NCBI GenBank assembly: GCA_016788785.1
Contig: JAEUSM010000013.1
Coordinates: 1-56,770, forward strand
Source: Candidatus Kapaibacterium sp.
GTDB taxonomy: Bacteria > Bacteroidota > Ignavibacteria > Kapaibacteriales > JAEUSM01
Direction: 5' to 3'
Length of the DNA stretch: 56,770 nucleotides
How positions within the stretch are numbered: the stretch's first letter is position 1; each line of letters starts with the position of its first letter. The notes under the pieces are model-generated. The model was not told where the DNA came from. It was given only the letters and a program-made list of their open reading frames with translations, and ran no database searches. Positions 1 through 56,770 of this stretch are shown in pieces. A program made the position numbers and the translations under genes.

Positions 1-65
1 GTACTAGTTTGTTGTTTGCGAAGTTGTTTTGCAAAAGTCAACTTCTCACTATTGATTTTCAAGAT

Positions 66-255
66 GGTTTTACCCCCTCTCCCTAACCCTCTCCCCTATG
101 GGGCGAGGGAAATCTTTAAGTATTGAAATTTGAGACTAATATACCTGATTTTCTATTGTAAACTAATCATTAAAAACTCTCTCTCCCCTTGAGGGAAAGA
201 AAAAACAACAAGCTCCCTCGCCCCTCCGGGGAGAGGGATGGGGAGAGGGGCAAAA
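66..255. repeat. Inverted-repeat (MITE-like) intergenic element
   Basis: Two C/T-rich and G/A-rich arms, about 66-112 and 210-255, are imperfect reverse complements of each other (both contain runs of CCCTCTCCC type and a GGGGCGAGGGA block). The roughly 95 bases between the arms are AT-rich, with one further partial arm near 180-200. The shape resembles a small non-autonomous mobile element or REP-type repeat. It lies downstream of the small gene ending at 265 and could also act as a folded RNA end. No transposase is nearby; family not identified. Confidence 0.6.
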
Positions 256-264
256 TCTAACAAA

Positions 265-471
265 CTATTTCTTATTGTCTTTATCTTCTACCCGTATTAA
301 AAGCCCAACATCTCTACTTTTTTGAAACTCTACTGGAGGCCCCTCTCCTGTCTTTAGGAAGTGTTCAAAATCTTTTCGGTACAAATCTTCCTCACTTTTA
401 TGGTACATGGATTTGAATGTTATTTCAAACTCCTTGGCTGTTATGTATAATTTTCGGTTTTGATTCTTCAA
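265..471 (-). CDS. Small hypothetical protein (68 aa), possibly frameshifted
   Basis: I do not recognise this protein. It is charged and soluble, with no signal peptide or membrane helix. The start used here is TTG, with GGAG nine bases upstream, and a TATCTTTG promoter element at 500-507 would start transcription about 20 bases before it. An ATG at 484 opens another frame (starting MEKLVEESKPKIIH) that stops after 19 codons and overlaps the beginning of this one, so a one-base frameshift near 430-445 joining the two is possible. It sits after the terminator of the upstream defence operon, so it is probably a separate transcript. Confidence 0.4.
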   Translation of the reverse strand: MKNQNRKLYITAKEFEITFKSMYHKSEEDLYRKDFEHFLKTGEGPPVEFQKSRDVGLLIRVEDKDNKK

Positions 472-499
472 CTAATTTCTCCATAAAAAAAAATCTACA

Positions 500-507
500 C
501 AAAGATA
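500..507 (-). promoter_or_regulatory. TATCTTTG promoter element for the 68-aa gene
   Basis: Read on the minus strand the sequence is TATCTTTG, a match to the Bacteroidota TAnnTTTG element. No TTG was found at the expected distance upstream, so only half of the promoter is supported. Its predicted start near 493 favours the TTG start codon at 471 over the ATG at 484. Confidence 0.35.
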
Positions 508-560
508 TCCACCACATTGCCCTCACACGTCACTTCACACGATTTTTCACATTTCCGCAA

Positions 561-584
561 AAAAAAAGCGACCGTGTGGGTCGC
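561..584 (-). terminator. Rho-independent terminator of the IIG-OLD operon
   Basis: On the minus strand a six-base-pair G/C stem (GCGACC with GGTCGC, 5-base loop, 568-584) is followed by nine T residues. It begins 15 bases after the stop codon of the OLD nuclease gene, so it should end the three-gene leftward transcript. Confidence 0.85.
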
Positions 585-598
585 TTGGGTGGGGGGGA

Positions 599-2515
599 TT
601 ATATTTCAATTTTTTTCTTGAGTTCAATTTCTTGTAATTCACATTCTCGTTTTTTTATACCCGTTGTAAATTGCTCTTCAATAAAGTCAAAAATCTTTTC
701 GAATCTATCCATAGTTTGTGAAGAAAATGGATGTATAACATTTGTATCTCTACCAGAGTATCTTTCTAATTTTAGAAGTTTTCTCATACCAGCTCGAATA
801 ATATCTTTATTTTCGTTATAATAGGGATGAAGTAATTTTAACATTTCAATATCTTTATCTTCAAAAAGATCTTCCGTAACTCTGATTTTGTTTCCATTTT
901 TTTGAAGAATTTCTCCAATAGTATATACTTGTGTCTGTAAGTGTTTATTTTTCTTTATTTTATTTTGTGTGGTAATTCCTTCATCATCTGAGTCTAATAT
1001 TACTAAAAACTCATGTCTTTGATTAAAACATTGCATGGCTAAAGTAGGTGTTTTTGTTGCACTTCTTGCAGGTCGTAGCATCTTAGATTTCAATGTATAT
1101 TTATCAGGATACTTCTTTTTCAGAATTTCTAAAAAGTAGTCAAACACAAAGAAATCAATTTTCCCCTCCATGATTACAACTGTAGGCTGTAATTCTAATT
1201 CAGATAAAGAGTGTTTGAGTAGTTTTAAGATTGGGTCTGTATATGCAGATCCGGAACTACCCTCTTTACTATTTTTCTCTTCTTGCTCAACAGCAGTAGC
1301 ATACTTACTAAAATTTTGAATTGAAATATTTACATTTCCAATGTCAAAATTTTTATACAATGAATTTTGAACAATAAGTACATCATCAACATAAGCTCTT
1401 GGAATCATATGATGACTATGCGTAGAATATATTAGACGGTTATCTCCAATCGATTTGATAATATATTCAATTAGAATTTCTTGTGCATTAGGGTGCAAAT
1501 GATTACCAGGTTCATCTAAGATAAGAAGCACATTTTCAGAATCTTTTACTAAGATTTCAATTACTAAAACAATCGAGACTATCCATCGAATTCCATCGCT
1601 TAAATTATCTAAGCGATAGGAATGATTTCCTCTTTTCAAGTAAAAAGTGCTAATTGCACCGTAATGGTTATCTTTTTCAAGTGATATTATAATTTCGAAC
1701 GGTTTTTCATTGCTTATCTCTTCATTTTGTCCAAATATATCAAATAACAGTTGAGATACTCTCTTTGAAGCCGGAATTAACCAAGTATTCAGCTTGTCCT
1801 CTATGTCTTTTCTCTTTCCTTTATCTGTTGTCTTGTCACTTGCAATGATGTTTTCAACTTCCTCGTAATCTTTAAAGATTTTTAAAAATAATTGGTTGAA
1901 TAATAAAAATTCGTTCCTATCCGCTAATGACTTTTTGCTTCGGCTTAAAGCAAAAAAATCTGAGAGAATTTTACCTTGTGAAGAATAGTAATAAGTAGTG
2001 GGCAAGATATTATGTAACATTGTTTTGAAATCATAGTACCATGTATTTCGAATTACATTTGCGTCATTAAAAGAGTGAAATTCATTCAATGACTTGTTAT
2101 GTATTTCAAACCCAAATGCCTGATTGAATTTTAACAAATCTTTATATGAAATTTTGAAATTAAGATAAATTGACTCACTATTCAAATCAGGCATAATCTC
2201 GAGTAGTGTTTCATAGTTGTGTTTAAAGTCTTGATTTGAATTACTTAAGTTTGTTAGTTCTATATTTATTTCTAAAATCACTTCTTTTGAAGCATTTTTG
2301 AGCGGATAACAGTGTTCTAAGTATTCTTTAAAGAAGTTTTGATTGTTTTCTTTAAATACAGCAAATCCGGTATATATAGCCTCAAGTAGAGTACTTTTAC
2401 CGCTTTCATTTAAACCTACTACTGGTATGACACTCCAGTTTCTGTCAACAAAGATAATCTTTTCATCAATCAATCCTTTGAAGTTTTTAAACGAGAATCC
2501 TAATATTTCTAACAT
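599..2515 (-). CDS. OLD-family ATP-dependent nuclease (ABC ATPase + TOPRIM)
   Basis: The 638-residue protein begins with an ABC/SMC-like ATPase: Walker A GLNESGKST at residues 34-42, a Walker B/signature block around LLILDEPGNHLHP, and a switch histidine motif (STHSHH). A TOPRIM nuclease domain follows, with VVIMEGKID and the acidic ILDSDDEG pair. This order is that of OLD nucleases (phage P2 Old, Gabija GajA, and the joined halves of PARIS). Such proteins cut DNA or nucleic acid on sensing invaders. No UvrD helicase (GajB) or reverse transcriptase neighbours it, so it is not a textbook Gabija or retron. It is the last gene of an operon with a membrane-anchored protein and a type IIG enzyme (gap 4 bases). 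Target and trigger are unknown. Confidence 0.85.
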   Translation of the reverse strand: MLEILGFSFKNFKGLIDEKIIFVDRNWSVIPVVGLNESGKSTLLEAIYTGFAVFKENNQNFFKEYLEHCYPLKNASKEVILEINIELTNLSNSNQDFKHNYETLLEIMPDLNSESIYLNFKISYKDLLKFNQAFGFEIHNKSLNEFHSFNDANVIRNTWYYDFKTMLHNILPTTYYYSSQGKILSDFFALSRSKKSLADRNEFLLFNQLFLKIFKDYEEVENIIASDKTTDKGKRKDIEDKLNTWLIPASKRVSQLLFDIFGQNEEISNEKPFEIIISLEKDNHYGAISTFYLKRGNHSYRLDNLSDGIRWIVSIVLVIEILVKDSENVLLILDEPGNHLHPNAQEILIEYIIKSIGDNRLIYSTHSHHMIPRAYVDDVLIVQNSLYKNFDIGNVNISIQNFSKYATAVEQEEKNSKEGSSGSAYTDPILKLLKHSLSELELQPTVVIMEGKIDFFVFDYFLEILKKKYPDKYTLKSKMLRPARSATKTPTLAMQCFNQRHEFLVILDSDDEGITTQNKIKKNKHLQTQVYTIGEILQKNGNKIRVTEDLFEDKDIEMLKLLHPYYNENKDIIRAGMRKLLKLERYSGRDTNVIHPFSSQTMDRFEKIFDFIEEQFTTGIKKRECELQEIELKKKIEI

Positions 2516-2519
2516 AGTA

Positions 2520-3203
2520 CTATGGTTTTAATTTATTGATGTTTGTATTAATGTTTTTTGCGTGAGTGTTCAATATTTCTAATTGTTTTTCAATATCTCT
2601 AAGGTGTTGACCAGCTGATATATCTGCAGAATTCACAGAAATCAAAAAACTTAGAATGTCAATTGTATATTCAATATTATATTCTATTTCTTCAATAGAC
2701 TTGTAGGATATTTTAAACTTTCGACTATCTTCTTTTTCATCTTTTTTAACTTCAAAGTAATGCTCATTTAATATCAATTTTGTATTGAATTGTTGATTCG
2801 GTGCTATATTTTTTACGTTTAGCAATCGTCTCAGTTCATTAATAACTTCTCTTGAAAAGAATGTTTCTTTTATATCATCAAAGAACGGTTCAATATTTAT
2901 ACTAACATCAATTGCTGGTCTATTTCCGATATTTACTACTTCAATATGTAAGAAAAAATCTAAACTGTACATCTTAACAATCACATATGGTCTAAAACCC
3001 TCAATGATAGCTTTTTCAGCTGTTTCAGCAGATGCTTTTGATGCTTGAGCTGATATTAAAGACGCTTCTTTTGATTCTTTAGAAATTTCTTTTGCTTCTT
3101 CTGCTATTTTTGTTTGTTTAAGTGAATTATAATACGAACGTCTTGCAATCTCCAACGCAAGTAAAGCTACTACTAAACTTCCTAATGCAATCCAAGTTTC
3201 CAT
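2520..3203 (-). CDS. Membrane-anchored coiled-coil protein of unknown function
   Basis: The 227-residue protein starts with one hydrophobic helix (about residues 4-20), then a long Ala/Lys/Glu-rich helical stretch (about 30-68) likely to form a coiled coil. A beta-rich segment follows (FRPYVIVKMYS to about residue 110, with VVNIGNRPAIDV), resembling small membrane-tethered proteins found beside many genes in mobile DNA. The C-terminal part is again helical. It lies 6 bases after the type IIG gene and 4 bases before the OLD gene, with AGGAG just before its ATG, so it is translated as part of that operon. I do not recognise a catalytic motif; a role as a membrane tether or effector for the neighbouring nuclease is inference. 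Confidence 0.7.
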   Translation of the reverse strand: METWIALGSLVVALLALEIARRSYYNSLKQTKIAEEAKEISKESKEASLISAQASKASAETAEKAIIEGFRPYVIVKMYSLDFFLHIEVVNIGNRPAIDVSINIEPFFDDIKETFFSREVINELRRLLNVKNIAPNQQFNTKLILNEHYFEVKKDEKEDSRKFKISYKSIEEIEYNIEYTIDILSFLISVNSADISAGQHLRDIEKQLEILNTHAKNINTNINKLKP

Positions 3204-3209
3204 CTCCTC

Positions 3210-6200
3210 TTACTCCTTTCCTTCGATGTGGTTGATTTCGTCGGGGGTGAGGTGGTAGAGGGAGTAGACCATCTCGTCGATGCGGCGTTCTTCTGCGTCG
3301 GTGTTTTCGCCACGTTCTTTTTTGGTGAGGATTTGCTCCACCAATTCCTCAAATGGGCGTTGTTCTTCCTCGCTGATTTGGGGGATGGGAAGTTGTAATA
3401 TTTCAGCTGGTATCCAACGAACACCTGCAGATCCAAATGAAATGGCTCCATTTTTCATTAAGTACATCACTAATTTCGAATTCAAAAATGAAAGAAGATA
3501 TTTCAGTGTTTTGTGAGAATCTTTTTTCATAGTTAGTATTTGACCTGTTACATCTGTAAAATGATTATTAATATCAAATGCAAAAGTTTGCAAAATACTA
3601 GTTTGCTTCCATATGATTTTTGGATATTCAAATTTATCCAAATAAGCACAATTCCTCAAATTGTATATAGAAACTCCTCTATCAGTTCTTGTTTTGAAGG
3701 ATGAATTTCTATCAGTATGTCCACCTTTTCTTTTAATTTTTTCACTTTCAACATTTTCAACTACTTCATCAATATACTTGACAATTGATGGATAATCATC
3801 TGGGTTAATCGGTGGTATTTGTAATTCTCTAACACCATTGTGAAAGTTTATCAAATACTTTTGTTGAAAATTAATTCTATACGCTTGAATCATATTATCT
3901 TTTAAAAGTGGTTTGATTATCTCGGCGTTTTTGGGGTCTTCGGCAATGAGGTGGTCTTTGGTTGCACCGTCAATGATAAATGCTTCGTTATAGCCAGTTT
4001 TGATACCGTAGTTAATCTGAATATCCCAATCTTTTAAGGGAGTGCCGTATTGTTCTATTTTCTGTTTGATTTGTTGTTCTATTGGGTTCATAATGACCCA
4101 CGAATCTCCAGAAATCGGGGGTTCAAAATCAACAGACCGTTCTTTCAAAACAGTATCCACGTCCTCACCTTTGACAATCGTAATAGCTTTGAAGGGTGCT
4201 GTTGCTTTGGTATTGGTGCCAATATAAATGCACGTATCCACCGTAGCAGAATCGAAAATACCTGGACCCAAATCAATAAGACGATGCCCTTGCATTTGAG
4301 TTAAAAACTTCCGCAAATTCTCGCCATACCCTGCTCTCATCCATTTGTTGGAGATAATCATACACATCAAACCATTGGATTTGGTAAGCAAAAATCCTTT
4401 TTCCATAAAAAGCGAATAGATATCGCCCATACTCGCAAAGGTTTCAAAATTAAGTGCTTCGTAGAGTTTACCCAATGACCCACCATCCTTTTGCAATTGA
4501 ATATACGGAGGATTGCCGATGATGATATCAAAGCCCAAGAAGTTACCGTCGTTGTCCAATATCTCGGGGAATTCAAATCGCCATTCGAAGGCATTGGCAT
4601 ATTGTTTCTTTTCTTTCCAATTGTTGATTTCTTCGCTGAGTGTTGCGATGGTTTTTTCCAAAGCGTCCTTTTGCTTTTTCTCTTTCGGAGATGGCTCCAC
4701 AAAGGAAATTTCGGTATTGAGTTTGTGCAATTCTTGCACTGCGGTATTGAGTCGCAATTGCAGAGGATGGCGTTCTTCACCGTGCAAACGGATTTCGGAT
4801 TTGCATTGATTGATGATAGCCAAACAGTCGTCCTTTTCCTTTTTGGACGATGCTTTTTTGTACAGCTGGACTGCAGCTTTGTACCCTTCGATTCCGTGGG
4901 TAGATAGTCGTAATCCTTCTTTCAAATCAATATCAATCGGAAAACGAGAAAGCAATGAATTGCCAGTTTTGATTTTGATATCCAAATTGGGAAGCGTTTC
5001 CAGTCCCGACCCATCGGTGCGATAGTACGCATACTTCAGCAACTCAATCCATAGACGCAACCGACAAATTTTGACCGAATTTTCGTTAATATCCACCCCA
5101 AAAAGACACCGCTCAATCAGCAATTGCTTTTCGTGAAACATTGTTTCTTGAATACGTTGGGATTCTGGGTGTGCTTTGTTGTATTGAAACAAATTGCGTT
5201 TTTCGTCCAAAACAATCAGCTCATCATTTTCCACAATGATTTCGTATGCTTGATTGCTAATATGCCGTGCATTCCTATCGATAAGGATATTAAGCCGGTA
5301 TTTCAATGCAATCAATTCATTGAGCGATGACACCAAAAAATGCCCTGACCCAACGGCTGGATCGCAAATTGTAATAGAATTGAAAATATCATTCGCTAGT
5401 TTCAAATCGATATTATTGCGAGACAGATAGTTCGCAACATCGGTAATCGATGCAAACGGAATAGAAAACGCATCAGCAAACTTTTGCATCACGGCACGTT
5501 CAATTGTTTCGCGACACATATACATCGTGATAAAACCGGGAGTAAAAAACGAACCATCTTTGTAGCCATTAATTTTCTCGAAAATCAACCCCAGTACCGA
5601 TGCATTGATAAGCGTCTTTTTCTCCGTTGTCAGTACATCGTTGGTATTGGACGAAAAATCATACGCATCTAAAAATTCGTACAGATACTCAAGCGTGTTT
5701 TTATTCCCACGAATGGGAGAGCCACTATTGTCTTTGAGAACGGTATCCGAAAGCAGTGGAATTTCCAAATTGTCGGAAAGACTACTGATTTGAATCGTTG
5801 CCACTTCCAAAGGCGTTGGCTCAAACAGCGATGAATTGAGATAGGGAATATGCGAGAAATTGGCATATTTGGGGGAGCGTTTGTCCACCGAATGAGCAAG
5901 AATACCAAAGAACAAGCCTTTGAGCGAATCATATTCAGGGAAGTTTTTGTTATTCAAAAAGCGGTGAGCTGGGCTATTGTTGTTATAGGAAACCAATTGC
6001 CCTTCCAGCAACTTCAAAAACAAAATACGGTTAATCCAAACGATACACAGCTCCATCGCAACGGCAAATTCTATTTCCTCTTGGGTATCACCATAGCGTT
6101 CTTTATTCGCCAAACCATCTAATTCGTTTGTTTCCTTCAAATTGAGCAAACAATTTTCGAGAAGTGAGCCGTAATTACGTTTACCTTCTTCTTTTCGAGC

Positions 6201-6983
6201 AATGATTTTTTTGCTACTGCCACTTTTTTCTGCACGTTCTTCCAACCCAATAATATGCAAAAGCTCGGAGTAAAACTTGGTATTGAGTGTATTGGAGTCA
6301 TTGGCAAATGGGAGCTTGAGTAAATGCTCTGGCGAAAGAATTTTGTACAGCTCCACAATGGTTGCGTCATCAACATTTTTGTAGTCATCAAAGGAAAATT
6401 TGGTACACTCGATGTCAAGCGATTGCAGATATTTGGGAGCGATATTGTTGTAAAAATAGTCCGTCGTACCACCAGTTGCACCACCAGCTTCGAATTCTAA
6501 AAACTCCTTTTTGAGCGGTGTATTTTTGCCAAACAACCGATAAAACTCTTGAGCATCAAATATATAGACCGAATGACAATTGGTGATAATAAGTTGTTTG
6601 AGTGAGGTGTTGTTTTTGGTGTGAAGTTCTTGCATATAGTAATACAAAATCTCTTGCATAGCCTTTCTATTCAACATCGAATCGGTAATCATCTCGGCAG
6701 TATTGGACGGTCGTTTCACTTCAAAAAGAATTTGCAAATTAGCACTACTTTTTTCTTTCAGAGCAAGGTCTATTCTGCCATCAGTATTGATGTCATATCC
6801 CGCATAATGGGTAGAAAGAAGCAAATCACGAAAGACAACTTTGTTATTTTCTTCTGATTGTTTTGTATCCAACGAATCGAAATAATTGTGAAGCTTTTGC
6901 TTGAAATTTTCAATTTCAGCAACAGTATGTTTTACTTTCAAAAACGCTTTTTTGAGCGATTGCTTGGGAGTATGAATGGTCAT
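3210..6983 (-). CDS. Type IIG restriction-modification enzyme (Eco57I-like)
   Basis: A single 1257-residue chain combines cutting and methylation. Near the N-terminus is a PD-(D/E)xK nuclease pattern with D72, E88 and K90 (EVKRP). The gamma-class adenine methyltransferase core has motif I DPAVGSG at 541-547 and motif IV NPPYIQ at 824-829. The C-terminal third (about 1000-1200) resembles the TaqI/Eco57I specificity domain, which reads the DNA target. Length and order fit the type IIG/IIL group; the recognition site cannot be read from sequence. The DNA for the specificity region (about 3410-3905) is markedly AT-rich, while the last 180 bases are GC-rich with C-ending codons, so the gene looks mosaic. 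First gene of the operon, with a promoter just upstream. Confidence 0.92.
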   Translation of the reverse strand: MTIHTPKQSLKKAFLKVKHTVAEIENFKQKLHNYFDSLDTKQSEENNKVVFRDLLLSTHYAGYDINTDGRIDLALKEKSSANLQILFEVKRPSNTAEMITDSMLNRKAMQEILYYYMQELHTKNNTSLKQLIITNCHSVYIFDAQEFYRLFGKNTPLKKEFLEFEAGGATGGTTDYFYNNIAPKYLQSLDIECTKFSFDDYKNVDDATIVELYKILSPEHLLKLPFANDSNTLNTKFYSELLHIIGLEERAEKSGSSKKIIARKEEGKRNYGSLLENCLLNLKETNELDGLANKERYGDTQEEIEFAVAMELCIVWINRILFLKLLEGQLVSYNNNSPAHRFLNNKNFPEYDSLKGLFFGILAHSVDKRSPKYANFSHIPYLNSSLFEPTPLEVATIQISSLSDNLEIPLLSDTVLKDNSGSPIRGNKNTLEYLYEFLDAYDFSSNTNDVLTTEKKTLINASVLGLIFEKINGYKDGSFFTPGFITMYMCRETIERAVMQKFADAFSIPFASITDVANYLSRNNIDLKLANDIFNSITICDPAVGSGHFLVSSLNELIALKYRLNILIDRNARHISNQAYEIIVENDELIVLDEKRNLFQYNKAHPESQRIQETMFHEKQLLIERCLFGVDINENSVKICRLRLWIELLKYAYYRTDGSGLETLPNLDIKIKTGNSLLSRFPIDIDLKEGLRLSTHGIEGYKAAVQLYKKASSKKEKDDCLAIINQCKSEIRLHGEERHPLQLRLNTAVQELHKLNTEISFVEPSPKEKKQKDALEKTIATLSEEINNWKEKKQYANAFEWRFEFPEILDNDGNFLGFDIIIGNPPYIQLQKDGGSLGKLYEALNFETFASMGDIYSLFMEKGFLLTKSNGLMCMIISNKWMRAGYGENLRKFLTQMQGHRLIDLGPGIFDSATVDTCIYIGTNTKATAPFKAITIVKGEDVDTVLKERSVDFEPPISGDSWVIMNPIEQQIKQKIEQYGTPLKDWDIQINYGIKTGYNEAFIIDGATKDHLIAEDPKNAEIIKPLLKDNMIQAYRINFQQKYLINFHNGVRELQIPPINPDDYPSIVKYIDEVVENVESEKIKRKGGHTDRNSSFKTRTDRGVSIYNLRNCAYLDKFEYPKIIWKQTSILQTFAFDINNHFTDVTGQILTMKKDSHKTLKYLLSFLNSKLVMYLMKNGAISFGSAGVRWIPAEILQLPIPQISEEEQRPFEELVEQILTKKERGENTDAEERRIDEMVYSLYHLTPDEINHIEGKE

Positions 6984-7014
6984 AAAAAAGAAGGAATATG
7001 AATTCTACATTGTA

Positions 7015-7048
7015 CAAAGATACAAAAGGATTTGTCAGTGATTGGCAA
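7015..7048 (-). promoter_or_regulatory. Promoter of the IIG-OLD operon
   Basis: On the minus strand TTG (7046-7048), a 23-base spacer and TATCTTTG (7015-7022) match the Bacteroidota consensus at the long end of its spacing range. The predicted start near 7008 gives a leader of about 25 bases before the ATG at 6983. Confidence 0.5.
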
Positions 7049-7073
7049 TATAGGGAAAATATTTGATTTTATG

Positions 7074-7222
7074 TACCCCAGATTGAAATCGGGGGCTAGA
7101 ATATGGCTCATCCCTACGGGATTACATCCATGGTAGGGGAAGGCCTATGTGTCTGCCCTATTGGATATAGTAAACCCTATTTTTTTACCATAGGGCTTAC
7201 ACCCTATGCTATGATAGTACGC
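7074..7222. repeat. Cluster of palindromic intergenic repeats
   Basis: The gene-free stretch between 6984 and 7340 holds several short palindromes: CCCC-GATT/AATC-GGGG near 7076-7096, a CCCTACGGGA block near 7113, a pair of CCCTA/TAGGG arms near 7170-7200, and CCCTTTCAGGG near 7222. The pattern resembles REP-like repeats of Bacteroidota genomes. It separates the restriction operon from plsY. No reading frame was found in it. Confidence 0.55.
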
Positions 7223-7340
7223 CCTTTCAGGGCTTGACCGTTCAGGTTATGAAATGCAAAAAATCATAACTCACTCTCCCATTGTGGAGTAACGTTTTGC
7301 TATAACTATATGACAACTTTGTTGTCAAAAATTTATTCGA

Positions 7341-7985
7341 CTATTCTCCGCCTTTTTTGCTTTCGTTGAGGATAAATTCGCGGATGGGTTGGAGATGACG
7401 TACGAAAAGGAGTGATGCCAAACATATAATCATCCAATGGAGTTGACTGATTTTTTGGACTTCGATGAGGAGCATTATTTCGTGGAATTTTTGCGGTGCT
7501 GAGAGGATTAGCAATACTGAGCCAATAATTCCACCCATTGCTGCTACATGGATATTTTTTCGAATGGCAATGTAGGTAGTGCCGTACATCAATAGCCATA
7601 TAAACACTCCTACTGGATAAATGAGCAAGAGAACTCCGACCGTTGGTGCCAATCCGCGTCCACCTTTCCAGCGTAACCACGGATTGTAATTGTGTGCCAA
7701 AACAACAAAAACGGCTGATGTGGCAATAGAAGTAAAATTCCCGTCTGATAGAAGCGTTGCAAGGTAAACACCCAATGTACCTTTGGCAATATCCAAAAGT
7801 GCAACGACAATACCAATCAATTTACTACCAGTTACATCATACGAATTCATCGCACCGACATTCCCAGTACCTTCGTTAGTGATATCTTTTTTTGCAAAAA
7901 GATGCACAAGGATTTTCGCAAATGGAATTGAACCCAAAAGATAGGCTATAGCAATGGCAAGAACGCCACCAAGTGAAAAAATCAT
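7341..7985 (-). CDS. plsY: Acyl-phosphate:glycerol-3-phosphate acyltransferase PlsY
   Basis: This 214-residue integral membrane protein transfers an acyl group from acyl phosphate to glycerol-3-phosphate, the first step of membrane phospholipid synthesis. The family marks are visible: the N-terminal GSIPFA motif, the GTGNVGAMN loop, and WKGGRGLA, followed by alternating hydrophobic helices. Length matches the family (about 200-220). It ends one base after the preceding ribD region begins on the same strand (ribD stop at 7987), so the two are probably co-transcribed. The last 100 bases use more C-ending codons than the rest. Confidence 0.93.
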   Translation of the reverse strand: MIFSLGGVLAIAIAYLLGSIPFAKILVHLFAKKDITNEGTGNVGAMNSYDVTGSKLIGIVVALLDIAKGTLGVYLATLLSDGNFTSIATSAVFVVLAHNYNPWLRWKGGRGLAPTVGVLLLIYPVGVFIWLLMYGTTYIAIRKNIHVAAMGGIIGSVLLILSAPQKFHEIMLLIEVQKISQLHWMIICLASLLFVRHLQPIREFILNESKKGGE

Positions 7986-7986
7986 A

Positions 7987-9126
7987 TTAAAACATCCGTT
8001 CTGAAAATTCTTTACCGCTGTCTGTTTTTACAGCAATGATGTGCAAATCAGCACCACTTTTTTTGTGTTCGACGATGGAGTATTTGGATGCTTCATCAGG
8101 TGAGAGAGCCACTGGCAATGTCGCCATAGACTTTGGAGCTCCAAAAAGAAACGGTGCTACAAACAATTGAAACTCATCAATACAAGCGGCTTGGGCAAAT
8201 GCAGAAACAACAGCTCCACCACCTTCGACTAATAGATGCGAAACAAAAAATTGGTCTGACAAAATTCCCAAAAACTCTATAATTTTGAAATTTCCTTTTT
8301 TGTCAATTGGTACAGGCAAAACCCGAACTCCCAATTTGGCTAATTCTTTCGCTTTTTCCGAATTTTTCATTGATGGTGCACAACACACAATGGTTTTGGA
8401 GTGTTCCGAATCCGTAAAAATATGCAAATAATGTGGGAGCGTCAAGTTTCGATCAAAGACAAATCTTAGTGGATTGCGTCCCTTCAATTCGCGAACAGTC
8501 AATTGCGGATTATCGATAAGTGCAGTTTGTTTTCCAACTAATACAGCGTCAACTTCTCCACGAAGAGCGTGCACTTCTTTCCTACTTTCTTCGGAAGAAA
8601 TCCATTTGGAAACTCCCGTAGAACTGGCAATACCACCATCAAGGGATTGGGCTACTTTCACGGTTACATAGGGCAAACCAGTAGTGATAAACTTTTTGAA
8701 ACTACGAATGAGCCAATTCGCTTCTTTGGTACCTACGCCCATTGTAACATCCACACCTGAATCTTTGAGCATTTGCACTCCACGCCCTGCGACTTGCGGA
8801 TTGGGATCGATAGAACCAATAACAGCACGAGAGAGTCCCAAATCACAAACAACAGGAGCACAAGCTGGAGTTTTTCCGTGAATGGTACAAGGTTCTAAGG
8901 TAAGATACATCGTCGCACCATCGGCAGCTTCTTTGAGCGACCGAATGGCGATAATTTCTGCATGGGGACCACCATAGGCTTGATGAAAGCCCGTCCCAAT
9001 AATTTCATTGAATCTATTGACAATAACACATCCAACACGTGGATTGGGACTAACAGTACCCGTACCTTTCATTGCTAATGAAAGGGCTTTTTTCATCCAA
9101 TACGTATCAGTTGTGTTTTTACTCAT
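7987..9126 (-). CDS. ribD: Bifunctional riboflavin deaminase/reductase RibD
   Basis: The protein makes two early steps of riboflavin synthesis: deamination of the diaminopyrimidine ring, then reduction of the ribose side chain. The N-terminal deaminase carries the zinc site H55-A-E57 and PC80...C89 (PCTIHGKTPAC). The C-terminal reductase begins around residue 145 (PYVTVKVAQSLDGGIA) and contains the LLVEGGGAV NADPH-binding loop. At 379 residues it is a normal full-length fusion. It lies in a leftward housekeeping group between murF and plsY; no FMN riboswitch was seen upstream. Confidence 0.95.
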   Translation of the reverse strand: MSKNTTDTYWMKKALSLAMKGTGTVSPNPRVGCVIVNRFNEIIGTGFHQAYGGPHAEIIAIRSLKEAADGATMYLTLEPCTIHGKTPACAPVVCDLGLSRAVIGSIDPNPQVAGRGVQMLKDSGVDVTMGVGTKEANWLIRSFKKFITTGLPYVTVKVAQSLDGGIASSTGVSKWISSEESRKEVHALRGEVDAVLVGKQTALIDNPQLTVRELKGRNPLRFVFDRNLTLPHYLHIFTDSEHSKTIVCCAPSMKNSEKAKELAKLGVRVLPVPIDKKGNFKIIEFLGILSDQFFVSHLLVEGGGAVVSAFAQAACIDEFQLFVAPFLFGAPKSMATLPVALSPDEASKYSIVEHKKSGADLHIIAVKTDSGKEFSERMF

Positions 9127-9157
9127 TCTACTGTAGGACTAAAAAAAACCGAAAAGA

Positions 9158-10633
9158 TTAGTATAACGAAATGGTAAAATGCTTTTTTAAACCCTTCAAT
9201 ACTTCTTCCAATTTTAAACCACGAGACCCTTTTACCAATGTGTAATTACCCTTGGACATCATTGGAATAAGAGCTCGTACTAACATTGTATTTGTAGAAA
9301 AATGGTGTACATTCTGTATTGTTTCTGGCAATTCTTCATAAGCTTGAGCAAATTCTTTTCCTATCAATAGAATTTGATCACAGCAATCTAAAGCATATTG
9401 AAGAATTTCTCTATGTTCATTCAAAGAAACCTGACCCAATTCCAACATATCGCCTAAAACGGCAATTTTTTTACCAGAATTTGGCAATTCTTTCAATGTT
9501 CGTAAAGCCATAATCATTGAAGCAGGATTTGCATTATAACAGTCATTGATGACATGAAACCCAGCAAATTCTTCCAATACCATTCGTCCATATCCAGTTT
9601 CGGTCACTTCTGGTTCGTAACTTTCCAAGCCCTTTACAATCATTTGATTGGTGAGACCTAATTTGAGTGCAATTGCTGATGCAGCTAAGGCATTGATAGC
9701 AGAAGAAAGACCAATCAAACGTAACTTCGCAGAAAAACTAACAGAATTGTAGGTTACAGTCAATGTTGGACGAAATTGCGTATCAAAGGCTACCTTTCCC
9801 TTGACAGTTGCACCATTCGTAAAGCCAATACTCGTAGAATATTCATTTTGAGTATTATATTTTTTCAAACGTTGATCATCTGTATTGACAAATAAATGAC
9901 CTTCCGTAGAACGAAGAAAATGAAACAACGTTGTTTCTTCTTTTTCTACACCATTCAAATCTACAAACTCCAACAAATGCTCTTTGTCGATATTTGTAAT
10001 CAAACCATGGGTCGGTTCTACAATCGTTGAGAGCTTCTCTATCTCACCATAGGTGTTTGTACCAATTTCAATAACTACACAACTATGTTGAGGAGAAATA
10101 TTAAGCAATGTAAGAGGAACACCTATAAGATTGTTGTAATTCCTATAGGTTTTCAGCACCGAATACTTTTGTGCAAGCAAATACGAAGTTAGCTCTTTAG
10201 TTGTGGTTTTACCATTAGAGCCACCAATAGCAATTATCGGGATAGAAAACTTTCTACGGTGATAATTTGCCAATTTCCCTAATGCATCAATAGTATCATC
10301 TACAATAACAAAAGGAAACTCAGGGAATTCGTTCAAAATTGCCTCTTCGTATCTTCTTTCGATAAAGATAACAGAAGCATATTTTTTAATAGCACTTCCA
10401 ATAGAATCATGTCCATTGTGATTTTCTCCCACAATGGCAATAAATATATTATTTTTCTCTATCGTTCTTGTGTCCGTTGAAACTCCAACAATCCATTGAT
10501 ACGAAAGATTTCGACAATTGGAAGCCCCAAAAAGGGCTTTCAATTCACTTGGAAGAAATTCCGTTTCGTTCTTTGTTTTTGATTCTGGAATAAGAGAATT
10601 TGTATTTTTCGAAGAAATTGTTGTACGACTCAT
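9158..10633 (-). CDS. murF: UDP-MurNAc-tripeptide--D-alanyl-D-alanine ligase MurF
   Basis: The enzyme adds D-Ala-D-Ala to the peptidoglycan precursor in the cytoplasm using ATP. Features: an N-terminal uridine-binding part with VSTDTRTIEKNNIFIA (about 51-66), the ATP loop GSNGKTT at 138-144, IEIGTNTYGEI, and NDCYNANPASM in the C-terminal half. The 491 residues include an unusual Ser/Thr/Asn/Lys-rich extension of about 25 residues before the conserved domain, so a later start is possible although no strong alternative was found. It is alone among cell-wall genes here; its usual dcw neighbours are absent. Confidence 0.94.
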   Translation of the reverse strand: MSRTTISSKNTNSLIPESKTKNETEFLPSELKALFGASNCRNLSYQWIVGVSTDTRTIEKNNIFIAIVGENHNGHDSIGSAIKKYASVIFIERRYEEAILNEFPEFPFVIVDDTIDALGKLANYHRRKFSIPIIAIGGSNGKTTTKELTSYLLAQKYSVLKTYRNYNNLIGVPLTLLNISPQHSCVVIEIGTNTYGEIEKLSTIVEPTHGLITNIDKEHLLEFVDLNGVEKEETTLFHFLRSTEGHLFVNTDDQRLKKYNTQNEYSTSIGFTNGATVKGKVAFDTQFRPTLTVTYNSVSFSAKLRLIGLSSAINALAASAIALKLGLTNQMIVKGLESYEPEVTETGYGRMVLEEFAGFHVINDCYNANPASMIMALRTLKELPNSGKKIAVLGDMLELGQVSLNEHREILQYALDCCDQILLIGKEFAQAYEELPETIQNVHHFSTNTMLVRALIPMMSKGNYTLVKGSRGLKLEEVLKGLKKHFTISLY

Positions 10634-10701
10634 ATTACACCTGTAAATAACAGCAAATAGATACTATCAATTACAGTGCCATTAAAATAACGAGCATTCT
10701 T

Positions 10702-11433
10702 TTAGAAATGTGTCGCTATCCATTTTGGGAGCATTGCTCTCCATGTTGGCCAGTCGTGAGTCCATTCTTTACCCCACATTTCCACGAAATTTGGTATGCC
10801 TTGATATCCCAAAACATTCGCCATATCCCAAGAGCATTGAGGAGCTTCATACGAGCCAGAGCCAGTGAGGAAGTAGATATGTTTTTTGCTTCTCAATAAA
10901 TCCAAATGCGTTCCTGATTGGAGATTTTTCATATAATGCATTGGAGAATTGAAATAACAATTATCGTCAAAATACCCATTCGTATAATCCATCAAATTGT
11001 ATGTTCCACTCATTGCAATTGTTCCGTCAAACAAATCAGGACGTCTAAACAATGTATTAGCACCATGGAAAGCACCCAACGATGCACCAGCAGTGATAAT
11101 GCCAACTTGACCACCGCAATCATTCCATATAAATGGAACTACTTCATTCGCAATATACTCATTATATTGTTGATGGCGAACAGCCTTGTCACGTGCATGC
11201 ATTCGAGAATTCAACCAACTCTCGGAATTGATTGAATTAATAGAATATACTTTTATTCTGCCTTCATTGATAAATGATTTGATAGAATCAATCAAATAAA
11301 AACGCTCATATTCGAGGTAATCAGCTGCAGCTGTTGGAAAAAGGAGGATTGGAGTGCCGAAATGTCCATAGGCAACTATCTCCATATTTTTGTTCAATGA
11401 TGGAGACCACCACTGTCTAATATCTCTTCTCAT
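10702..11433 (-). CDS. Putative alpha/beta-hydrolase esterase
   Basis: The 243-residue protein fits the esterase-D/antigen-85-like hydrolases of the alpha/beta fold. The nucleophile elbow is GASLG with Ser118, and His226 in WTHDW is the probable catalytic histidine. The oxyanion strand reads PILLFPT near residues 28-34. I chose ATG at 11433 because the longer frame starts with TTG at 11520 and adds 29 residues unlike the family, which normally starts with RR/WWSP-type sequence. No signal peptide follows this start, so the enzyme is probably cytoplasmic. Substrate unknown. It lies between murF and the thiamine pyrophosphokinase gene, all leftward. Confidence 0.75.
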   Translation of the reverse strand: MRRDIRQWWSPSLNKNMEIVAYGHFGTPILLFPTAAADYLEYERFYLIDSIKSFINEGRIKVYSINSINSESWLNSRMHARDKAVRHQQYNEYIANEVVPFIWNDCGGQVGIITAGASLGAFHGANTLFRRPDLFDGTIAMSGTYNLMDYTNGYFDDNCYFNSPMHYMKNLQSGTHLDLLRSKKHIYFLTGSGSYEAPQCSWDMANVLGYQGIPNFVEMWGKEWTHDWPTWRAMLPKWIATHF

Positions 11434-11526
11434 ACTATATATAGGTCTTGTGTTAAAAATCAATCTGCAATGTACAACATTTTTCAACGACTTCAAACAA
11501 TTTGCGTTGTTGAATGCCAAAAATAT

Positions 11527-12192
11527 TTAGTACTTAAAATCAAAACACGCAATCAATGAACCAACGTGTATATCCAAGTGAACCTCAGAATCCGTTGCCT
11601 TATTTCTGGCACCTTCACGTTCTCCAAAACGCAAATATTCTTCAGTCAATCCCCAAAACAACCCTGAAGTCGTTACTTTTACTTCGTCATACGTAATCAA
11701 CGACACTATTTCCCCTACATTAACATTTTGGAAAGTGGTAGGTGAATCAATGTGAAAGCACATTCTTCCATTATCGATAATTTGAAATCGAACATCTTTG
11801 GCAAACTTGGCAACAACACTCACATTATTGAAACTATGATCAAAATCGCCACCATGAAAACCAAACACTACCACATCCGTAAGTCCCATTGAAACGCAAT
11901 GCAACAACGCTTTTTCGAAATCAGTTGTGTCTTGATCATCAATAGTTAGTATTGTTGTCAATTGGGATAAAACTCCCACAATATGTTTTGGCAGCGAATC
12001 CATATCACCTATTACAAGGGAGGGGATAATCTCTTGAGAATATAATTGTGATGCAGCACCATCCGTAGAAATAATAGTACTAACGTTCTGCACATATCGC
12101 TTTAACACTTCAAAATCTATAATTCCATTCAACACCAAAACCACTTGTGGCATTCGAGGGTTACGTAGGTCAATAACTGTATTGTTAATCAT
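11527..12192 (-). CDS. Thiamine pyrophosphokinase
   Basis: The 221-residue protein transfers pyrophosphate from ATP to thiamine, making the cofactor. Family motifs are present: TDGAA near 43-47, IGDMDS at 61-66, DDQDTTDFEKA at 85-95, and GGDFDH at 114-119. The C-terminal half is the beta-sandwich thiamine-binding domain, with the usual SLI(T)Y region. It follows the GH18 gene with a gap of only 6 bases, so the two are likely co-transcribed. thiN would be the usual symbol for bacterial members, but I leave it open. Confidence 0.88.
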   Translation of the reverse strand: MINNTVIDLRNPRMPQVVLVLNGIIDFEVLKRYVQNVSTIISTDGAASQLYSQEIIPSLVIGDMDSLPKHIVGVLSQLTTILTIDDQDTTDFEKALLHCVSMGLTDVVVFGFHGGDFDHSFNNVSVVAKFAKDVRFQIIDNGRMCFHIDSPTTFQNVNVGEIVSLITYDEVKVTTSGLFWGLTEEYLRFGEREGARNKATDSEVHLDIHVGSLIACFDFKY

Positions 12193-12198
12193 AGGTAC

Positions 12199-13308
12199 TT
12201 ACGGTTTCTTTGTACGATTTTGCACAACAGTATGAATCGTATCAATTAGTCCATTGTTGTATGCATCTCCATTCAGTTTCCAAAACATAATACCACCCAA
12301 TTGTTTTTGTAATGCAAATTGTGTTTTTTCTGCAACGGAACGTTTGTCGTCATAGGTTACAAAAAGTTGCAATTGTTTGTTGTAAAGGTATGGTGCTGAT
12401 GCAGTCGAATCCCAAAAGTACTCAAATCCATTACTGCTTGTATAATTTTCTTCAATGACTCTATAAATGACATTTTCTTTGAATTTTCCAGGTCTTCCTA
12501 ATCCATTATCAAGACTATCTACCTCTTTGACAACAAAAGAATAAAAAGCAGCTCCAATAACTATCTTACTGTTCGGAATGCCCATACTATCCAATCTGCG
12601 AACTCCCAAATCAATACTCTCTTCCTGTTTAGGAGATGAATATAACGCCGTGTGATGTCCGGTATGACCTCGCCTATTGGTTGGTAATCCGTATGTCATA
12701 AAATTCACAAAATCTACCAATGGCATCACCTCATTCCATTCTATGGAACGATCTAAAAATTCTTTGAATGAATTTGCATCAAAACAAATTTCCGCTGTAG
12801 GAGGTAATGTTTTTCGCAATTCTTTTATCAATTCCGTAAAATTTTTCTTGTCATCTTCTGAGGCTTTGTGATCCTTATATCCACCGATAACTGGACTTTC
12901 CCAGTCAATATCAATCCCATCAGCTCCATACTCAGATAAAAACTTTTTTACTGATAAAGCAAATTCTGAACGTCCCTTTGCAGTTGAAAAGACATCCGAA
13001 CAGGTCTCACAACCTCCCCAACCACCCAAAGCAACCAGTACTTTCAGATGTGGGTACCGTTTTTTCATAGCAACACATTCTTCCCATGTTTGCCGACTAT
13101 CTTCATTTTTAAACCCTATTGCATTACCATTCAAAAACATAAAACAATAGATAAGATGGGTAAGTTTGTTATAATCGTATTTGGAAACTTCCTTAGTATC
13201 ACCTCGAAAATACCCCACAACCCTAAACGGTGAAGATACATCACGATTTACCTGAGCAAACACACTCAAACTCGAAAGAATAAACAATACTATTAAAAAC
13301 AAACGCAT
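12199..13308 (-). CDS. Secreted glycosyl hydrolase family 18 protein (chitinase-like)
   Basis: A signal peptide (residues 1-18, ending SVFA-Q) sends this 369-residue protein across the inner membrane. The GH18 barrel is clear: LVALGGWGG on strand 3, and the catalytic DxxDxDxE signature D130-G-I-D133-I-D135-W-E137, with E137 the acid/base. It therefore probably cuts chitin, chitodextrin or peptidoglycan-type beta-1,4 links. There is no T9SS tail or carbohydrate-binding module. AGGAG precedes the ATG. The gene starts only 61 bases from the first CRISPR repeat, and its promoter occupies most of that gap. Confidence 0.92.
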   Translation of the reverse strand: MRLFLIVLFILSSLSVFAQVNRDVSSPFRVVGYFRGDTKEVSKYDYNKLTHLIYCFMFLNGNAIGFKNEDSRQTWEECVAMKKRYPHLKVLVALGGWGGCETCSDVFSTAKGRSEFALSVKKFLSEYGADGIDIDWESPVIGGYKDHKASEDDKKNFTELIKELRKTLPPTAEICFDANSFKEFLDRSIEWNEVMPLVDFVNFMTYGLPTNRRGHTGHHTALYSSPKQEESIDLGVRRLDSMGIPNSKIVIGAAFYSFVVKEVDSLDNGLGRPGKFKENVIYRVIEENYTSSNGFEYFWDSTASAPYLYNKQLQLFVTYDDKRSVAEKTQFALQKQLGGIMFWKLNGDAYNNGLIDTIHTVVQNRTKKP

Positions 13309-13333
13309 TCAATCTCCTAATTAATCAATGCAA

Positions 13334-13363
13334 CAAAACTATATCACTACCTTACAACACAAA
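13334..13363 (-). promoter_or_regulatory. Promoter of the GH18-thiamine pyrophosphokinase unit
   Basis: On the minus strand TTTG (13360-13363), an 18-base spacer and TAGTTTTG (13334-13341) match the Bacteroidota promoter consensus. The upstream box ends 6 bases from the first CRISPR repeat, leaving little space for a leader at this end of the array. Confidence 0.65.
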
Positions 13364-13369
13364 TATTTT

Positions 13370-16300
13370 GTTGTGAATAGCTTTCAATTTTGTATTTTTG
13401 TTCTTTGATTCCCAACGGATTACAAATTGTATCAATAGAATTGATTGTTGTGAATAGCTTTCAATTTTGTATTTTTGTTCTTTGATTCCCAACTGACAAT
13501 TGGACAATTGACAACGACGACAAGTTGTGAATAGCTTTCAATTTTGTATTTTTGTTCTTTGATTCCCAACTCTTTAACCAATTCCATTTGGTGCAATTTA
13601 GTTGTGAATAGCTTTCAATTTTGTATTTTTGTTCTTTGATTCCCAACAAAAAATACAAATTGATTGGGAAAGAGTAAGTTGTGAATAGCTTTCAATTTAG
13701 TATTTTTGTTCTTTGATTCCCAACTCTTCTTTGAACATAGCAGTATTACGTTCGTTGTGAATAGCTTTCAATTTAGTATTTTTGTTCTTTGATTCCCAAC
13801 TTATCGATTGGAGTTCCGTTCAAGTCGATTGTTGTGAATAGCTTTCAATTTAGTATTTTTGTTCTTTGATTCCCAACTAGAGTTACTTGCGAATGACCCA
13901 GCGACAGGTTGTGAATAGCTTTCAATTTAGTATTTTTGTTCTTTGATTCCCAACAATCGACAGTATTTGTATCGGTAACGGTCAGTTGTGAATAGCTTTC
14001 AATTTAGTATTTTTGTTCTTTGATTCCCAACTTATTACAACTTCAAACATTACATTAAGTGGTTGTGAATAGCTTTCAATTTAGTATTTTTGTTCTTTGA
14101 TTCCCAACACCATCTGAAAACAACCCTACTATTTTACCGTTGTGAATAGCTTTCAATTTAGTATTTTTGTTCTTTGATTCCCAACTACTCGGTTTGAATG
14201 TAGTTCACTTCGTCTGTTGTGAATAGCTTTCAATTTAGTATTTTTGTTCTTTGATTCCCAACTTTCGTGTTGACCGTTACGACGACGTTCAAGTTGTGAA
14301 TAGCTTTCAATTTAGTATTTTTGTTCTTTGATTCCCAACTTGCGTTTGACCTTGCCCAAGTTTTCTTTGGTTGTGAATAGCTTTCAATTTAGTATTTTTG
14401 TTCTTTGATTCCCAACACGGTGATAGGATTCAATTCGGAGCATTTGGTTGTGAATAGCTTTCAATTTAGTATTTTTGTTCTTTGATTCCCAACAGTAACA
14501 AGGACATCAACTTCAGGGACAGGTTGTGAATAGCTTTCAATTTAGTATTTTTGTTCTTTGATTCCCAACTGACAGTATCAAAAGGAATCCACCTCCGTAG
14601 TTGTGAATAGCTTTCAATTTAGTATTTTTGTTCTTTGATTCCCAACTAAAACAAAACTAAGTAACCCAATGGTAGAGTTGTGAATAGCTTTCAATTTAGT
14701 ATTTTTGTTCTTTGATTCCCAACTCTTCCGATAATTCTGCTTCTTCGTCCATGGTTGTGAATAGCTTTCAATTTAGTATTTTTGTTCTTTGATTCCCAAC
14801 TCGCCGTCTATTTCTTGTGCTGGTTGGTACGTTGTGAATAGCTTTCAATTTAGTATTTTTGTTCTTTGATTCCCAACTTTGCACTTTGAACTCTTAAAAT
14901 TGTTTTGGTTGTGAATAGCTTTCAATTTAGTATTTTTGTTCTTTGATTCCCAACAAATACGTTTTTGCGTGGTAGACGAGAAATGTTGTGAATAGCTTTC
15001 AATTTAGTATTTTTGTTCTTTGATTCCCAACATCATTATCGAGAATTACAAAGAAAAGAAGGTTGTGAATAGCTTTCAATTTAGTATTTTTGTTCTTTGA
15101 TTCCCAACTTTATAATCTTGACAATAAAGTCCAAACGCGTTGTGAATAGCTTTCAATTTAGTATTTTTGTTCTTTGATTCCCAACATGGTATTCGCAAAG
15201 ACATTGATAAGATTGTTGTGAATAGCTTTCAATTTAGTATTTTTGTTCTTTGATTCCCAACAAATGATAAGCAATTTAGAGTCTGCAGTTAGTTGTGAAT
15301 AGCTTTCAATTTAGTATTTTTGTTCTTTGATTCCCAACAGACAACAACGCCGCCTTTTCCGATTCGCTGTTGTGAATAGCTTTCAATTTAGTATTTTTGT
15401 TCTTTGATTCCCAACCCACAACCCCTTAAGAATAAATTGATATAAGTTGTGAATAGCTTTCAATTTAGTATTTTTGTTCTTTGATTCCCAACCAAGAAAT
15501 ATTGACTTGCAACAATACTACAGTTGTGAATAGCTTTCAATTTAGTATTTTTGTTCTTTGATTCCCAACTAATTTTCCGAGACAAATCGTATCAATTTCG
15601 TTGTGAATAGCTTTCAATTTAGTATTTTTGTTCTTTGATTCCCAACACGGTGATAGGATTCAATTCGGAGCTTTTGGTTGTGAATAGCTTTCAATTTAGT
15701 ATTTTTGTTCTTTGATTCCCAACGCTTTAGGATTAGCATTTGCTGGTGTATTGTTGTGAATAGCTTTCAATTTAGTATTTTTGTTCTTTGATTCCCAACC
15801 TGACATCGCAATTGCGTGTTTGGGTCAGTTGTGAATAGCTTTCAATTTAGTATTTTTGTTCTTTGATTCCCAACTCCTCCGATTGCTGTTTTGATTGCTT
15901 CTAGTTGTGAATAGCTTTCAATTTAGTATTTTTGTTCTTTGATTCCCAACTCGGTGCAATTTCTTTTGACATCGCATTGTGTTGTGAATAGCTTTCAATT
16001 TAGTATTTTTGTTCTTTGATTCCCAACAGTACTTTATTTCTAATTACCAAATTTTCAGTTGTGAATAGCTTTCAATTTAGTATTTTTGTTCTTTGATTCC
16101 CAACTAGTAAAAAACAATCAGAGACAATCCATAGTTGTGAATAGCTTTCAATTTAGTATTTTTGTTCTTTGATTCCCAACTTTGTTGTTTACCGCCTTGC
16201 AAAGCATTCTGTTGTGAATAGCTTTCAATTTAGTATTTTTGTTCTTTGATTCCCAACTGTTTTAACTTCTTTTATGATGGAGATTGTGTTGTGAATAGCT

Positions 16301-18562
16301 TTCAATTTAGTATTTTTGTTCTTTGATTCCCAACTACATCAAAAGTACATTCATTTTTGCCGTTGTTGTGAATAGCTTTCAATTTAGTATTTTTGTTCTT
16401 TGATTCCCAACATTCATCTACGAAAATATTGTCATAATCTTGTTGTGAATAGCTTTCAATTTAGTATTTTTGTTCTTTGATTCCCAACTTAATTTGTTCT
16501 ATTAAGGCTTCTTCTTCGGTTGTGAATAGCTTTCAATTTAGTATTTTTGTTCTTTGATTCCCAACATTCAGAATGACCTTGATTTTTGTACATTGGTTGT
16601 GAATAGCTTTCAATTTAGTATTTTTGTTCTTTGATTCCCAACCAGTTTCTTTTTTTAAAATTACTTGATTGCGTTGTGAATAGCTTTCAATTTAGTATTT
16701 TTGTTCTTTGATTCCCAACAATCATCAATATACGTATACATTTACAACGGTTGTGAATAGCTTTCAATTTAGTATTTTTGTTCTTTGATTCCCAACTAGT
16801 TGATTTAAATCAAAAATCATTTTAAAGTTGTGAATAGCTTTCAATTTAGTATTTTTGTTCTTTGATTCCCAACTAAAGATAATGTTTAAAGTATATGACG
16901 TAGTTGTGAATAGCTTTCAATTTAGTATTTTTGTTCTTTGATTCCCAACAGAAATCGTTTCAACTTATATAGGTTTATTGTTGTGAATAGCTTTCAATTT
17001 AGTATTTTTGTTCTTTGATTCCCAACTATTTCTTTACTTTACTTGACTTGTATTCAGTTGTGAATAGCTTTCAATTTAGTATTTTTGTTCTTTGATTCCC
17101 AACATACGTTTAAATATGCTTGACAAATTGCAGTTGTGAATAGCTTTCAATTTAGTATTTTTGTTCTTTGATTCCCAACTAGGTTCAATTTCAGTATAAA
17201 CATTCAATAGTTGTGAATAGCTTTCAATTTAGTATTTTTGTTCTTTGATTCCCAACTCCCAAAGCACAACCATAGTTACACGACATGTTGTGAATAGCTT
17301 TCAATTTAGTATTTTTGTTCTTTGATTCCCAACATAAAAACGTTATAATACATTACATTTGAAGTTGTGAATAGCTTTCAATTTAGTATTTTTGTTCTTT
17401 GATTCCCAACTTAATTTGTTCTATTAAGGCTTCTTCTTCGGTTGTGAATAGCTTTCAATTTAGTATTTTTGTTCTTTGATTCCCAACTTACAGGCAATGG
17501 GAACTCCAGCAGTACCAGTTGTGAATAGCTTTCAATTTAGTATTTTTGTTCTTTGATTCCCAACTTTACGTTCATTCCCTTTATTCAATGCTTCGTTGTG
17601 AATAGCTTTCAATTTAGTATTTTTGTTCTTTGATTCCCAACGTTAAAAAATGACAATGAAAATAGACAAAGGTTGTGAATAGCTTTCAATTTAGTATTTT
17701 TGTTCTTTGATTCCCAACGGGCTGATTCCAATCAATGGATTATCATTTGTTGTGAATAGCTTTCAATTTAGTATTTTTGTTCTTTGATTCCCAACTTTTT
17801 GCTATTAGTTGACGATTTTTCAACGGTTGTGAATAGCTTTCAATTTAGTATTTTTGTTCTTTGATTCCCAACAATATTTCCCTTTGTCTTTATTTGTCTA
17901 ATGTTGTGAATAGCTTTCAATTTAGTATTTTTGTTCTTTGATTCCCAACATATTGTTAGATTTTGACAATGGAATTAAGTTGTGAATAGCTTTCAATTTA
18001 GTATTTTTGTTCTTTGATTCCCAACCGCAACAGACGTTGCACAACAAGCGGTGGGTTGTGAATAGCTTTCAATTTAGTATTTTTGTTCTTTGATTCCCAA
18101 CGTCGCATTTCGGAAGTGTACGAATTGCAGCGTTGTGAATAGCTTTCAATTTAGTATTTTTGTTCTTTGATTCCCAACTACGCGTTGGGTAATTGGGCGA
18201 ATGTGACCGTTGTGAATAGCTTTCAATTTAGTATTTTTGTTCTTTGATTCCCAACTTATCATTAAAGGAAAAGGCATTACGATGAGTTGTGAATAGCTTT
18301 CAATTTAGTATTTTTGTTCTTTGATTCCCAACACCAGACCTAAAGGTCCAACGTGACAACAGTTGTGAATAGCTTTCAATTTAGTATTTTTGTTCTTTGA
18401 TTCCCAACGAAAACATTGTGAGCAATTCAGAAGAGGTCGTTGTGAATAGCTTTCAATTTAGTATTTTTGTTCTTTGATTCCCAACTCGTTTTTAAATCTG
18501 TCATTTCTTTTGTCTGTTGTGAATAGCTTTCAATTTAGTATTTTTGTTCTTTGATTCCCAAC
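13370..18562 (+). CRISPR. Type II-C CRISPR array, 68 repeats of 47 bases, 67 spacers
   Basis: I walked every unit: 68 repeats of exactly 47 bases begin with GTTGTGAATAGCTTTC and end with TTTGATTCCCAAC. There are 55 spacers of 30 bases, eleven of 29 and one of 28 (15800-15827). Repeats 1-4 (13370-13647) have T at repeat position 22; repeats 5-68 have A; no other difference was seen. The ends form an imperfect inverted pair (GTTG..AAT / ATT..CAAC). The strand is set by the tracrRNA: its anti-repeat pairs with repeat positions 1-15 of the plus strand, so crRNAs are read rightward, opposite to cas9-cas1-cas2. Spacers 41 and 53 are identical; spacers 14 and 30 differ at one base. Confidence 0.99.
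13371..13400 (+). promoter_or_regulatory. Promoter embedded in each CRISPR repeat (first copy shown)
   Basis: Within the repeat, TTG at positions 2-4, a 19-base spacer and TATTTTTG at positions 24-31 fit the Bacteroidota TTG-N17-23-TAnnTTTG promoter. Transcription would start near repeat position 38, about ten bases before the spacer, on the crRNA strand. The position-22 variant of repeats 1-4 lies just outside TATTTTTG, so all 68 copies keep the elements. Promoters inside repeats are known for type II-C arrays of Neisseria and Campylobacter; here the elements follow the local sigma factor. Confidence 0.6.
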
Positions 18563-18606
18563 ATACCCCCTTTGGGAATAGGGTGTATGGGGACTCAAAA
18601 ATCGAA

Positions 18607-18678
18607 AATCTGAAAACAAAAAAAAGACCCTCTATGTAGTGAAGAACTATGCAGAGGGTCTTTTTTCGTTTTCAGATT
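18607..18678. terminator. Long bidirectional terminator between array and cas2
   Basis: An extended palindrome pairs AATCTGAAAAC (18607-18617) with GTTTTCAGATT (18668-18678) and AGACCCTCT with AGAGGGTCT, with A runs before and T runs after the GC core. It can stop crRNA transcripts from the left and cas transcripts from the right (cas2 stops at 18687). The bases between the last repeat and this hairpin (18563-18606) contain an ATACCCC/GGTGTAT pair and no gene. Confidence 0.88.
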
Positions 18679-18686
18679 GGAAGAAT

Positions 18687-19034
18687 TTAGAACATTTCTA
18701 ATTGCATTGATGGCATATCGAGTTCGACTTTCTTTTTGGAATGAAATACTTCCATCATTCCAAATTGTTTGTCGGTAATTTGCAAAATTCCAATTTTGCC
18801 CAATGGTGGTAATGCCTTTTTGACACGTTTGATGTGGATTTCAGCATTTTCTCTACTGGTGGAAAACCGCATATAGATAGAAAATTGGAACATAATAAAA
18901 CCATCATTGAGTAATTTTTTACGGAATGTGGCAGCATTCTTTCGGTCTTTTTTTGTTTCCGTTGGCAAATCGAATAGCACCATAACCCACATAATTCTGT
19001 ACTCATTTAATCGAGAAAAACGGTCAGTGTTCAT
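18687..19034 (-). CDS. cas2: CRISPR-associated protein Cas2
   Basis: Cas2 forms the dimer that bridges two Cas1 dimers in the spacer-integration complex. The 115-residue protein has the ferredoxin-like start [20 protein letters not shown] (residues 15-34) with the conserved Asp22, and the strand [15 protein letters not shown] chose the ATG at 19034 because it gives the family length and overlaps the end of cas1 by 11 bases, as expected for coupled translation. The frame stays open to 19211, but the extra 59 residues are the cas1 coding region in another frame. Confidence 0.96.
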
Positions 19035-19920
19035 AGAGCGGAAAGTTGATTTTTCGTGCAGTTCCAGCAAAACACTCAACGAGTGAGGAAGTGGTTCTGC
19101 TGAGAGCAATTTGTAATGGACGCTGTACATTGCCAATGGTAACATCCAGCGTTGGAATACACAGCAATTGTTTTTTGATTCTTGGGGTAAGCGTTTCAGT
19201 ATCTTCTTCACTGGTCACAATATCCCACACCACCATATCAACAAAGGGGCGATATGGCTCCATAATATCATCAGCCAAGCAATAGGCATTATATTTGTTT
19301 TTGTGGAAAATTCCAAGCGTTGGCAAAAGCCCCGAGCCAACCAATGCACGTGCAGCAATACCACGCAAAATGGCATAACCATAATTGAGTAAATTGTTTG
19401 GTGTTTCTCCATCTGGGTCGCGAGTAAAGCTCTCGATGGGAAAAAGCGATTTCCAATAGATAGCTGCAGCTTGGGCTTCGTTGTTTTTGTTGTCTCCTGA
19501 TTGCACTGTTTCGGCAAGGGTCAAAAGTGCGTCATGGTCTTGCCCACGCTCAGCCAAATGCATTGCTTGATTGGTAATTTTGGCAATGACAGTTTGTTGC
19601 CAAAGGTTTTTTTTGAGCGGAAGCGAGGCATTGATTTGGAATTTATAGCGTTCGGATTGTTCGGTATGCCCCACCATAGGCAACATCAACCCAATGGGAA
19701 GATGTTGCCCATCGCAATGGATAAGAGCGACATTATTTTCGGCAAGTCGATGAAGCAAACCATTGGTAATGGTGATTTGCTGATGTTCCAATACCACCAA
19801 CCCAATATCCTCAATTGGAATGGTTTTTTGTTCATCAGTATCAGGATAGCTCACGACCAATTGTTGATGCTTCGTAGACAAATACGACGGTTGCTCAAAA
19901 AACAAAGTTCGTTTTATCAT
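19024..19920 (-). CDS. cas1: CRISPR-associated integrase Cas1 (type II)
   Basis: Cas1 catalyses insertion of new spacers. The 298-residue protein shows an N-terminal beta domain and a C-terminal helical domain with metal ligands E148 (NNEAQ), H206 ([10 protein letters not shown]) and E221 in the DDIMEPYRP motif. Length and motifs match type II Cas1. Its ATG overlaps the cas9 stop codon (ATGA), so the two are translationally coupled. With cas9 and cas2 and no csn2 or cas4, the locus is subtype II-C. Confidence 0.98.
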
Positions 19921-22900
19921 ATCGATTTTGGAAATGATAGATTACCTAATCGGTCTACAATTAGTTTGATAGAAATAGTTCTAATCGAGATTGAAGATTG
20001 AATATCTTTATCCCAAAGAAGACTTTCAATATTAGCACCACCAGAACTATTTATTTCCTTGTCAACTATCAATTTTGCAAGTACAAGAGGAGCAAAGTAA
20101 ATTCTTGATGTTGTAAACTTTACAACTTTATACAATCTTTTCAAAAGCAGATTTTTATTTGACAAATCAATCACTTCTGAAGGATGTAGCCCTGATTTGA
20201 GCTTTTTCTGTTCTTCTGGAGTAGGAACATAGACAATATCACCAACTTGATAGATATGCAATGTCTGACCTGTTTTGTGTTCAAAGAGTTGTTCACCACA
20301 GAGCTTCCTTCTTACAACTTCATAAGAAGATAGAGTAGAAAAACCAAATCTATCTTTTGTATTTGGATCCTCATAAAACACAAAATAGGCATTTGAACCT
20401 GACTCCACTAAGGTATGTCTTAAAGGAATTTTAATTCCTACATCCTCTTTGATAGTAACCTTACGAATACGACGACCTGCCTTTTTGTCAAGAGCTTCTA
20501 AGCCTTCGTTAGAAAAGGCAAGTTTTGGATTATCATCATAGGATTTGAGATGCTCTAATAGCAATTGCGGAATGGTTTTCTTTTTACCATCAGCAACTTC
20601 TCTATTGTCTGCATACGGAATTTTGGCTATTTTTTTTGCGTCAAAGCTATCATTCAACGGAACACGTTTTGCGGAAAATGGCTTGAGAGTAGCAACACGG
20701 TAGGAGGTAACGACCTCACCGTTGCCATCAAGCAATGGATTTTCCGAAAGATATTCCACTAATGCTTTTTTGATTTTTTTGTAATTCGCTGTATCCTCTG
20801 GATTGAACGTTGGGAAGGTATCGCTCAAAATCTTTTTGACATCTGCACGAAGTTTTTGGTCGTAGATATACGGCGTAACTTTCTGATTAGGTGTGTCTTG
20901 AGCCAAAGACCGATAGAATTGCAATTCAAAGAGTTTCACAAAATCAGAATCTTTTTTGATAGTAACCTCTTCTAATTGTTTTACCAAGACCTTGCCCAAC
21001 GGATTTTCAGAAAAGAGTGGTTTCCTGACCGCTAACCAACGATAATGAGGCTTTTGGTCTATTAACACCTTTTTGAGCGTTCCGTCACCAGCATAGCGTT
21101 CTATTTTGTTCACAGGCTTAGAATAGACCTTGTTGTTTTGTCTGAAAGTAACTACAGTTTCTTCCAATGCTTTTTTCACATCGTGAACAAAGCTGGGCCA
21201 TGGGAATCGTAGGTCTTTGGAGTTCTCGTTGAAAAGCGAATCTTTGATACGAATTTTTTCCTTGATTTGGCTATCTTCACTTGCATTTAGCGTATTGTAA
21301 TAGCGAATATGTTCGATGGTAGTACACGCAATGATAAGAGCATCAAGAGCATGATGGCGATGGTCGAGTCGTTTCAAATCGATATCTGGTTTTTTATCAC
21401 CGTCTTTTTCCTTTGCAAGCAATGGGCGAATAGTGATGTCAACATCATTCCGATCGCGTTCGTTTTGAGTAACTAAGGTAACACTTTCTTGTGCTTGTAA
21501 CCGTTCAAAACGAGGAAGTAAGAGTTTTTTCCACACTTTAGCTAATCCCCAAGACTTTTTCAATTCGCTGGTAACGGCACCACCTGCAAAGACAATTCCT
21601 CCTTGTTCATCAACTGTTTGAGCGTCTTTTTTACCACGTGCAACTGGGTAAAGCAATTGACTAATTTTTTTGGTTATGTATCGAGTATCGTTTAATTGAC
21701 GGTTAATGAAATCCTCAGGAATCTCAAGAGCCAACAAATTACGAAGTTTTCCACGTTGTGTACGAAAATGCTGTTTACAATGAGCAACGTATTCGTTGTA
21801 AGTCAAAAGTTCGATACGCTGATTATTATGTTCACAATACCCCTTACTTTTTTCGATAAAAAGAGCAGCTAATTCATTTCCTTTTGCTTTGTTGACTTCA
21901 CGCTCAGCAATGATAAGATTGTTCATCGAATCATTTTTGATTTTCGCACGAGGAAGAATATGCTCTACTTCGTATTTGGCAGTGAACAAAGCACTTAAAG
22001 GAATTACACGACCAGTATAGGGAGAACGACATTCTTGCGAAAGCCACAAAGCAAACTTTTTGTATTCACTTTCTTTTGGAATACGTTCTTTTTTTGCTCG
22101 TTCTTCTAACGCTTTAAATGTATAGGCTGAATGTGATTGCCAAATGGAGAACTTTTTAATATCAATGGGATTGTCAGGATTTGGTTTTGTTTCAAAGAAT
22201 GAATACACAATTTCACCATCGTCAGTAAGTTGCTCGAATCCAGAATTGAGCAATTCATAAAGCATATTTTTGATTTTGATACGCGACTGTTCATTCTCAG
22301 AAACAGATTTGGTCAATTGTTCACGCTCTTTAGCATTCTTTTTCAGTTCTCTTGCCAATTCGATATGAATTTCGTCAATGTGTCCAAATTGTTTCCAAAT
22401 ATCTCGTACTAAAAATAGGGTTTCACGAGTAATTTGTTCAACAATAGGATTATTGAGGCTATTATTCGGAAGTTTTTTGAGAATATCCTTTTCAAAATCA
22501 TCAACGGACTCGTATTTACGAAAATCTTCTTTTTCACTGTGTCGATCGTACACTGCATAGCACGCTTGGTAGGTGTTCAATCCGGCTGGTGAAGTAACCC
22601 CAACAAAACTTTTATACATTGCTTTTGTAACTTCATCTGATGCGAGATAGGCAATAGATTTTGAAGTGTGTTTACCGTCGGAAAGAGTTGCAATGATATC
22701 AATTACTTTATCATAAGCATCTTTAATTACAGCATCTTTAGACCAGAACTTTCCAACTCTCATAAGTGGTAACAACTTCTTAATAGCTTTAGTAGAATAG
22801 GCTGCATACGAATTGGATGTATCAATTTCCGGAGCTTTGGAAATAGCCTTAGCAACAGATTCTGGAAGATTGAACTGAATAGATTTTGCTTTACCTCTTC

Positions 22901-24653
22901 TATTTTGGTCATTGGTAAGAGCATTGAAAATTGCACTTTGAGATTTCTCTTCGTCAGTTAGACTAATTGAATAAGAAATAGACCAAAGCTTGAAAAGATG
23001 CTCTTCACTTTGCAGTAATCGTTCGCCCTCTTCAGCAAAATCATTTTTTTCAAAAATAGATCTAAAATACGCTTTTGTTTCGTTCCCTTGTAACTTTTTA
23101 TCTTCTTGGAAGAACATATTTATGCGAAAATCATCTTTGTTGATTTGCTCATGTTTTGGTTTGCCAAGATTGATAACATTTATAACATCCGTAAGAGATA
23201 TTTGCTTTTTGGAATCAAACTTTTCAAAAAGTCGTTCTTTAACCTCAGCATTGATATAATGTTTTGTAACATCTTGGTCACGGAAAATGCGTGTACGAAT
23301 CTCACCAGTTTTGGTATCAACCACTTCTCGCTCTACCTCATTTTGAAAAACTTTGAGATTATGAATGTTTTGCCAAATTCTGAACTCTTGAAAGTACGGA
23401 TTAGAACGAGGTGCTACTTTAAGACCAAAGATATTTCCATCTTTGTCTTTATGCATTTCATATTGACATTCCGCTATGGATTTCCTTTGCGACTTGAGTT
23501 CACGTTGATAGTAGATAATATCCTCGCAAATGATATGAAACAACCCTCGTGAAAGAAACTCTTTTTCTTTTGCTCCTTGTAATTTAGATTGTGTGCTATA
23601 GAGTGCATCCGCAATTGATTTGAGTATAGCTTTGTTAGTTTCAAGTTTCTGTAATTCAGGATTTAATTCACATTGTTTATTCCAAATAGCTGTTAGTTCT
23701 TCTTTGTATTTTTTTCTATACACAGCATATTGGCGAATTTTAAAGTCAAGACCTTCTCTTTGTGAATCCACCAAATTATCAAAGAAATATTCACCGGGGT
23801 GTTTATTACCCATTTTTTGATCTAATGCTGTAACACTTAAAGCCCAATCAGCTTCACCAGGAATTTGTGGTTTTAATTGCTTTCCAACTACTCCATCTTT
23901 CACAGGCCATGTTAGAAGAAATGTAAATTCCTTGTTCACCCAATCAGGTTTTGTAGTCTTTTTTTCTTCCCAAGGCATAAGAACGCAGCCAGCTGGTAGG
24001 CCTTCGATTGGATATGGAGTTACTTCATAAAACCCTTCTTTCTCTTCTTTTTTTTCGACTGATTGAATTGTTAAGGTTTTAACCAACTTTATTTCAGAAA
24101 CTGATTCATCTTTCAAATCCTTACGAGAACTTTTGAAACCTCTTCGTTGATTCATCATATAGAAAATTCGAGCTAACTCAAAGTAAGACAATCGTTCTGT
24201 TAAACCTTTTTTACGAAGGTAATATACTACCCAATCTTCCGAAATAGCACCACCCAACAATGCTTTTGCTTCATCAATTGTTTCAGAGTCAATTGGCATA
24301 TAATTACTAATTTTGAAATCATTTACAATTTGAGTTTCTTTTTTGAAGTTAGTAGGAAAATCAATGCTTATCCAACCTAAAATTTTTAAAACGGTTAATA
24401 ACCTTTCACGACGTAGTTTATAACGTTGTTTTAATCTTCGAGTACCTCGAGAAAGTCTACGAGCTGCTGCTTTCGATTCAATTGATACACCAGCTTCCCA
24501 TTTGTTGAGATTTTCCGTATCGACAGGGACAATACGAGATCCCATCCACTCAATAGAGCCTTTGGAACCAAAATCTTCCAACATATCTGGGAGAGAAATC
24601 ACTGCAGCACCAATGGAATTGGTACCTACATCAAGACCTAATATTCTTTTCAT
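19917..24653 (-). CDS. cas9: CRISPR-associated endonuclease Cas9 (subtype II-C, large form)
   Basis: RNA-guided DNA endonuclease acting with crRNA and tracrRNA. All catalytic parts are intact: RuvC-I LGLDVGTNSIG with D8, an Arg-rich bridge helix near residues 63-85 (RRLSRGTRRLKQRYKLRRERL), RuvC-II IHIELAREL with E765, HNH VEHILP with H898 and N912, and RuvC-III HHALDAL with H1101 and D1104. At 1578 residues it is much longer than the approximately 1000-1100 of Neisseria-type II-C Cas9, but in line with the big Cas9 of Bacteroidota. The extra length lies in the recognition lobe (between residues 100 and 740) and in a long C-terminal PAM-reading part after 1150. I saw no fused foreign domain. 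No clear promoter or ribosome site precedes its ATG. Confidence 0.98.
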   Translation of the reverse strand: MKRILGLDVGTNSIGAAVISLPDMLEDFGSKGSIEWMGSRIVPVDTENLNKWEAGVSIESKAAARRLSRGTRRLKQRYKLRRERLLTVLKILGWISIDFPTNFKKETQIVNDFKISNYMPIDSETIDEAKALLGGAISEDWVVYYLRKKGLTERLSYFELARIFYMMNQRRGFKSSRKDLKDESVSEIKLVKTLTIQSVEKKEEKEGFYEVTPYPIEGLPAGCVLMPWEEKKTTKPDWVNKEFTFLLTWPVKDGVVGKQLKPQIPGEADWALSVTALDQKMGNKHPGEYFFDNLVDSQREGLDFKIRQYAVYRKKYKEELTAIWNKQCELNPELQKLETNKAILKSIADALYSTQSKLQGAKEKEFLSRGLFHIICEDIIYYQRELKSQRKSIAECQYEMHKDKDGNIFGLKVAPRSNPYFQEFRIWQNIHNLKVFQNEVEREVVDTKTGEIRTRIFRDQDVTKHYINAEVKERLFEKFDSKKQISLTDVINVINLGKPKHEQINKDDFRINMFFQEDKKLQGNETKAYFRSIFEKNDFAEEGERLLQSEEHLFKLWSISYSISLTDEEKSQSAIFNALTNDQNRRGKAKSIQFNLPESVAKAISKAPEIDTSNSYAAYSTKAIKKLLPLMRVGKFWSKDAVIKDAYDKVIDIIATLSDGKHTSKSIAYLASDEVTKAMYKSFVGVTSPAGLNTYQACYAVYDRHSEKEDFRKYESVDDFEKDILKKLPNNSLNNPIVEQITRETLFLVRDIWKQFGHIDEIHIELARELKKNAKEREQLTKSVSENEQSRIKIKNMLYELLNSGFEQLTDDGEIVYSFFETKPNPDNPIDIKKFSIWQSHSAYTFKALEERAKKERIPKESEYKKFALWLSQECRSPYTGRVIPLSALFTAKYEVEHILPRAKIKNDSMNNLIIAEREVNKAKGNELAALFIEKSKGYCEHNNQRIELLTYNEYVAHCKQHFRTQRGKLRNLLALEIPEDFINRQLNDTRYITKKISQLLYPVARGKKDAQTVDEQGGIVFAGGAVTSELKKSWGLAKVWKKLLLPRFERLQAQESVTLVTQNERDRNDVDITIRPLLAKEKDGDKKPDIDLKRLDHRHHALDALIIACTTIEHIRYYNTLNASEDSQIKEKIRIKDSLFNENSKDLRFPWPSFVHDVKKALEETVVTFRQNNKVYSKPVNKIERYAGDGTLKKVLIDQKPHYRWLAVRKPLFSENPLGKVLVKQLEEVTIKKDSDFVKLFELQFYRSLAQDTPNQKVTPYIYDQKLRADVKKILSDTFPTFNPEDTANYKKIKKALVEYLSENPLLDGNGEVVTSYRVATLKPFSAKRVPLNDSFDAKKIAKIPYADNREVADGKKKTIPQLLLEHLKSYDDNPKLAFSNEGLEALDKKAGRRIRKVTIKEDVGIKIPLRHTLVESGSNAYFVFYEDPNTKDRFGFSTLSSYEVVRRKLCGEQLFEHKTGQTLHIYQVGDIVYVPTPEEQKKLKSGLHPSEVIDLSNKNLLLKRLYKVVKFTTSRIYFAPLVLAKLIVDKEINSSGGANIESLLWDKDIQSSISIRTISIKLIVDRLGNLSFPKSI

Positions 24654-24658
24654 ACGGC

Positions 24659-24689
24659 TTGTTAAAATTATGAATTAAACATAAATTTG
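24659..24689 (+). promoter_or_regulatory. Divergent promoter between cas9 and tracrRNA
   Basis: TTG (24659-24661), a 20-base spacer and TAAATTTG (24682-24689) fit the Bacteroidota consensus on the plus strand. It would drive transcription away from cas9 from about 24696. A small hairpin (ATCTC..GAGAT, about 24691-24707) follows immediately. Confidence 0.5.
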
Positions 24690-24754
24690 TATCTCATCTA
24701 TGGAGATAAAAAAAATTCTTCTTTTTGAACATATAAATTAAAGAGGAAAGAATT

Positions 24755-24796
24755 ATGGCAAATTACGAAACAGAATTTTATCTACCAAACTTTTGA
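24755..24796 (+). CDS. Very short reading frame (13 codons) upstream of tracrRNA
   Basis: ATG is preceded by AGAGGAAAG at a good ribosome-site distance and encodes MANYETEFYLPNF, then TGA. One base out of frame the sequence continues open to about 24850 with a plausible peptide (DGDLSNLMDFYLKNLKVF), so this may be a 31-codon gene broken by one base, or a leader peptide. With the promoter upstream and the hairpin at 24830-24849 it forms a complete small transcription unit inside the CRISPR locus. I recognise no homologue and the match may be chance. Confidence 0.3.
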   Translation: MANYETEFYLPNF

Positions 24797-24829
24797 TGGT
24801 GATTTATCAAATTTGATGGACTTTTATCT

Positions 24830-24849
24830 AAAAAACTTAAAAGTTTTTT
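24830..24849. terminator. Perfect A/T-rich hairpin after the short reading frame
   Basis: AAAAAACTT and AAGTTTTTT form a perfect nine-base-pair stem with a two-base spacer. It has no GC core, so it is a weak terminator at best, but it could separate the upstream small transcript from the tracrRNA promoter. Confidence 0.35.
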
Positions 24850-24938
24850 GAATCCATAACAACATAAGTGTCAGTGAATGACAATTTTTAGAATAAAATG
24901 GAAAATATTTTTCTTTAAGAAAAAAAAGTAGATTTTTC

Positions 24939-24969
24939 TTGGAAATGAAAAAACTTCTTCGTAGTTTTG
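24939..24969 (+). promoter_or_regulatory. tracrRNA promoter
   Basis: TTG (24939-24941), a 20-base spacer and TAGTTTTG (24962-24969) fit the Bacteroidota promoter. The predicted start is near 24976, just inside the anti-repeat, so the tracrRNA would begin with its pairing arm. The layout parallels the promoter inside the CRISPR repeats. Confidence 0.65.
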
Positions 24970-24973
24970 TAAC

Positions 24974-25058
24974 GAAGCTATTCACAATAAGGATTATTCC
25001 GTAGTGAAGTGTAACTTCAACGAGTTTTTGCCCTTGTACTTTAACAGGGGCTTTTTTT
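24974..25058 (+). ncRNA. tracrRNA
   Basis: The anti-repeat GAAGCTATTCACAAT (24974-24988) pairs with repeat positions 1-15 without any bulge (13 Watson-Crick pairs, two G-U). It is followed by a small nexus hairpin (GGA/TCC near 24991-25000), a six-base-pair hairpin TGAAGT/ACTTCA (25005-25019), and a terminator hairpin. This order is that of type II-C tracrRNAs. The RNA is read away from cas9, about 320 bases upstream of the cas9 start. Length about 85 bases. Confidence 0.92.
25030..25058 (+). terminator. tracrRNA terminator
   Basis: The stem GCCCTTGT (25030-25037) pairs with ACAGGGGC (25044-25051) across a six-base loop and is followed by seven T residues. It ends the tracrRNA 27 bases before the stop codon of the convergent biotinyl protein gene. 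Confidence 0.92.
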
Positions 25059-25084
25059 GTTTATGGGAAAATTGAAACTACTTC

Positions 25085-25606
25085 TTACCCGACTTGTGGT
25101 TCGATGATGCAGAGGAGTGAGCCTTTTTCGACAGCGATTTCGGAGTTGATGGAAAGTGTGGTGATGGTGCCTGTGATGGGTGCTTTGATGATGTTTTCCA
25201 TTTTCATGGCTTCGAGGATGTACAGTTGGTCACCTTTGCGGACTGTGGAGCCTTGTTTGATGGAGATTCCTTTGATAAGTCCAGGCATTGGAGCAACAAT
25301 TTTCACAGAAGTTTGGTTGGCAGATGCACGTTCACGGAGCATTTTGCTATGGGAATATTCACGTTCATTCAGTATCGCCACATCATACATATATCCATTG
25401 AGAGATACAGAAGCCTTACCATTATAATCATAGTGAACTGATACGATAGTTCTTTCGTCGTTATGTGAAAGGATATATCTACCTGGGTGCGATATATCTT
25501 CTTGAACGATGTATTGTTTATCGCCAATGGAAAGTATATTTCCTACGACAATGGATTCGATAGACTCACAATTTTCAAGAGTTTGTTGTTCGACGATGTA
25601 TTTCAT
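25085..25606 (-). CDS. Biotinyl-domain carrier protein of an acyl-CoA/pyruvate-type carboxylase
   Basis: The 173-residue protein has a C-terminal biotinyl domain (about 102-171) with the biotin-accepting lysine K135 in EAMKMEN and the flanking APMPG and G-hairpin motifs. The N-terminal 95 residues are beta-rich and resemble the BT linker domain of propionyl-CoA or methylmalonyl-CoA carboxylase systems. It carries carboxyl groups between carboxylase subunits, but no carboxylase genes are next to it here. The 3' half of the gene has clearly higher GC (87 of 180 bases at 25081-25260 against 64 of 180 at 25381-25560) and C-ending codons. Its start codon is 12 bases from the divergent carboxypeptidase start. 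Confidence 0.87.
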   Translation of the reverse strand: MKYIVEQQTLENCESIESIVVGNILSIGDKQYIVQEDISHPGRYILSHNDERTIVSVHYDYNGKASVSLNGYMYDVAILNEREYSHSKMLRERASANQTSVKIVAPMPGLIKGISIKQGSTVRKGDQLYILEAMKMENIIKAPITGTITTLSINSEIAVEKGSLLCIIEPQVG

Positions 25607-25618
25607 TTTTTTGGATCA

Positions 25619-28015
25619 ATGGTTATGATAGTAGTTTCTCGGACTGTTTTGTTTTTTATTGTTTTTGTGGCAACTTTTTCTCTTTCAATTGCTCAATTGA
25701 AATATCATCAGGTTACTATTTCACTTTCAAACAATTTCACTCTAACAGATGCTGTAAAGCTCGGGGTTGAATTGGATCATGGAGCTAGAATATCCGAAAA
25801 TAGCCTAACATGTATTGTTAATGACTATTTTTTGGACACTCTTCAGTTGTTGAAGATTCCTTTGACAATTGAACAATATGATTTATCCAATATCTATGCA
25901 CAACGGATTGCTGACGAAAAACGTACCCATTCGCAATATTCCAATCTTACTTCTAAAAAGCTCTATGGTTCGATGGGAAATTTTTTGACTTTGGAGGAAA
26001 TTTACGAAATTTTTGCCTCATTGATGCAACAATATCCAACGCTGATAAGCCGAGAACAAATAGGAACAACCTTCGAAAATCGTCCTATTTATGCCTTTCA
26101 CATTGGCGAGGATACGGTCAAAGACTCACGAACATTACCGCGTACATTGGTAACGTCACTTCATCATGCTCGTGAGGCAATTACACCAACAATAACGTGC
26201 TTTTTTGCTCAAGATTTTTTTGAAAAAGTCGCTAATCAAGATCCATTTTCTTTGTATGTATTGAAACATTCACCAATAACAATTATTCCATGTTTGAATC
26301 CTGATGGGTACGAATACAATCGCACAACCAATCCAAATGGTGGCGGAATGTGGCGAAAAAATCGTCGTACATTATCAAATACCAGTGGCATAGGCGTTGA
26401 TGTTAATCGTAATTACGGACCGAAAGAATTTTGGAATTCTCCTAATGGTGGTTCGGCAACAAATGGCAATTCGGATACCTACAGAGGTGATAGTGCTTTT
26501 TCAGAAGCTGAAACACAAGCAATGCGATATATGCACGAGACATATGACATCAAAACTGCATTAAATTTTCATTCTTTCAGCAACTTGATAGTAACACCTG
26601 TCAGTTATTCGGGAATAAACCCACCTGATGAAAAGGCATTTCACTATTTTTGTGCTCACCAAACCGTAGAGACACGTTATCCTTTTGGTCGCGATGTACA
26701 GATGGTGAATTATCCAGCACGAGGTTCATCAGATGATTATTTGTATTTGGGTACCGGAAAGAAAGTATTGGCAATCACACCAGAAGTAGGGAGTTTTTCT
26801 GACGGATTTTGGCCTACACTTTCACGTATATATCCACTTGTGCAAACGAATTTGCCTTCGATCTATGCAGCGATTCGTTCAACCTTAGGAATTCCATTTT
26901 TATATTCTTATGAGTCATTTGTGTATGAACCAAATCAAAACGGACAAACGGTTTCATTACATTTTTCGTCAACTTCTTTACAACCTCTCAAACCTTTTTC
27001 ACTTCAAATACGTGCTTTAGACCCATCGATAAACCTATCATTAATTCCGATTATGGGAGCTGATGATTTCCAAGACACCATTTACAGAATCCGAAAACAT
27101 TTCGGAATTACACTGGACTCACAAACTTTACAATCTGGAAGTACTTTAGGTATAGTTGTTGAGCAACAATACAATGATTTTTCTTTCTTTGATACTTTGT
27201 TCCTTCAAAAAAATCGAAAAGATCTTATGTTATATTCAGGACAAAGTACGTTAGAAGAAGTCGCATTGAAGGGGTGGGAAATTGAATTTGACGACGAAAA
27301 CAAGGTTTATTCTTTGACTGAGAGTGTGAATTCATTGACACGACCGAATATGAATTTTACTACAATGACTACAAAGGAAATCTCGTTAGAAAACTGTTCA
27401 GATGCCTATTTGCAGTTTAACAGTACTTGGGATTTTGGAGCTAATAAAGATGGTGTATTTGCTTTCTTTCAAGACAATGAAACAAATGAAATGTTTCCGC
27501 TAACAACGAATCGAACCCAAAATTTTACGAATGCGTCCAATTCACCAAAATTTGAAGTAGGTACACCAATACTGAATGGAAAATTTACGACTCGAATCAC
27601 ACAAAGTGCAAGTTTACGTAGATTTTTAGGAAAATCAGGGAAGATCGGTTTTCAAGTGAGAAGTGCGAATGGACCAAATTATAATGGATTCAATCTGTAT
27701 TGGGCTTTAGTATCAACATATTCTGAAACACCTACGAATTTGTCGGAAACTAAAAATGGAAAACTTACAATCTCAGATGTATTTAATGCTTTAACCTTCA
27801 CTATTCTTCGTGACCAAAAACCACTCAACCCTATGATTGATTGTAACATTTATACAGTTAACGGTGTTTTAATTTATAGCCAACAGTACGAATGGGGTTC
27901 TCAGAGTTACAAGGGAATTAGTATTTTTAAAGACGTGTTTCCATCGGGTGCATATGTATTGTCGATAACTATTGATGGTCAGATTATTAAAGAAACGTTT
28001 ACGGTAGTTAGGTAG
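25619..28015 (+). CDS. Secreted M14 zinc carboxypeptidase with T9SS sorting domain (copy 1)
   Basis: A signal peptide (MVMIVVSRTVLFFIVFVATFSLSIA-Q) leads a 798-residue enzyme. After a propeptide of about 90 residues comes the M14 domain: zinc ligands H183-A-R-E186, the PDGYEYNR region, NRNYG with the substrate-binding arginine, FHS with the third zinc ligand, and ITPEVG with the catalytic glutamate. A beta-rich middle (about 440-720) precedes a C-terminal T9SS type A sorting domain ending KETFTVVR. The protein is therefore exported and probably surface-attached or released, trimming C-terminal residues of peptides. I chose ATG 25619 (25625 is nearly equal); the frame is open back to 25487 but that part lies over the divergent biotinyl gene. 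Confidence 0.88.
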   Translation: MVMIVVSRTVLFFIVFVATFSLSIAQLKYHQVTISLSNNFTLTDAVKLGVELDHGARISENSLTCIVNDYFLDTLQLLKIPLTIEQYDLSNIYAQRIADEKRTHSQYSNLTSKKLYGSMGNFLTLEEIYEIFASLMQQYPTLISREQIGTTFENRPIYAFHIGEDTVKDSRTLPRTLVTSLHHAREAITPTITCFFAQDFFEKVANQDPFSLYVLKHSPITIIPCLNPDGYEYNRTTNPNGGGMWRKNRRTLSNTSGIGVDVNRNYGPKEFWNSPNGGSATNGNSDTYRGDSAFSEAETQAMRYMHETYDIKTALNFHSFSNLIVTPVSYSGINPPDEKAFHYFCAHQTVETRYPFGRDVQMVNYPARGSSDDYLYLGTGKKVLAITPEVGSFSDGFWPTLSRIYPLVQTNLPSIYAAIRSTLGIPFLYSYESFVYEPNQNGQTVSLHFSSTSLQPLKPFSLQIRALDPSINLSLIPIMGADDFQDTIYRIRKHFGITLDSQTLQSGSTLGIVVEQQYNDFSFFDTLFLQKNRKDLMLYSGQSTLEEVALKGWEIEFDDENKVYSLTESVNSLTRPNMNFTTMTTKEISLENCSDAYLQFNSTWDFGANKDGVFAFFQDNETNEMFPLTTNRTQNFTNASNSPKFEVGTPILNGKFTTRITQSASLRRFLGKSGKIGFQVRSANGPNYNGFNLYWALVSTYSETPTNLSETKNGKLTISDVFNALTFTILRDQKPLNPMIDCNIYTVNGVLIYSQQYEWGSQSYKGISIFKDVFPSGAYVLSITIDGQIIKETFTVVR

Positions 28016-28074
28016 TAAACAACAATTCATAATTATTAACAATGTAATCTATATCACTTTAACAAACGAAACTT

Positions 28075-30477
28075 ATGATTACTTTTTACAGAAATCGAAC
28101 TACCTTTTTACTGATTGCAACATTGATCTTATGCTTTTTGAAAATAGAAGTAGCAACTGCACAGATGAAATTTCATAGTGTCATTATCCCAATTTCAAAA
28201 GATTTTACATTATCGGACATTATGAAATTGGGTGTCGAACTTGATCATGGTGCAATAATTAATGAATCAAGTGTTCATGGAATTATTAACGATATATTGT
28301 TAGATTCACTAAAGAGATTAGAAGTACCTTATTCAATAGAACAATTTGATTTAGCAAATTATTACGAACAAAAAATAAATGAACAAAAATTTGACCACAC
28401 GTTACTTTCAGTTTCAAATTCGAAAAAACTCTATGGTTCTATGGGCTATTATTTCACATTAGATGAGATTTACGAAATTTTCACATCATTGATACAACAA
28501 TATCCGTTACTTATTCACCGAGAACAAATAGGAACAACCTTCGAGAATCGCCCAATATATGCTTTTCATATTGGGGAAGATACCGTGAAATATTCTAAAA
28601 CTTTACCTCGAACATTAATAACATCAGTTCATCATGCTCGAGAAGCAATCACTCCAACCATTTCATGTTATTTTGTACAAGATTTTTTTGAAAAAGTAGC
28701 ATATCGAGATCCGTTTTGTATGTATATTTTAAAACACTCACCAATCACTATAATTCCTTGTCTTAATCCTGATGGGTATGAATATAACCGATTAACCTAT
28801 CCAAATGGAGGAGGAATGTGGCGAAAAAACAGAAGGATTATTCCAAATGAAGAAGGAATCGGTGTAGATCCAAATAGGAATTATGGTCCGAAAGAATTTT
28901 GGGATGCACAAATTGAGGGATCAGCAACGTTTGGGAATTCAGAAATTTATAGAGGAGATAGTGCATTTTCTGAAGCAGAGACACAAGCAATGCGAACTTT
29001 ACTTGAAAATTACAACATCAAAACAGCTTTAAATTTTCACTCAAGAGGTAATGTAATAGTAACTCCAGTCAGTTACTCAAACACTAATCCACCAGATGAT
29101 CCAACATACCATTATTTTTGTGCTCAGCATACTTCTGAAACGAAACACCCTTTTGGAAAAAACTTTCAAGTATTCAACAACCATGTAAGAGGTTCATCTG
29201 ATGATTTTTTATATTTAGGAACTTCAAAAAAAGTACTTTCAATTACACCTGAAGTTGGGAATAGTAATGAAGGATTTTGGCCAATTCCTTCTCAGATATT
29301 CCCACTTGTGCAAGCTTCTTTTCCATCAATATATTCTGCTATTAAATCAACAAGTGGCATTTCATATTTCTACTGTTATTCAAGTAGTTCTACTTCATAT
29401 AATTTCATAGACTATAATTTACAATTTGTAAACACCTCACTACAACCAACTCAACCTTGCCTACTCTTTTTTTCTAAACTTAATTCAAATATAAATTCTC
29501 AAATTGTAAATGCTACTGATTCTTTGTCAGCAATTTCAGTTGGTGGTTCTCATACCAAAATGCTTCAATTAACAAATTTAAACAGTACTCCAATATTTGA
29601 TACGAAAGAAGGAATTGTAATTGAACAAAGATATGACTCATTTTCTTTTTTTGATACAATCTACTGCAATGTTCTTAAAAGATCTGAATACAGTCTTTAC
29701 AATGGTGAAAAAACAACAAATTATACAGCTCTAAAAGGGTGGAGTATTGATGAAGAAGTTCCTAGTGGTATTAAATTTTTAACAGAAAGTGTTAGAAGCA
29801 ACACAAGACCTGAATCAATTTTCACAACACAAACTGAACAGAATATTTCATTGGAGGGAGTTATTGATGCATATGTTGAATTCGATGCTCGTTGGGATTT
29901 TGAAGTACATAGTGATGGAGCGATTGTATTCTTTCATGAGAAAGACTCAGTAAAAGCAACGGCATTACAATCAGAACGATCTAATAATTTCTGGAATGAA
30001 TTTAATCCAGTCTTTCCTGTAGGCACTCCTTATTTTAATGGTAGATTTCAGCAGAGGATAGTACAAAGAGCGAGTTTGAACCAATTTTTAGGTCGATCAG
30101 GAAAGATTGGTTTTCAAGTTAGATCAAGTTATGGAATCACTTATGATGGGTTCAGTCTCTACAAAGCAAAACTGGTAACTTTTGCTCCAAATATAACTAA
30201 CATTTCAGAGAAAAATATTTCTCCATTAAATGTACAGAATATTGAAAATACAATTATGTTTTCTATATCAAGTGAAAGTATTCCTGTTAACCCTTTAATA
30301 GATTTTAGCATCTATTCAGTAAACGGAGCGTTAGTATATTCTCAGCAATACGAATGGGGTTCGCAGAATTACAAGGGAATCAGTATCTTCAAGGATGTAT
30401 TTCCATCAGGTGCATATGTTGTGTCTATTACAATTGATGGTCAGACTATCAAAGAAACGTTTACAGTAGTTAGGTAA
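28075..30477 (+). CDS. Secreted M14 zinc carboxypeptidase with T9SS sorting domain (copy 2)
   Basis: This is a tandem paralogue of the preceding gene, 59 bases downstream. It has the same signal peptide, propeptide, M14 domain (H187, E190, NRNYG, FHS, ITPEVG all kept) and T9SS tail; 800 residues. The catalytic domain and the last 50 residues are most alike between the copies, the beta-rich middle least. This copy is more AT-rich and has more Ser/Asn in the middle. The two probably arose by local duplication and may differ in substrate. It runs tail-to-tail into the next gene with 5 bases between and no clear terminator. Confidence 0.9.
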   Translation: MITFYRNRTTFLLIATLILCFLKIEVATAQMKFHSVIIPISKDFTLSDIMKLGVELDHGAIINESSVHGIINDILLDSLKRLEVPYSIEQFDLANYYEQKINEQKFDHTLLSVSNSKKLYGSMGYYFTLDEIYEIFTSLIQQYPLLIHREQIGTTFENRPIYAFHIGEDTVKYSKTLPRTLITSVHHAREAITPTISCYFVQDFFEKVAYRDPFCMYILKHSPITIIPCLNPDGYEYNRLTYPNGGGMWRKNRRIIPNEEGIGVDPNRNYGPKEFWDAQIEGSATFGNSEIYRGDSAFSEAETQAMRTLLENYNIKTALNFHSRGNVIVTPVSYSNTNPPDDPTYHYFCAQHTSETKHPFGKNFQVFNNHVRGSSDDFLYLGTSKKVLSITPEVGNSNEGFWPIPSQIFPLVQASFPSIYSAIKSTSGISYFYCYSSSSTSYNFIDYNLQFVNTSLQPTQPCLLFFSKLNSNINSQIVNATDSLSAISVGGSHTKMLQLTNLNSTPIFDTKEGIVIEQRYDSFSFFDTIYCNVLKRSEYSLYNGEKTTNYTALKGWSIDEEVPSGIKFLTESVRSNTRPESIFTTQTEQNISLEGVIDAYVEFDARWDFEVHSDGAIVFFHEKDSVKATALQSERSNNFWNEFNPVFPVGTPYFNGRFQQRIVQRASLNQFLGRSGKIGFQVRSSYGITYDGFSLYKAKLVTFAPNITNISEKNISPLNVQNIENTIMFSISSESIPVNPLIDFSIYSVNGALVYSQQYEWGSQNYKGISIFKDVFPSGAYVVSITIDGQTIKETFTVVR

Positions 30478-30482
30478 CTAAC

Positions 30483-30941
30483 TTATGGCGTTGAGCAAAT
30501 AAAGTAGACTAACTTAAATTCTCCGTTGACTTCAGAAAATTGCATAGAAATGCCAAATCCATTTTTGTAATTATAACTAACAAAGTAGCCATTTTTTGAA
30601 ACATTTTTGTGTAAATTCGAATAATTCACAGACCATTTCATAGAAGAAACAGTAGATTTTTTCATACGTTTGACTCTTTCTTTCGGAAAGAAGAATTCAT
30701 AGTTATCGACAAACTCTTTAACTGTAATTCCGTTCTGCGTTCCTATTGCACATTCTATATCTAATGGGAAAATAATTGCTTCTTTTACTGCTTCTCGGTT
30801 GTTTTTGGATAAGTCTGTCACAAATTTTTTCCAAAATGTTTCCATCTTTTGTACTTGTTCAGTGGAAGGAGCATCTGTTTGAGAAACAGACACCAAAATG
30901 GTTGAAAAGAAAAAGATACAGTGCAATACAGCAATTTTCAT
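30483..30941 (-). CDS. Secreted small protein of unknown function
   Basis: The 152-residue protein begins with a signal peptide (MKIAVLHCIFFFSTILVSVSQ) and is otherwise mixed alpha/beta with many Lys and aromatic residues. The layout (helix with FWKKFVTDLSKNN, followed by strands SSMKWSVNYSNL, YFVSYNYKNGFGISMQF, FKLVYFIC) recalls NTF2-like or DUF4348-type periplasmic proteins, but I cannot assign a family. It is 3 bases downstream of aat and probably in the same leftward operon. Confidence 0.7.
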   Translation of the reverse strand: MKIAVLHCIFFFSTILVSVSQTDAPSTEQVQKMETFWKKFVTDLSKNNREAVKEAIIFPLDIECAIGTQNGITVKEFVDNYEFFFPKERVKRMKKSTVSSMKWSVNYSNLHKNVSKNGYFVSYNYKNGFGISMQFSEVNGEFKLVYFICSTP

Positions 30942-30944
30942 AAA

Positions 30945-31538
30945 TTATTTGAATGTTATAGTAGTTGAAGAAATAGCAGCAAGCAACTGCTCTAAATATT
31001 GAACTCTTGGAATTTCAATAGCTCCCAGCGATTCCATGTGTGGGTTTATAAACTGAGAATCTAATAACAAAAACCCTCGTTCTCGCAGGCGATTTGTTAG
31101 GTGAACAAATGCAACTTTCGAAGCGTCCGTTCTTCGAGAGAACATCGACTCTCCAAAATAAGCACCATTGATACACACTCCATACAAACCACCAACTAAT
31201 TCCCCTTCGAACCAAGATTCGACACAATGAGCGTATCCTTGATGGTGTAATTGTGTAAATGATTCAATAATTTCTTTTGAAATCCACGTTTCCTCGCCAT
31301 TCCGATTTGCACACATCGTCATAACATTTTCAAAACTTGTATCAATACGAATTTCGTAGATTTCCTTTTCGACTGCTTTTCGAAGTGATTTAGAAATTTT
31401 CACTCCATCTAATGGTATGACCGCACGTGGATCAGGCGAATACCACTCAATAGAGCCAACTGCAGAATCTGCCATTGGGAAATATCCAGTCATATAGGCA
31501 TTGAGCAAAACTTCCGGTGTCAAATGATTGGGAAACAT
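30945..31538 (-). CDS. aat: Leucyl/phenylalanyl-tRNA--protein transferase
   Basis: The enzyme puts Leu or Phe on the N-terminus of proteins that start with Lys or Arg, marking them for the ClpAP protease. Family motifs: LLNAYMTGYFPMAD at the N-terminus, EWYSPDPRAVIPLD, the WFEGELVGGLYGV strand, FGESMFSRRTDASKVAFVHL, and the final LDSQFINPHMESLGAIEIPR. Its 197 residues match the shorter bacterial forms. It lies in the leftward run downstream of trmB. Confidence 0.95.
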   Translation of the reverse strand: MFPNHLTPEVLLNAYMTGYFPMADSAVGSIEWYSPDPRAVIPLDGVKISKSLRKAVEKEIYEIRIDTSFENVMTMCANRNGEETWISKEIIESFTQLHHQGYAHCVESWFEGELVGGLYGVCINGAYFGESMFSRRTDASKVAFVHLTNRLRERGFLLLDSQFINPHMESLGAIEIPRVQYLEQLLAAISSTTITFK

Positions 31539-31554
31539 ATCTTTACCTTTTTAT

Positions 31555-32232
31555 CTACAATGGAGTTGCAATTCGTCGAACATACGGTATCGATTTGCGA
31601 TCACTAAAAAGTTGTTGATCAGTTTTAAACGGAACATTCCACTCCGCATCATCAACCTCTCGAACAGAAAAATACGACGTTCCATTCAAAATTTCGAGTT
31701 GGTATGCATCAACCTCCGGGACATCTGTTGCCAACGATAAGGTGCCATTGGGTTTCAAAATACGATGGAATTCTTTCAACAATTGTTCCGTAAATGCTCT
31801 TCGTTTGTAATGTTTCTTTTTTACCCAAGGGTCAGGAAACAAATACACAATTTGCGAAAGAGATTTATCTTCGATAAATGGAAATCCATTGACCGCTGAA
31901 TAATATTTCGCATAACAGTTGTTGATAGACTCACCACGAATTATATCGTTAATCCACTCAACCACAGTATGACGAACTTCCACTCCCAAAAAGTTGCGTT
32001 CTGGTTGAGAATACGCCCATTTGAGCAAAGATCCACCTCTTCCACACCCAACATCCAAAACATCAGGTGGTGAAGGATTTTTATAAATGGTTCCCCAATC
32101 AATAGTCTCCTCAATTGCTGGATAAAACTTAGGAGTTACCGAATGAGACTCCAACGACATATACAACGAAGGGTTGGTATGGTGCCGAAGTCTCGGAGTT
32201 GGATATTTTTTAAAATCTATTTCTAATGTCAC
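31555..32232 (-). CDS. trmB: tRNA (guanine-N7-)-methyltransferase TrmB
   Basis: The 225-residue protein methylates G46 in the variable loop of tRNAs, using S-adenosylmethionine. It shows DVGCGRGGSL for cofactor binding, FLGVEVRHTVVEW, and the family's VYLFPDPWVKKKHYKRR signature. The start is GTG, overlapping the TAG stop of the upstream OmpA gene by one base, which suggests translational coupling. Confidence 0.94.
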   Translation of the reverse strand: MTLEIDFKKYPTPRLRHHTNPSLYMSLESHSVTPKFYPAIEETIDWGTIYKNPSPPDVLDVGCGRGGSLLKWAYSQPERNFLGVEVRHTVVEWINDIIRGESINNCYAKYYSAVNGFPFIEDKSLSQIVYLFPDPWVKKKHYKRRAFTEQLLKEFHRILKPNGTLSLATDVPEVDAYQLEILNGTSYFSVREVDDAEWNVPFKTDQQLFSDRKSIPYVRRIATPL

Positions 32233-34400
32233 TATTCTACTACTGGTGTTTCTATAATAACTTGAACTGTACGAGAATACGAACGACCCTCAGCAAGATC
32301 GTTATTGAATAATAATTCATCGGAACCAATCGCATTGATGGTAACTTTGGAATCATCTAATCCTAAATAGGTTTTAACTGCTTCACATCGTCTTTTTGCC
32401 AAATCTCTATTATAATCTGGAAGACCTTGTCTATCAGCATAACCAGCAATTGTAACAGTCGAGTTCGGTTTGATTGCATCGCGTATCATCAAACCAATTG
32501 CTTTGTTTTCTGCACTTAAATCTGCTTTATTGAAATCAAAGAGTATCAATGAGTATCGTTCAATACGTTTATCATCTTTCATTTCAAAACGTTTCTTACG
32601 GATAGTCAACTGTTGAATAGTCAAAGACTGTTCTGTCTTTTTACGAACGCCTTGATTATCAGCAACTGAAAGCGTTATAGTCGCTTTTTCATCCAAAAGT
32701 GGAACTGGTTCTTCCAAAATATTCCATAAAATTTTCTCGGGAGTTGTATTTTTTCCTTGTATATTTCGAATTACTTTTTCCTTTTGAACTACGTCAACAG
32801 CCCAATTTTGTAAACCAACTTCTGATTGAACTGATGGTAGAATCTCAATTGTTGGAGGAGTAGCGGTTTTCGTAATGGTACGGAGTTTCAAGGGTTGGAG
32901 AATATCAAAATTGTTCGAAGTAATTTCTATTCTTCTGTTCTCTTCTTGACCATCATTGGTCGTATTGTTTGACGGTTTTGACGGTAAATTTTGCGATTTT
33001 GTTTGAATTCTTGATGGGTCAATTTGCCAAACTGTTGTCAAATATTTTTTCGCCACTTCTGCTCGTTCTAATGCAATTGATTTGTTTTTACCCTCTTCAC
33101 CAACAGTATTATTATGTCCAATGATTGTTATATTCCCAGATTTTGCCTTCATTCTGGCACCAATGATATTCAATAGTTGAGAATGAATATCTAATGTCAT
33201 TCGTGGTAACCCATTCTCATCGAATGAATTGATGTCATTGGCATTAAGAATTTTTTGATTTGAATTTGATAGTACTGAAGAATTTTCCGCAAAAAACACT
33301 TGTGGTAATAATGGGAACAGCTCTATTTGTTCAGTTTCTTCAATAACAATTGTAGGAGTTTTTGTTCTTGAGCCATCAGGGTTAACTCCGTTGAAATCCA
33401 AAGCAAGGTCTAATTTTGCTATTTTTGGTAAAATCTTTTTGTATTCTTCGTACACAAGATATTTTGTCAACTCCAATTCTTCTGTATTAATAGTCTCAGT
33501 TTCTACTTTTTCATTCACTTTTACAACAGATTCAGATTTTGCATTGATATCTTCAACGATGATGGTATCTCTAAAATACAATGTATCTTTTTTGTTGACT
33601 TTTTCAATAGGAGGCAAAATTCCAAATAGAACCGACGCACCAAATTGCAAGGTTGAAGGTTTCCAATCTACTGCAGCAATGGAAGTAAATGGATACTGAT
33701 AACGAATTTCTGGATTGATGGAATTATGTTTACCAATCGGTAATTTGTAAGATAACCCAACTACTCCTGTCAAAAACAAGGAAGTCACATCTGGAATTGC
33801 TTGTTCAACAAATTCATTTCGAATAGTTCTACCATCAGAGAATGTTGCGGATGTAGGTGTTATAAGCTGTTCACGTTGGTCAAAATTTGCTGAAATGGGA
33901 ACACCAACGGAAATTCCCAATTGTCCATACAAATTAGGAAGTAAGAATTGTTTACGAACGCTTGGCTCTATGGTAAATAATTGAATTCTTGAGTCAATTG
34001 TATGTTCTACAGTTGCAGTTTGCGTTACAGTATCAAAAGGTGCAACAGAACGTCGAACAAGAGTATTTCCTATGTTTTCGGTTTTTTTCAAAGTTGCGCC
34101 AACATCTGATAATCCCAATCGAGTTTCAAAAAGAAATCCTTCTTGAATTGGAAACTGAATTACTCCACCATAAGCTAAGCCAAACCCGCTACCAGAGGTA
34201 AATTGTGGACAACAATTTGGGAAATTACCTAATTGGGTAAAGTTAGATGAATGCAAGTTATAGTTTCCAAGTATATATGCCCCTACATACATAAATGGGG
34301 TTCTTTCTTTCATCGAAACTTTTTGTGACAATAAAGGTTTATTTGATAGTATGATAGAACAAAATACTAGGAAGTAAAGACTAAAGAATTTCTGCATCAT
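32232..34400 (-). CDS. Outer-membrane protein with two OmpA-like domains
   Basis: A signal peptide is followed by an outer-membrane beta-barrel-like part (about 35-270, with strands such as GSGFGLAYGGVIQF and ending in the ASVLFGI strand). Then come an OmpA_C-like domain (about 365-500, GHNNTVGEEGKNKSIALERAEVAKKYL), a linker domain, and a second complete OmpA_C domain (about 610-715, FDFNKADLSAENKA and YADRQGLPDYNRDLAKRRCEAV). OmpA domains hold the peptidoglycan, so the protein tethers the outer membrane to the wall. Two such domains in one chain is less usual. Its ATG overlaps the stop of the large T9SS protein (ATGA). Confidence 0.85.
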   Translation of the reverse strand: MMQKFFSLYFLVFCSIILSNKPLLSQKVSMKERTPFMYVGAYILGNYNLHSSNFTQLGNFPNCCPQFTSGSGFGLAYGGVIQFPIQEGFLFETRLGLSDVGATLKKTENIGNTLVRRSVAPFDTVTQTATVEHTIDSRIQLFTIEPSVRKQFLLPNLYGQLGISVGVPISANFDQREQLITPTSATFSDGRTIRNEFVEQAIPDVTSLFLTGVVGLSYKLPIGKHNSINPEIRYQYPFTSIAAVDWKPSTLQFGASVLFGILPPIEKVNKKDTLYFRDTIIVEDINAKSESVVKVNEKVETETINTEELELTKYLVYEEYKKILPKIAKLDLALDFNGVNPDGSRTKTPTIVIEETEQIELFPLLPQVFFAENSSVLSNSNQKILNANDINSFDENGLPRMTLDIHSQLLNIIGARMKAKSGNITIIGHNNTVGEEGKNKSIALERAEVAKKYLTTVWQIDPSRIQTKSQNLPSKPSNNTTNDGQEENRRIEITSNNFDILQPLKLRTITKTATPPTIEILPSVQSEVGLQNWAVDVVQKEKVIRNIQGKNTTPEKILWNILEEPVPLLDEKATITLSVADNQGVRKKTEQSLTIQQLTIRKKRFEMKDDKRIERYSLILFDFNKADLSAENKAIGLMIRDAIKPNSTVTIAGYADRQGLPDYNRDLAKRRCEAVKTYLGLDDSKVTINAIGSDELLFNNDLAEGRSYSRTVQVIIETPVVE

Positions 34401-37400
34401 CGTATAATATGTAATGGATAACTAACTACTTCTGTCGGAGTTTGAACAACAATTCTATACACCCCATTAGAATATTTTGATAGATCAATGGTAAGTTTAA
34501 ATTTTGACATTCCTGATTGTAACAACATTGGTTCGAATTCAACAGGAGTCGTAATAGCTGAGCCAGTCACATCATATATTGTGATAGTATGAGTACCAAC
34601 TTCACGTGGAGTCACTTCCATACTTACATTTGAACTGGTGGGATTTGGATGAATCATTGTTGCTAAAACTGTAGAACCCATCAACAATCTATCACCACCA
34701 GCTTGACAAATAGAAATATCTAATTGTCCATCAATAATTGAATCTAATCCAACACCAGTCCATTGAACGCTTTCGAAAAGAAGAGGTGTAACCTCATTTC
34801 TACCTAAGAGGATATTTCCAACAATTTCAGTTATTACTGCATCTACTTGATCTCGAATTACAAGTCCAGTAATGACAAAGTCAACAATGCGTTTATTTCC
34901 AACCCTTTCAATAGAACGCAATGTTCCATTGGTAATTGATTGAGGGAAAAACAACGATGCATCAGCACTAACTCTTAAGAATAATGAATCTGTTTGAGTT
35001 GCAAAATTGGATATGTTTTGAACGGTTAATCTGACAGGAATTCGATAATTATTGAGTGATGGGTCAGCATCAACAATAATTGGAAGTTTTAGTGAAGCTC
35101 TCACTGGATTGACACCTGTTCCACGAATTGGAATTGCAACTACCGTCGAACAATATGCATTGTCTACAACAAATCGAATTGTATCATTATACACCATAGG
35201 TGTTCCAGTTGGAGTAAATCTCGCATCGAATGTTTCTGTTTCTCCAGGATTTAACGTTAATGGAAACGCTGCAAATGGTGAAACAGGAGAAACTACAAAA
35301 ACAGGAAATGCGTGGGATAAGCTTCTAATTGTAATTGGACTTTTACCGTTATTCGTAATTGTCAATGTTGTTGAAGACATTTGTGTAATTGTTACATTTC
35401 CAAAATCATGGAATCCACTTGTTGCTATTTGGAATGATTCATCAATGACTTCATAATACATTGCATATGACCCTCCTGCAAATTTTGGGTCATTAGAAAT
35501 TATGCGTAATGAATCTGTGTCTGTTAATGGGTCGAATAACACGTTTGGTTGTGTAATACGAACGATAACTCGAATAGAATCACCTGGAATGACTACTCCG
35601 TTCAAGGGAGAAACAACGGTAAAACGAGAGTTTTTATCAAAAAGAATTGATTGAATAATAAGGTTTGCTCCACCGATATTTTTGATATACATTGTATCCA
35701 ATTTGGAAACAGTATCGCAAGGTGGTGCAAAAATTACTTGCCTATCAGAAATTGTACTTAATTCTGTATTTGGTAACAAACGAATGATATTCCATGAAGA
35801 TTGGGAAAAAATATCTTGAGGAACTGCAGCATGAGGGTCTAGAACAACTCCGGTTGTACTGAGACAGGTTGAAAAATAATAGATGCTATCGTTACCAGGA
35901 AGAGTAATAGGTGCTTGCCAAACGCCATTTGCGTTTACGGTTGCAACCAATACAAAATCTGGTTGCGATTGATGAGACATATAAATGCTAATCAATCCAG
36001 TATTAATTCCTGAAAGTGTAATATTTCTCGTTTGAGTAAAGCGAGTAGAATCTGTCCAAACGCCAAAATTAGCACTTAGAGCTTGGTTGTCAGTTGTTAC
36101 AACTGCACCTGCAGGTCCATCTCTTCTGAATCGACCAGATGCTCCTTTAAATTCACCAGCACCACCTACAACGGAAATATTATTAGAAGTATTAGAAATC
36201 CGTGAACCGACAATAACATTCCCACCAGAACCACCACCACCACGACCGTTGGAAGAAGCTCCACCATCTCCACCATTCGCATTTATATTAAGACCAATTA
36301 ACTCAAATGTATGTACAGAAATTGCACCGCCACCTCCACCGCCGTTACCAGAGGAAGCCCAGTTTAAGCCATTTCCTTGTGGATTTCCTGAAGCACCACC
36401 AGAACCACCGCTCAGTGGAACTATATAAGAATTTCCGTGTGCTTTACCACCTGAATTTCTGTGACCAGGTCCATTTTCAACATTTCCACCAGCGCCACCA
36501 GATTCATTTTGTCTATTGCCAGAACCGCCACCAAATCCACCATTCATATCACAGGCTGCCCCATCATTACAACCTTCACCACTGGTACCAAAAGGATGGC
36601 CTGTACCACCTCCGGAACTTTCATAACCGGTTGTAACACCACCTTGTACACCATTGAGTGAAGAACTACCAAATTGTGCTGTTGAATTTACTACACCTGT
36701 TCCAACACCACCATTTTGGAATGTGTTAGAGCCTGTTTGATTTTTCCCGCCTCCACCACCACCTGTGTAACCGCTTCCACCAACATCTCCAGGGCAAGAA
36801 GTTCCAAAGACTCCAAAATCGCAAAATCTACCACCACCACCACCACCGCCAGGTCCACCGTTTATGGCTTGACCACTAACGTTGATGGTTGTACCAACTG
36901 CGTTGAGAGTGCCAGTACAAAGTAAAGTAAATGGCAAAAAACCTTGGTTTCCGGGAGTATTGGGGTCACAGTCACCAGTATTGACTGTATAGACATCGGG
37001 TGCAAAATTGGCATTTTCGATTATCATTGCACCACGTGGTGAGCGTTGTCCTAAAAGTCCTGCACCTAAAACACGTTCTGATATTAAATTAGCACTGAAT
37101 AAATCTGTAGGAATAAGGATATAAAAATTTTGTGGGGCAGATTGTTGACCAGCACGAGTTACCACTAACGGAACAACAAATTGTTGTTGCAAATTCTGCC
37201 ACATTGTGGAATTTGGTTTGACTGTTGGCTTGACAAACACATGAGCAGAAATCACTCTTCCATCCCATGAAACAGATGCAGGTCCAATGACAACTTTTGA
37301 TGTATCAGCAGGATTAAGAGTCCTAATTCCAATAGTAGATGTAGTCATATTTAGACCATCACTACCAAAAGTATTATTTGCACCAACAGGAGCAATAAAC

Positions 37401-37528
37401 TCAACATACGTCGCAAAATTTGGCGTTCCTACATCAGGAATCATATACGCAACTTGCGGTTGAGCAAGAGCGACATTGTGAAAAATTCCAAATAGAATTG
37501 CTATAAAAATATGTAATCGTAATTTCAT
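34397..37528 (-). CDS. Large Gly-rich secreted protein with T9SS sorting domain
   Basis: The 1043-residue protein has a signal peptide (ending VALAQ), then about 130 residues with an IPT-like beta domain, then a Gly-rich stretch (about 220-470) with many GGGGG and GGSGG runs and scattered Cys and Asn. Behind that come at least two choice-of-anchor D/ASPM-SPD-2-Hydin-type Ig domains (DFGNVTITQMSSTTLTITNNGKSPI near residue 720), and a T9SS type A tail (HPNPTSSNVSMEV, ending YPLHIIR). It is probably displayed on the cell surface; the Gly-rich part may form a fibrous or ice-binding-like sheet, which is inference. The gene is first of an ATGA-coupled pair with the OmpA protein. Confidence 0.85.
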   Translation of the reverse strand: MKLRLHIFIAILFGIFHNVALAQPQVAYMIPDVGTPNFATYVEFIAPVGANNTFGSDGLNMTTSTIGIRTLNPADTSKVVIGPASVSWDGRVISAHVFVKPTVKPNSTMWQNLQQQFVVPLVVTRAGQQSAPQNFYILIPTDLFSANLISERVLGAGLLGQRSPRGAMIIENANFAPDVYTVNTGDCDPNTPGNQGFLPFTLLCTGTLNAVGTTINVSGQAINGGPGGGGGGGRFCDFGVFGTSCPGDVGGSGYTGGGGGGKNQTGSNTFQNGGVGTGVVNSTAQFGSSSLNGVQGGVTTGYESSGGGTGHPFGTSGEGCNDGAACDMNGGFGGGSGNRQNESGGAGGNVENGPGHRNSGGKAHGNSYIVPLSGGSGGASGNPQGNGLNWASSGNGGGGGGAISVHTFELIGLNINANGGDGGASSNGRGGGGSGGNVIVGSRISNTSNNISVVGGAGEFKGASGRFRRDGPAGAVVTTDNQALSANFGVWTDSTRFTQTRNITLSGINTGLISIYMSHQSQPDFVLVATVNANGVWQAPITLPGNDSIYYFSTCLSTTGVVLDPHAAVPQDIFSQSSWNIIRLLPNTELSTISDRQVIFAPPCDTVSKLDTMYIKNIGGANLIIQSILFDKNSRFTVVSPLNGVVIPGDSIRVIVRITQPNVLFDPLTDTDSLRIISNDPKFAGGSYAMYYEVIDESFQIATSGFHDFGNVTITQMSSTTLTITNNGKSPITIRSLSHAFPVFVVSPVSPFAAFPLTLNPGETETFDARFTPTGTPMVYNDTIRFVVDNAYCSTVVAIPIRGTGVNPVRASLKLPIIVDADPSLNNYRIPVRLTVQNISNFATQTDSLFLRVSADASLFFPQSITNGTLRSIERVGNKRIVDFVITGLVIRDQVDAVITEIVGNILLGRNEVTPLLFESVQWTGVGLDSIIDGQLDISICQAGGDRLLMGSTVLATMIHPNPTSSNVSMEVTPREVGTHTITIYDVTGSAITTPVEFEPMLLQSGMSKFKLTIDLSKYSNGVYRIVVQTPTEVVSYPLHIIR

Positions 37529-37555
37529 AAAATTGGTTTATTTTGTAATAGTGTA

Positions 37556-37984
37556 CTATTCAATTATAGCAATACATTTCAACTCAACCGCAATTGGAGT
37601 AGGCAAAGCATTGATTTCTATTGTTGTTCTACATGCTTGAACTGCGGTAAAATATTCTGCATATAGTTTGTTAAATATAGGAAAATCTTTTTTCATATTC
37701 GTCAAAAAGACAGTTACATCTACAATATTTTCCCATTTCGAACCAGCATCTTCTAAAACATATCGAATGTTATCAAACACAGAAAGCGTTTGTATTGCTA
37801 TATCATAGTCAAGTATATTTCCTTGTTCATCCAAGGTAACTCCGGGTATAATGGTTGAACCTTTTTTGCGAGGTCCTACCCCTGAAATGAAAAGTAAATT
37901 CCCTACTCGACGCGCATGGGGATAGGCACCAACTGGGTCGGGTGCACGTTCGGAATTAAATGGTATAGTATACAGTGGGTTCAT
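37556..37984 (-). CDS. RidA/YjgF-family protein
   Basis: The 142-residue protein belongs to the RidA group, small trimers that often hydrolyse reactive enamines/imines. Visible marks: GAYPHARRVGNLLFISG, GVTLDEQGNILDYDIAIQT, and IEINALPTPIAVELKCIA at the end. The Arg-x-x-x-E pattern of true RidA (…CRTTIEI…) is present. The extended GVGPRKKGSTIIPG loop suggests a member near the 2-aminomuconate deaminase subfamily rather than canonical RidA. Its ATG overlaps the upstream acyltransferase stop codon (ATGA). Confidence 0.85.
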   Translation of the reverse strand: MNPLYTIPFNSERAPDPVGAYPHARRVGNLLFISGVGPRKKGSTIIPGVTLDEQGNILDYDIAIQTLSVFDNIRYVLEDAGSKWENIVDVTVFLTNMKKDFPIFNKLYAEYFTAVQACRTTIEINALPTPIAVELKCIAIIE

Positions 37985-38727
37985 TGTGGTATTCCTCTCA
38001 TTTGATCATATTTCTTTTCAATGGACATTTTCCCTTGGAAAAGGACAGAAAAGTCATTGTATTGTTGTTGTAATATAGCTTCTTTTAAATTTGAATTTAC
38101 TTCAGTGAGTATTTCTTCTAATTGTTTTGTAATCCAAGGTAATTTTGAAGTATCATTCCACTCCATTATCGTTCCTGAGCCTATAGAAATAAAACATTCC
38201 GGTTGTTCTTCTCGCAAAAAATAGTATTGCATTGCAATCGGAACCATCAAAAGTTTTTTTGATTTTTTGAGTAAGATTGAAAGTCCCGGTTGCAAATCCA
38301 ATGGCATCAGTTCTTGATTTCGCAAGGTTCCTTGAGGGAACATCCACAAAGCCTGAGCATTTTCTCGTAATTCATCAGAGGCATACTGCAAAGAACGTAA
38401 CGATGAAAGTGGATTGTCTCCTTTGACGCTGAACATTCCAATCTTTCGAAAAAAACCGTATCGTTGTAATTGTCGCTCTTCCATCATTCCGATTGCATGA
38501 AGACGAAAAGTTTTGAGCGATAAAACTATCGTAATGATTGCATCCCACCAAGAAAAATGGGTGCAAAAGAACACAATAGGTATTCCATGTTTTTTTTGAT
38601 CTTCAATTGCGTCCAATACATTTTTTTCACCACGAAGGTACCCTCGGAAAAAGGATTTTTTCAATCGACGGAAAAAATACCAACCTAACATTTTTTTCCA
38701 AATGGGAGAATGCTGTGCAGTTATCAT
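37981..38727 (-). CDS. Lysophospholipid acyltransferase (PlsC-like)
   Basis: The 248-residue protein carries the acyltransferase HX4D motif in THFSWWDAI and the FPQGTLRN substrate motif, which together place it in the PlsC/LPLAT superfamily. It is expected to move acyl groups onto lysophospholipid or an aminolipid at the inner membrane. No signal peptide is seen; the N-terminus is amphipathic and basic. It lies 3 bases after the ABC permease gene, in one leftward operon with the ABC-2 exporter and RidA. Confidence 0.85.
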   Translation of the reverse strand: MITAQHSPIWKKMLGWYFFRRLKKSFFRGYLRGEKNVLDAIEDQKKHGIPIVFFCTHFSWWDAIITIVLSLKTFRLHAIGMMEERQLQRYGFFRKIGMFSVKGDNPLSSLRSLQYASDELRENAQALWMFPQGTLRNQELMPLDLQPGLSILLKKSKKLLMVPIAMQYYFLREEQPECFISIGSGTIMEWNDTSKLPWITKQLEEILTEVNSNLKEAILQQQYNDFSVLFQGKMSIEKKYDQMRGIPQ

Positions 38728-38730
38728 CGG

Positions 38731-40074
38731 TTAATTCTTTTGAAAAATCCACTTGAACATTTCGCCTAAGGTCACTTTTTTTCCGTACATCAATATTCCA
38801 ATTCTGTAAATTTTTGCAGCAGCCCTCACAAACACAAAAAACATTGCAATCATTCCAACATACGATGCTATAATTTGCCATACTGGAACTTCCGAAACTG
38901 CTACTCGCACTACCATGAGTGTTGGTGAAAAGAATGGAATCAAAGATAAAATCACGGACATTGTCCCATTCGGATCCATCACCACATTCATCATCAAAAG
39001 TACAGGAATGATAATTGGAATCATAATCGGACCCTGCAATTGTTGTGCGTCTGACTCTTGGTCAACAGCAGCTCCAACTCCTGCAAAGAGCGATGAATAC
39101 ATAAAGTATCCAACAACAAAATTTCCTAGAAAAACAAACACCAAAAGAGGTGATATAGTTGGTATTTGGAATCCTCCAATAGATGGAGTAAGTACTGAAG
39201 GAGTAGCTCCCATCATTCCGTTCATACCTTGCATTTTGGATTGGGAAAGTGCAGAAACCATTTCTGGGCTTGGCGTAACTGTCATTCCTGGTATTAATGC
39301 CAATACTAAAGGAATAACAATACCCAAAACCAAAACCATCGATATCCATAACAATATTTGGAAAAGACCAACAGAACCAATACCAATTATTTTGCCTAAC
39401 ATCAATTGAAATGGAGTTACTGAAGATGCCATCACTTCTACAATTCTATTGGCTTTTTCTTCTATCACTCCTCTTGAAACATACATACCGTACAGTAATA
39501 TCATTATATATATCAGCATTCCTGCGACATAACCAATGGCGGCTAATTCTTTCGTTTGGTAATTTTCAATTCCTTTTGTAGATATTTTTTTGACATCGAC
39601 AGTAATTTTAGCATTGATATCTTTCAAAACAGTCGAATCAATTCCAGATTGTTTCATTCGTACATTCCGAACGGTCTTTTCAAGTGAATTTTCTATTGAT
39701 TCCACTTGAGTTAACGAACCTGCTGTATTAGAAAAATACTGGATTGTTTTTAAAGAGTCTATAGTTGTCGGTATTACTATATACCCATCAATTTTTGATT
39801 CTTTTACCAAAGATTGTAGTGAATCAATACTAAGAGTTGAATTAAAATAGGTCGAAGGGTCTGAATGCACCAATTGTTTTGAAACTTCTGTATTTTGATC
39901 AACAATTGCTATAGACTTTTTCGTAGTATCAGATGCTAAAAGTGCTACTACAATTGGAACGACAATCAACATCATCATTCCTACAGGTGCAAGAAATGTC
40001 GAAAGGATGAAACCTTTAGATTTGACCTTTGCTAAAAACTCATGTCGAATGATGATAAATATTTTCGACTTCAT
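38731..40074 (-). CDS. ABC-2 transporter permease (NatB-like)
   Basis: The 447-residue membrane protein has an N-terminal helix (about 22-48), a large extracytoplasmic domain (about 50-190), and a cluster of about five helices in the C-terminal half, the layout of ABC-2/NatB permeases. A Gly/Met/Pro-rich loop (about 275-310, SKMQGMNGMMGATPSVL) is unusual. Its ATG overlaps the stop codon of the ATPase gene. Together they form a sodium- or drug-type exporter; the substrate is not known. Confidence 0.87.
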   Translation of the reverse strand: MKSKIFIIIRHEFLAKVKSKGFILSTFLAPVGMMMLIVVPIVVALLASDTTKKSIAIVDQNTEVSKQLVHSDPSTYFNSTLSIDSLQSLVKESKIDGYIVIPTTIDSLKTIQYFSNTAGSLTQVESIENSLEKTVRNVRMKQSGIDSTVLKDINAKITVDVKKISTKGIENYQTKELAAIGYVAGMLIYIMILLYGMYVSRGVIEEKANRIVEVMASSVTPFQLMLGKIIGIGSVGLFQILLWISMVLVLGIVIPLVLALIPGMTVTPSPEMVSALSQSKMQGMNGMMGATPSVLTPSIGGFQIPTISPLLVFVFLGNFVVGYFMYSSLFAGVGAAVDQESDAQQLQGPIMIPIIIPVLLMMNVVMDPNGTMSVILSLIPFFSPTLMVVRVAVSEVPVWQIIASYVGMIAMFFVFVRAAAKIYRIGILMYGKKVTLGEMFKWIFQKN

Positions 40075-41000
40075 TCTGTGACTCCATTTTGAGTAAATTC
40101 ATTCTCTTTTACTACCTTTATAAATATGTCATGTAATGTAGGCTCGATTAATTCAAAGCGTTTTATTTCCACAACTTCAATTGCTTTGACTAAAAATTCT
40201 TTTTGTTTTTCTACAGTTGGTAACCCTACAATCAAGCTATCCTTCTGTTTGCCAAGTATTTCTATACCTTCTATGGTATCAACAAAATCAGAATCACCTT
40301 CAAATTTCAGTTTAAATGAATTTGTCACATACTGTTTTTTTATAGATTGGACATTTCCTTTGAGAATACAATGTCCCTTATTAATGAGAGCAAAAGATTC
40401 ACATAGCTTTTCCACTTGCTCCATTTGATGGGTAGAGAGGATGATTGTTTTACCTTGTTGTTGCAATTCTAATATAATATCAATAAACAACTGAACATTT
40501 AAAGGATCCAAACCAGAAAATGGTTCGTCTAAAACCAACAACGAAGGGTTGTGCAAAATTGTCGTGATAAACTGAACTTTCTGCTGCATTCCTTTCGAAA
40601 GTTCGTTGATTTTCTTTTGCTTCCATGTTTCTGCACCCATACGTTCCAACCAAAAATCCATAGCAATAAAAGCTTCTTTTTTGGTCATACCTTTTAACTC
40701 AGCAAAATACCGTATTTGGTCTTGCACACTTTGTTTACGGTATAAACCTCGTTCTTCGGGCAAATACCCAATGTTATTTTTGTCATCTTCATTGAGAAGT
40801 TGATTGTTAAATCGGATAGTTCCACTATCTGGAGCAAAAATATTCGTTATCATTCGAATAAGTGTTGTTTTTCCTGCACCATTTGGACCTAATAGACCAA
40901 AAATAGTCCCCTTTTCAATAGATAGAGAAATGTTGTTTGAGGCAGTGTAAGTACCAAACTTTTTCACAACTGAATCTATCGTAATCAACGCTTCTTGCAC
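40071..41000 (-). CDS. ABC transporter ATP-binding protein (NatA-like)
   Basis: The 309-residue ATPase has Walker A GPNGAGKTT (about 38-46), signature LSKGMQQKVQ, Walker B LLVLDEPFSGLDP, and the switch histidine STHQ. The C-terminal 80 residues are the extra domain typical of ABC-2 partners of this group. It powers the permease encoded next to it (ATGA overlap). First gene of a four-gene leftward operon (ATPase, permease, acyltransferase, RidA), divergent from mutL. Confidence 0.93.
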   Translation of the reverse strand: MQEALITIDSVVKKFGTYTASNNISLSIEKGTIFGLLGPNGAGKTTLIRMITNIFAPDSGTIRFNNQLLNEDDKNNIGYLPEERGLYRKQSVQDQIRYFAELKGMTKKEAFIAMDFWLERMGAETWKQKKINELSKGMQQKVQFITTILHNPSLLVLDEPFSGLDPLNVQLFIDIILELQQQGKTIILSTHQMEQVEKLCESFALINKGHCILKGNVQSIKKQYVTNSFKLKFEGDSDFVDTIEGIEILGKQKDSLIVGLPTVEKQKEFLVKAIEVVEIKRFELIEPTLHDIFIKVVKENEFTQNGVTE

Positions 41001-41098
41001 TTGTACCCTTTTTATTTATAGAATAGAAAGATTGAAAACAAAATTTTGACGGTATAGACGTCTGTATTCGTTTATAGTGAAAATTTGTTTTCTATTCT

Positions 41099-42982
41099 AT
41101 GCATCTAACCACTCCTACATCGACTATTCAAATACTTCCAGAGGTTATAGCAAACCAAATTGCTGCTGGTGAAGTGGTGCAAAGACCCGAATCTGTGGTC
41201 AAAGAATTAGTCGAAAATTCCATTGATGCAGGAGCTACCGAAATTACCGTTGTAGTTAAAAACGCTGGAAAAAGTCTCATTCACATCATCGACAATGGCA
41301 AAGGAATGAACAAAGAGGATTTGTCCTTAGCATGTCGTCGTCACGCAACCAGTAAGATTTCCACCATTGATGATTTATATAGAATATCCACATTAGGGTT
41401 TCGTGGTGAGGCTCTTGCTTCAATATGTTCTGTTGCTCAAGTCGAAATTCGTACGTGTCGTGAAAGTGATTCACATGGATGGAAACTAACTGTTGATGGA
41501 ACATCAGAACAGAAAATCGAACCTTTTCCTTGTGAACGAGGAACGCAAATTTTTATTCGTAACATCTTTTTCAATATTCCTGCACGAAAAAAATTCTTAC
41601 GTTCTGATTTGAGTGAATTTCGGTATATTTCCGAAACAATGATGAAATTTGCTTTGGCAAGACCCGATATTCGCTTTGTTTTCTACGATGGTGACTCGAA
41701 AATTTTCGATGTTAAAGCTGAATCAATGCAGGAACGTGTCCTGTCAATTTTGGGGTCAGATGTCGAAAAGGCTCTCATTCCAATTGAGTTTGAAAATACT
41801 ATACTTTCTATAAAAGGATTTGTTGGTGAACCACGTTTAGCACGTCAATCTCGCGGTTTGAGACAATTATTTTATCTTAATGGTCGGCATATCATCAGCA
41901 AAACGTTGAACTATGCAGTTTTTTCTGTGTTCGAACATTTGATTGAAAAAAATTCCTATCCACTTTTTGTATTGTTCATTTCGCTTGACCCAGAAAAAGT
42001 AGATGTGAATGTACATCCTCAAAAACACGAAGTGAAATTTGACGATGAACGCTCTATCTTTTCAGCAATAAATCTTGCTGTTTCTCAAGCCTTAGCAAAA
42101 GTGCATTTGATACCAACAATCCAATTGCAAGAACAAACAGCACAATTGCCCTTTGTAGCCCAACGTCCGGACAATCAGTTTTTGGTGAACAAATTGACTG
42201 GCGAAATCATAGAACCCACTACTAATCATACTGAACAATTTCAGCAATATACCGATTCATTTGCCTCAGAACGTTCGATAACCAATGCAACCATAACACC
42301 TCGTGCAAACCACTTTTTAACGCCAACTTCTTCAGCCTTTGACAGTTTGTTTCAAGGAAATACAACGCAGTTAAATGCTACACAACAACAACCAAATGAC
42401 GGATTCGAAGCGTCAAAAAAATCCTACTTTCAACTTCACCAAAAATACATAGTTGTTGAAAATCCGGAAGGAATGATGATAGTTGATCAGCACGCTGCAC
42501 ACGAGCGAATACTGTACGAAAAAGCGTTACAAATGATGAATCGTGAGTTTTCCCAATCACAACGACTGTTGTTCCCTGAAGAAAAAACCGTTTCAGCATC
42601 AGAGGCGAGTTACATCAAAGAATTACAATCAGAATTAGAAGCATTGGGCTTTGAATTTACATTTTTAAGCGATACAACTATCGAAGTTACTGGAGTCCCT
42701 GCCGATATTCCTTCTGGTGAAGAACACTCAGCATTACTTGAAATCATCGATACTTACAGCGAATACGAAAAAATTGCACCATCAGCTCGACGTGAAAACC
42801 TTGCAGCATCCTTCGGTTGCAAAACCGCCCTCAAAACCGGCAAAGTTCTCTCCATTCCCGAGATGACCCAACTCGTCGACGACCTATTCAAAACCTCAAT
42901 GCCTTACGTCTGCCAACACGGTCGCCCCATCATTCTCGACTTCCCTCTCAAAGAACTCGACAAACGTTTCGGAAGAACGTGA
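41099..42982 (+). CDS. mutL: DNA mismatch repair protein MutL
   Basis: MutL links mismatch recognition by MutS to strand removal. The 627-residue protein has the GHKL ATPase with IAAGEVVQRPESVVKELVENSIDAGA (about 19-44), DNGKGM, and TLGFRGEALASI, then a linker, and a C-terminal dimer domain with the endonuclease motif DQHAAHERILYE (about 462-473). The last 160 bases (42821-42980) are unlike the rest: 81 of 160 are G or C and most codons end in C, against 46 of 120 in 42601-42720. This fits replacement of the gene's end by foreign DNA together with the downstream cassette. Confidence 0.96.
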   Translation: MHLTTPTSTIQILPEVIANQIAAGEVVQRPESVVKELVENSIDAGATEITVVVKNAGKSLIHIIDNGKGMNKEDLSLACRRHATSKISTIDDLYRISTLGFRGEALASICSVAQVEIRTCRESDSHGWKLTVDGTSEQKIEPFPCERGTQIFIRNIFFNIPARKKFLRSDLSEFRYISETMMKFALARPDIRFVFYDGDSKIFDVKAESMQERVLSILGSDVEKALIPIEFENTILSIKGFVGEPRLARQSRGLRQLFYLNGRHIISKTLNYAVFSVFEHLIEKNSYPLFVLFISLDPEKVDVNVHPQKHEVKFDDERSIFSAINLAVSQALAKVHLIPTIQLQEQTAQLPFVAQRPDNQFLVNKLTGEIIEPTTNHTEQFQQYTDSFASERSITNATITPRANHFLTPTSSAFDSLFQGNTTQLNATQQQPNDGFEASKKSYFQLHQKYIVVENPEGMMIVDQHAAHERILYEKALQMMNREFSQSQRLLFPEEKTVSASEASYIKELQSELEALGFEFTFLSDTTIEVTGVPADIPSGEEHSALLEIIDTYSEYEKIAPSARRENLAASFGCKTALKTGKVLSIPEMTQLVDDLFKTSMPYVCQHGRPIILDFPLKELDKRFGRT

Positions 42983-42987
42983 GGGGA
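42938..42987 (+). repeat. Flanking repeat, intact copy: 3' end and stop codon of mutL
   Basis: This segment, from GACTTCCC to the bases after the TGA stop, matches 48565-48613 at about 41 of 50 aligned positions, with identical blocks such as CTCAAAGAA and ACAAACG. The two copies frame the four-gene McrBC/GCGC cassette. Confidence 0.7.
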
Positions 42988-43049
42988 TTGACGTTTATTG
43001 TCTTTAACAAACTTATATTGCATTCTTTTATTATCAATATTTCAAACTT

Positions 43050-45701
43050 ATGGAAGAACAATTTCAGTACTTAGTAAAACTTGCCACCGAGTATGAGCGA
43101 TTAGCAAACGATGACAATGCTCTTTTTGAAGCAATAAACAAACTTCCAAATGAAGAATTACAGAAGATTTATGAAAATTATTATTCAAAATCTTTATCAT
43201 CAAATGAATTTAAACCAGTAAATTTTATCAGGGCTGTAATTGCGAAAAATTGCATGGAAGGCAAACAGGTTAATATTGCATTGCTTAAAGAAATAAAAGA
43301 TGCAATAGTGAGTAAAGATGAAAACTATTTTTCTATTCAAGATGAAACTCTTTTAGACAAATTTAGAACTTTTACTATTGGAAAAAGGGGACCATTCACA
43401 AGTTGGAAAAGAAATTGGAGTATTTTCTTTGTTTATTTTTACAAAAATGAAATAGTTGATATAGCAACCAAGAAAATGACCGAAATTGCTAATGAATTGA
43501 TAAAAACGTTAGGTTTAGATAAGTATTCATATCATTTAGTAGATTCTAATGGTCCACAGAATTTTGGTAGCACTTATTTTTGGTTAGCTATTTATCCCGG
43601 TAAAAGCGGTTTACACCGTGAATTCTACCAGTTCTTTGTACAGTTTCAGAAAAACTCTTATGCAGGACGAATAGCTGGTAGTTACATTAAAAATCCAGTA
43701 AAAAATAAGACTGAAGTAGTTAAAACATTTGCAGAATTAGTTACAGTTTTGCAAAGTCAAAAAAAAGAAATAGAAAGTTTAAACACAAAAGTTTCAAATT
43801 ACTATCATTTTGCACCTGGACCTCAAGCTATTCATTGGGAAAAATTCAAAGAAGAAAAAGTTATTGCAGTTAACTTTAGCAATTTACTGAATCAAGATAT
43901 TTCTATAGTTAAATCACTTCAAGAATTAAATATCTTAGCAGGTTTAGATTCTAATAGCAACTCAAAACAAACATTTCAACTCTGGTCTTTTTTAAATGCA
44001 TCTATTGGTGATGTTGTTTTTGTAAATAAAGGAGTAAATGTTTGTATAGGGATTGGTGTGATTACATCAGATTATTATTTTGAAGAATCAGAATTTGGTT
44101 TCAATCATAAGAGAAATATTGAATGGTTAACATTTAGTGAATATCAATATACCAGTTTCGATTATAAAAACTACACAAATTTATTTGTCCCCGATACTTT
44201 TTCGCGGACATTGATATATAGTTATATTCTTCAACAGTATATATTGATTGATCCAAGTTTAGAAGCTATTTTCCAAAGATATAATTTTGATTACACTTCT
44301 GATGTCAGTTATGAGGATTTTTCTTCTGAAGTAGATGAATCAATAATTGTATCGAATTCAGCTAATTATTGGTGGTTAAATGCTAATCCAAATATCTGGT
44401 CTATAAGTTCCATGGAAATTGGAGAGCGTCAAACATATACAACTGTTAATGATAATGGCAGTAAGAGAAAAGTCTTCAAATACTTTCGAGAAGTAAAACC
44501 AAATGATGTAATCATCGGGTATGAATCATCTCCTACTATGGAAATAAAAGCTATTTTAAAAGTTACAAAAGAACTTCATACTTACATTAATGAGGACATT
44601 ATTGAATTTGCAATGATGTGCAAACTCTCAAATCCAATCAAACGAAGTGAATTTTCCGATATCGAATTGTTACAAAATATGGAAAGTCTCAGATTCAATC
44701 AAGGTTCATTATTTAAGGTTACATCTGACGAATTTACTGTCTTACAACAGATAATTGAAGAGAAAAATGGACCTATATTCTTAACTGATTTAATTGAAGT
44801 AACAGAAGTTTTACTCCCCTATGATTTCGCCACAGACCCTGATAAGCCATTCATCTCCGAAGAAGTGTTTCTCAAAACAGTTGAGTTATTAGAAAGAAAA
44901 AAGAATATCATTTTACAGGGTCCTCCTGGAGTTGGCAAAACCTTCATAGCTCAAAAACTTGCTTATCAAAAAATGGGTTATGTTGATGACTATTCAATTG
45001 CTATGGTTCAATTCCATCAGTCATTCAGCTACGAAGATTTTATTCAAGGGTTACGTCCCAAAAAAGACGGTGGTTTTGAGTTAAAGAATGGGATATTTTA
45101 CACATTCGTAGAGAGAGCATTACAAAACCCTAATAAAGATTTTTTCTTTATAATTGACGAAATTAATAGAGGTAATTTAAGCAAGATTTTTGGTGAGTTG
45201 ATGATGCTAATTGAAGCAGACAAGAGGAAAGAAAAATATAAATTGCAGTTAACATATTCAGGAAGTGATGATGAAAAATTTTATATTCCTGAGAATGTCC
45301 ATATAATTGGAACGATGAATACAGCAGATCGTTCATTAGCAATTGTCGATTATGCTCTACGAAGAAGGTTTGCATTTGTAAATTTAGAACCCCTATTTGA
45401 AGAAGCGTTTAAAGATTTTCTTTCCTCTCGAGGTGTCCCATTAGTAAAAGCAGAAAAAATTTGTGCTTCCATAATTAAAGTAAACGAAATAATTTCAAAG
45501 GAACAAAATCTAGGGACAGGTTTTCAGATTGGTCATAGTTATTTTTGTTCGCAAGAAAATATTGACAATGTAAATGATTGGTTTAAAACTATACTAGAAT
45601 TTGAAATAAAACCACTGTTAGAAGAAATATTCTTTGACGATGAAAAGAATCATAAAGAGTGTTTAAGTATTTTACAAGGAATCTACAATGATTCCAATTG
45701 A
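43050..45701 (+). CDS. mcrB: McrB-type GTPase with DUF3578 and EVE-like reader domains
   Basis: Subunit of a modification-dependent restriction enzyme. Residues about 60-215 resemble DUF3578 (MrcB N-terminal), with FYQFFVQFQKNSYAGRIAG. Residues about 309-365 (LWSFLNASIGDVVFVNKG) and 437-520 (YWWLNANPNIWSI, FREVKPNDVIIGY) look like two PUA/EVE-type modules, the second a good EVE match; such domains read modified bases. The AAA+ motor has Walker A GPPGVGKT at 624-631, FFFIIDEINRGNLSKIFGE, and the McrB GTP motif MNTADRS at 756-762. The gene overlaps mcrC by 14 bases. It is clearly McrB-like; the modification it detects is unknown. Confidence 0.92.
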   Translation: MEEQFQYLVKLATEYERLANDDNALFEAINKLPNEELQKIYENYYSKSLSSNEFKPVNFIRAVIAKNCMEGKQVNIALLKEIKDAIVSKDENYFSIQDETLLDKFRTFTIGKRGPFTSWKRNWSIFFVYFYKNEIVDIATKKMTEIANELIKTLGLDKYSYHLVDSNGPQNFGSTYFWLAIYPGKSGLHREFYQFFVQFQKNSYAGRIAGSYIKNPVKNKTEVVKTFAELVTVLQSQKKEIESLNTKVSNYYHFAPGPQAIHWEKFKEEKVIAVNFSNLLNQDISIVKSLQELNILAGLDSNSNSKQTFQLWSFLNASIGDVVFVNKGVNVCIGIGVITSDYYFEESEFGFNHKRNIEWLTFSEYQYTSFDYKNYTNLFVPDTFSRTLIYSYILQQYILIDPSLEAIFQRYNFDYTSDVSYEDFSSEVDESIIVSNSANYWWLNANPNIWSISSMEIGERQTYTTVNDNGSKRKVFKYFREVKPNDVIIGYESSPTMEIKAILKVTKELHTYINEDIIEFAMMCKLSNPIKRSEFSDIELLQNMESLRFNQGSLFKVTSDEFTVLQQIIEEKNGPIFLTDLIEVTEVLLPYDFATDPDKPFISEEVFLKTVELLERKKNIILQGPPGVGKTFIAQKLAYQKMGYVDDYSIAMVQFHQSFSYEDFIQGLRPKKDGGFELKNGIFYTFVERALQNPNKDFFFIIDEINRGNLSKIFGELMMLIEADKRKEKYKLQLTYSGSDDEKFYIPENVHIIGTMNTADRSLAIVDYALRRRFAFVNLEPLFEEAFKDFLSSRGVPLVKAEKICASIIKVNEIISKEQNLGTGFQIGHSYFCSQENIDNVNDWFKTILEFEIKPLLEEIFFDDEKNHKECLSILQGIYNDSN

Positions 45702-46737
45702 AAACATATACTACCTTTTATGTTATTCATGGGATTGCCTAAGTGAAAAAGATCGCGTAAAAGTAGATGCAAATGATTTCAAGAATATGCCGGAACTTTT
45801 TGCAAAAGTTTTAGTTAATGCGTCAAATATTCTATTGAAACGAGGCGTTGAAAAAAATTATATTGATCACCATGAAGAAATTCCAGGAATCAAGGGTAAG
45901 TTCCTGCTCAATGAATCTTTAAAACATAACTCTTTATGGTATCAAAAAGCAATTTGTCTTTATGATGATTTATCGCCAGATATTCTATCAAATCAAATAC
46001 TTTTTACAACCTTAAATAATTTATCAAACTCCAAAAGTATTAAGTCAGATTTACGAAAAGAAGTTATTGCTGCAAAGCGTAAGTTTACAGGAATATCTTT
46101 AATACCATTGACCTCTTCATTGTTTCAAACTGTAAAAATCCATAGAAACAATAGATTTTACGGTTTTATTTTGAATGTTTGCAACATTTTGTTTGAGTGT
46201 ATGTTGCCCGAAGAAAAGCAAGGAAAATACTCATTTACAGACTTTACAAGAGATAAAGACAAAATGAACAAACTTTTTGAAAGTTTTGTACGTAATTTTT
46301 ACCGAAAGTATAGTAGTTACAACTTATCATCATCAAAAATTTCTTGGCAATTTGAAGGAGATGAATTTGATAAAAAGTTATTACCTGATATGCGAACTGA
46401 CATAACGTTGGAAAATAAAAATCAGAAAATTATTATTGATACGAAGTTCTATACTAAAACAGTGGGTGAGTATTTTAATAAAACAAGTTTGCATTCGAAT
46501 AATCTCTATCAGATTTTTTCTTACCTTATTCAACAAGAAGATGGAACACTCAAAAGCCAAAATGCTATTGGAATATTATTGTATCCTACAATTGAAGAAG
46601 AATTAAATTTGAACTATATGTATCATAATCACAAAATAGCAATTAGAACAGTAAACTTGAATGTCCATTGGACAGAAATTCATTCAAGACTGATAGAAAT
46701 CATGGAAAACATCCAAATTAATGACGTAACTTTGTAG
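45688..46737 (+). CDS. mcrC: McrC-type nuclease subunit
   Basis: McrC binds the McrB ring and cuts DNA. The 349-residue protein has the family start IPIENIYYLLCYSWD, a middle beta domain, and a PD-(D/E)xK nuclease core with D238 and the D251-T-K253 motif (IIIDTKFY). It overlaps mcrB and is followed after 17 bases by the methyltransferase gene, so the four genes look like one transcript. Confidence 0.93.
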   Translation: MIPIENIYYLLCYSWDCLSEKDRVKVDANDFKNMPELFAKVLVNASNILLKRGVEKNYIDHHEEIPGIKGKFLLNESLKHNSLWYQKAICLYDDLSPDILSNQILFTTLNNLSNSKSIKSDLRKEVIAAKRKFTGISLIPLTSSLFQTVKIHRNNRFYGFILNVCNILFECMLPEEKQGKYSFTDFTRDKDKMNKLFESFVRNFYRKYSSYNLSSSKISWQFEGDEFDKKLLPDMRTDITLENKNQKIIIDTKFYTKTVGEYFNKTSLHSNNLYQIFSYLIQQEDGTLKSQNAIGILLYPTIEEELNLNYMYHNHKIAIRTVNLNVHWTEIHSRLIEIMENIQINDVTL

Positions 46738-46754
46738 ATACCTTTTATACAATT

Positions 46755-47774
46755 ATGCTAACAAACATACCACAAACATTAACAGATTATACCTTCATAG
46801 ACCTATTTTCAGGTATTGGAGGTTTCCATTTGGCGTTATCGTCTTTTGGGGCAAGGTGTGTTTTTGCTTCAGAATGGGATAGCTACTCTGCTGAAACGTA
46901 TTATCAGAATTTCAATCTACTACCAAAAGGCGACATTACAAAAATTAATTCCGAAGACATTCCTAAACATTCCATACTTTGTGCAGGTTTTCCATGCCAA
47001 GCATTTTCAGTATCAGGAAAACAACGTGGATTTGAGGATACTCGTGGAACGTTATTTTTTGAAATTGCTCGTATTGCCTCATACCATAAACCGGAAGTTC
47101 TTTTGTTAGAAAATGTAAAGAATCTGATTTCGCATAATAATGGTGAAACAATGTCAACCATTCATTCTGTGTTAACAGATTTGGGATATAAAGTCCATTA
47201 TTCTGTTCTCAATTCAAGTGATTATGGATTGCCACAGAATAGAGAACGTGTATATATTGTTGCTTTTAATAATGAAATAGATTCACAAAATTTCAAATTT
47301 CCAGAACCAATTCACCGAACTATTTCCTTAAATGATGTTCTTGAAGAAAGTCCTCGCAACGCTAAAATTGTTGAACGAAATGATATACATATTTACAAAG
47401 AAGTTTCGACAGATGTAGACATGTTTGGACAAAAAATACTCTATAATAGACCAATCCAAATTGGTATTGTAAATAAAGGTGGTCAAGGAGAAAGAATTTA
47501 CCATCCTACGGGTCATACCATAACATTGTCAGCACATGGTGGTGGGGTCGGTGCAAAAACAGGTTTATATCTCATCAACAACTCCGTCCGGAAACTCTCA
47601 CCTCGTGAATGTGCAAGAGTGCAAGGTTTTCCAGATTCCTTTCAATTGCATCATCTTGACTCTCAATCGTATAAACAATTTGGTAATAGTGTCTCAGTAG
47701 ATGTTTTACAATACATTGTGATGGAAATTGCAACAGTTTTACACTCACAAAGTTTGTCGAAAGTAACTGTATGA
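46755..47774 (+). CDS. DNA (cytosine-5-)-methyltransferase, probable GCGC specificity
   Basis: The 339-residue enzyme shows the C5-methyltransferase motifs in order: FIDLFSGIGGF (14-24), catalytic GFPCQAFS with Cys81, ENVKNL, and QNRERVY. The target-reading region follows, then the final SPRECARVQGFP and QFGNSVSVDV. Size and order are those of M.HhaI-type enzymes. The ATGA overlap with a HinP1I-like endonuclease predicts the recognition sequence GCGC, with methylation of the inner C that protects from the partner nuclease. The specificity is inferred from the partner, not read from the sequence. Confidence 0.93.
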   Translation: MLTNIPQTLTDYTFIDLFSGIGGFHLALSSFGARCVFASEWDSYSAETYYQNFNLLPKGDITKINSEDIPKHSILCAGFPCQAFSVSGKQRGFEDTRGTLFFEIARIASYHKPEVLLLENVKNLISHNNGETMSTIHSVLTDLGYKVHYSVLNSSDYGLPQNRERVYIVAFNNEIDSQNFKFPEPIHRTISLNDVLEESPRNAKIVERNDIHIYKEVSTDVDMFGQKILYNRPIQIGIVNKGGQGERIYHPTGHTITLSAHGGGVGAKTGLYLINNSVRKLSPRECARVQGFPDSFQLHHLDSQSYKQFGNSVSVDVLQYIVMEIATVLHSQSLSKVTV

Positions 47775-48514
47775 ACGAAAAACAACAAAAAGGTTCTGAA
47801 ACAGCAAAACAGGGATTTATAAACGAAGAGGTTGTGGTTGAAAAATTTAATAATTGGCAAACAGATTCTATTGCAAGAGATTGGTTGTTGGCAATGAATT
47901 ATAATTTAAACGAAATCCAAAATGTTGTAGCAGTAAAAATTCACGGCTTTAAAACTGATGTTCAAATACAAGTAACCATAACATTTAAAAATACAATTGA
48001 CGTACAAAATCTTCAAGTAAAATTAGTTAGCCAAAAGAAAGGTTTCAATCAAATTGATAAACGTTGGATTGTAAGTTATCAAGAATTATGGGGATTTTCA
48101 CAGAAAATATCAACAATTCTGAAAAAATTTACTGGTGAAATACTTCCTTCTATTGATAAACCAAAAAACAGAAAAAGAATGTTCATTTTTGAATTTACTG
48201 ATGATGAACAAACTGAACTAAAACAATGGTTAGAATCAAATAAATCCTTAATAGTATCTGATGTTTTAAAAGGAAGAGGACAATTTGCAGCAGAATGGAT
48301 GTTAGTAATTCGCAAAAGTTCTTCACATTTAGATTGGGTACTAAAACCTATGAATTACTGCTTAAATCATTTTGGAAATGAAGAAATAGTTTTCACCCCA
48401 CGAGGCAGTATCAGAATAGGTAAAATCACAGTACAAAGAAAAGGTGGTGATAATGGTAGATCAACTGCAAATATGTTACAGTTTAAAATTGATCCAACTT
48501 CTCTCTTTACGTAA
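47771..48514 (+). CDS. HinP1I-like type II restriction endonuclease (GCGC)
   Basis: The 247-residue protein resembles HinP1I, which cuts G^CGC, over its whole length and has the same length. Shared blocks, from memory of that family, include GFNQIDKRW near the centre, GRGQFAAEW, and the end VQRKGGDNGR and ANMLQFKIDP. The unusual active site of HinP1I (Asp, then Gln-x-Lys) is present as D63, Q82-V-K84. It pairs with the upstream methyltransferase. It is the last gene of the cassette; the DNA after it becomes non-coding and holds the degenerate mutL end. Confidence 0.9.
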   Translation: MNEKQQKGSETAKQGFINEEVVVEKFNNWQTDSIARDWLLAMNYNLNEIQNVVAVKIHGFKTDVQIQVTITFKNTIDVQNLQVKLVSQKKGFNQIDKRWIVSYQELWGFSQKISTILKKFTGEILPSIDKPKNRKRMFIFEFTDDEQTELKQWLESNKSLIVSDVLKGRGQFAAEWMLVIRKSSSHLDWVLKPMNYCLNHFGNEEIVFTPRGSIRIGKITVQRKGGDNGRSTANMLQFKIDPTSLFT

Positions 48515-48564
48515 TTTTATTATATTTACAGAATTTCCCAAAAAAAACCAAAAAATATCAATTT

Positions 48565-48613
48565 GACTTCCCCCTCAAAGAAACAACAAACGGTTCGGTA
48601 GGACGTAGGGGGA
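48565..48613 (+). repeat. Flanking repeat, degenerate copy of the mutL 3' end
   Basis: It matches the last bases of mutL (42938-42987) at about 41 of 50 positions with two one-base gaps, and the reading frame is broken. It lies 51 bases after the endonuclease stop codon, exactly at the distal edge of the cassette, as expected if DNA had been inserted at the 3' end of mutL, displacing the old end. Confidence 0.7.
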
Positions 48614-48635
48614 ATGTGTAAACGATTAATTAAAT

Positions 48636-48929
48636 ATGCACCAAGATCTACAAAAATTAATTGACTTGCTAAAAAGAGCAAATTCATTGCTTTCAGAATT
48701 TTCAGGTGGATATTCTGGGGAATTTATGTCCGCTGAAGAATTTCACGAAAAACTTACGGAAGTTATTACGTATTTAGAAGAATCGAAGTTAGAATATCTT
48801 TTAGATATTTTGGTTTGGTTTGTCCCAGTATCATGTTGGGATGATTTTGTGGGAATTCATGATACCGAAAAATTAGCAGATCAAATCTACGAATTAGCAA
48901 TGAAACTATACAAACCAGAGAAACTCTAA
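48636..48929 (+). CDS. Small hypothetical protein (97 aa)
   Basis: The 97-residue protein is acidic and mostly helical (LQKLIDLLKRANSLLSEF, EEFHEKLTEVITYLEE), with a Trp/Phe-rich centre (DILVWFVPVSCWDDF). There is no signal peptide or known motif. The amphipathic helices suggest a soluble binding or immunity-type protein, but I cannot name a family. It is the first gene after the defence cassette. Confidence 0.65.
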   Translation: MHQDLQKLIDLLKRANSLLSEFSGGYSGEFMSAEEFHEKLTEVITYLEESKLEYLLDILVWFVPVSCWDDFVGIHDTEKLADQIYELAMKLYKPEKL

Positions 48930-48948
48930 ATAATTTTTTCGTAATCAA

Positions 48949-48979
48949 TTTGCAAATTCAAAAAGTATCCTTATCTTTG
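48949..48979 (+). promoter_or_regulatory. Promoter of the VOC/SRPBCC pair
   Basis: TTTG (48949-48952), a 19-base spacer and TATCTTTG (48972-48979) are an excellent Bacteroidota promoter. The predicted start near 48986 gives a short leader before the ATG at 49013. Confidence 0.75.
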
Positions 48980-49012
48980 TAATAAATTTTTTACTAATCT
49001 TCCTTTACAGCT

Positions 49013-49420
49013 ATGACAATACAAACAATTTGGGTGAATTTACCCATCAAAGACATCCAAAAAACGCGTGAATTTTGGACGAAATTGGGTTTTTCGTTCA
49101 ATGAACAATTTTCTGATGAAAAGGCATTGTGTTTGATTTTGAAAGAAGAAAACATCTATGCAATGCTCATTACGCACGAATTTTTCAGCACGTTTACGAA
49201 CCGACCAATTGCAGATGGCTCGACGACTCAAGTTCTTAATGCAATTCAAGTTGAAAGTAAAGAATCCGTAGATACGATTGTTTCAACTGCATTAGCAAAT
49301 GGAGCTTCTCGTTACAAAGAATCTCAAGACCACGATTGGATGTATTACGATACATTTGCGGATATTGATGGTCATCAATGGGAGATTATGTACGCAGATT
49401 ATTCAAAAATTCCTTCATAA
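49013..49420 (+). CDS. VOC-superfamily protein (glyoxalase/extradiol dioxygenase fold)
   Basis: The 135-residue protein has the paired beta-alpha-beta modules of VOC proteins: IWVNLPIKDIQKTREFWTKLGFSF at the N-terminus and a second module ending FADIDGHQWEIMYAD. The latter contains the usual metal-type DGH and E positions, but the N-terminal metal ligand is not obvious, so it may lack activity. Members often act in glyoxalase, antibiotic binding or unknown small-molecule chemistry. Followed by an SRPBCC protein, likely in one transcript. Confidence 0.85.
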   Translation: MTIQTIWVNLPIKDIQKTREFWTKLGFSFNEQFSDEKALCLILKEENIYAMLITHEFFSTFTNRPIADGSTTQVLNAIQVESKESVDTIVSTALANGASRYKESQDHDWMYYDTFADIDGHQWEIMYADYSKIPS

Positions 49421-49433
49421 AGTTTATAATATA

Positions 49434-49892
49434 ATGAATAAATTAACTCAAACAATCGATATCAATGCTTCTCGCGAACAAGTGTGGGACGCAATTGTCA
49501 ATGATGCAAAATACCGTGAATGGACTGCAGAGTTTCATCAAGGTTCCTATTTTGAAGGTGCTTGGAGTACTGGGGATACTATTCGGTTTTTAGCATTAGA
49601 TGAAAAAGGTGAAAAAAGTGGTATGCTTGCAACTATTCATTCAGCTATATACCCAGAATTTATTTCAATTCAACATCTTGGTTTAGTAGCAAATGGCGTT
49701 GACGACACTACCAGTGAAGAAGTGAAAAAATGGGCACCTGCATTTGAAAACTACACATTAAAATCCATTGATAACACAACGACACAATTTGTTGTTGATG
49801 TTGATTCAAATGAAGAATATTATGATTATTTTTTGGAAGTTTGGCCTCGTGCATTGGCAAAACTAAAAGAAATTTGTGAACGGACTATTTAG
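49434..49892 (+). CDS. SRPBCC-family (AHSA1/START-like) protein
   Basis: The 152-residue protein starts MNKLTQTIDINASREQVWDAIVND and follows the AHSA1/SRPBCC pattern, with the helix-grip fold that holds hydrophobic ligands. I use the ATG at 49434, because upstream sequence in this frame overlaps the VOC gene. It lies 13 bases after the VOC stop codon. Such VOC/SRPBCC pairs are common; function unknown. Confidence 0.85.
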   Translation: MNKLTQTIDINASREQVWDAIVNDAKYREWTAEFHQGSYFEGAWSTGDTIRFLALDEKGEKSGMLATIHSAIYPEFISIQHLGLVANGVDDTTSEEVKKWAPAFENYTLKSIDNTTTQFVVDVDSNEEYYDYFLEVWPRALAKLKEICERTI

Positions 49893-50114
49893 TTTTTTTC
49901 GTTGAAAGTGAATTATTCAGTTTCTTTAATACTATATAAATTTCACTTTTAAAGGTATTTTATTCCTTATATAATGGTAACATTGATATACTGTGGTATA
50001 TTTGATGTTAGAAGAAGATACTTTTGTAATGCTCAATAATGAAATTTTAATTTCTTTTTGAGATTGTCTTCTCAAACATATTTCGTTAATTCATTATTAT
50101 TTAAGGAATACCTT

Positions 50115-50639
50115 ATGAAACGACTCGCAATTGTACTGTTTACCATTGCATTAGTTACTGTGTCAGTAACTATTCAATCATGTAGTAGCGATACTCCTGT
50201 AACTCCAGTTACAGAAGTTATTGCAAATGATGCATCTTTTTCTGGATTTGAATCTTTTACATTAGAATCTACAACTCAAGGACCAAGCCCATCTTTGGGA
50301 CCTGCTCATGCTGGTAATGATTCAACAGTAACAAGAAAAATCTATTTTAAAAATGGACAAAGCAGAGTAGATGGTAAATATCCACTTGGTACTGTCATTG
50401 TCAAAACTGCCAGAAACCCATCAGGGACTGTTAAAGAAACAGTTGCAATGGTAAAAAGAGGAAATGGTTTCAATTCTACATCTGGTGATTGGGAATGGTT
50501 TGTCCTTGCAGAAGATGGCAAAATAGCAAAAGATCCTTCCGGTATGGAAATGCGTGGAGGTGCTGCAATGATGAATGGCATGTGCAACGGTTGTCATGCA
50601 AAAGCACAAGCAAGTGATTTTGTTTTTTCAAAAATGTAA
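50115..50639 (+). CDS. Cytochrome P460-family lipoprotein
   Basis: The signal peptide ends in a lipobox (TIQSC, lipid-bearing Cys23), so the 174-residue protein is a lipoprotein. The conserved C-terminal part has GDWEWFVLAEDG, then CNGCH at 157-161 as the heme-binding CxxCH motif, and SDFVF, as in cytochrome P460. P460 enzymes oxidise hydroxylamine or nitric oxide, but related proteins may only transfer electrons. I chose the ATG at 50115 because the signal peptide follows directly. The 222 bases before it hold two partial promoter elements, TATATTTG (49997-50004) and TACTTTTG (50019-50026), without a convincing upstream box. Confidence 0.85.
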   Translation: MKRLAIVLFTIALVTVSVTIQSCSSDTPVTPVTEVIANDASFSGFESFTLESTTQGPSPSLGPAHAGNDSTVTRKIYFKNGQSRVDGKYPLGTVIVKTARNPSGTVKETVAMVKRGNGFNSTSGDWEWFVLAEDGKIAKDPSGMEMRGGAAMMNGMCNGCHAKAQASDFVFSKM

Positions 50640-50660
50640 AATCATCTTTAGTATTCTTTA

Positions 50661-50692
50661 AAGCAGTACATCAACAATGTACTGCTTTTTTT
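50661..50692 (+). terminator. Terminator after the cytochrome P460 gene
   Basis: AAGCAGTACAT pairs with ATGTACTGCTT across a five-base loop and is followed by a T run. It lies 22 bases after the stop codon. Confidence 0.92.
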
Positions 50693-50805
50693 GTTTGTAC
50701 TTAAACCAAAAATTCTTTTGTTTTGTCTATAATAGTATTAACAAAGTATTCAGAAATATTGTTAAATATTTGAATATTATTCAATATACTTAATTATGTG
50801 ACAAA

Positions 50806-52275
50806 ATGAATAGAAGAAATTTTTTTACTTTTTCTACTTCTAACACCAATGACAAAAAAGTTCCAAAGCCTATGGAAGTTTCCACTGGTTTGGATCCCTT
50901 TACAGCACCCTTAACAATTCGAAGTGCTGGTCATGCGTTACGAAGAATGACTTTTGGGGTATCATACCCAACGTTACAAAGTGTTGTCGGTAAAACGGCA
51001 ACTGAGTTGTTTGATCAACTTGCAATTCCTATGCAAACGGATGCTGTTCCTTCTTGGGCAACAACATTGCCTACAAATCCTGCTGACTTTCAACTTTTCC
51101 AGCAACAACGAACTGAATTACAGACTTGGCTATGCAATCAAATGAGAAAACCAACCTTGTCAATGCAAGAGAAAATGGTATTCTTTCTTTCGCATATTTA
51201 TACTTCCGATACGCAAAAAATTCGCTATGCACAGTTTATGCTGAACAATAATCAAAAACTTCGTTCTGCGTGTTTCGGAAATTTGAAAAGCTTAGCAACC
51301 GAGATGTGTAAGGATTCTGCAATGCTAATTTTTTTGGATGGTACAGCCAATCGTGTAGGAAAACCGAATGAGAATTTTGCCCGGGAGTTTTTCGAGCTCT
51401 TTACTTTAGGTGTTGGTAATTATACAGAAACGGACATTTTAGAGGCATCTCGTGCATTTACTGGATGGCAAGTGAATCCAACATCGTTAGATTCTCGTTT
51501 TGTACCTAATAGATTTGACAATCAACCCAAAACTATCTTTGGTCAAACTGGAAATTGGGGCGTAGATGATGTTGTAAGAATTACGTTCGAACAACAAGCT
51601 TGTGCAGAGTTTTATGTTCGAAAACTGTATAGATTCTTCGTGTATGAGATAATTACTGATTTCGCTGAAGAAAATGTCATTAAACCATTAGCACAGTTAC
51701 TAAGAGATTCGAACTATGAGATTAAACCAGTTTTGAGAAAGTTATTTACTTCTCAACATTTCTTTGACAATGAGTTTCATGGTTCAGAAATCAAAAGTCC
51801 TGCAAACTTTTTCATTGGATTTACCAATGAAACTGGAGCTACGAACTATCCTACAAATGTAGTAGTTCTTGGAATGGCAATTCAAGCCCAAGAACTACTC
51901 AATCCACCGACTGTACAAGGTTGGGTTGGATATCGTTCTTGGATCAATACGGTTACATTACCTCAACGTCAACAAGTGTGTAATTTGTTTTTAGTCAATA
52001 GAACGTATTTAAATACACCACTCAATCCTGCCTATAATTGGGTCAATTTTGCGAAACAATTTCCAGATAACAATGATGCTAATAAATTAGTGAAAAACAT
52101 AGTTGACTATCTTGTTTCTTTTGATGTAGCACAATCGCAAATAGATGCATTGGTAGATGAAATGTTAGCAGGTTTACCTGCAATCTATTGGGATATAAAT
52201 GGCGTTACAGCACCTACTCAATTACTTTTACTTATGAAAGCAATTTATAATTTACCAGAATATCAACTAAACTAA
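50806..52275 (+). CDS. DUF1800-domain protein
   Basis: The 489-residue protein belongs to DUF1800, a family usually encoded next to DUF1501 proteins and thought to act in the envelope. Marks: SAGHALRRMTFGVSYPTLQ (about 43-61), NENFAREFFELFTLGVGNYTETDI, and ARAFTGWQ. There is no clear signal peptide on this start, but the MNRRNFFTFS beginning is a weak twin-Arg-like pattern. It is 12 bases upstream of the DUF1501 gene and co-transcribed. Confidence 0.88.
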   Translation: MNRRNFFTFSTSNTNDKKVPKPMEVSTGLDPFTAPLTIRSAGHALRRMTFGVSYPTLQSVVGKTATELFDQLAIPMQTDAVPSWATTLPTNPADFQLFQQQRTELQTWLCNQMRKPTLSMQEKMVFFLSHIYTSDTQKIRYAQFMLNNNQKLRSACFGNLKSLATEMCKDSAMLIFLDGTANRVGKPNENFAREFFELFTLGVGNYTETDILEASRAFTGWQVNPTSLDSRFVPNRFDNQPKTIFGQTGNWGVDDVVRITFEQQACAEFYVRKLYRFFVYEIITDFAEENVIKPLAQLLRDSNYEIKPVLRKLFTSQHFFDNEFHGSEIKSPANFFIGFTNETGATNYPTNVVVLGMAIQAQELLNPPTVQGWVGYRSWINTVTLPQRQQVCNLFLVNRTYLNTPLNPAYNWVNFAKQFPDNNDANKLVKNIVDYLVSFDVAQSQIDALVDEMLAGLPAIYWDINGVTAPTQLLLLMKAIYNLPEYQLN

Positions 52276-52287
52276 GCGGAGAAAACA

Positions 52288-53859
52288 ATGAAACGTAGAA
52301 ACTTTTTAAAAACCTCCGCAACTGCAGCAATTACTATTGGAGCGACACAATCAATGTTTGGTTCAATATACCAAAATGCGTTGATGACATCACCTTCAAT
52401 GCAACAACTTGTAGCTTTAACGCAGAATTCTGATAAAATAGTAGTGTTGATTCAATTGCAAGGTGGAAACGATGGTTTGAATACTCTCATTCCAATTGAA
52501 AGCTCAGCATATTATAATGCTCGACCAACAATCAATATTCCAAAAGCAGAGACATTGCCTTTGACTTCTACCTTAGGTTGGCATCCAAAAATGGGTGGAA
52601 TGAAACAACTTTATGACGAAGGGAAATTGGCGATTGTCCAAGGAGTAAGCTACGAAAATTCTGATCGCTCTCACTTTAGAGGTACAGATATTTGGCTTAC
52701 TGCAACGGATGCTGATGTCATGAAAAATACTGGATGGGTAGGACGATATTTACAGACCTTAGCACCAGAATTTCCAATTACGTTACCAGATGAGCCATTA
52801 GCAGTTCAACTGGGAACAACCTTATCTATGGCACTCAATAGTGACGGCGGTTCCATTGGTATTACGTTCCGTACTCCTGAAGAATTTTATAATTTAGTAC
52901 GTGGAACTGGTTCGAATATAGAAGACGAGTCAATTCCAGATACCGCTGCTGGAAAAGAATTGGAGTATATGCGTACCATTTCGAAGGCAGCTCAATCATA
53001 TTCTCAAATTGTAAAAGACAAAGGAGATGCTGGTAAGAACTTTGTAACCTATGGCAATACAGATTTGGCGAACAAACTTAAGGTAGTTGCTCAACTTATT
53101 GATGGTGGTTTGAAAACGAAAGTATACTTAGTTGCAATTGAAAAAAATTCATTTGACACGCACATCAATCAAGGTGGAGTTACAGGCGATCATGCCTCAC
53201 TTTTGGAGCAAGTCTCAACGTCAGTTAAAGCGTTTATGGATGACATTACAGCTTCTGGCAATGCAGATAGAGTAGTTGGATTTACCTTCTCCGAATTTGG
53301 AAGACGTGTACGTGAAAATGGTTCGACTGGAACTGACCACGGCTCAGCAGCACCTATGTTTGTTTTTGGTAATAAGGTCTTAGGCGGAAAAATTATTGGT
53401 AATGACCCAGATTTTGTTAATGTTGACCCTTATGGAGATTTGCTCATGCAATATGATTACCGTCAAGTGTATGGTTCGTTATTAGGCCAATGGTTTGGAA
53501 CTCCATCAAATGCTATTCAATCGTTGTTATTTGACAAATCTTTCGAACAATTACCTCTTTTTGATCAAGGTGGAACATCTGTTCGAAACGCAGATTTTGA
53601 GCTGGAAGCGACCGTATTTCCAAATCCAGCCAGTGATGCAATAACAATCAAGGTATCATTTCCGCAAGCGACTCGAGCAGAATTTACGTTGTATTCCTTA
53701 CAAGGAAAAGCCGTTGCATCTCCAATAGCAGCGGAACTTACTTCAGGAATGCAACAAGTCTCCATGAAAATCCCACAATTACCAACTGGAGCTTATTATC
53801 TGGAAGTTAAAGCAGGAGCTTTGAAAAAAGGTACTATCGTCGAAATAACTGGAAGATAG
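52288..53859 (+). CDS. DUF1501-domain protein with Tat signal and T9SS tail
   Basis: The 523-residue protein starts with a twin-arginine signal (KRRNFLK, then a hydrophobic stretch), so it probably folds before export. The DUF1501 domain, of the alkaline-phosphatase-like fold, shows LIQLQGGNDGLNTLIP and FSEFGRRVRENGSTGTDHGSA with its metal-type residues. The final 85 residues are a T9SS type A sorting domain (VFPNPASDAITIKV, YYLEVKAG), suggesting surface display. Partner of the preceding DUF1800 protein; their joint function is unknown. Confidence 0.9.
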   Translation: MKRRNFLKTSATAAITIGATQSMFGSIYQNALMTSPSMQQLVALTQNSDKIVVLIQLQGGNDGLNTLIPIESSAYYNARPTINIPKAETLPLTSTLGWHPKMGGMKQLYDEGKLAIVQGVSYENSDRSHFRGTDIWLTATDADVMKNTGWVGRYLQTLAPEFPITLPDEPLAVQLGTTLSMALNSDGGSIGITFRTPEEFYNLVRGTGSNIEDESIPDTAAGKELEYMRTISKAAQSYSQIVKDKGDAGKNFVTYGNTDLANKLKVVAQLIDGGLKTKVYLVAIEKNSFDTHINQGGVTGDHASLLEQVSTSVKAFMDDITASGNADRVVGFTFSEFGRRVRENGSTGTDHGSAAPMFVFGNKVLGGKIIGNDPDFVNVDPYGDLLMQYDYRQVYGSLLGQWFGTPSNAIQSLLFDKSFEQLPLFDQGGTSVRNADFELEATVFPNPASDAITIKVSFPQATRAEFTLYSLQGKAVASPIAAELTSGMQQVSMKIPQLPTGAYYLEVKAGALKKGTIVEITGR

Positions 53860-53880
53860 TTGCAATTAACATTTGAAAAC

Positions 53881-53912
53881 AAAAAAAGCCAAAGTCTACT
53901 TTGGCTTTTTTT
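53881..53912. terminator. Bidirectional terminator between DUF1501 and subtilisin genes
   Basis: GCCAAAG (53888-53894), a four-base loop and CTTTGGC (53899-53905) form the stem, with seven A residues before and seven T residues after, so it can end transcripts from both convergent genes. Confidence 0.93.
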
Positions 53913-53931
53913 ATTTAACTATCAATACTCC

Positions 53932-56770
53932 TTATTGAATCTGTAGCAATTGAACTGCACTTCTATTTACGGCATGAAAACGAACAAAATATACTCCAGT
54001 CGCTAATTCTGTAGTATTTATAACAGTTGAATACTCACCCGCAGGTTTTTCAGTATCTTCAACTATTTTGATAATTCGTCCTAAATTATCAATGATATCA
54101 ATTTTAACAAAGGAATATCTATCTAATTCATATTCCAGCATCGAACCATCATTTCTCAATGTAGGATTTGGGTAGATGACTTTCACAATCGTTGTGGAAC
54201 TAGGAGGATTGTATTCTCCAGTTGAAATATTATGTTTTTGAGCAAAATCCTTTGCAGCATCCAAAGCTGAATCAAGTTCGTTCACAGTGAATGCAGCACC
54301 AATACTAAAGGCAACTTCTACATTTTGAAATGCAGGGATTTTCATTGGTCCTGCTCCAATTACAAAGGATGCATCTGTTTGATTAGATTGGGTTCTTTCT
54401 ACGCCACTGGATAACATTCTCCACTTTTCTGAAGTGGAAAATCCATCGTAGATACCTGGATTTTCATTTGTGTTACCATCATTATCTATTGCAAAAAAGT
54501 TTAGTTTTTGGGGCGAAAGCAATCGAACCCCCGCAATTGGTAATGTATCTAAACGAGCATGAGTAACAATTCCTGTTCCACTTAAAGAACGAAATGAAGC
54601 TACATTTGGAGTTCCTCCTGGACCAATATCCCAATCAAAGAACAATCCTGCATGAAAGTTTTCAATATCTCTTGGAGAATTATTTTTAAAGGTATACACA
54701 GAAATGATAAAATTAGAATCTTTAACATTCGAAGATTGAAACACTTTTTGTGATACTTCTACTCCAACTTTAGTTAGATTCGTTCTATCAGAATATTCAG
54801 CATGAGCAATTGTTAGATTTTGAAATGTTTGGTTGTTGTCAGTTGATAATGATACGACCTTGTCAATTACAAAGTTTCTATCAGCAGATTCTTGCAGAAA
54901 TCCACGTGCAACATTCGATAATTGTGTCGGTGAACTTGCGGCTATCAATGCTGATTCAAATAAGATATTCGCTCTATTTTTGTACAGAAAACCCACTCCT
55001 TGGAGATTATTAGAATAATCATTAAAACCAATGTTGCCAATAGAATTTATCGTTGTAGAAATGTTATTGGCAGTAATAGTTCTATAGGTTGGATTGATAA
55101 AAAACGTAAGAACACTTTCATTGATAATAGAATCGTTATCTTTTACTTGACAAAGGAGTGAAACTTCTTGATCGAAAGTAGAACTTGTTGGTACTATAAA
55201 TGAGAATGTTATATTTTTCTGAACTTCACTTTGTTGTAAAACTCCAATTTGTTCAGAGCTTTTCAAAAAAGTTGGTAAAAACTGTGGTGAAGTTGTCATT
55301 AAAGATACTGTTGCATTCTGTAGTGGAGAAAGAACATTTTTCACATCTAATTTGACGTTGACTGTATCATTACTGTAAAAGTAAGTTTCGTTGTTATTTT
55401 TAAACGAAGAAATATTCTGCGTAATTACTGCTTTGACATTTTTTTTTGTAACAGCTGTTAAGACATTAAGTCTTCCAGAGCCCATCAAAAAATCCAAACT
55501 ATTGATATTTGAAGCTCTGATATTATCAGTAGTTGCTTTTATTCGTTCAGCAATTTGTTCTGGGTTTTCATTGGGATTTGCAAGAACTACCAACGCAACT
55601 GCACCAGCAACTACAGGAGACGCCATAGAAGTACCACTTAACGTTCTGTATCCATTATTTGGAATTGTTGAGTATATATCCGTACCAGGTGCAGAAAGGT
55701 CAACTGATTTGTAGTAATTAGAAAAATCGGATTTTCTATCGTCTTGTCTTGTTGATGCAACAGAAATAACATTATCATACGAAGCTGGGTAAAATCCGAC
55801 ATTTTCACTAGAATTACCAGCTGCTGCGACGATTATAACATTAAATTGTGAAACTACATCATTGATAACATCTTGTTCTGATTGAGCAAAAGAGTTTCCT
55901 CCCCAAGAACAATTAATTACTTTTGCCCCATTTGTCGCTGCATACACTATTCCATCAAAGCCATTTTTTACACCAGTACTAAAAGGATTATCATCACCAA
56001 TTTTCACTGCCATTACTTTGACTTTATTGCCTACTCCAGCAATTCCAATAGCATTATTGACTGTTCCTCCAGCAATTCCAGCAACATGGGTACCATGTTC
56101 ATTACCTGGAGCTGGATTATTGTCTCCTTTAACTGGGAAAGAATCACTGGCAAAATCCCAACCTACAACATCATCGACAAAATTATTATTATCATCGTCA
56201 ATACCATTTGTTCTTTTATCATTTCCTTGAGCATCTATACCCATTTCACCACGATTATGCCATATATTACGTACCAAATCCTCGTGAACTGTATCTATTC
56301 CTGTATCTACAATCCCAATTACAACAGAATCTTCCGTTACAATTTGATCCCATGCACTAAATGCGTCTACTTTTTGTAAATGATATTGAAACGTTGCTTG
56401 AGGATCGTTGGGAATACCACAGGTGTTTCGTTTATACATTGGTTCAGCATATTCTACAAATGGAAAACCACGAAGTTTCGAAGCAACCATGTTTGCATCT
56501 CGATTTTCTTGATACTCAACTACAAAAATTCTGTCAGATCCAAATTGCAATGTAGATCTAGATGTACTTTTAGAAAGTGATTGTACTTTTTCATACATTG
56601 CAACGAGTAACTCTTTTCGAATAAAAGAACGAACTGAATGAACTCCGAGTAATGGTACCAACTGAGGAATTGAGCTGTGAGAACTTTGTCTAAATTGTTG
56701 TAACTCTGATGTAAATTCTTGTCGAATTTTAATGACAACTATTTTTGATTCGTAATTATTCTGTGAAGCA
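53932..56770 (-). CDS. T9SS-secreted S8 (subtilisin) protease, 5' end outside window
   Basis: The frame remains open to the right edge (about 36 further codons beyond the TTG at 56661, with no ATG start), so the true start lies outside. The visible propeptide-like part leads into an S8 protease with all three catalytic blocks: Asp in GIVDTGIDTVHEDL (near 56300), His in NEHGTHVAG (near 56090), and Ser in SGTSMASPVVAG (near 55630). A long beta-rich region follows, then a T9SS type A tail (YPNPTLRNDGSMLEYELD, VYFVRFHA). It is a secreted serine protease, possibly for protein feeding alongside the M14 peptidases. Confidence 0.92.
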   Translation of the reverse strand, partial: ASQNNYESKIVVIKIRQEFTSELQQFRQSSHSSIPQLVPLLGVHSVRSFIRKELLVAMYEKVQSLSKSTSRSTLQFGSDRIFVVEYQENRDANMVASKLRGFPFVEYAEPMYKRNTCGIPNDPQATFQYHLQKVDAFSAWDQIVTEDSVVIGIVDTGIDTVHEDLVRNIWHNRGEMGIDAQGNDKRTNGIDDDNNNFVDDVVGWDFASDSFPVKGDNNPAPGNEHGTHVAGIAGGTVNNAIGIAGVGNKVKVMAVKIGDDNPFSTGVKNGFDGIVYAATNGAKVINCSWGGNSFAQSEQDVINDVVSQFNVIIVAAAGNSSENVGFYPASYDNVISVASTRQDDRKSDFSNYYKSVDLSAPGTDIYSTIPNNGYRTLSGTSMASPVVAGAVALVVLANPNENPEQIAERIKATTDNIRASNINSLDFLMGSGRLNVLTAVTKKNVKAVITQNISSFKNNNETYFYSNDTVNVKLDVKNVLSPLQNATVSLMTTSPQFLPTFLKSSEQIGVLQQSEVQKNITFSFIVPTSSTFDQEVSLLCQVKDNDSIINESVLTFFINPTYRTITANNISTTINSIGNIGFNDYSNNLQGVGFLYKNRANILFESALIAASSPTQLSNVARGFLQESADRNFVIDKVVSLSTDNNQTFQNLTIAHAEYSDRTNLTKVGVEVSQKVFQSSNVKDSNFIISVYTFKNNSPRDIENFHAGLFFDWDIGPGGTPNVASFRSLSGTGIVTHARLDTLPIAGVRLLSPQKLNFFAIDNDGNTNENPGIYDGFSTSEKWRMLSSGVERTQSNQTDASFVIGAGPMKIPAFQNVEVAFSIGAAFTVNELDSALDAAKDFAQKHNISTGEYNPPSSTTIVKVIYPNPTLRNDGSMLEYELDRYSFVKIDIIDNLGRIIKIVEDTEKPAGEYSTVINTTELATGVYFVRFHAVNRSAVQLLQIQ

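Follow-up and report, generated by a model that had tools for sequence, protein, structure and literature searches.

Most CRISPR types transcribe the pre-crRNA from a promoter outside the array. Among type II-C systems, promoters residing within the repeats have been proven in Campylobacter, and the transcripts of C. jejuni begin at position 5 within the spacer (PMC3656092). A repeat-encoded promoter has also been proposed in Flavobacterium by Hoikkala et al. (2021; PMC8092290), and likewise in a 2023 paper on F. psychrophilum (PMC10309648), with only a TTG being recognized in each case. The II-C array of F. psychrophilum is split by an IS and is transcribed in both halves (PMC10309648), and the read support for crRNAs in F. 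columnare is thin, amounting to 8 reads (PMC8092290). Published accounts conflict over the presence of promoters in the II-C repeats of Bacteroidota, and for the Cas9 systems found in gut Bacteroidota and in pathogens of fish and poultry, crRNA expression is mostly unmapped. The first-pass annotation of the locus described here was correct in naming Neisseria and Campylobacter as systems with known repeat promoters, but was incomplete in omitting the Flavobacterium proposals.

The window, a stretch of 56,770 nucleotides from Candidatus Kapaibacterium sp. (contig JAEUSM010000013.1), carries a type II-C CRISPR array that runs toward its cas genes (Table 1). The assembly yielded no 16S gene; the analysis placed the host in Bacteroidota, outside the class to which Flavobacterium belongs. 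The gene content is that of type II-C: from the array up to the next gene past cas9, only cas9, a type II cas1, and cas2 occur, and csn2 and cas4 are absent. The start of cas2 was placed within a longer open frame because the TIGR01573 match begins at residue 74. As expected of a II-C locus, a putative tracrRNA gene lies near cas9, comprising an anti-repeat, a predicted promoter that ends 4 nt before it, and a terminator. The hairpin between the last repeat and cas2 would be able to terminate both array (+) and cas (-) transcripts. Two other repeat-like segments of host DNA, C6 near 225.3 kb and C12 near 71.0 kb, have periods of 87 and 67 bp, respectively, and were rejected as not CRISPR-like.

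Table 1. Coordinates of the array, its elements, and its neighbours within the window.
Feature	Coordinates	Strand	Remarks
Chitinase (ChiD)-like gene	12199..13308	-	transcribed away from array; family score under curated cut-off
61-bp gap upstream of array	13309..13369		site scan
Type II-C CRISPR array	13370..18562	+ (crRNA strand)	68 repeats of 47 nt, 67 spacers
-33-type TTG, first repeat	13371..13373	+	positions 2-4; offset identical in 68 copies
-7-type TATTTTTG, first repeat	13393..13400	+	positions 24-31; offset identical in 68 copies
Position 22 = T, repeats 1-4	13391, 13468, 13545, 13622	+	old, leader-distal end by analogy with relatives
Leader-side gap, last repeat to cas2	18563..18686		strong symmetric hairpin, A/T tails, 18620-18667
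cas2	18687..18992 (start approximate)	-	TIGR01573; ORF open to 19211
cas1, type II	19024..19920	-	TIGR03639, 306 bits
cas9, 1578 aa	19917..24653	-	TIGR01865, 372 bits
Predicted tracrRNA promoter TTG-N20-TAGTTTTG	24939..24969	+	-33 at 24939-24941, -7 at 24962-24969
Anti-repeat GAAGCTATTCACAAT	24974..24988	+	pairs with repeat positions 1-15 only
Predicted tracrRNA terminator hairpin and T tract	25030..25058	+	sequence

Every one of the 68 repeats carries TTG and TATTTTTG separated by 19 nt, an arrangement that had been described at first reading and proved exact on recount, and a further 16 nt separate the latter element from the spacer, which is 30 nt long in 55 cases, 29 nt in 11, and 28 nt in one. 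The recount also agrees that repeat variation is limited to position 22, outside both elements, where T is found in copies 1-4 only and A in all later ones. On the + strand of the array, 68 of the 69 TAnnTTTG sites lie inside repeats, and the - strand has 2. The earlier choice of + as the crRNA strand holds, given the anti-repeat on that strand. The upstream location of the variant repeats agrees with an entry of spacers at the downstream end; among relatives, 45 of 85 arrays have an altered first repeat, and an altered last repeat was seen in 3 of 98.

TAnnTTTG is the -7 consensus of the primary sigma factor of Bacteroidota, sigma-ABfr (PMC7366714), and the host encodes a short RpoD (286 aa) assigned by inspection to the Bacteroidota kind. 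Across some 1.66 Mb of host DNA, taken as 20-kb stretches, no XXnnXXXX pattern is more enriched ahead of genes than TAnnTTTG (193 against 89.6 expected, z 10.9); its sites concentrate 20-100 nt ahead of gene starts, are biased to the sense strand (89 versus 33 tandem regions), and are preceded by TTG at a gap of 19-20 in 7-10% of cases against a background of 2.6%. TAnnTAAT, the core of the TATAAT type, showed no enrichment upstream of genes in the same DNA. Judged by this grammar, the repeat would supply a sigma-ABfr -7 element in 68 of 68 copies, together with a -33 element whose TTG stands at gap 19, where the host mode is 19-20, and which matches three of the four bases of TTTG because its first base is G (GTTG). 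It is highly probable, as far as sequence can tell, that the 47-nt II-C repeat also serves as a full promoter for the primary sigma factor of Bacteroidota, with TTG acting as the -33 element, TATTTTTG as the -7 element, and a start expected at about positions 36-40, that is, some ten bases before the spacer when extrapolated from the -7 position.

Recurrence of the element was assessed in 42 divergent long-repeat families from Bacteroidota II-C loci, whose counts are not fully independent because families share ancestry. Exact TAnnTTTG stands at a gap of 17-24 from TTG in 17 of these (null 0.3); 20 families have the exact box as such (1.5 in shuffles), and 33 have a relaxed box within the same gap range (null 2.1). 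The remaining nine, about a fifth, lack even the relaxed box at that gap, and many 36-nt repeats among the sampled relatives lack the full box. Across the long-repeat families the gap floats, with a mode of 19, and the final two bases of the box vary (TTTG, TTTA, TTAG, TTCG). Conservation of the box in a fixed column was tested and rejected, the distance of the box from the repeat start varying by as much as 7 nt. The first-pass annotation had held that 47-nt repeats of Bacteroides and Flavobacterium II-C loci have TATCTTTG at the same place; in 47-nt repeats of Bacteroides and Prevotella the motif is real, but its register is not constant. The family-wide rule that the annotation suggested is partly supported, by a recurrence of the element far above shuffles, but is weakened by the floating gap and by the families without a relaxed box. 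The promoters of tracrRNA genes run parallel to this pattern: among 65 cases in relatives, 40 show a TAnnTTTG 8-26 nt ahead of the anti-repeat (1.9% expected; 0 in the control window), a TTG gap of 19-20 is dominant, and the repeats score 6.8 versus 1.5 (sd 0.36) on a -7 profile for which tracrRNA promoters were the training set.

The strongest of the alternatives, although an unlikely one, is that Cas1-Cas2, with or without Cas9, reads the element in spacer integration, the promoter likeness being incidental or secondary. The box does lie in the repeat half that adjoins the leader-side integration point, and the repeat ends (1-7 and 43-47) rank with the most conserved columns, as integration would require; however, a box that shifts from the repeat start is unlike an integration ruler, an identical box and TTG gap precede tracrRNA genes and host genes, and the box persists in the oldest repeat, where integration no longer takes place. 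Erosion of the first, tracrRNA-pairing half is common in such oldest repeats, with the box retained in 26 of 32, a count that is only indicative because 10 of 82 arrays in this partial-first-repeat test gave a control score of at least 10 at shifted positions, some of which may be real repeat copies. Counting against the promoter reading, eroded first repeats mostly lose the -33 TTG, which is found at gap 17-22 in 3 of 15, and within arrays the lower variation of the box (3/204) than of the rest of the unpaired part (30/755) is borderline and not significant (p = 0.058).

Slightly less probable is that a promoter outside the array, to the left of repeat 1, drives a single long pre-crRNA, as holds for most CRISPR types, with the repeat elements weak or silent. 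In the 61-bp gap on that side, however, TAnnTTTG is absent from the + strand, and the TAGTTTTG at 13334-13341 on the - strand faces the chitinase-like gene, which points away from the array and has its own promoter. A report on the II-C system of Riemerella found no repeat promoter and proposed leader promoters (PMC5006608), but the predictor used (BDGP Neural Network) was not made for Bacteroidota promoters, and a sigma-70 scan is equally blind in the present array, giving no enrichment (19 sites versus 22.6 in shuffles), which suggests that the Riemerella predictor may have missed a promoter of the Bacteroidota type.

Very improbable is a box kept for the crRNA-tracrRNA duplex or for an RNase III site. 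Some anti-repeats of relatives pair up to position 24, the limit of the positions compared, but that of the host locus stops well short of the box, and across 53 loci pairing is 0.42 for the box, which is the chance level, against 0.99 for positions 1-15. The TTG alone proves little, because tracrRNA pairing constrains the repeat start anyway. Chance likeness in an AT-rich repeat, to which host DNA of 33% GC, rich in T, would lend itself, is the least credible reading of all, since host DNA outside the array has 177 matches to TTG-N19/20-TAnnTTTG over 3.31 M strand-positions, so that about 0.002 matches are expected per 47-mer, and the cross-family enrichment is far above shuffles of the same repeats.

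Under the favoured reading of the repeat as a promoter, positions 1-15 would pair with the tracrRNA and so form the 3' end of the preceding crRNA, and transcription of the following spacer would be initiated by the -7 box together with the sequence after it. As every repeat has a host-type promoter at which RNA polymerase could initiate, each spacer is probably read out separately, as its own transcription unit. New spacers would enter at the cas2 side, which is the downstream end of the 5.2-kb array; with such a downstream entry, and with no recognizable promoter in the gap before the array, the newest spacer would be expressible via the repeat promoters, and immediate expression would be explained even for a spacer acquired at the distal end of an array holding 67 of them. 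A broader reading, which we hold with less assurance but still favour, is that Bacteroidota II-C repeats are built in two parts, one half pairing with the tracrRNA and the other acting as a promoter. The box would follow the sigma consensus of the phylum, drift within the spacing that the sigma factor tolerates, and parallel the tracrRNA promoter, while the oldest repeat would decay to a promoter-only half that fires the first spacer without making a useless crRNA, and long-repeat transcripts, unlike those of Campylobacter, would start about ten bases before the spacer. The repeat would then stand under two demands, RNA pairing and transcription, that are visible from sequence alone. For experimenters, the assignment and the matching tracrRNA promoter provide expected crRNA start sites, and the box offers a sequence rule for array direction in Bacteroidota.

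The idea of a repeat-encoded promoter is already known; what the present analysis adds is an assignment of both the -33 and the -7 element, a test across the phylum, and the parallel with the tracrRNA promoter. With the II-C systems of F. columnare and F. psychrophilum, the locus has in common the phylum, the convergent layout, and, as predicted for it, transcription toward the leader; most of the 36-nt Flavobacteriaceae-type repeats sampled end in GATATT and lack the TAnnTTTG that the host repeat has. CRISPR1 of Riemerella anatipestifer resembles the locus in its 47-nt repeat and cas9-cas1-cas2 content, with an anti-repeat of 16 nt, and differs in having repeats reported as without a promoter (PMC5006608). 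The 47-nt II-C repeat of Prevotella intermedia, read as its reverse complement GTTGTGATTAGCTTTAAAATTAGTATCTTTG, has TTG at positions 2-4 and TATCTTTG at 24-31, and a repeat promoter is not remarked on in the examined passages of that account (PMC5608340). Like the II-C loci of C. jejuni and N. meningitidis, the present one has cas9, cas1, and cas2 only, an array directed toward the cas genes, and a core promoter element in each repeat that follows the host's own consensus (in C. jejuni, GGTAAAAT). In Neisseria and Campylobacter the -10 element forms the last bases of the repeat, whereas the -7 box here ends 16 nt before the repeat end, and the predicted start, unlike the spacer-internal start of C. 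jejuni, lies within the repeat, so that the RNA would begin with about 8-11 nt of repeat sequence ahead of the spacer.

The repeat of the type II-C array of Candidatus Kapaibacterium sp. reads GTTGTGAATAGCTTTCAATTT[A/T]GTATTTTTGTTCTTTGATTCCCAAC, with T at position 22 in copies 1–4 and A in all others. The first-pass annotation described a Bacteroidota-type promoter in each copy, and all 68 indeed carry TTG (the −33 element) at positions 2–4 and TATTTTTG (the −7 box, TAnnTTTG) at 24–31, with 19 nt in between. Because the tracrRNA and its anti-repeat, the part that pairs with the CRISPR repeat, lie on the plus strand, plus is also the crRNA strand, and the array runs toward cas2.

Features of the host CRISPR locus
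Feature	Position	Strand	Details
CRISPR array	13370–18562	+ (crRNA strand)	68 repeats of 47 nt, 67 spacers of 28–30 nt
Strong symmetric hairpin	18620–18667		between the two convergent units (array, cas genes)
cas9, cas1, cas2	right of array	−	
cas9	19917–24653	−	1578 aa
tracrRNA promoter	24939–24969	+	TTG-N20-TAGTTTTG, beyond cas9
Anti-repeat	24974–24988	+	pairs with repeat positions 1–15
tracrRNA terminator	25030–25058	+	

The Cas9s found in other genomes of the host's order measure about 1050–1170 aa and accompany 36-nt repeats, and the contrast with the host in Cas9 size and repeat length suggests that its locus was acquired from another class. A single base distinguishes spacer 14 from spacer 30, and spacers 41 and 53, 12 units apart, are identical, which suggests repeated acquisition from one target or array rearrangement. 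Elsewhere in this Bacteroidota-phylum genome, an Rfam Acido-Lenti-1 RNA (49 bits) lies at 7189–7234 (+) of the window between two minus-strand ORFs, and host contig C12 carries, near 71,040 (stretch L257), at least six tandem copies (TTATGTGACGGTTATGTGAT...) that recur every 67 bp and are not clearly of CRISPR type.

The host genome (2.97 Mb, 18 contigs) shares its phylum with Flavobacterium but falls in a different class, going by the 'same phylum' label of the Flavobacterium genomes sampled. It encodes a short RpoD-like factor of 286 aa, of Bacteroidota type by inspection. In about 1.66 Mb of host sequence with 484 upstream regions, every XXnnXXXX pattern for which a third-order Markov model predicted two or more occurrences was ranked by enrichment. 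TAnnTTTG was the most enriched upstream of genes (193 versus 89.6 expected, z 10.9), and TAnnTAAT, the TATAAT-type core, came only 983rd. The TAnnTTTG sites lie mostly 20–100 nt ahead of gene starts, are sense-biased in tandem intergenic regions (89 versus 33), and are preceded by TTG at gaps peaking at 19 (7.2%) and 20 nt (10.5%) against a 2.6% background. This pattern is that of the published Bacteroides fragilis and B. thetaiotaomicron consensus, −7 TAnnTTTG and −33 TTTG (PMC7366714). The chance rate of TTG-N19/20-TAnnTTTG is about 0.002 per random 47-mer.

Among relatives, 60 stretches around Cas9 matches in Bacteroidota genomes and 80 named loci yielded 113 arrays, detected without use of the motif; 79 of these arrays have long repeats, and their 73 different repeat sequences fall into 42 families that are under 75% similar to one another in the 3′ part. 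TAnnTTTG is the most recurrent gapped hexamer among these families, occurring exactly in 20 of the 42 against 1.5 in shuffles (maximum 7). At a gap of 17–24 nt from TTG, the exact box is found in 17/42 families (null 0.26) and the relaxed form TAnnTT[TAC][GA] in 33/42 (2.1 under the null, with a maximum of 7); a gap of 19 is the commonest. The first-pass proposal that the box is conserved at a constant place across 47-base repeats holds for recurrence but not for position, since a motif-blind alignment has conserved columns at 1–18 and 43–47 and no strongly conserved box columns. The box floats within long repeats, as is expected of a promoter element. In the published Prevotella intermedia repeat, TATCTTTG stands at 24–31.

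In the host's order, TAATTTTG, TAGTTTTG or TAGATTTG stands at one common place in several 36-nt repeats, and two further ones carry GATCTTTG; among the three related repeats of loci L057, L058 and L103, the differences fall mainly on the two n positions of TAnnTTTG (TAATTTTG, TAGTTTTG, TAGATTTG). Further 36-nt repeats have TAGATT, TACATT or GATATT ends and no full box. In loci L044–L049, L052 and L100, with TAGATT or TACATT ends, TTG lies at 9–11 and TA at 31, and because this gap is again 19 nt, the box may extend into the spacer, as in Campylobacter.

The tracrRNA promoters provide an internal control. Confident anti-repeats at 67 loci gave 65 distinct upstreams, 40 of which have TAnnTTTG 8–26 nt ahead of the anti-repeat (1.9% expected per locus), and none has it in a control window of equal width; the TTG gap is 19–20 nt in 20 instances. 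Scored with a −7 profile built from these promoters, the repeats reach 6.8 bits versus 1.5 for shuffles (sd of mean 0.36). An exact box in the repeat is associated with one before the tracrRNA (23/3 versus 12/17, Fisher p = 0.0006), an association to which shared descent contributes.

An external promoter that might transcribe the array is not visible: only 61 bp separate its left edge from a divergent chitinase-like gene, and this gap lacks a plus-strand TAnnTTTG and holds a minus-strand TAGTTTTG serving that gene. Retention of the box for Cas1–Cas2 integration does not readily account for its floating or for its persistence in the oldest repeat. Where the first repeat is partial, most breakpoints fall at positions 4–20 and the box is retained in 26 of 32 cases (an indicative count). 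This agrees with a study that found mutations in the additional first repeat carried by II-C arrays and suggested that its promoter must be retained (PMC12080349). Often the oldest repeat has lost its tracrRNA-pairing half and kept its promoter half whole, usually without the −33 TTG (L045, L047, L063, L072, L145, L200, L206, L207 and other loci). Pairing with the tracrRNA fails to explain the box, in which the paired fraction is 0.42 against 0.99 in repeat positions 1–15.

By pairing with tracrRNA, repeat positions 1–15 set the upstream crRNA's 3′ end, and with a promoter in each repeat the −33/−7 pair would launch the RNA of the downstream spacer from a predicted start in the repeat's last 8–11 nt. 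New spacers are expected at the cas2 side, since in the relatives' arrays the first repeat is often altered (45/85) and the last rarely (3/98); were there no promoters within the array, the most recent of its 67 spacers would sit 5 kb from any start. With promoters spaced 77 bp apart, close to a single polymerase footprint, adjacent initiations may interfere with each other, and uniform expression across spacers should not be assumed.

Repeat-embedded promoters are proven in Campylobacter jejuni (PMC3656092), known in Neisseria meningitidis (cited in PMC7038990) and suspected in Clostridium cellulolyticum. Repeat promoters were proposed from TTG alone in Flavobacterium columnare (PMC8092290) and F. 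psychrophilum (PMC10309648). A Riemerella study reported none in its repeats (PMC5006608), perhaps because the element is invisible to sigma-70 scans, one of which fails to pick it up here. Relative to the open-access literature (subscription papers may report part), the complete −33/−7 assignment in a long-repeat system is new, as are the phylum-scale statistics, the tracrRNA match and the start expected within the repeat, whereas in C. jejuni the start lies in the spacer.
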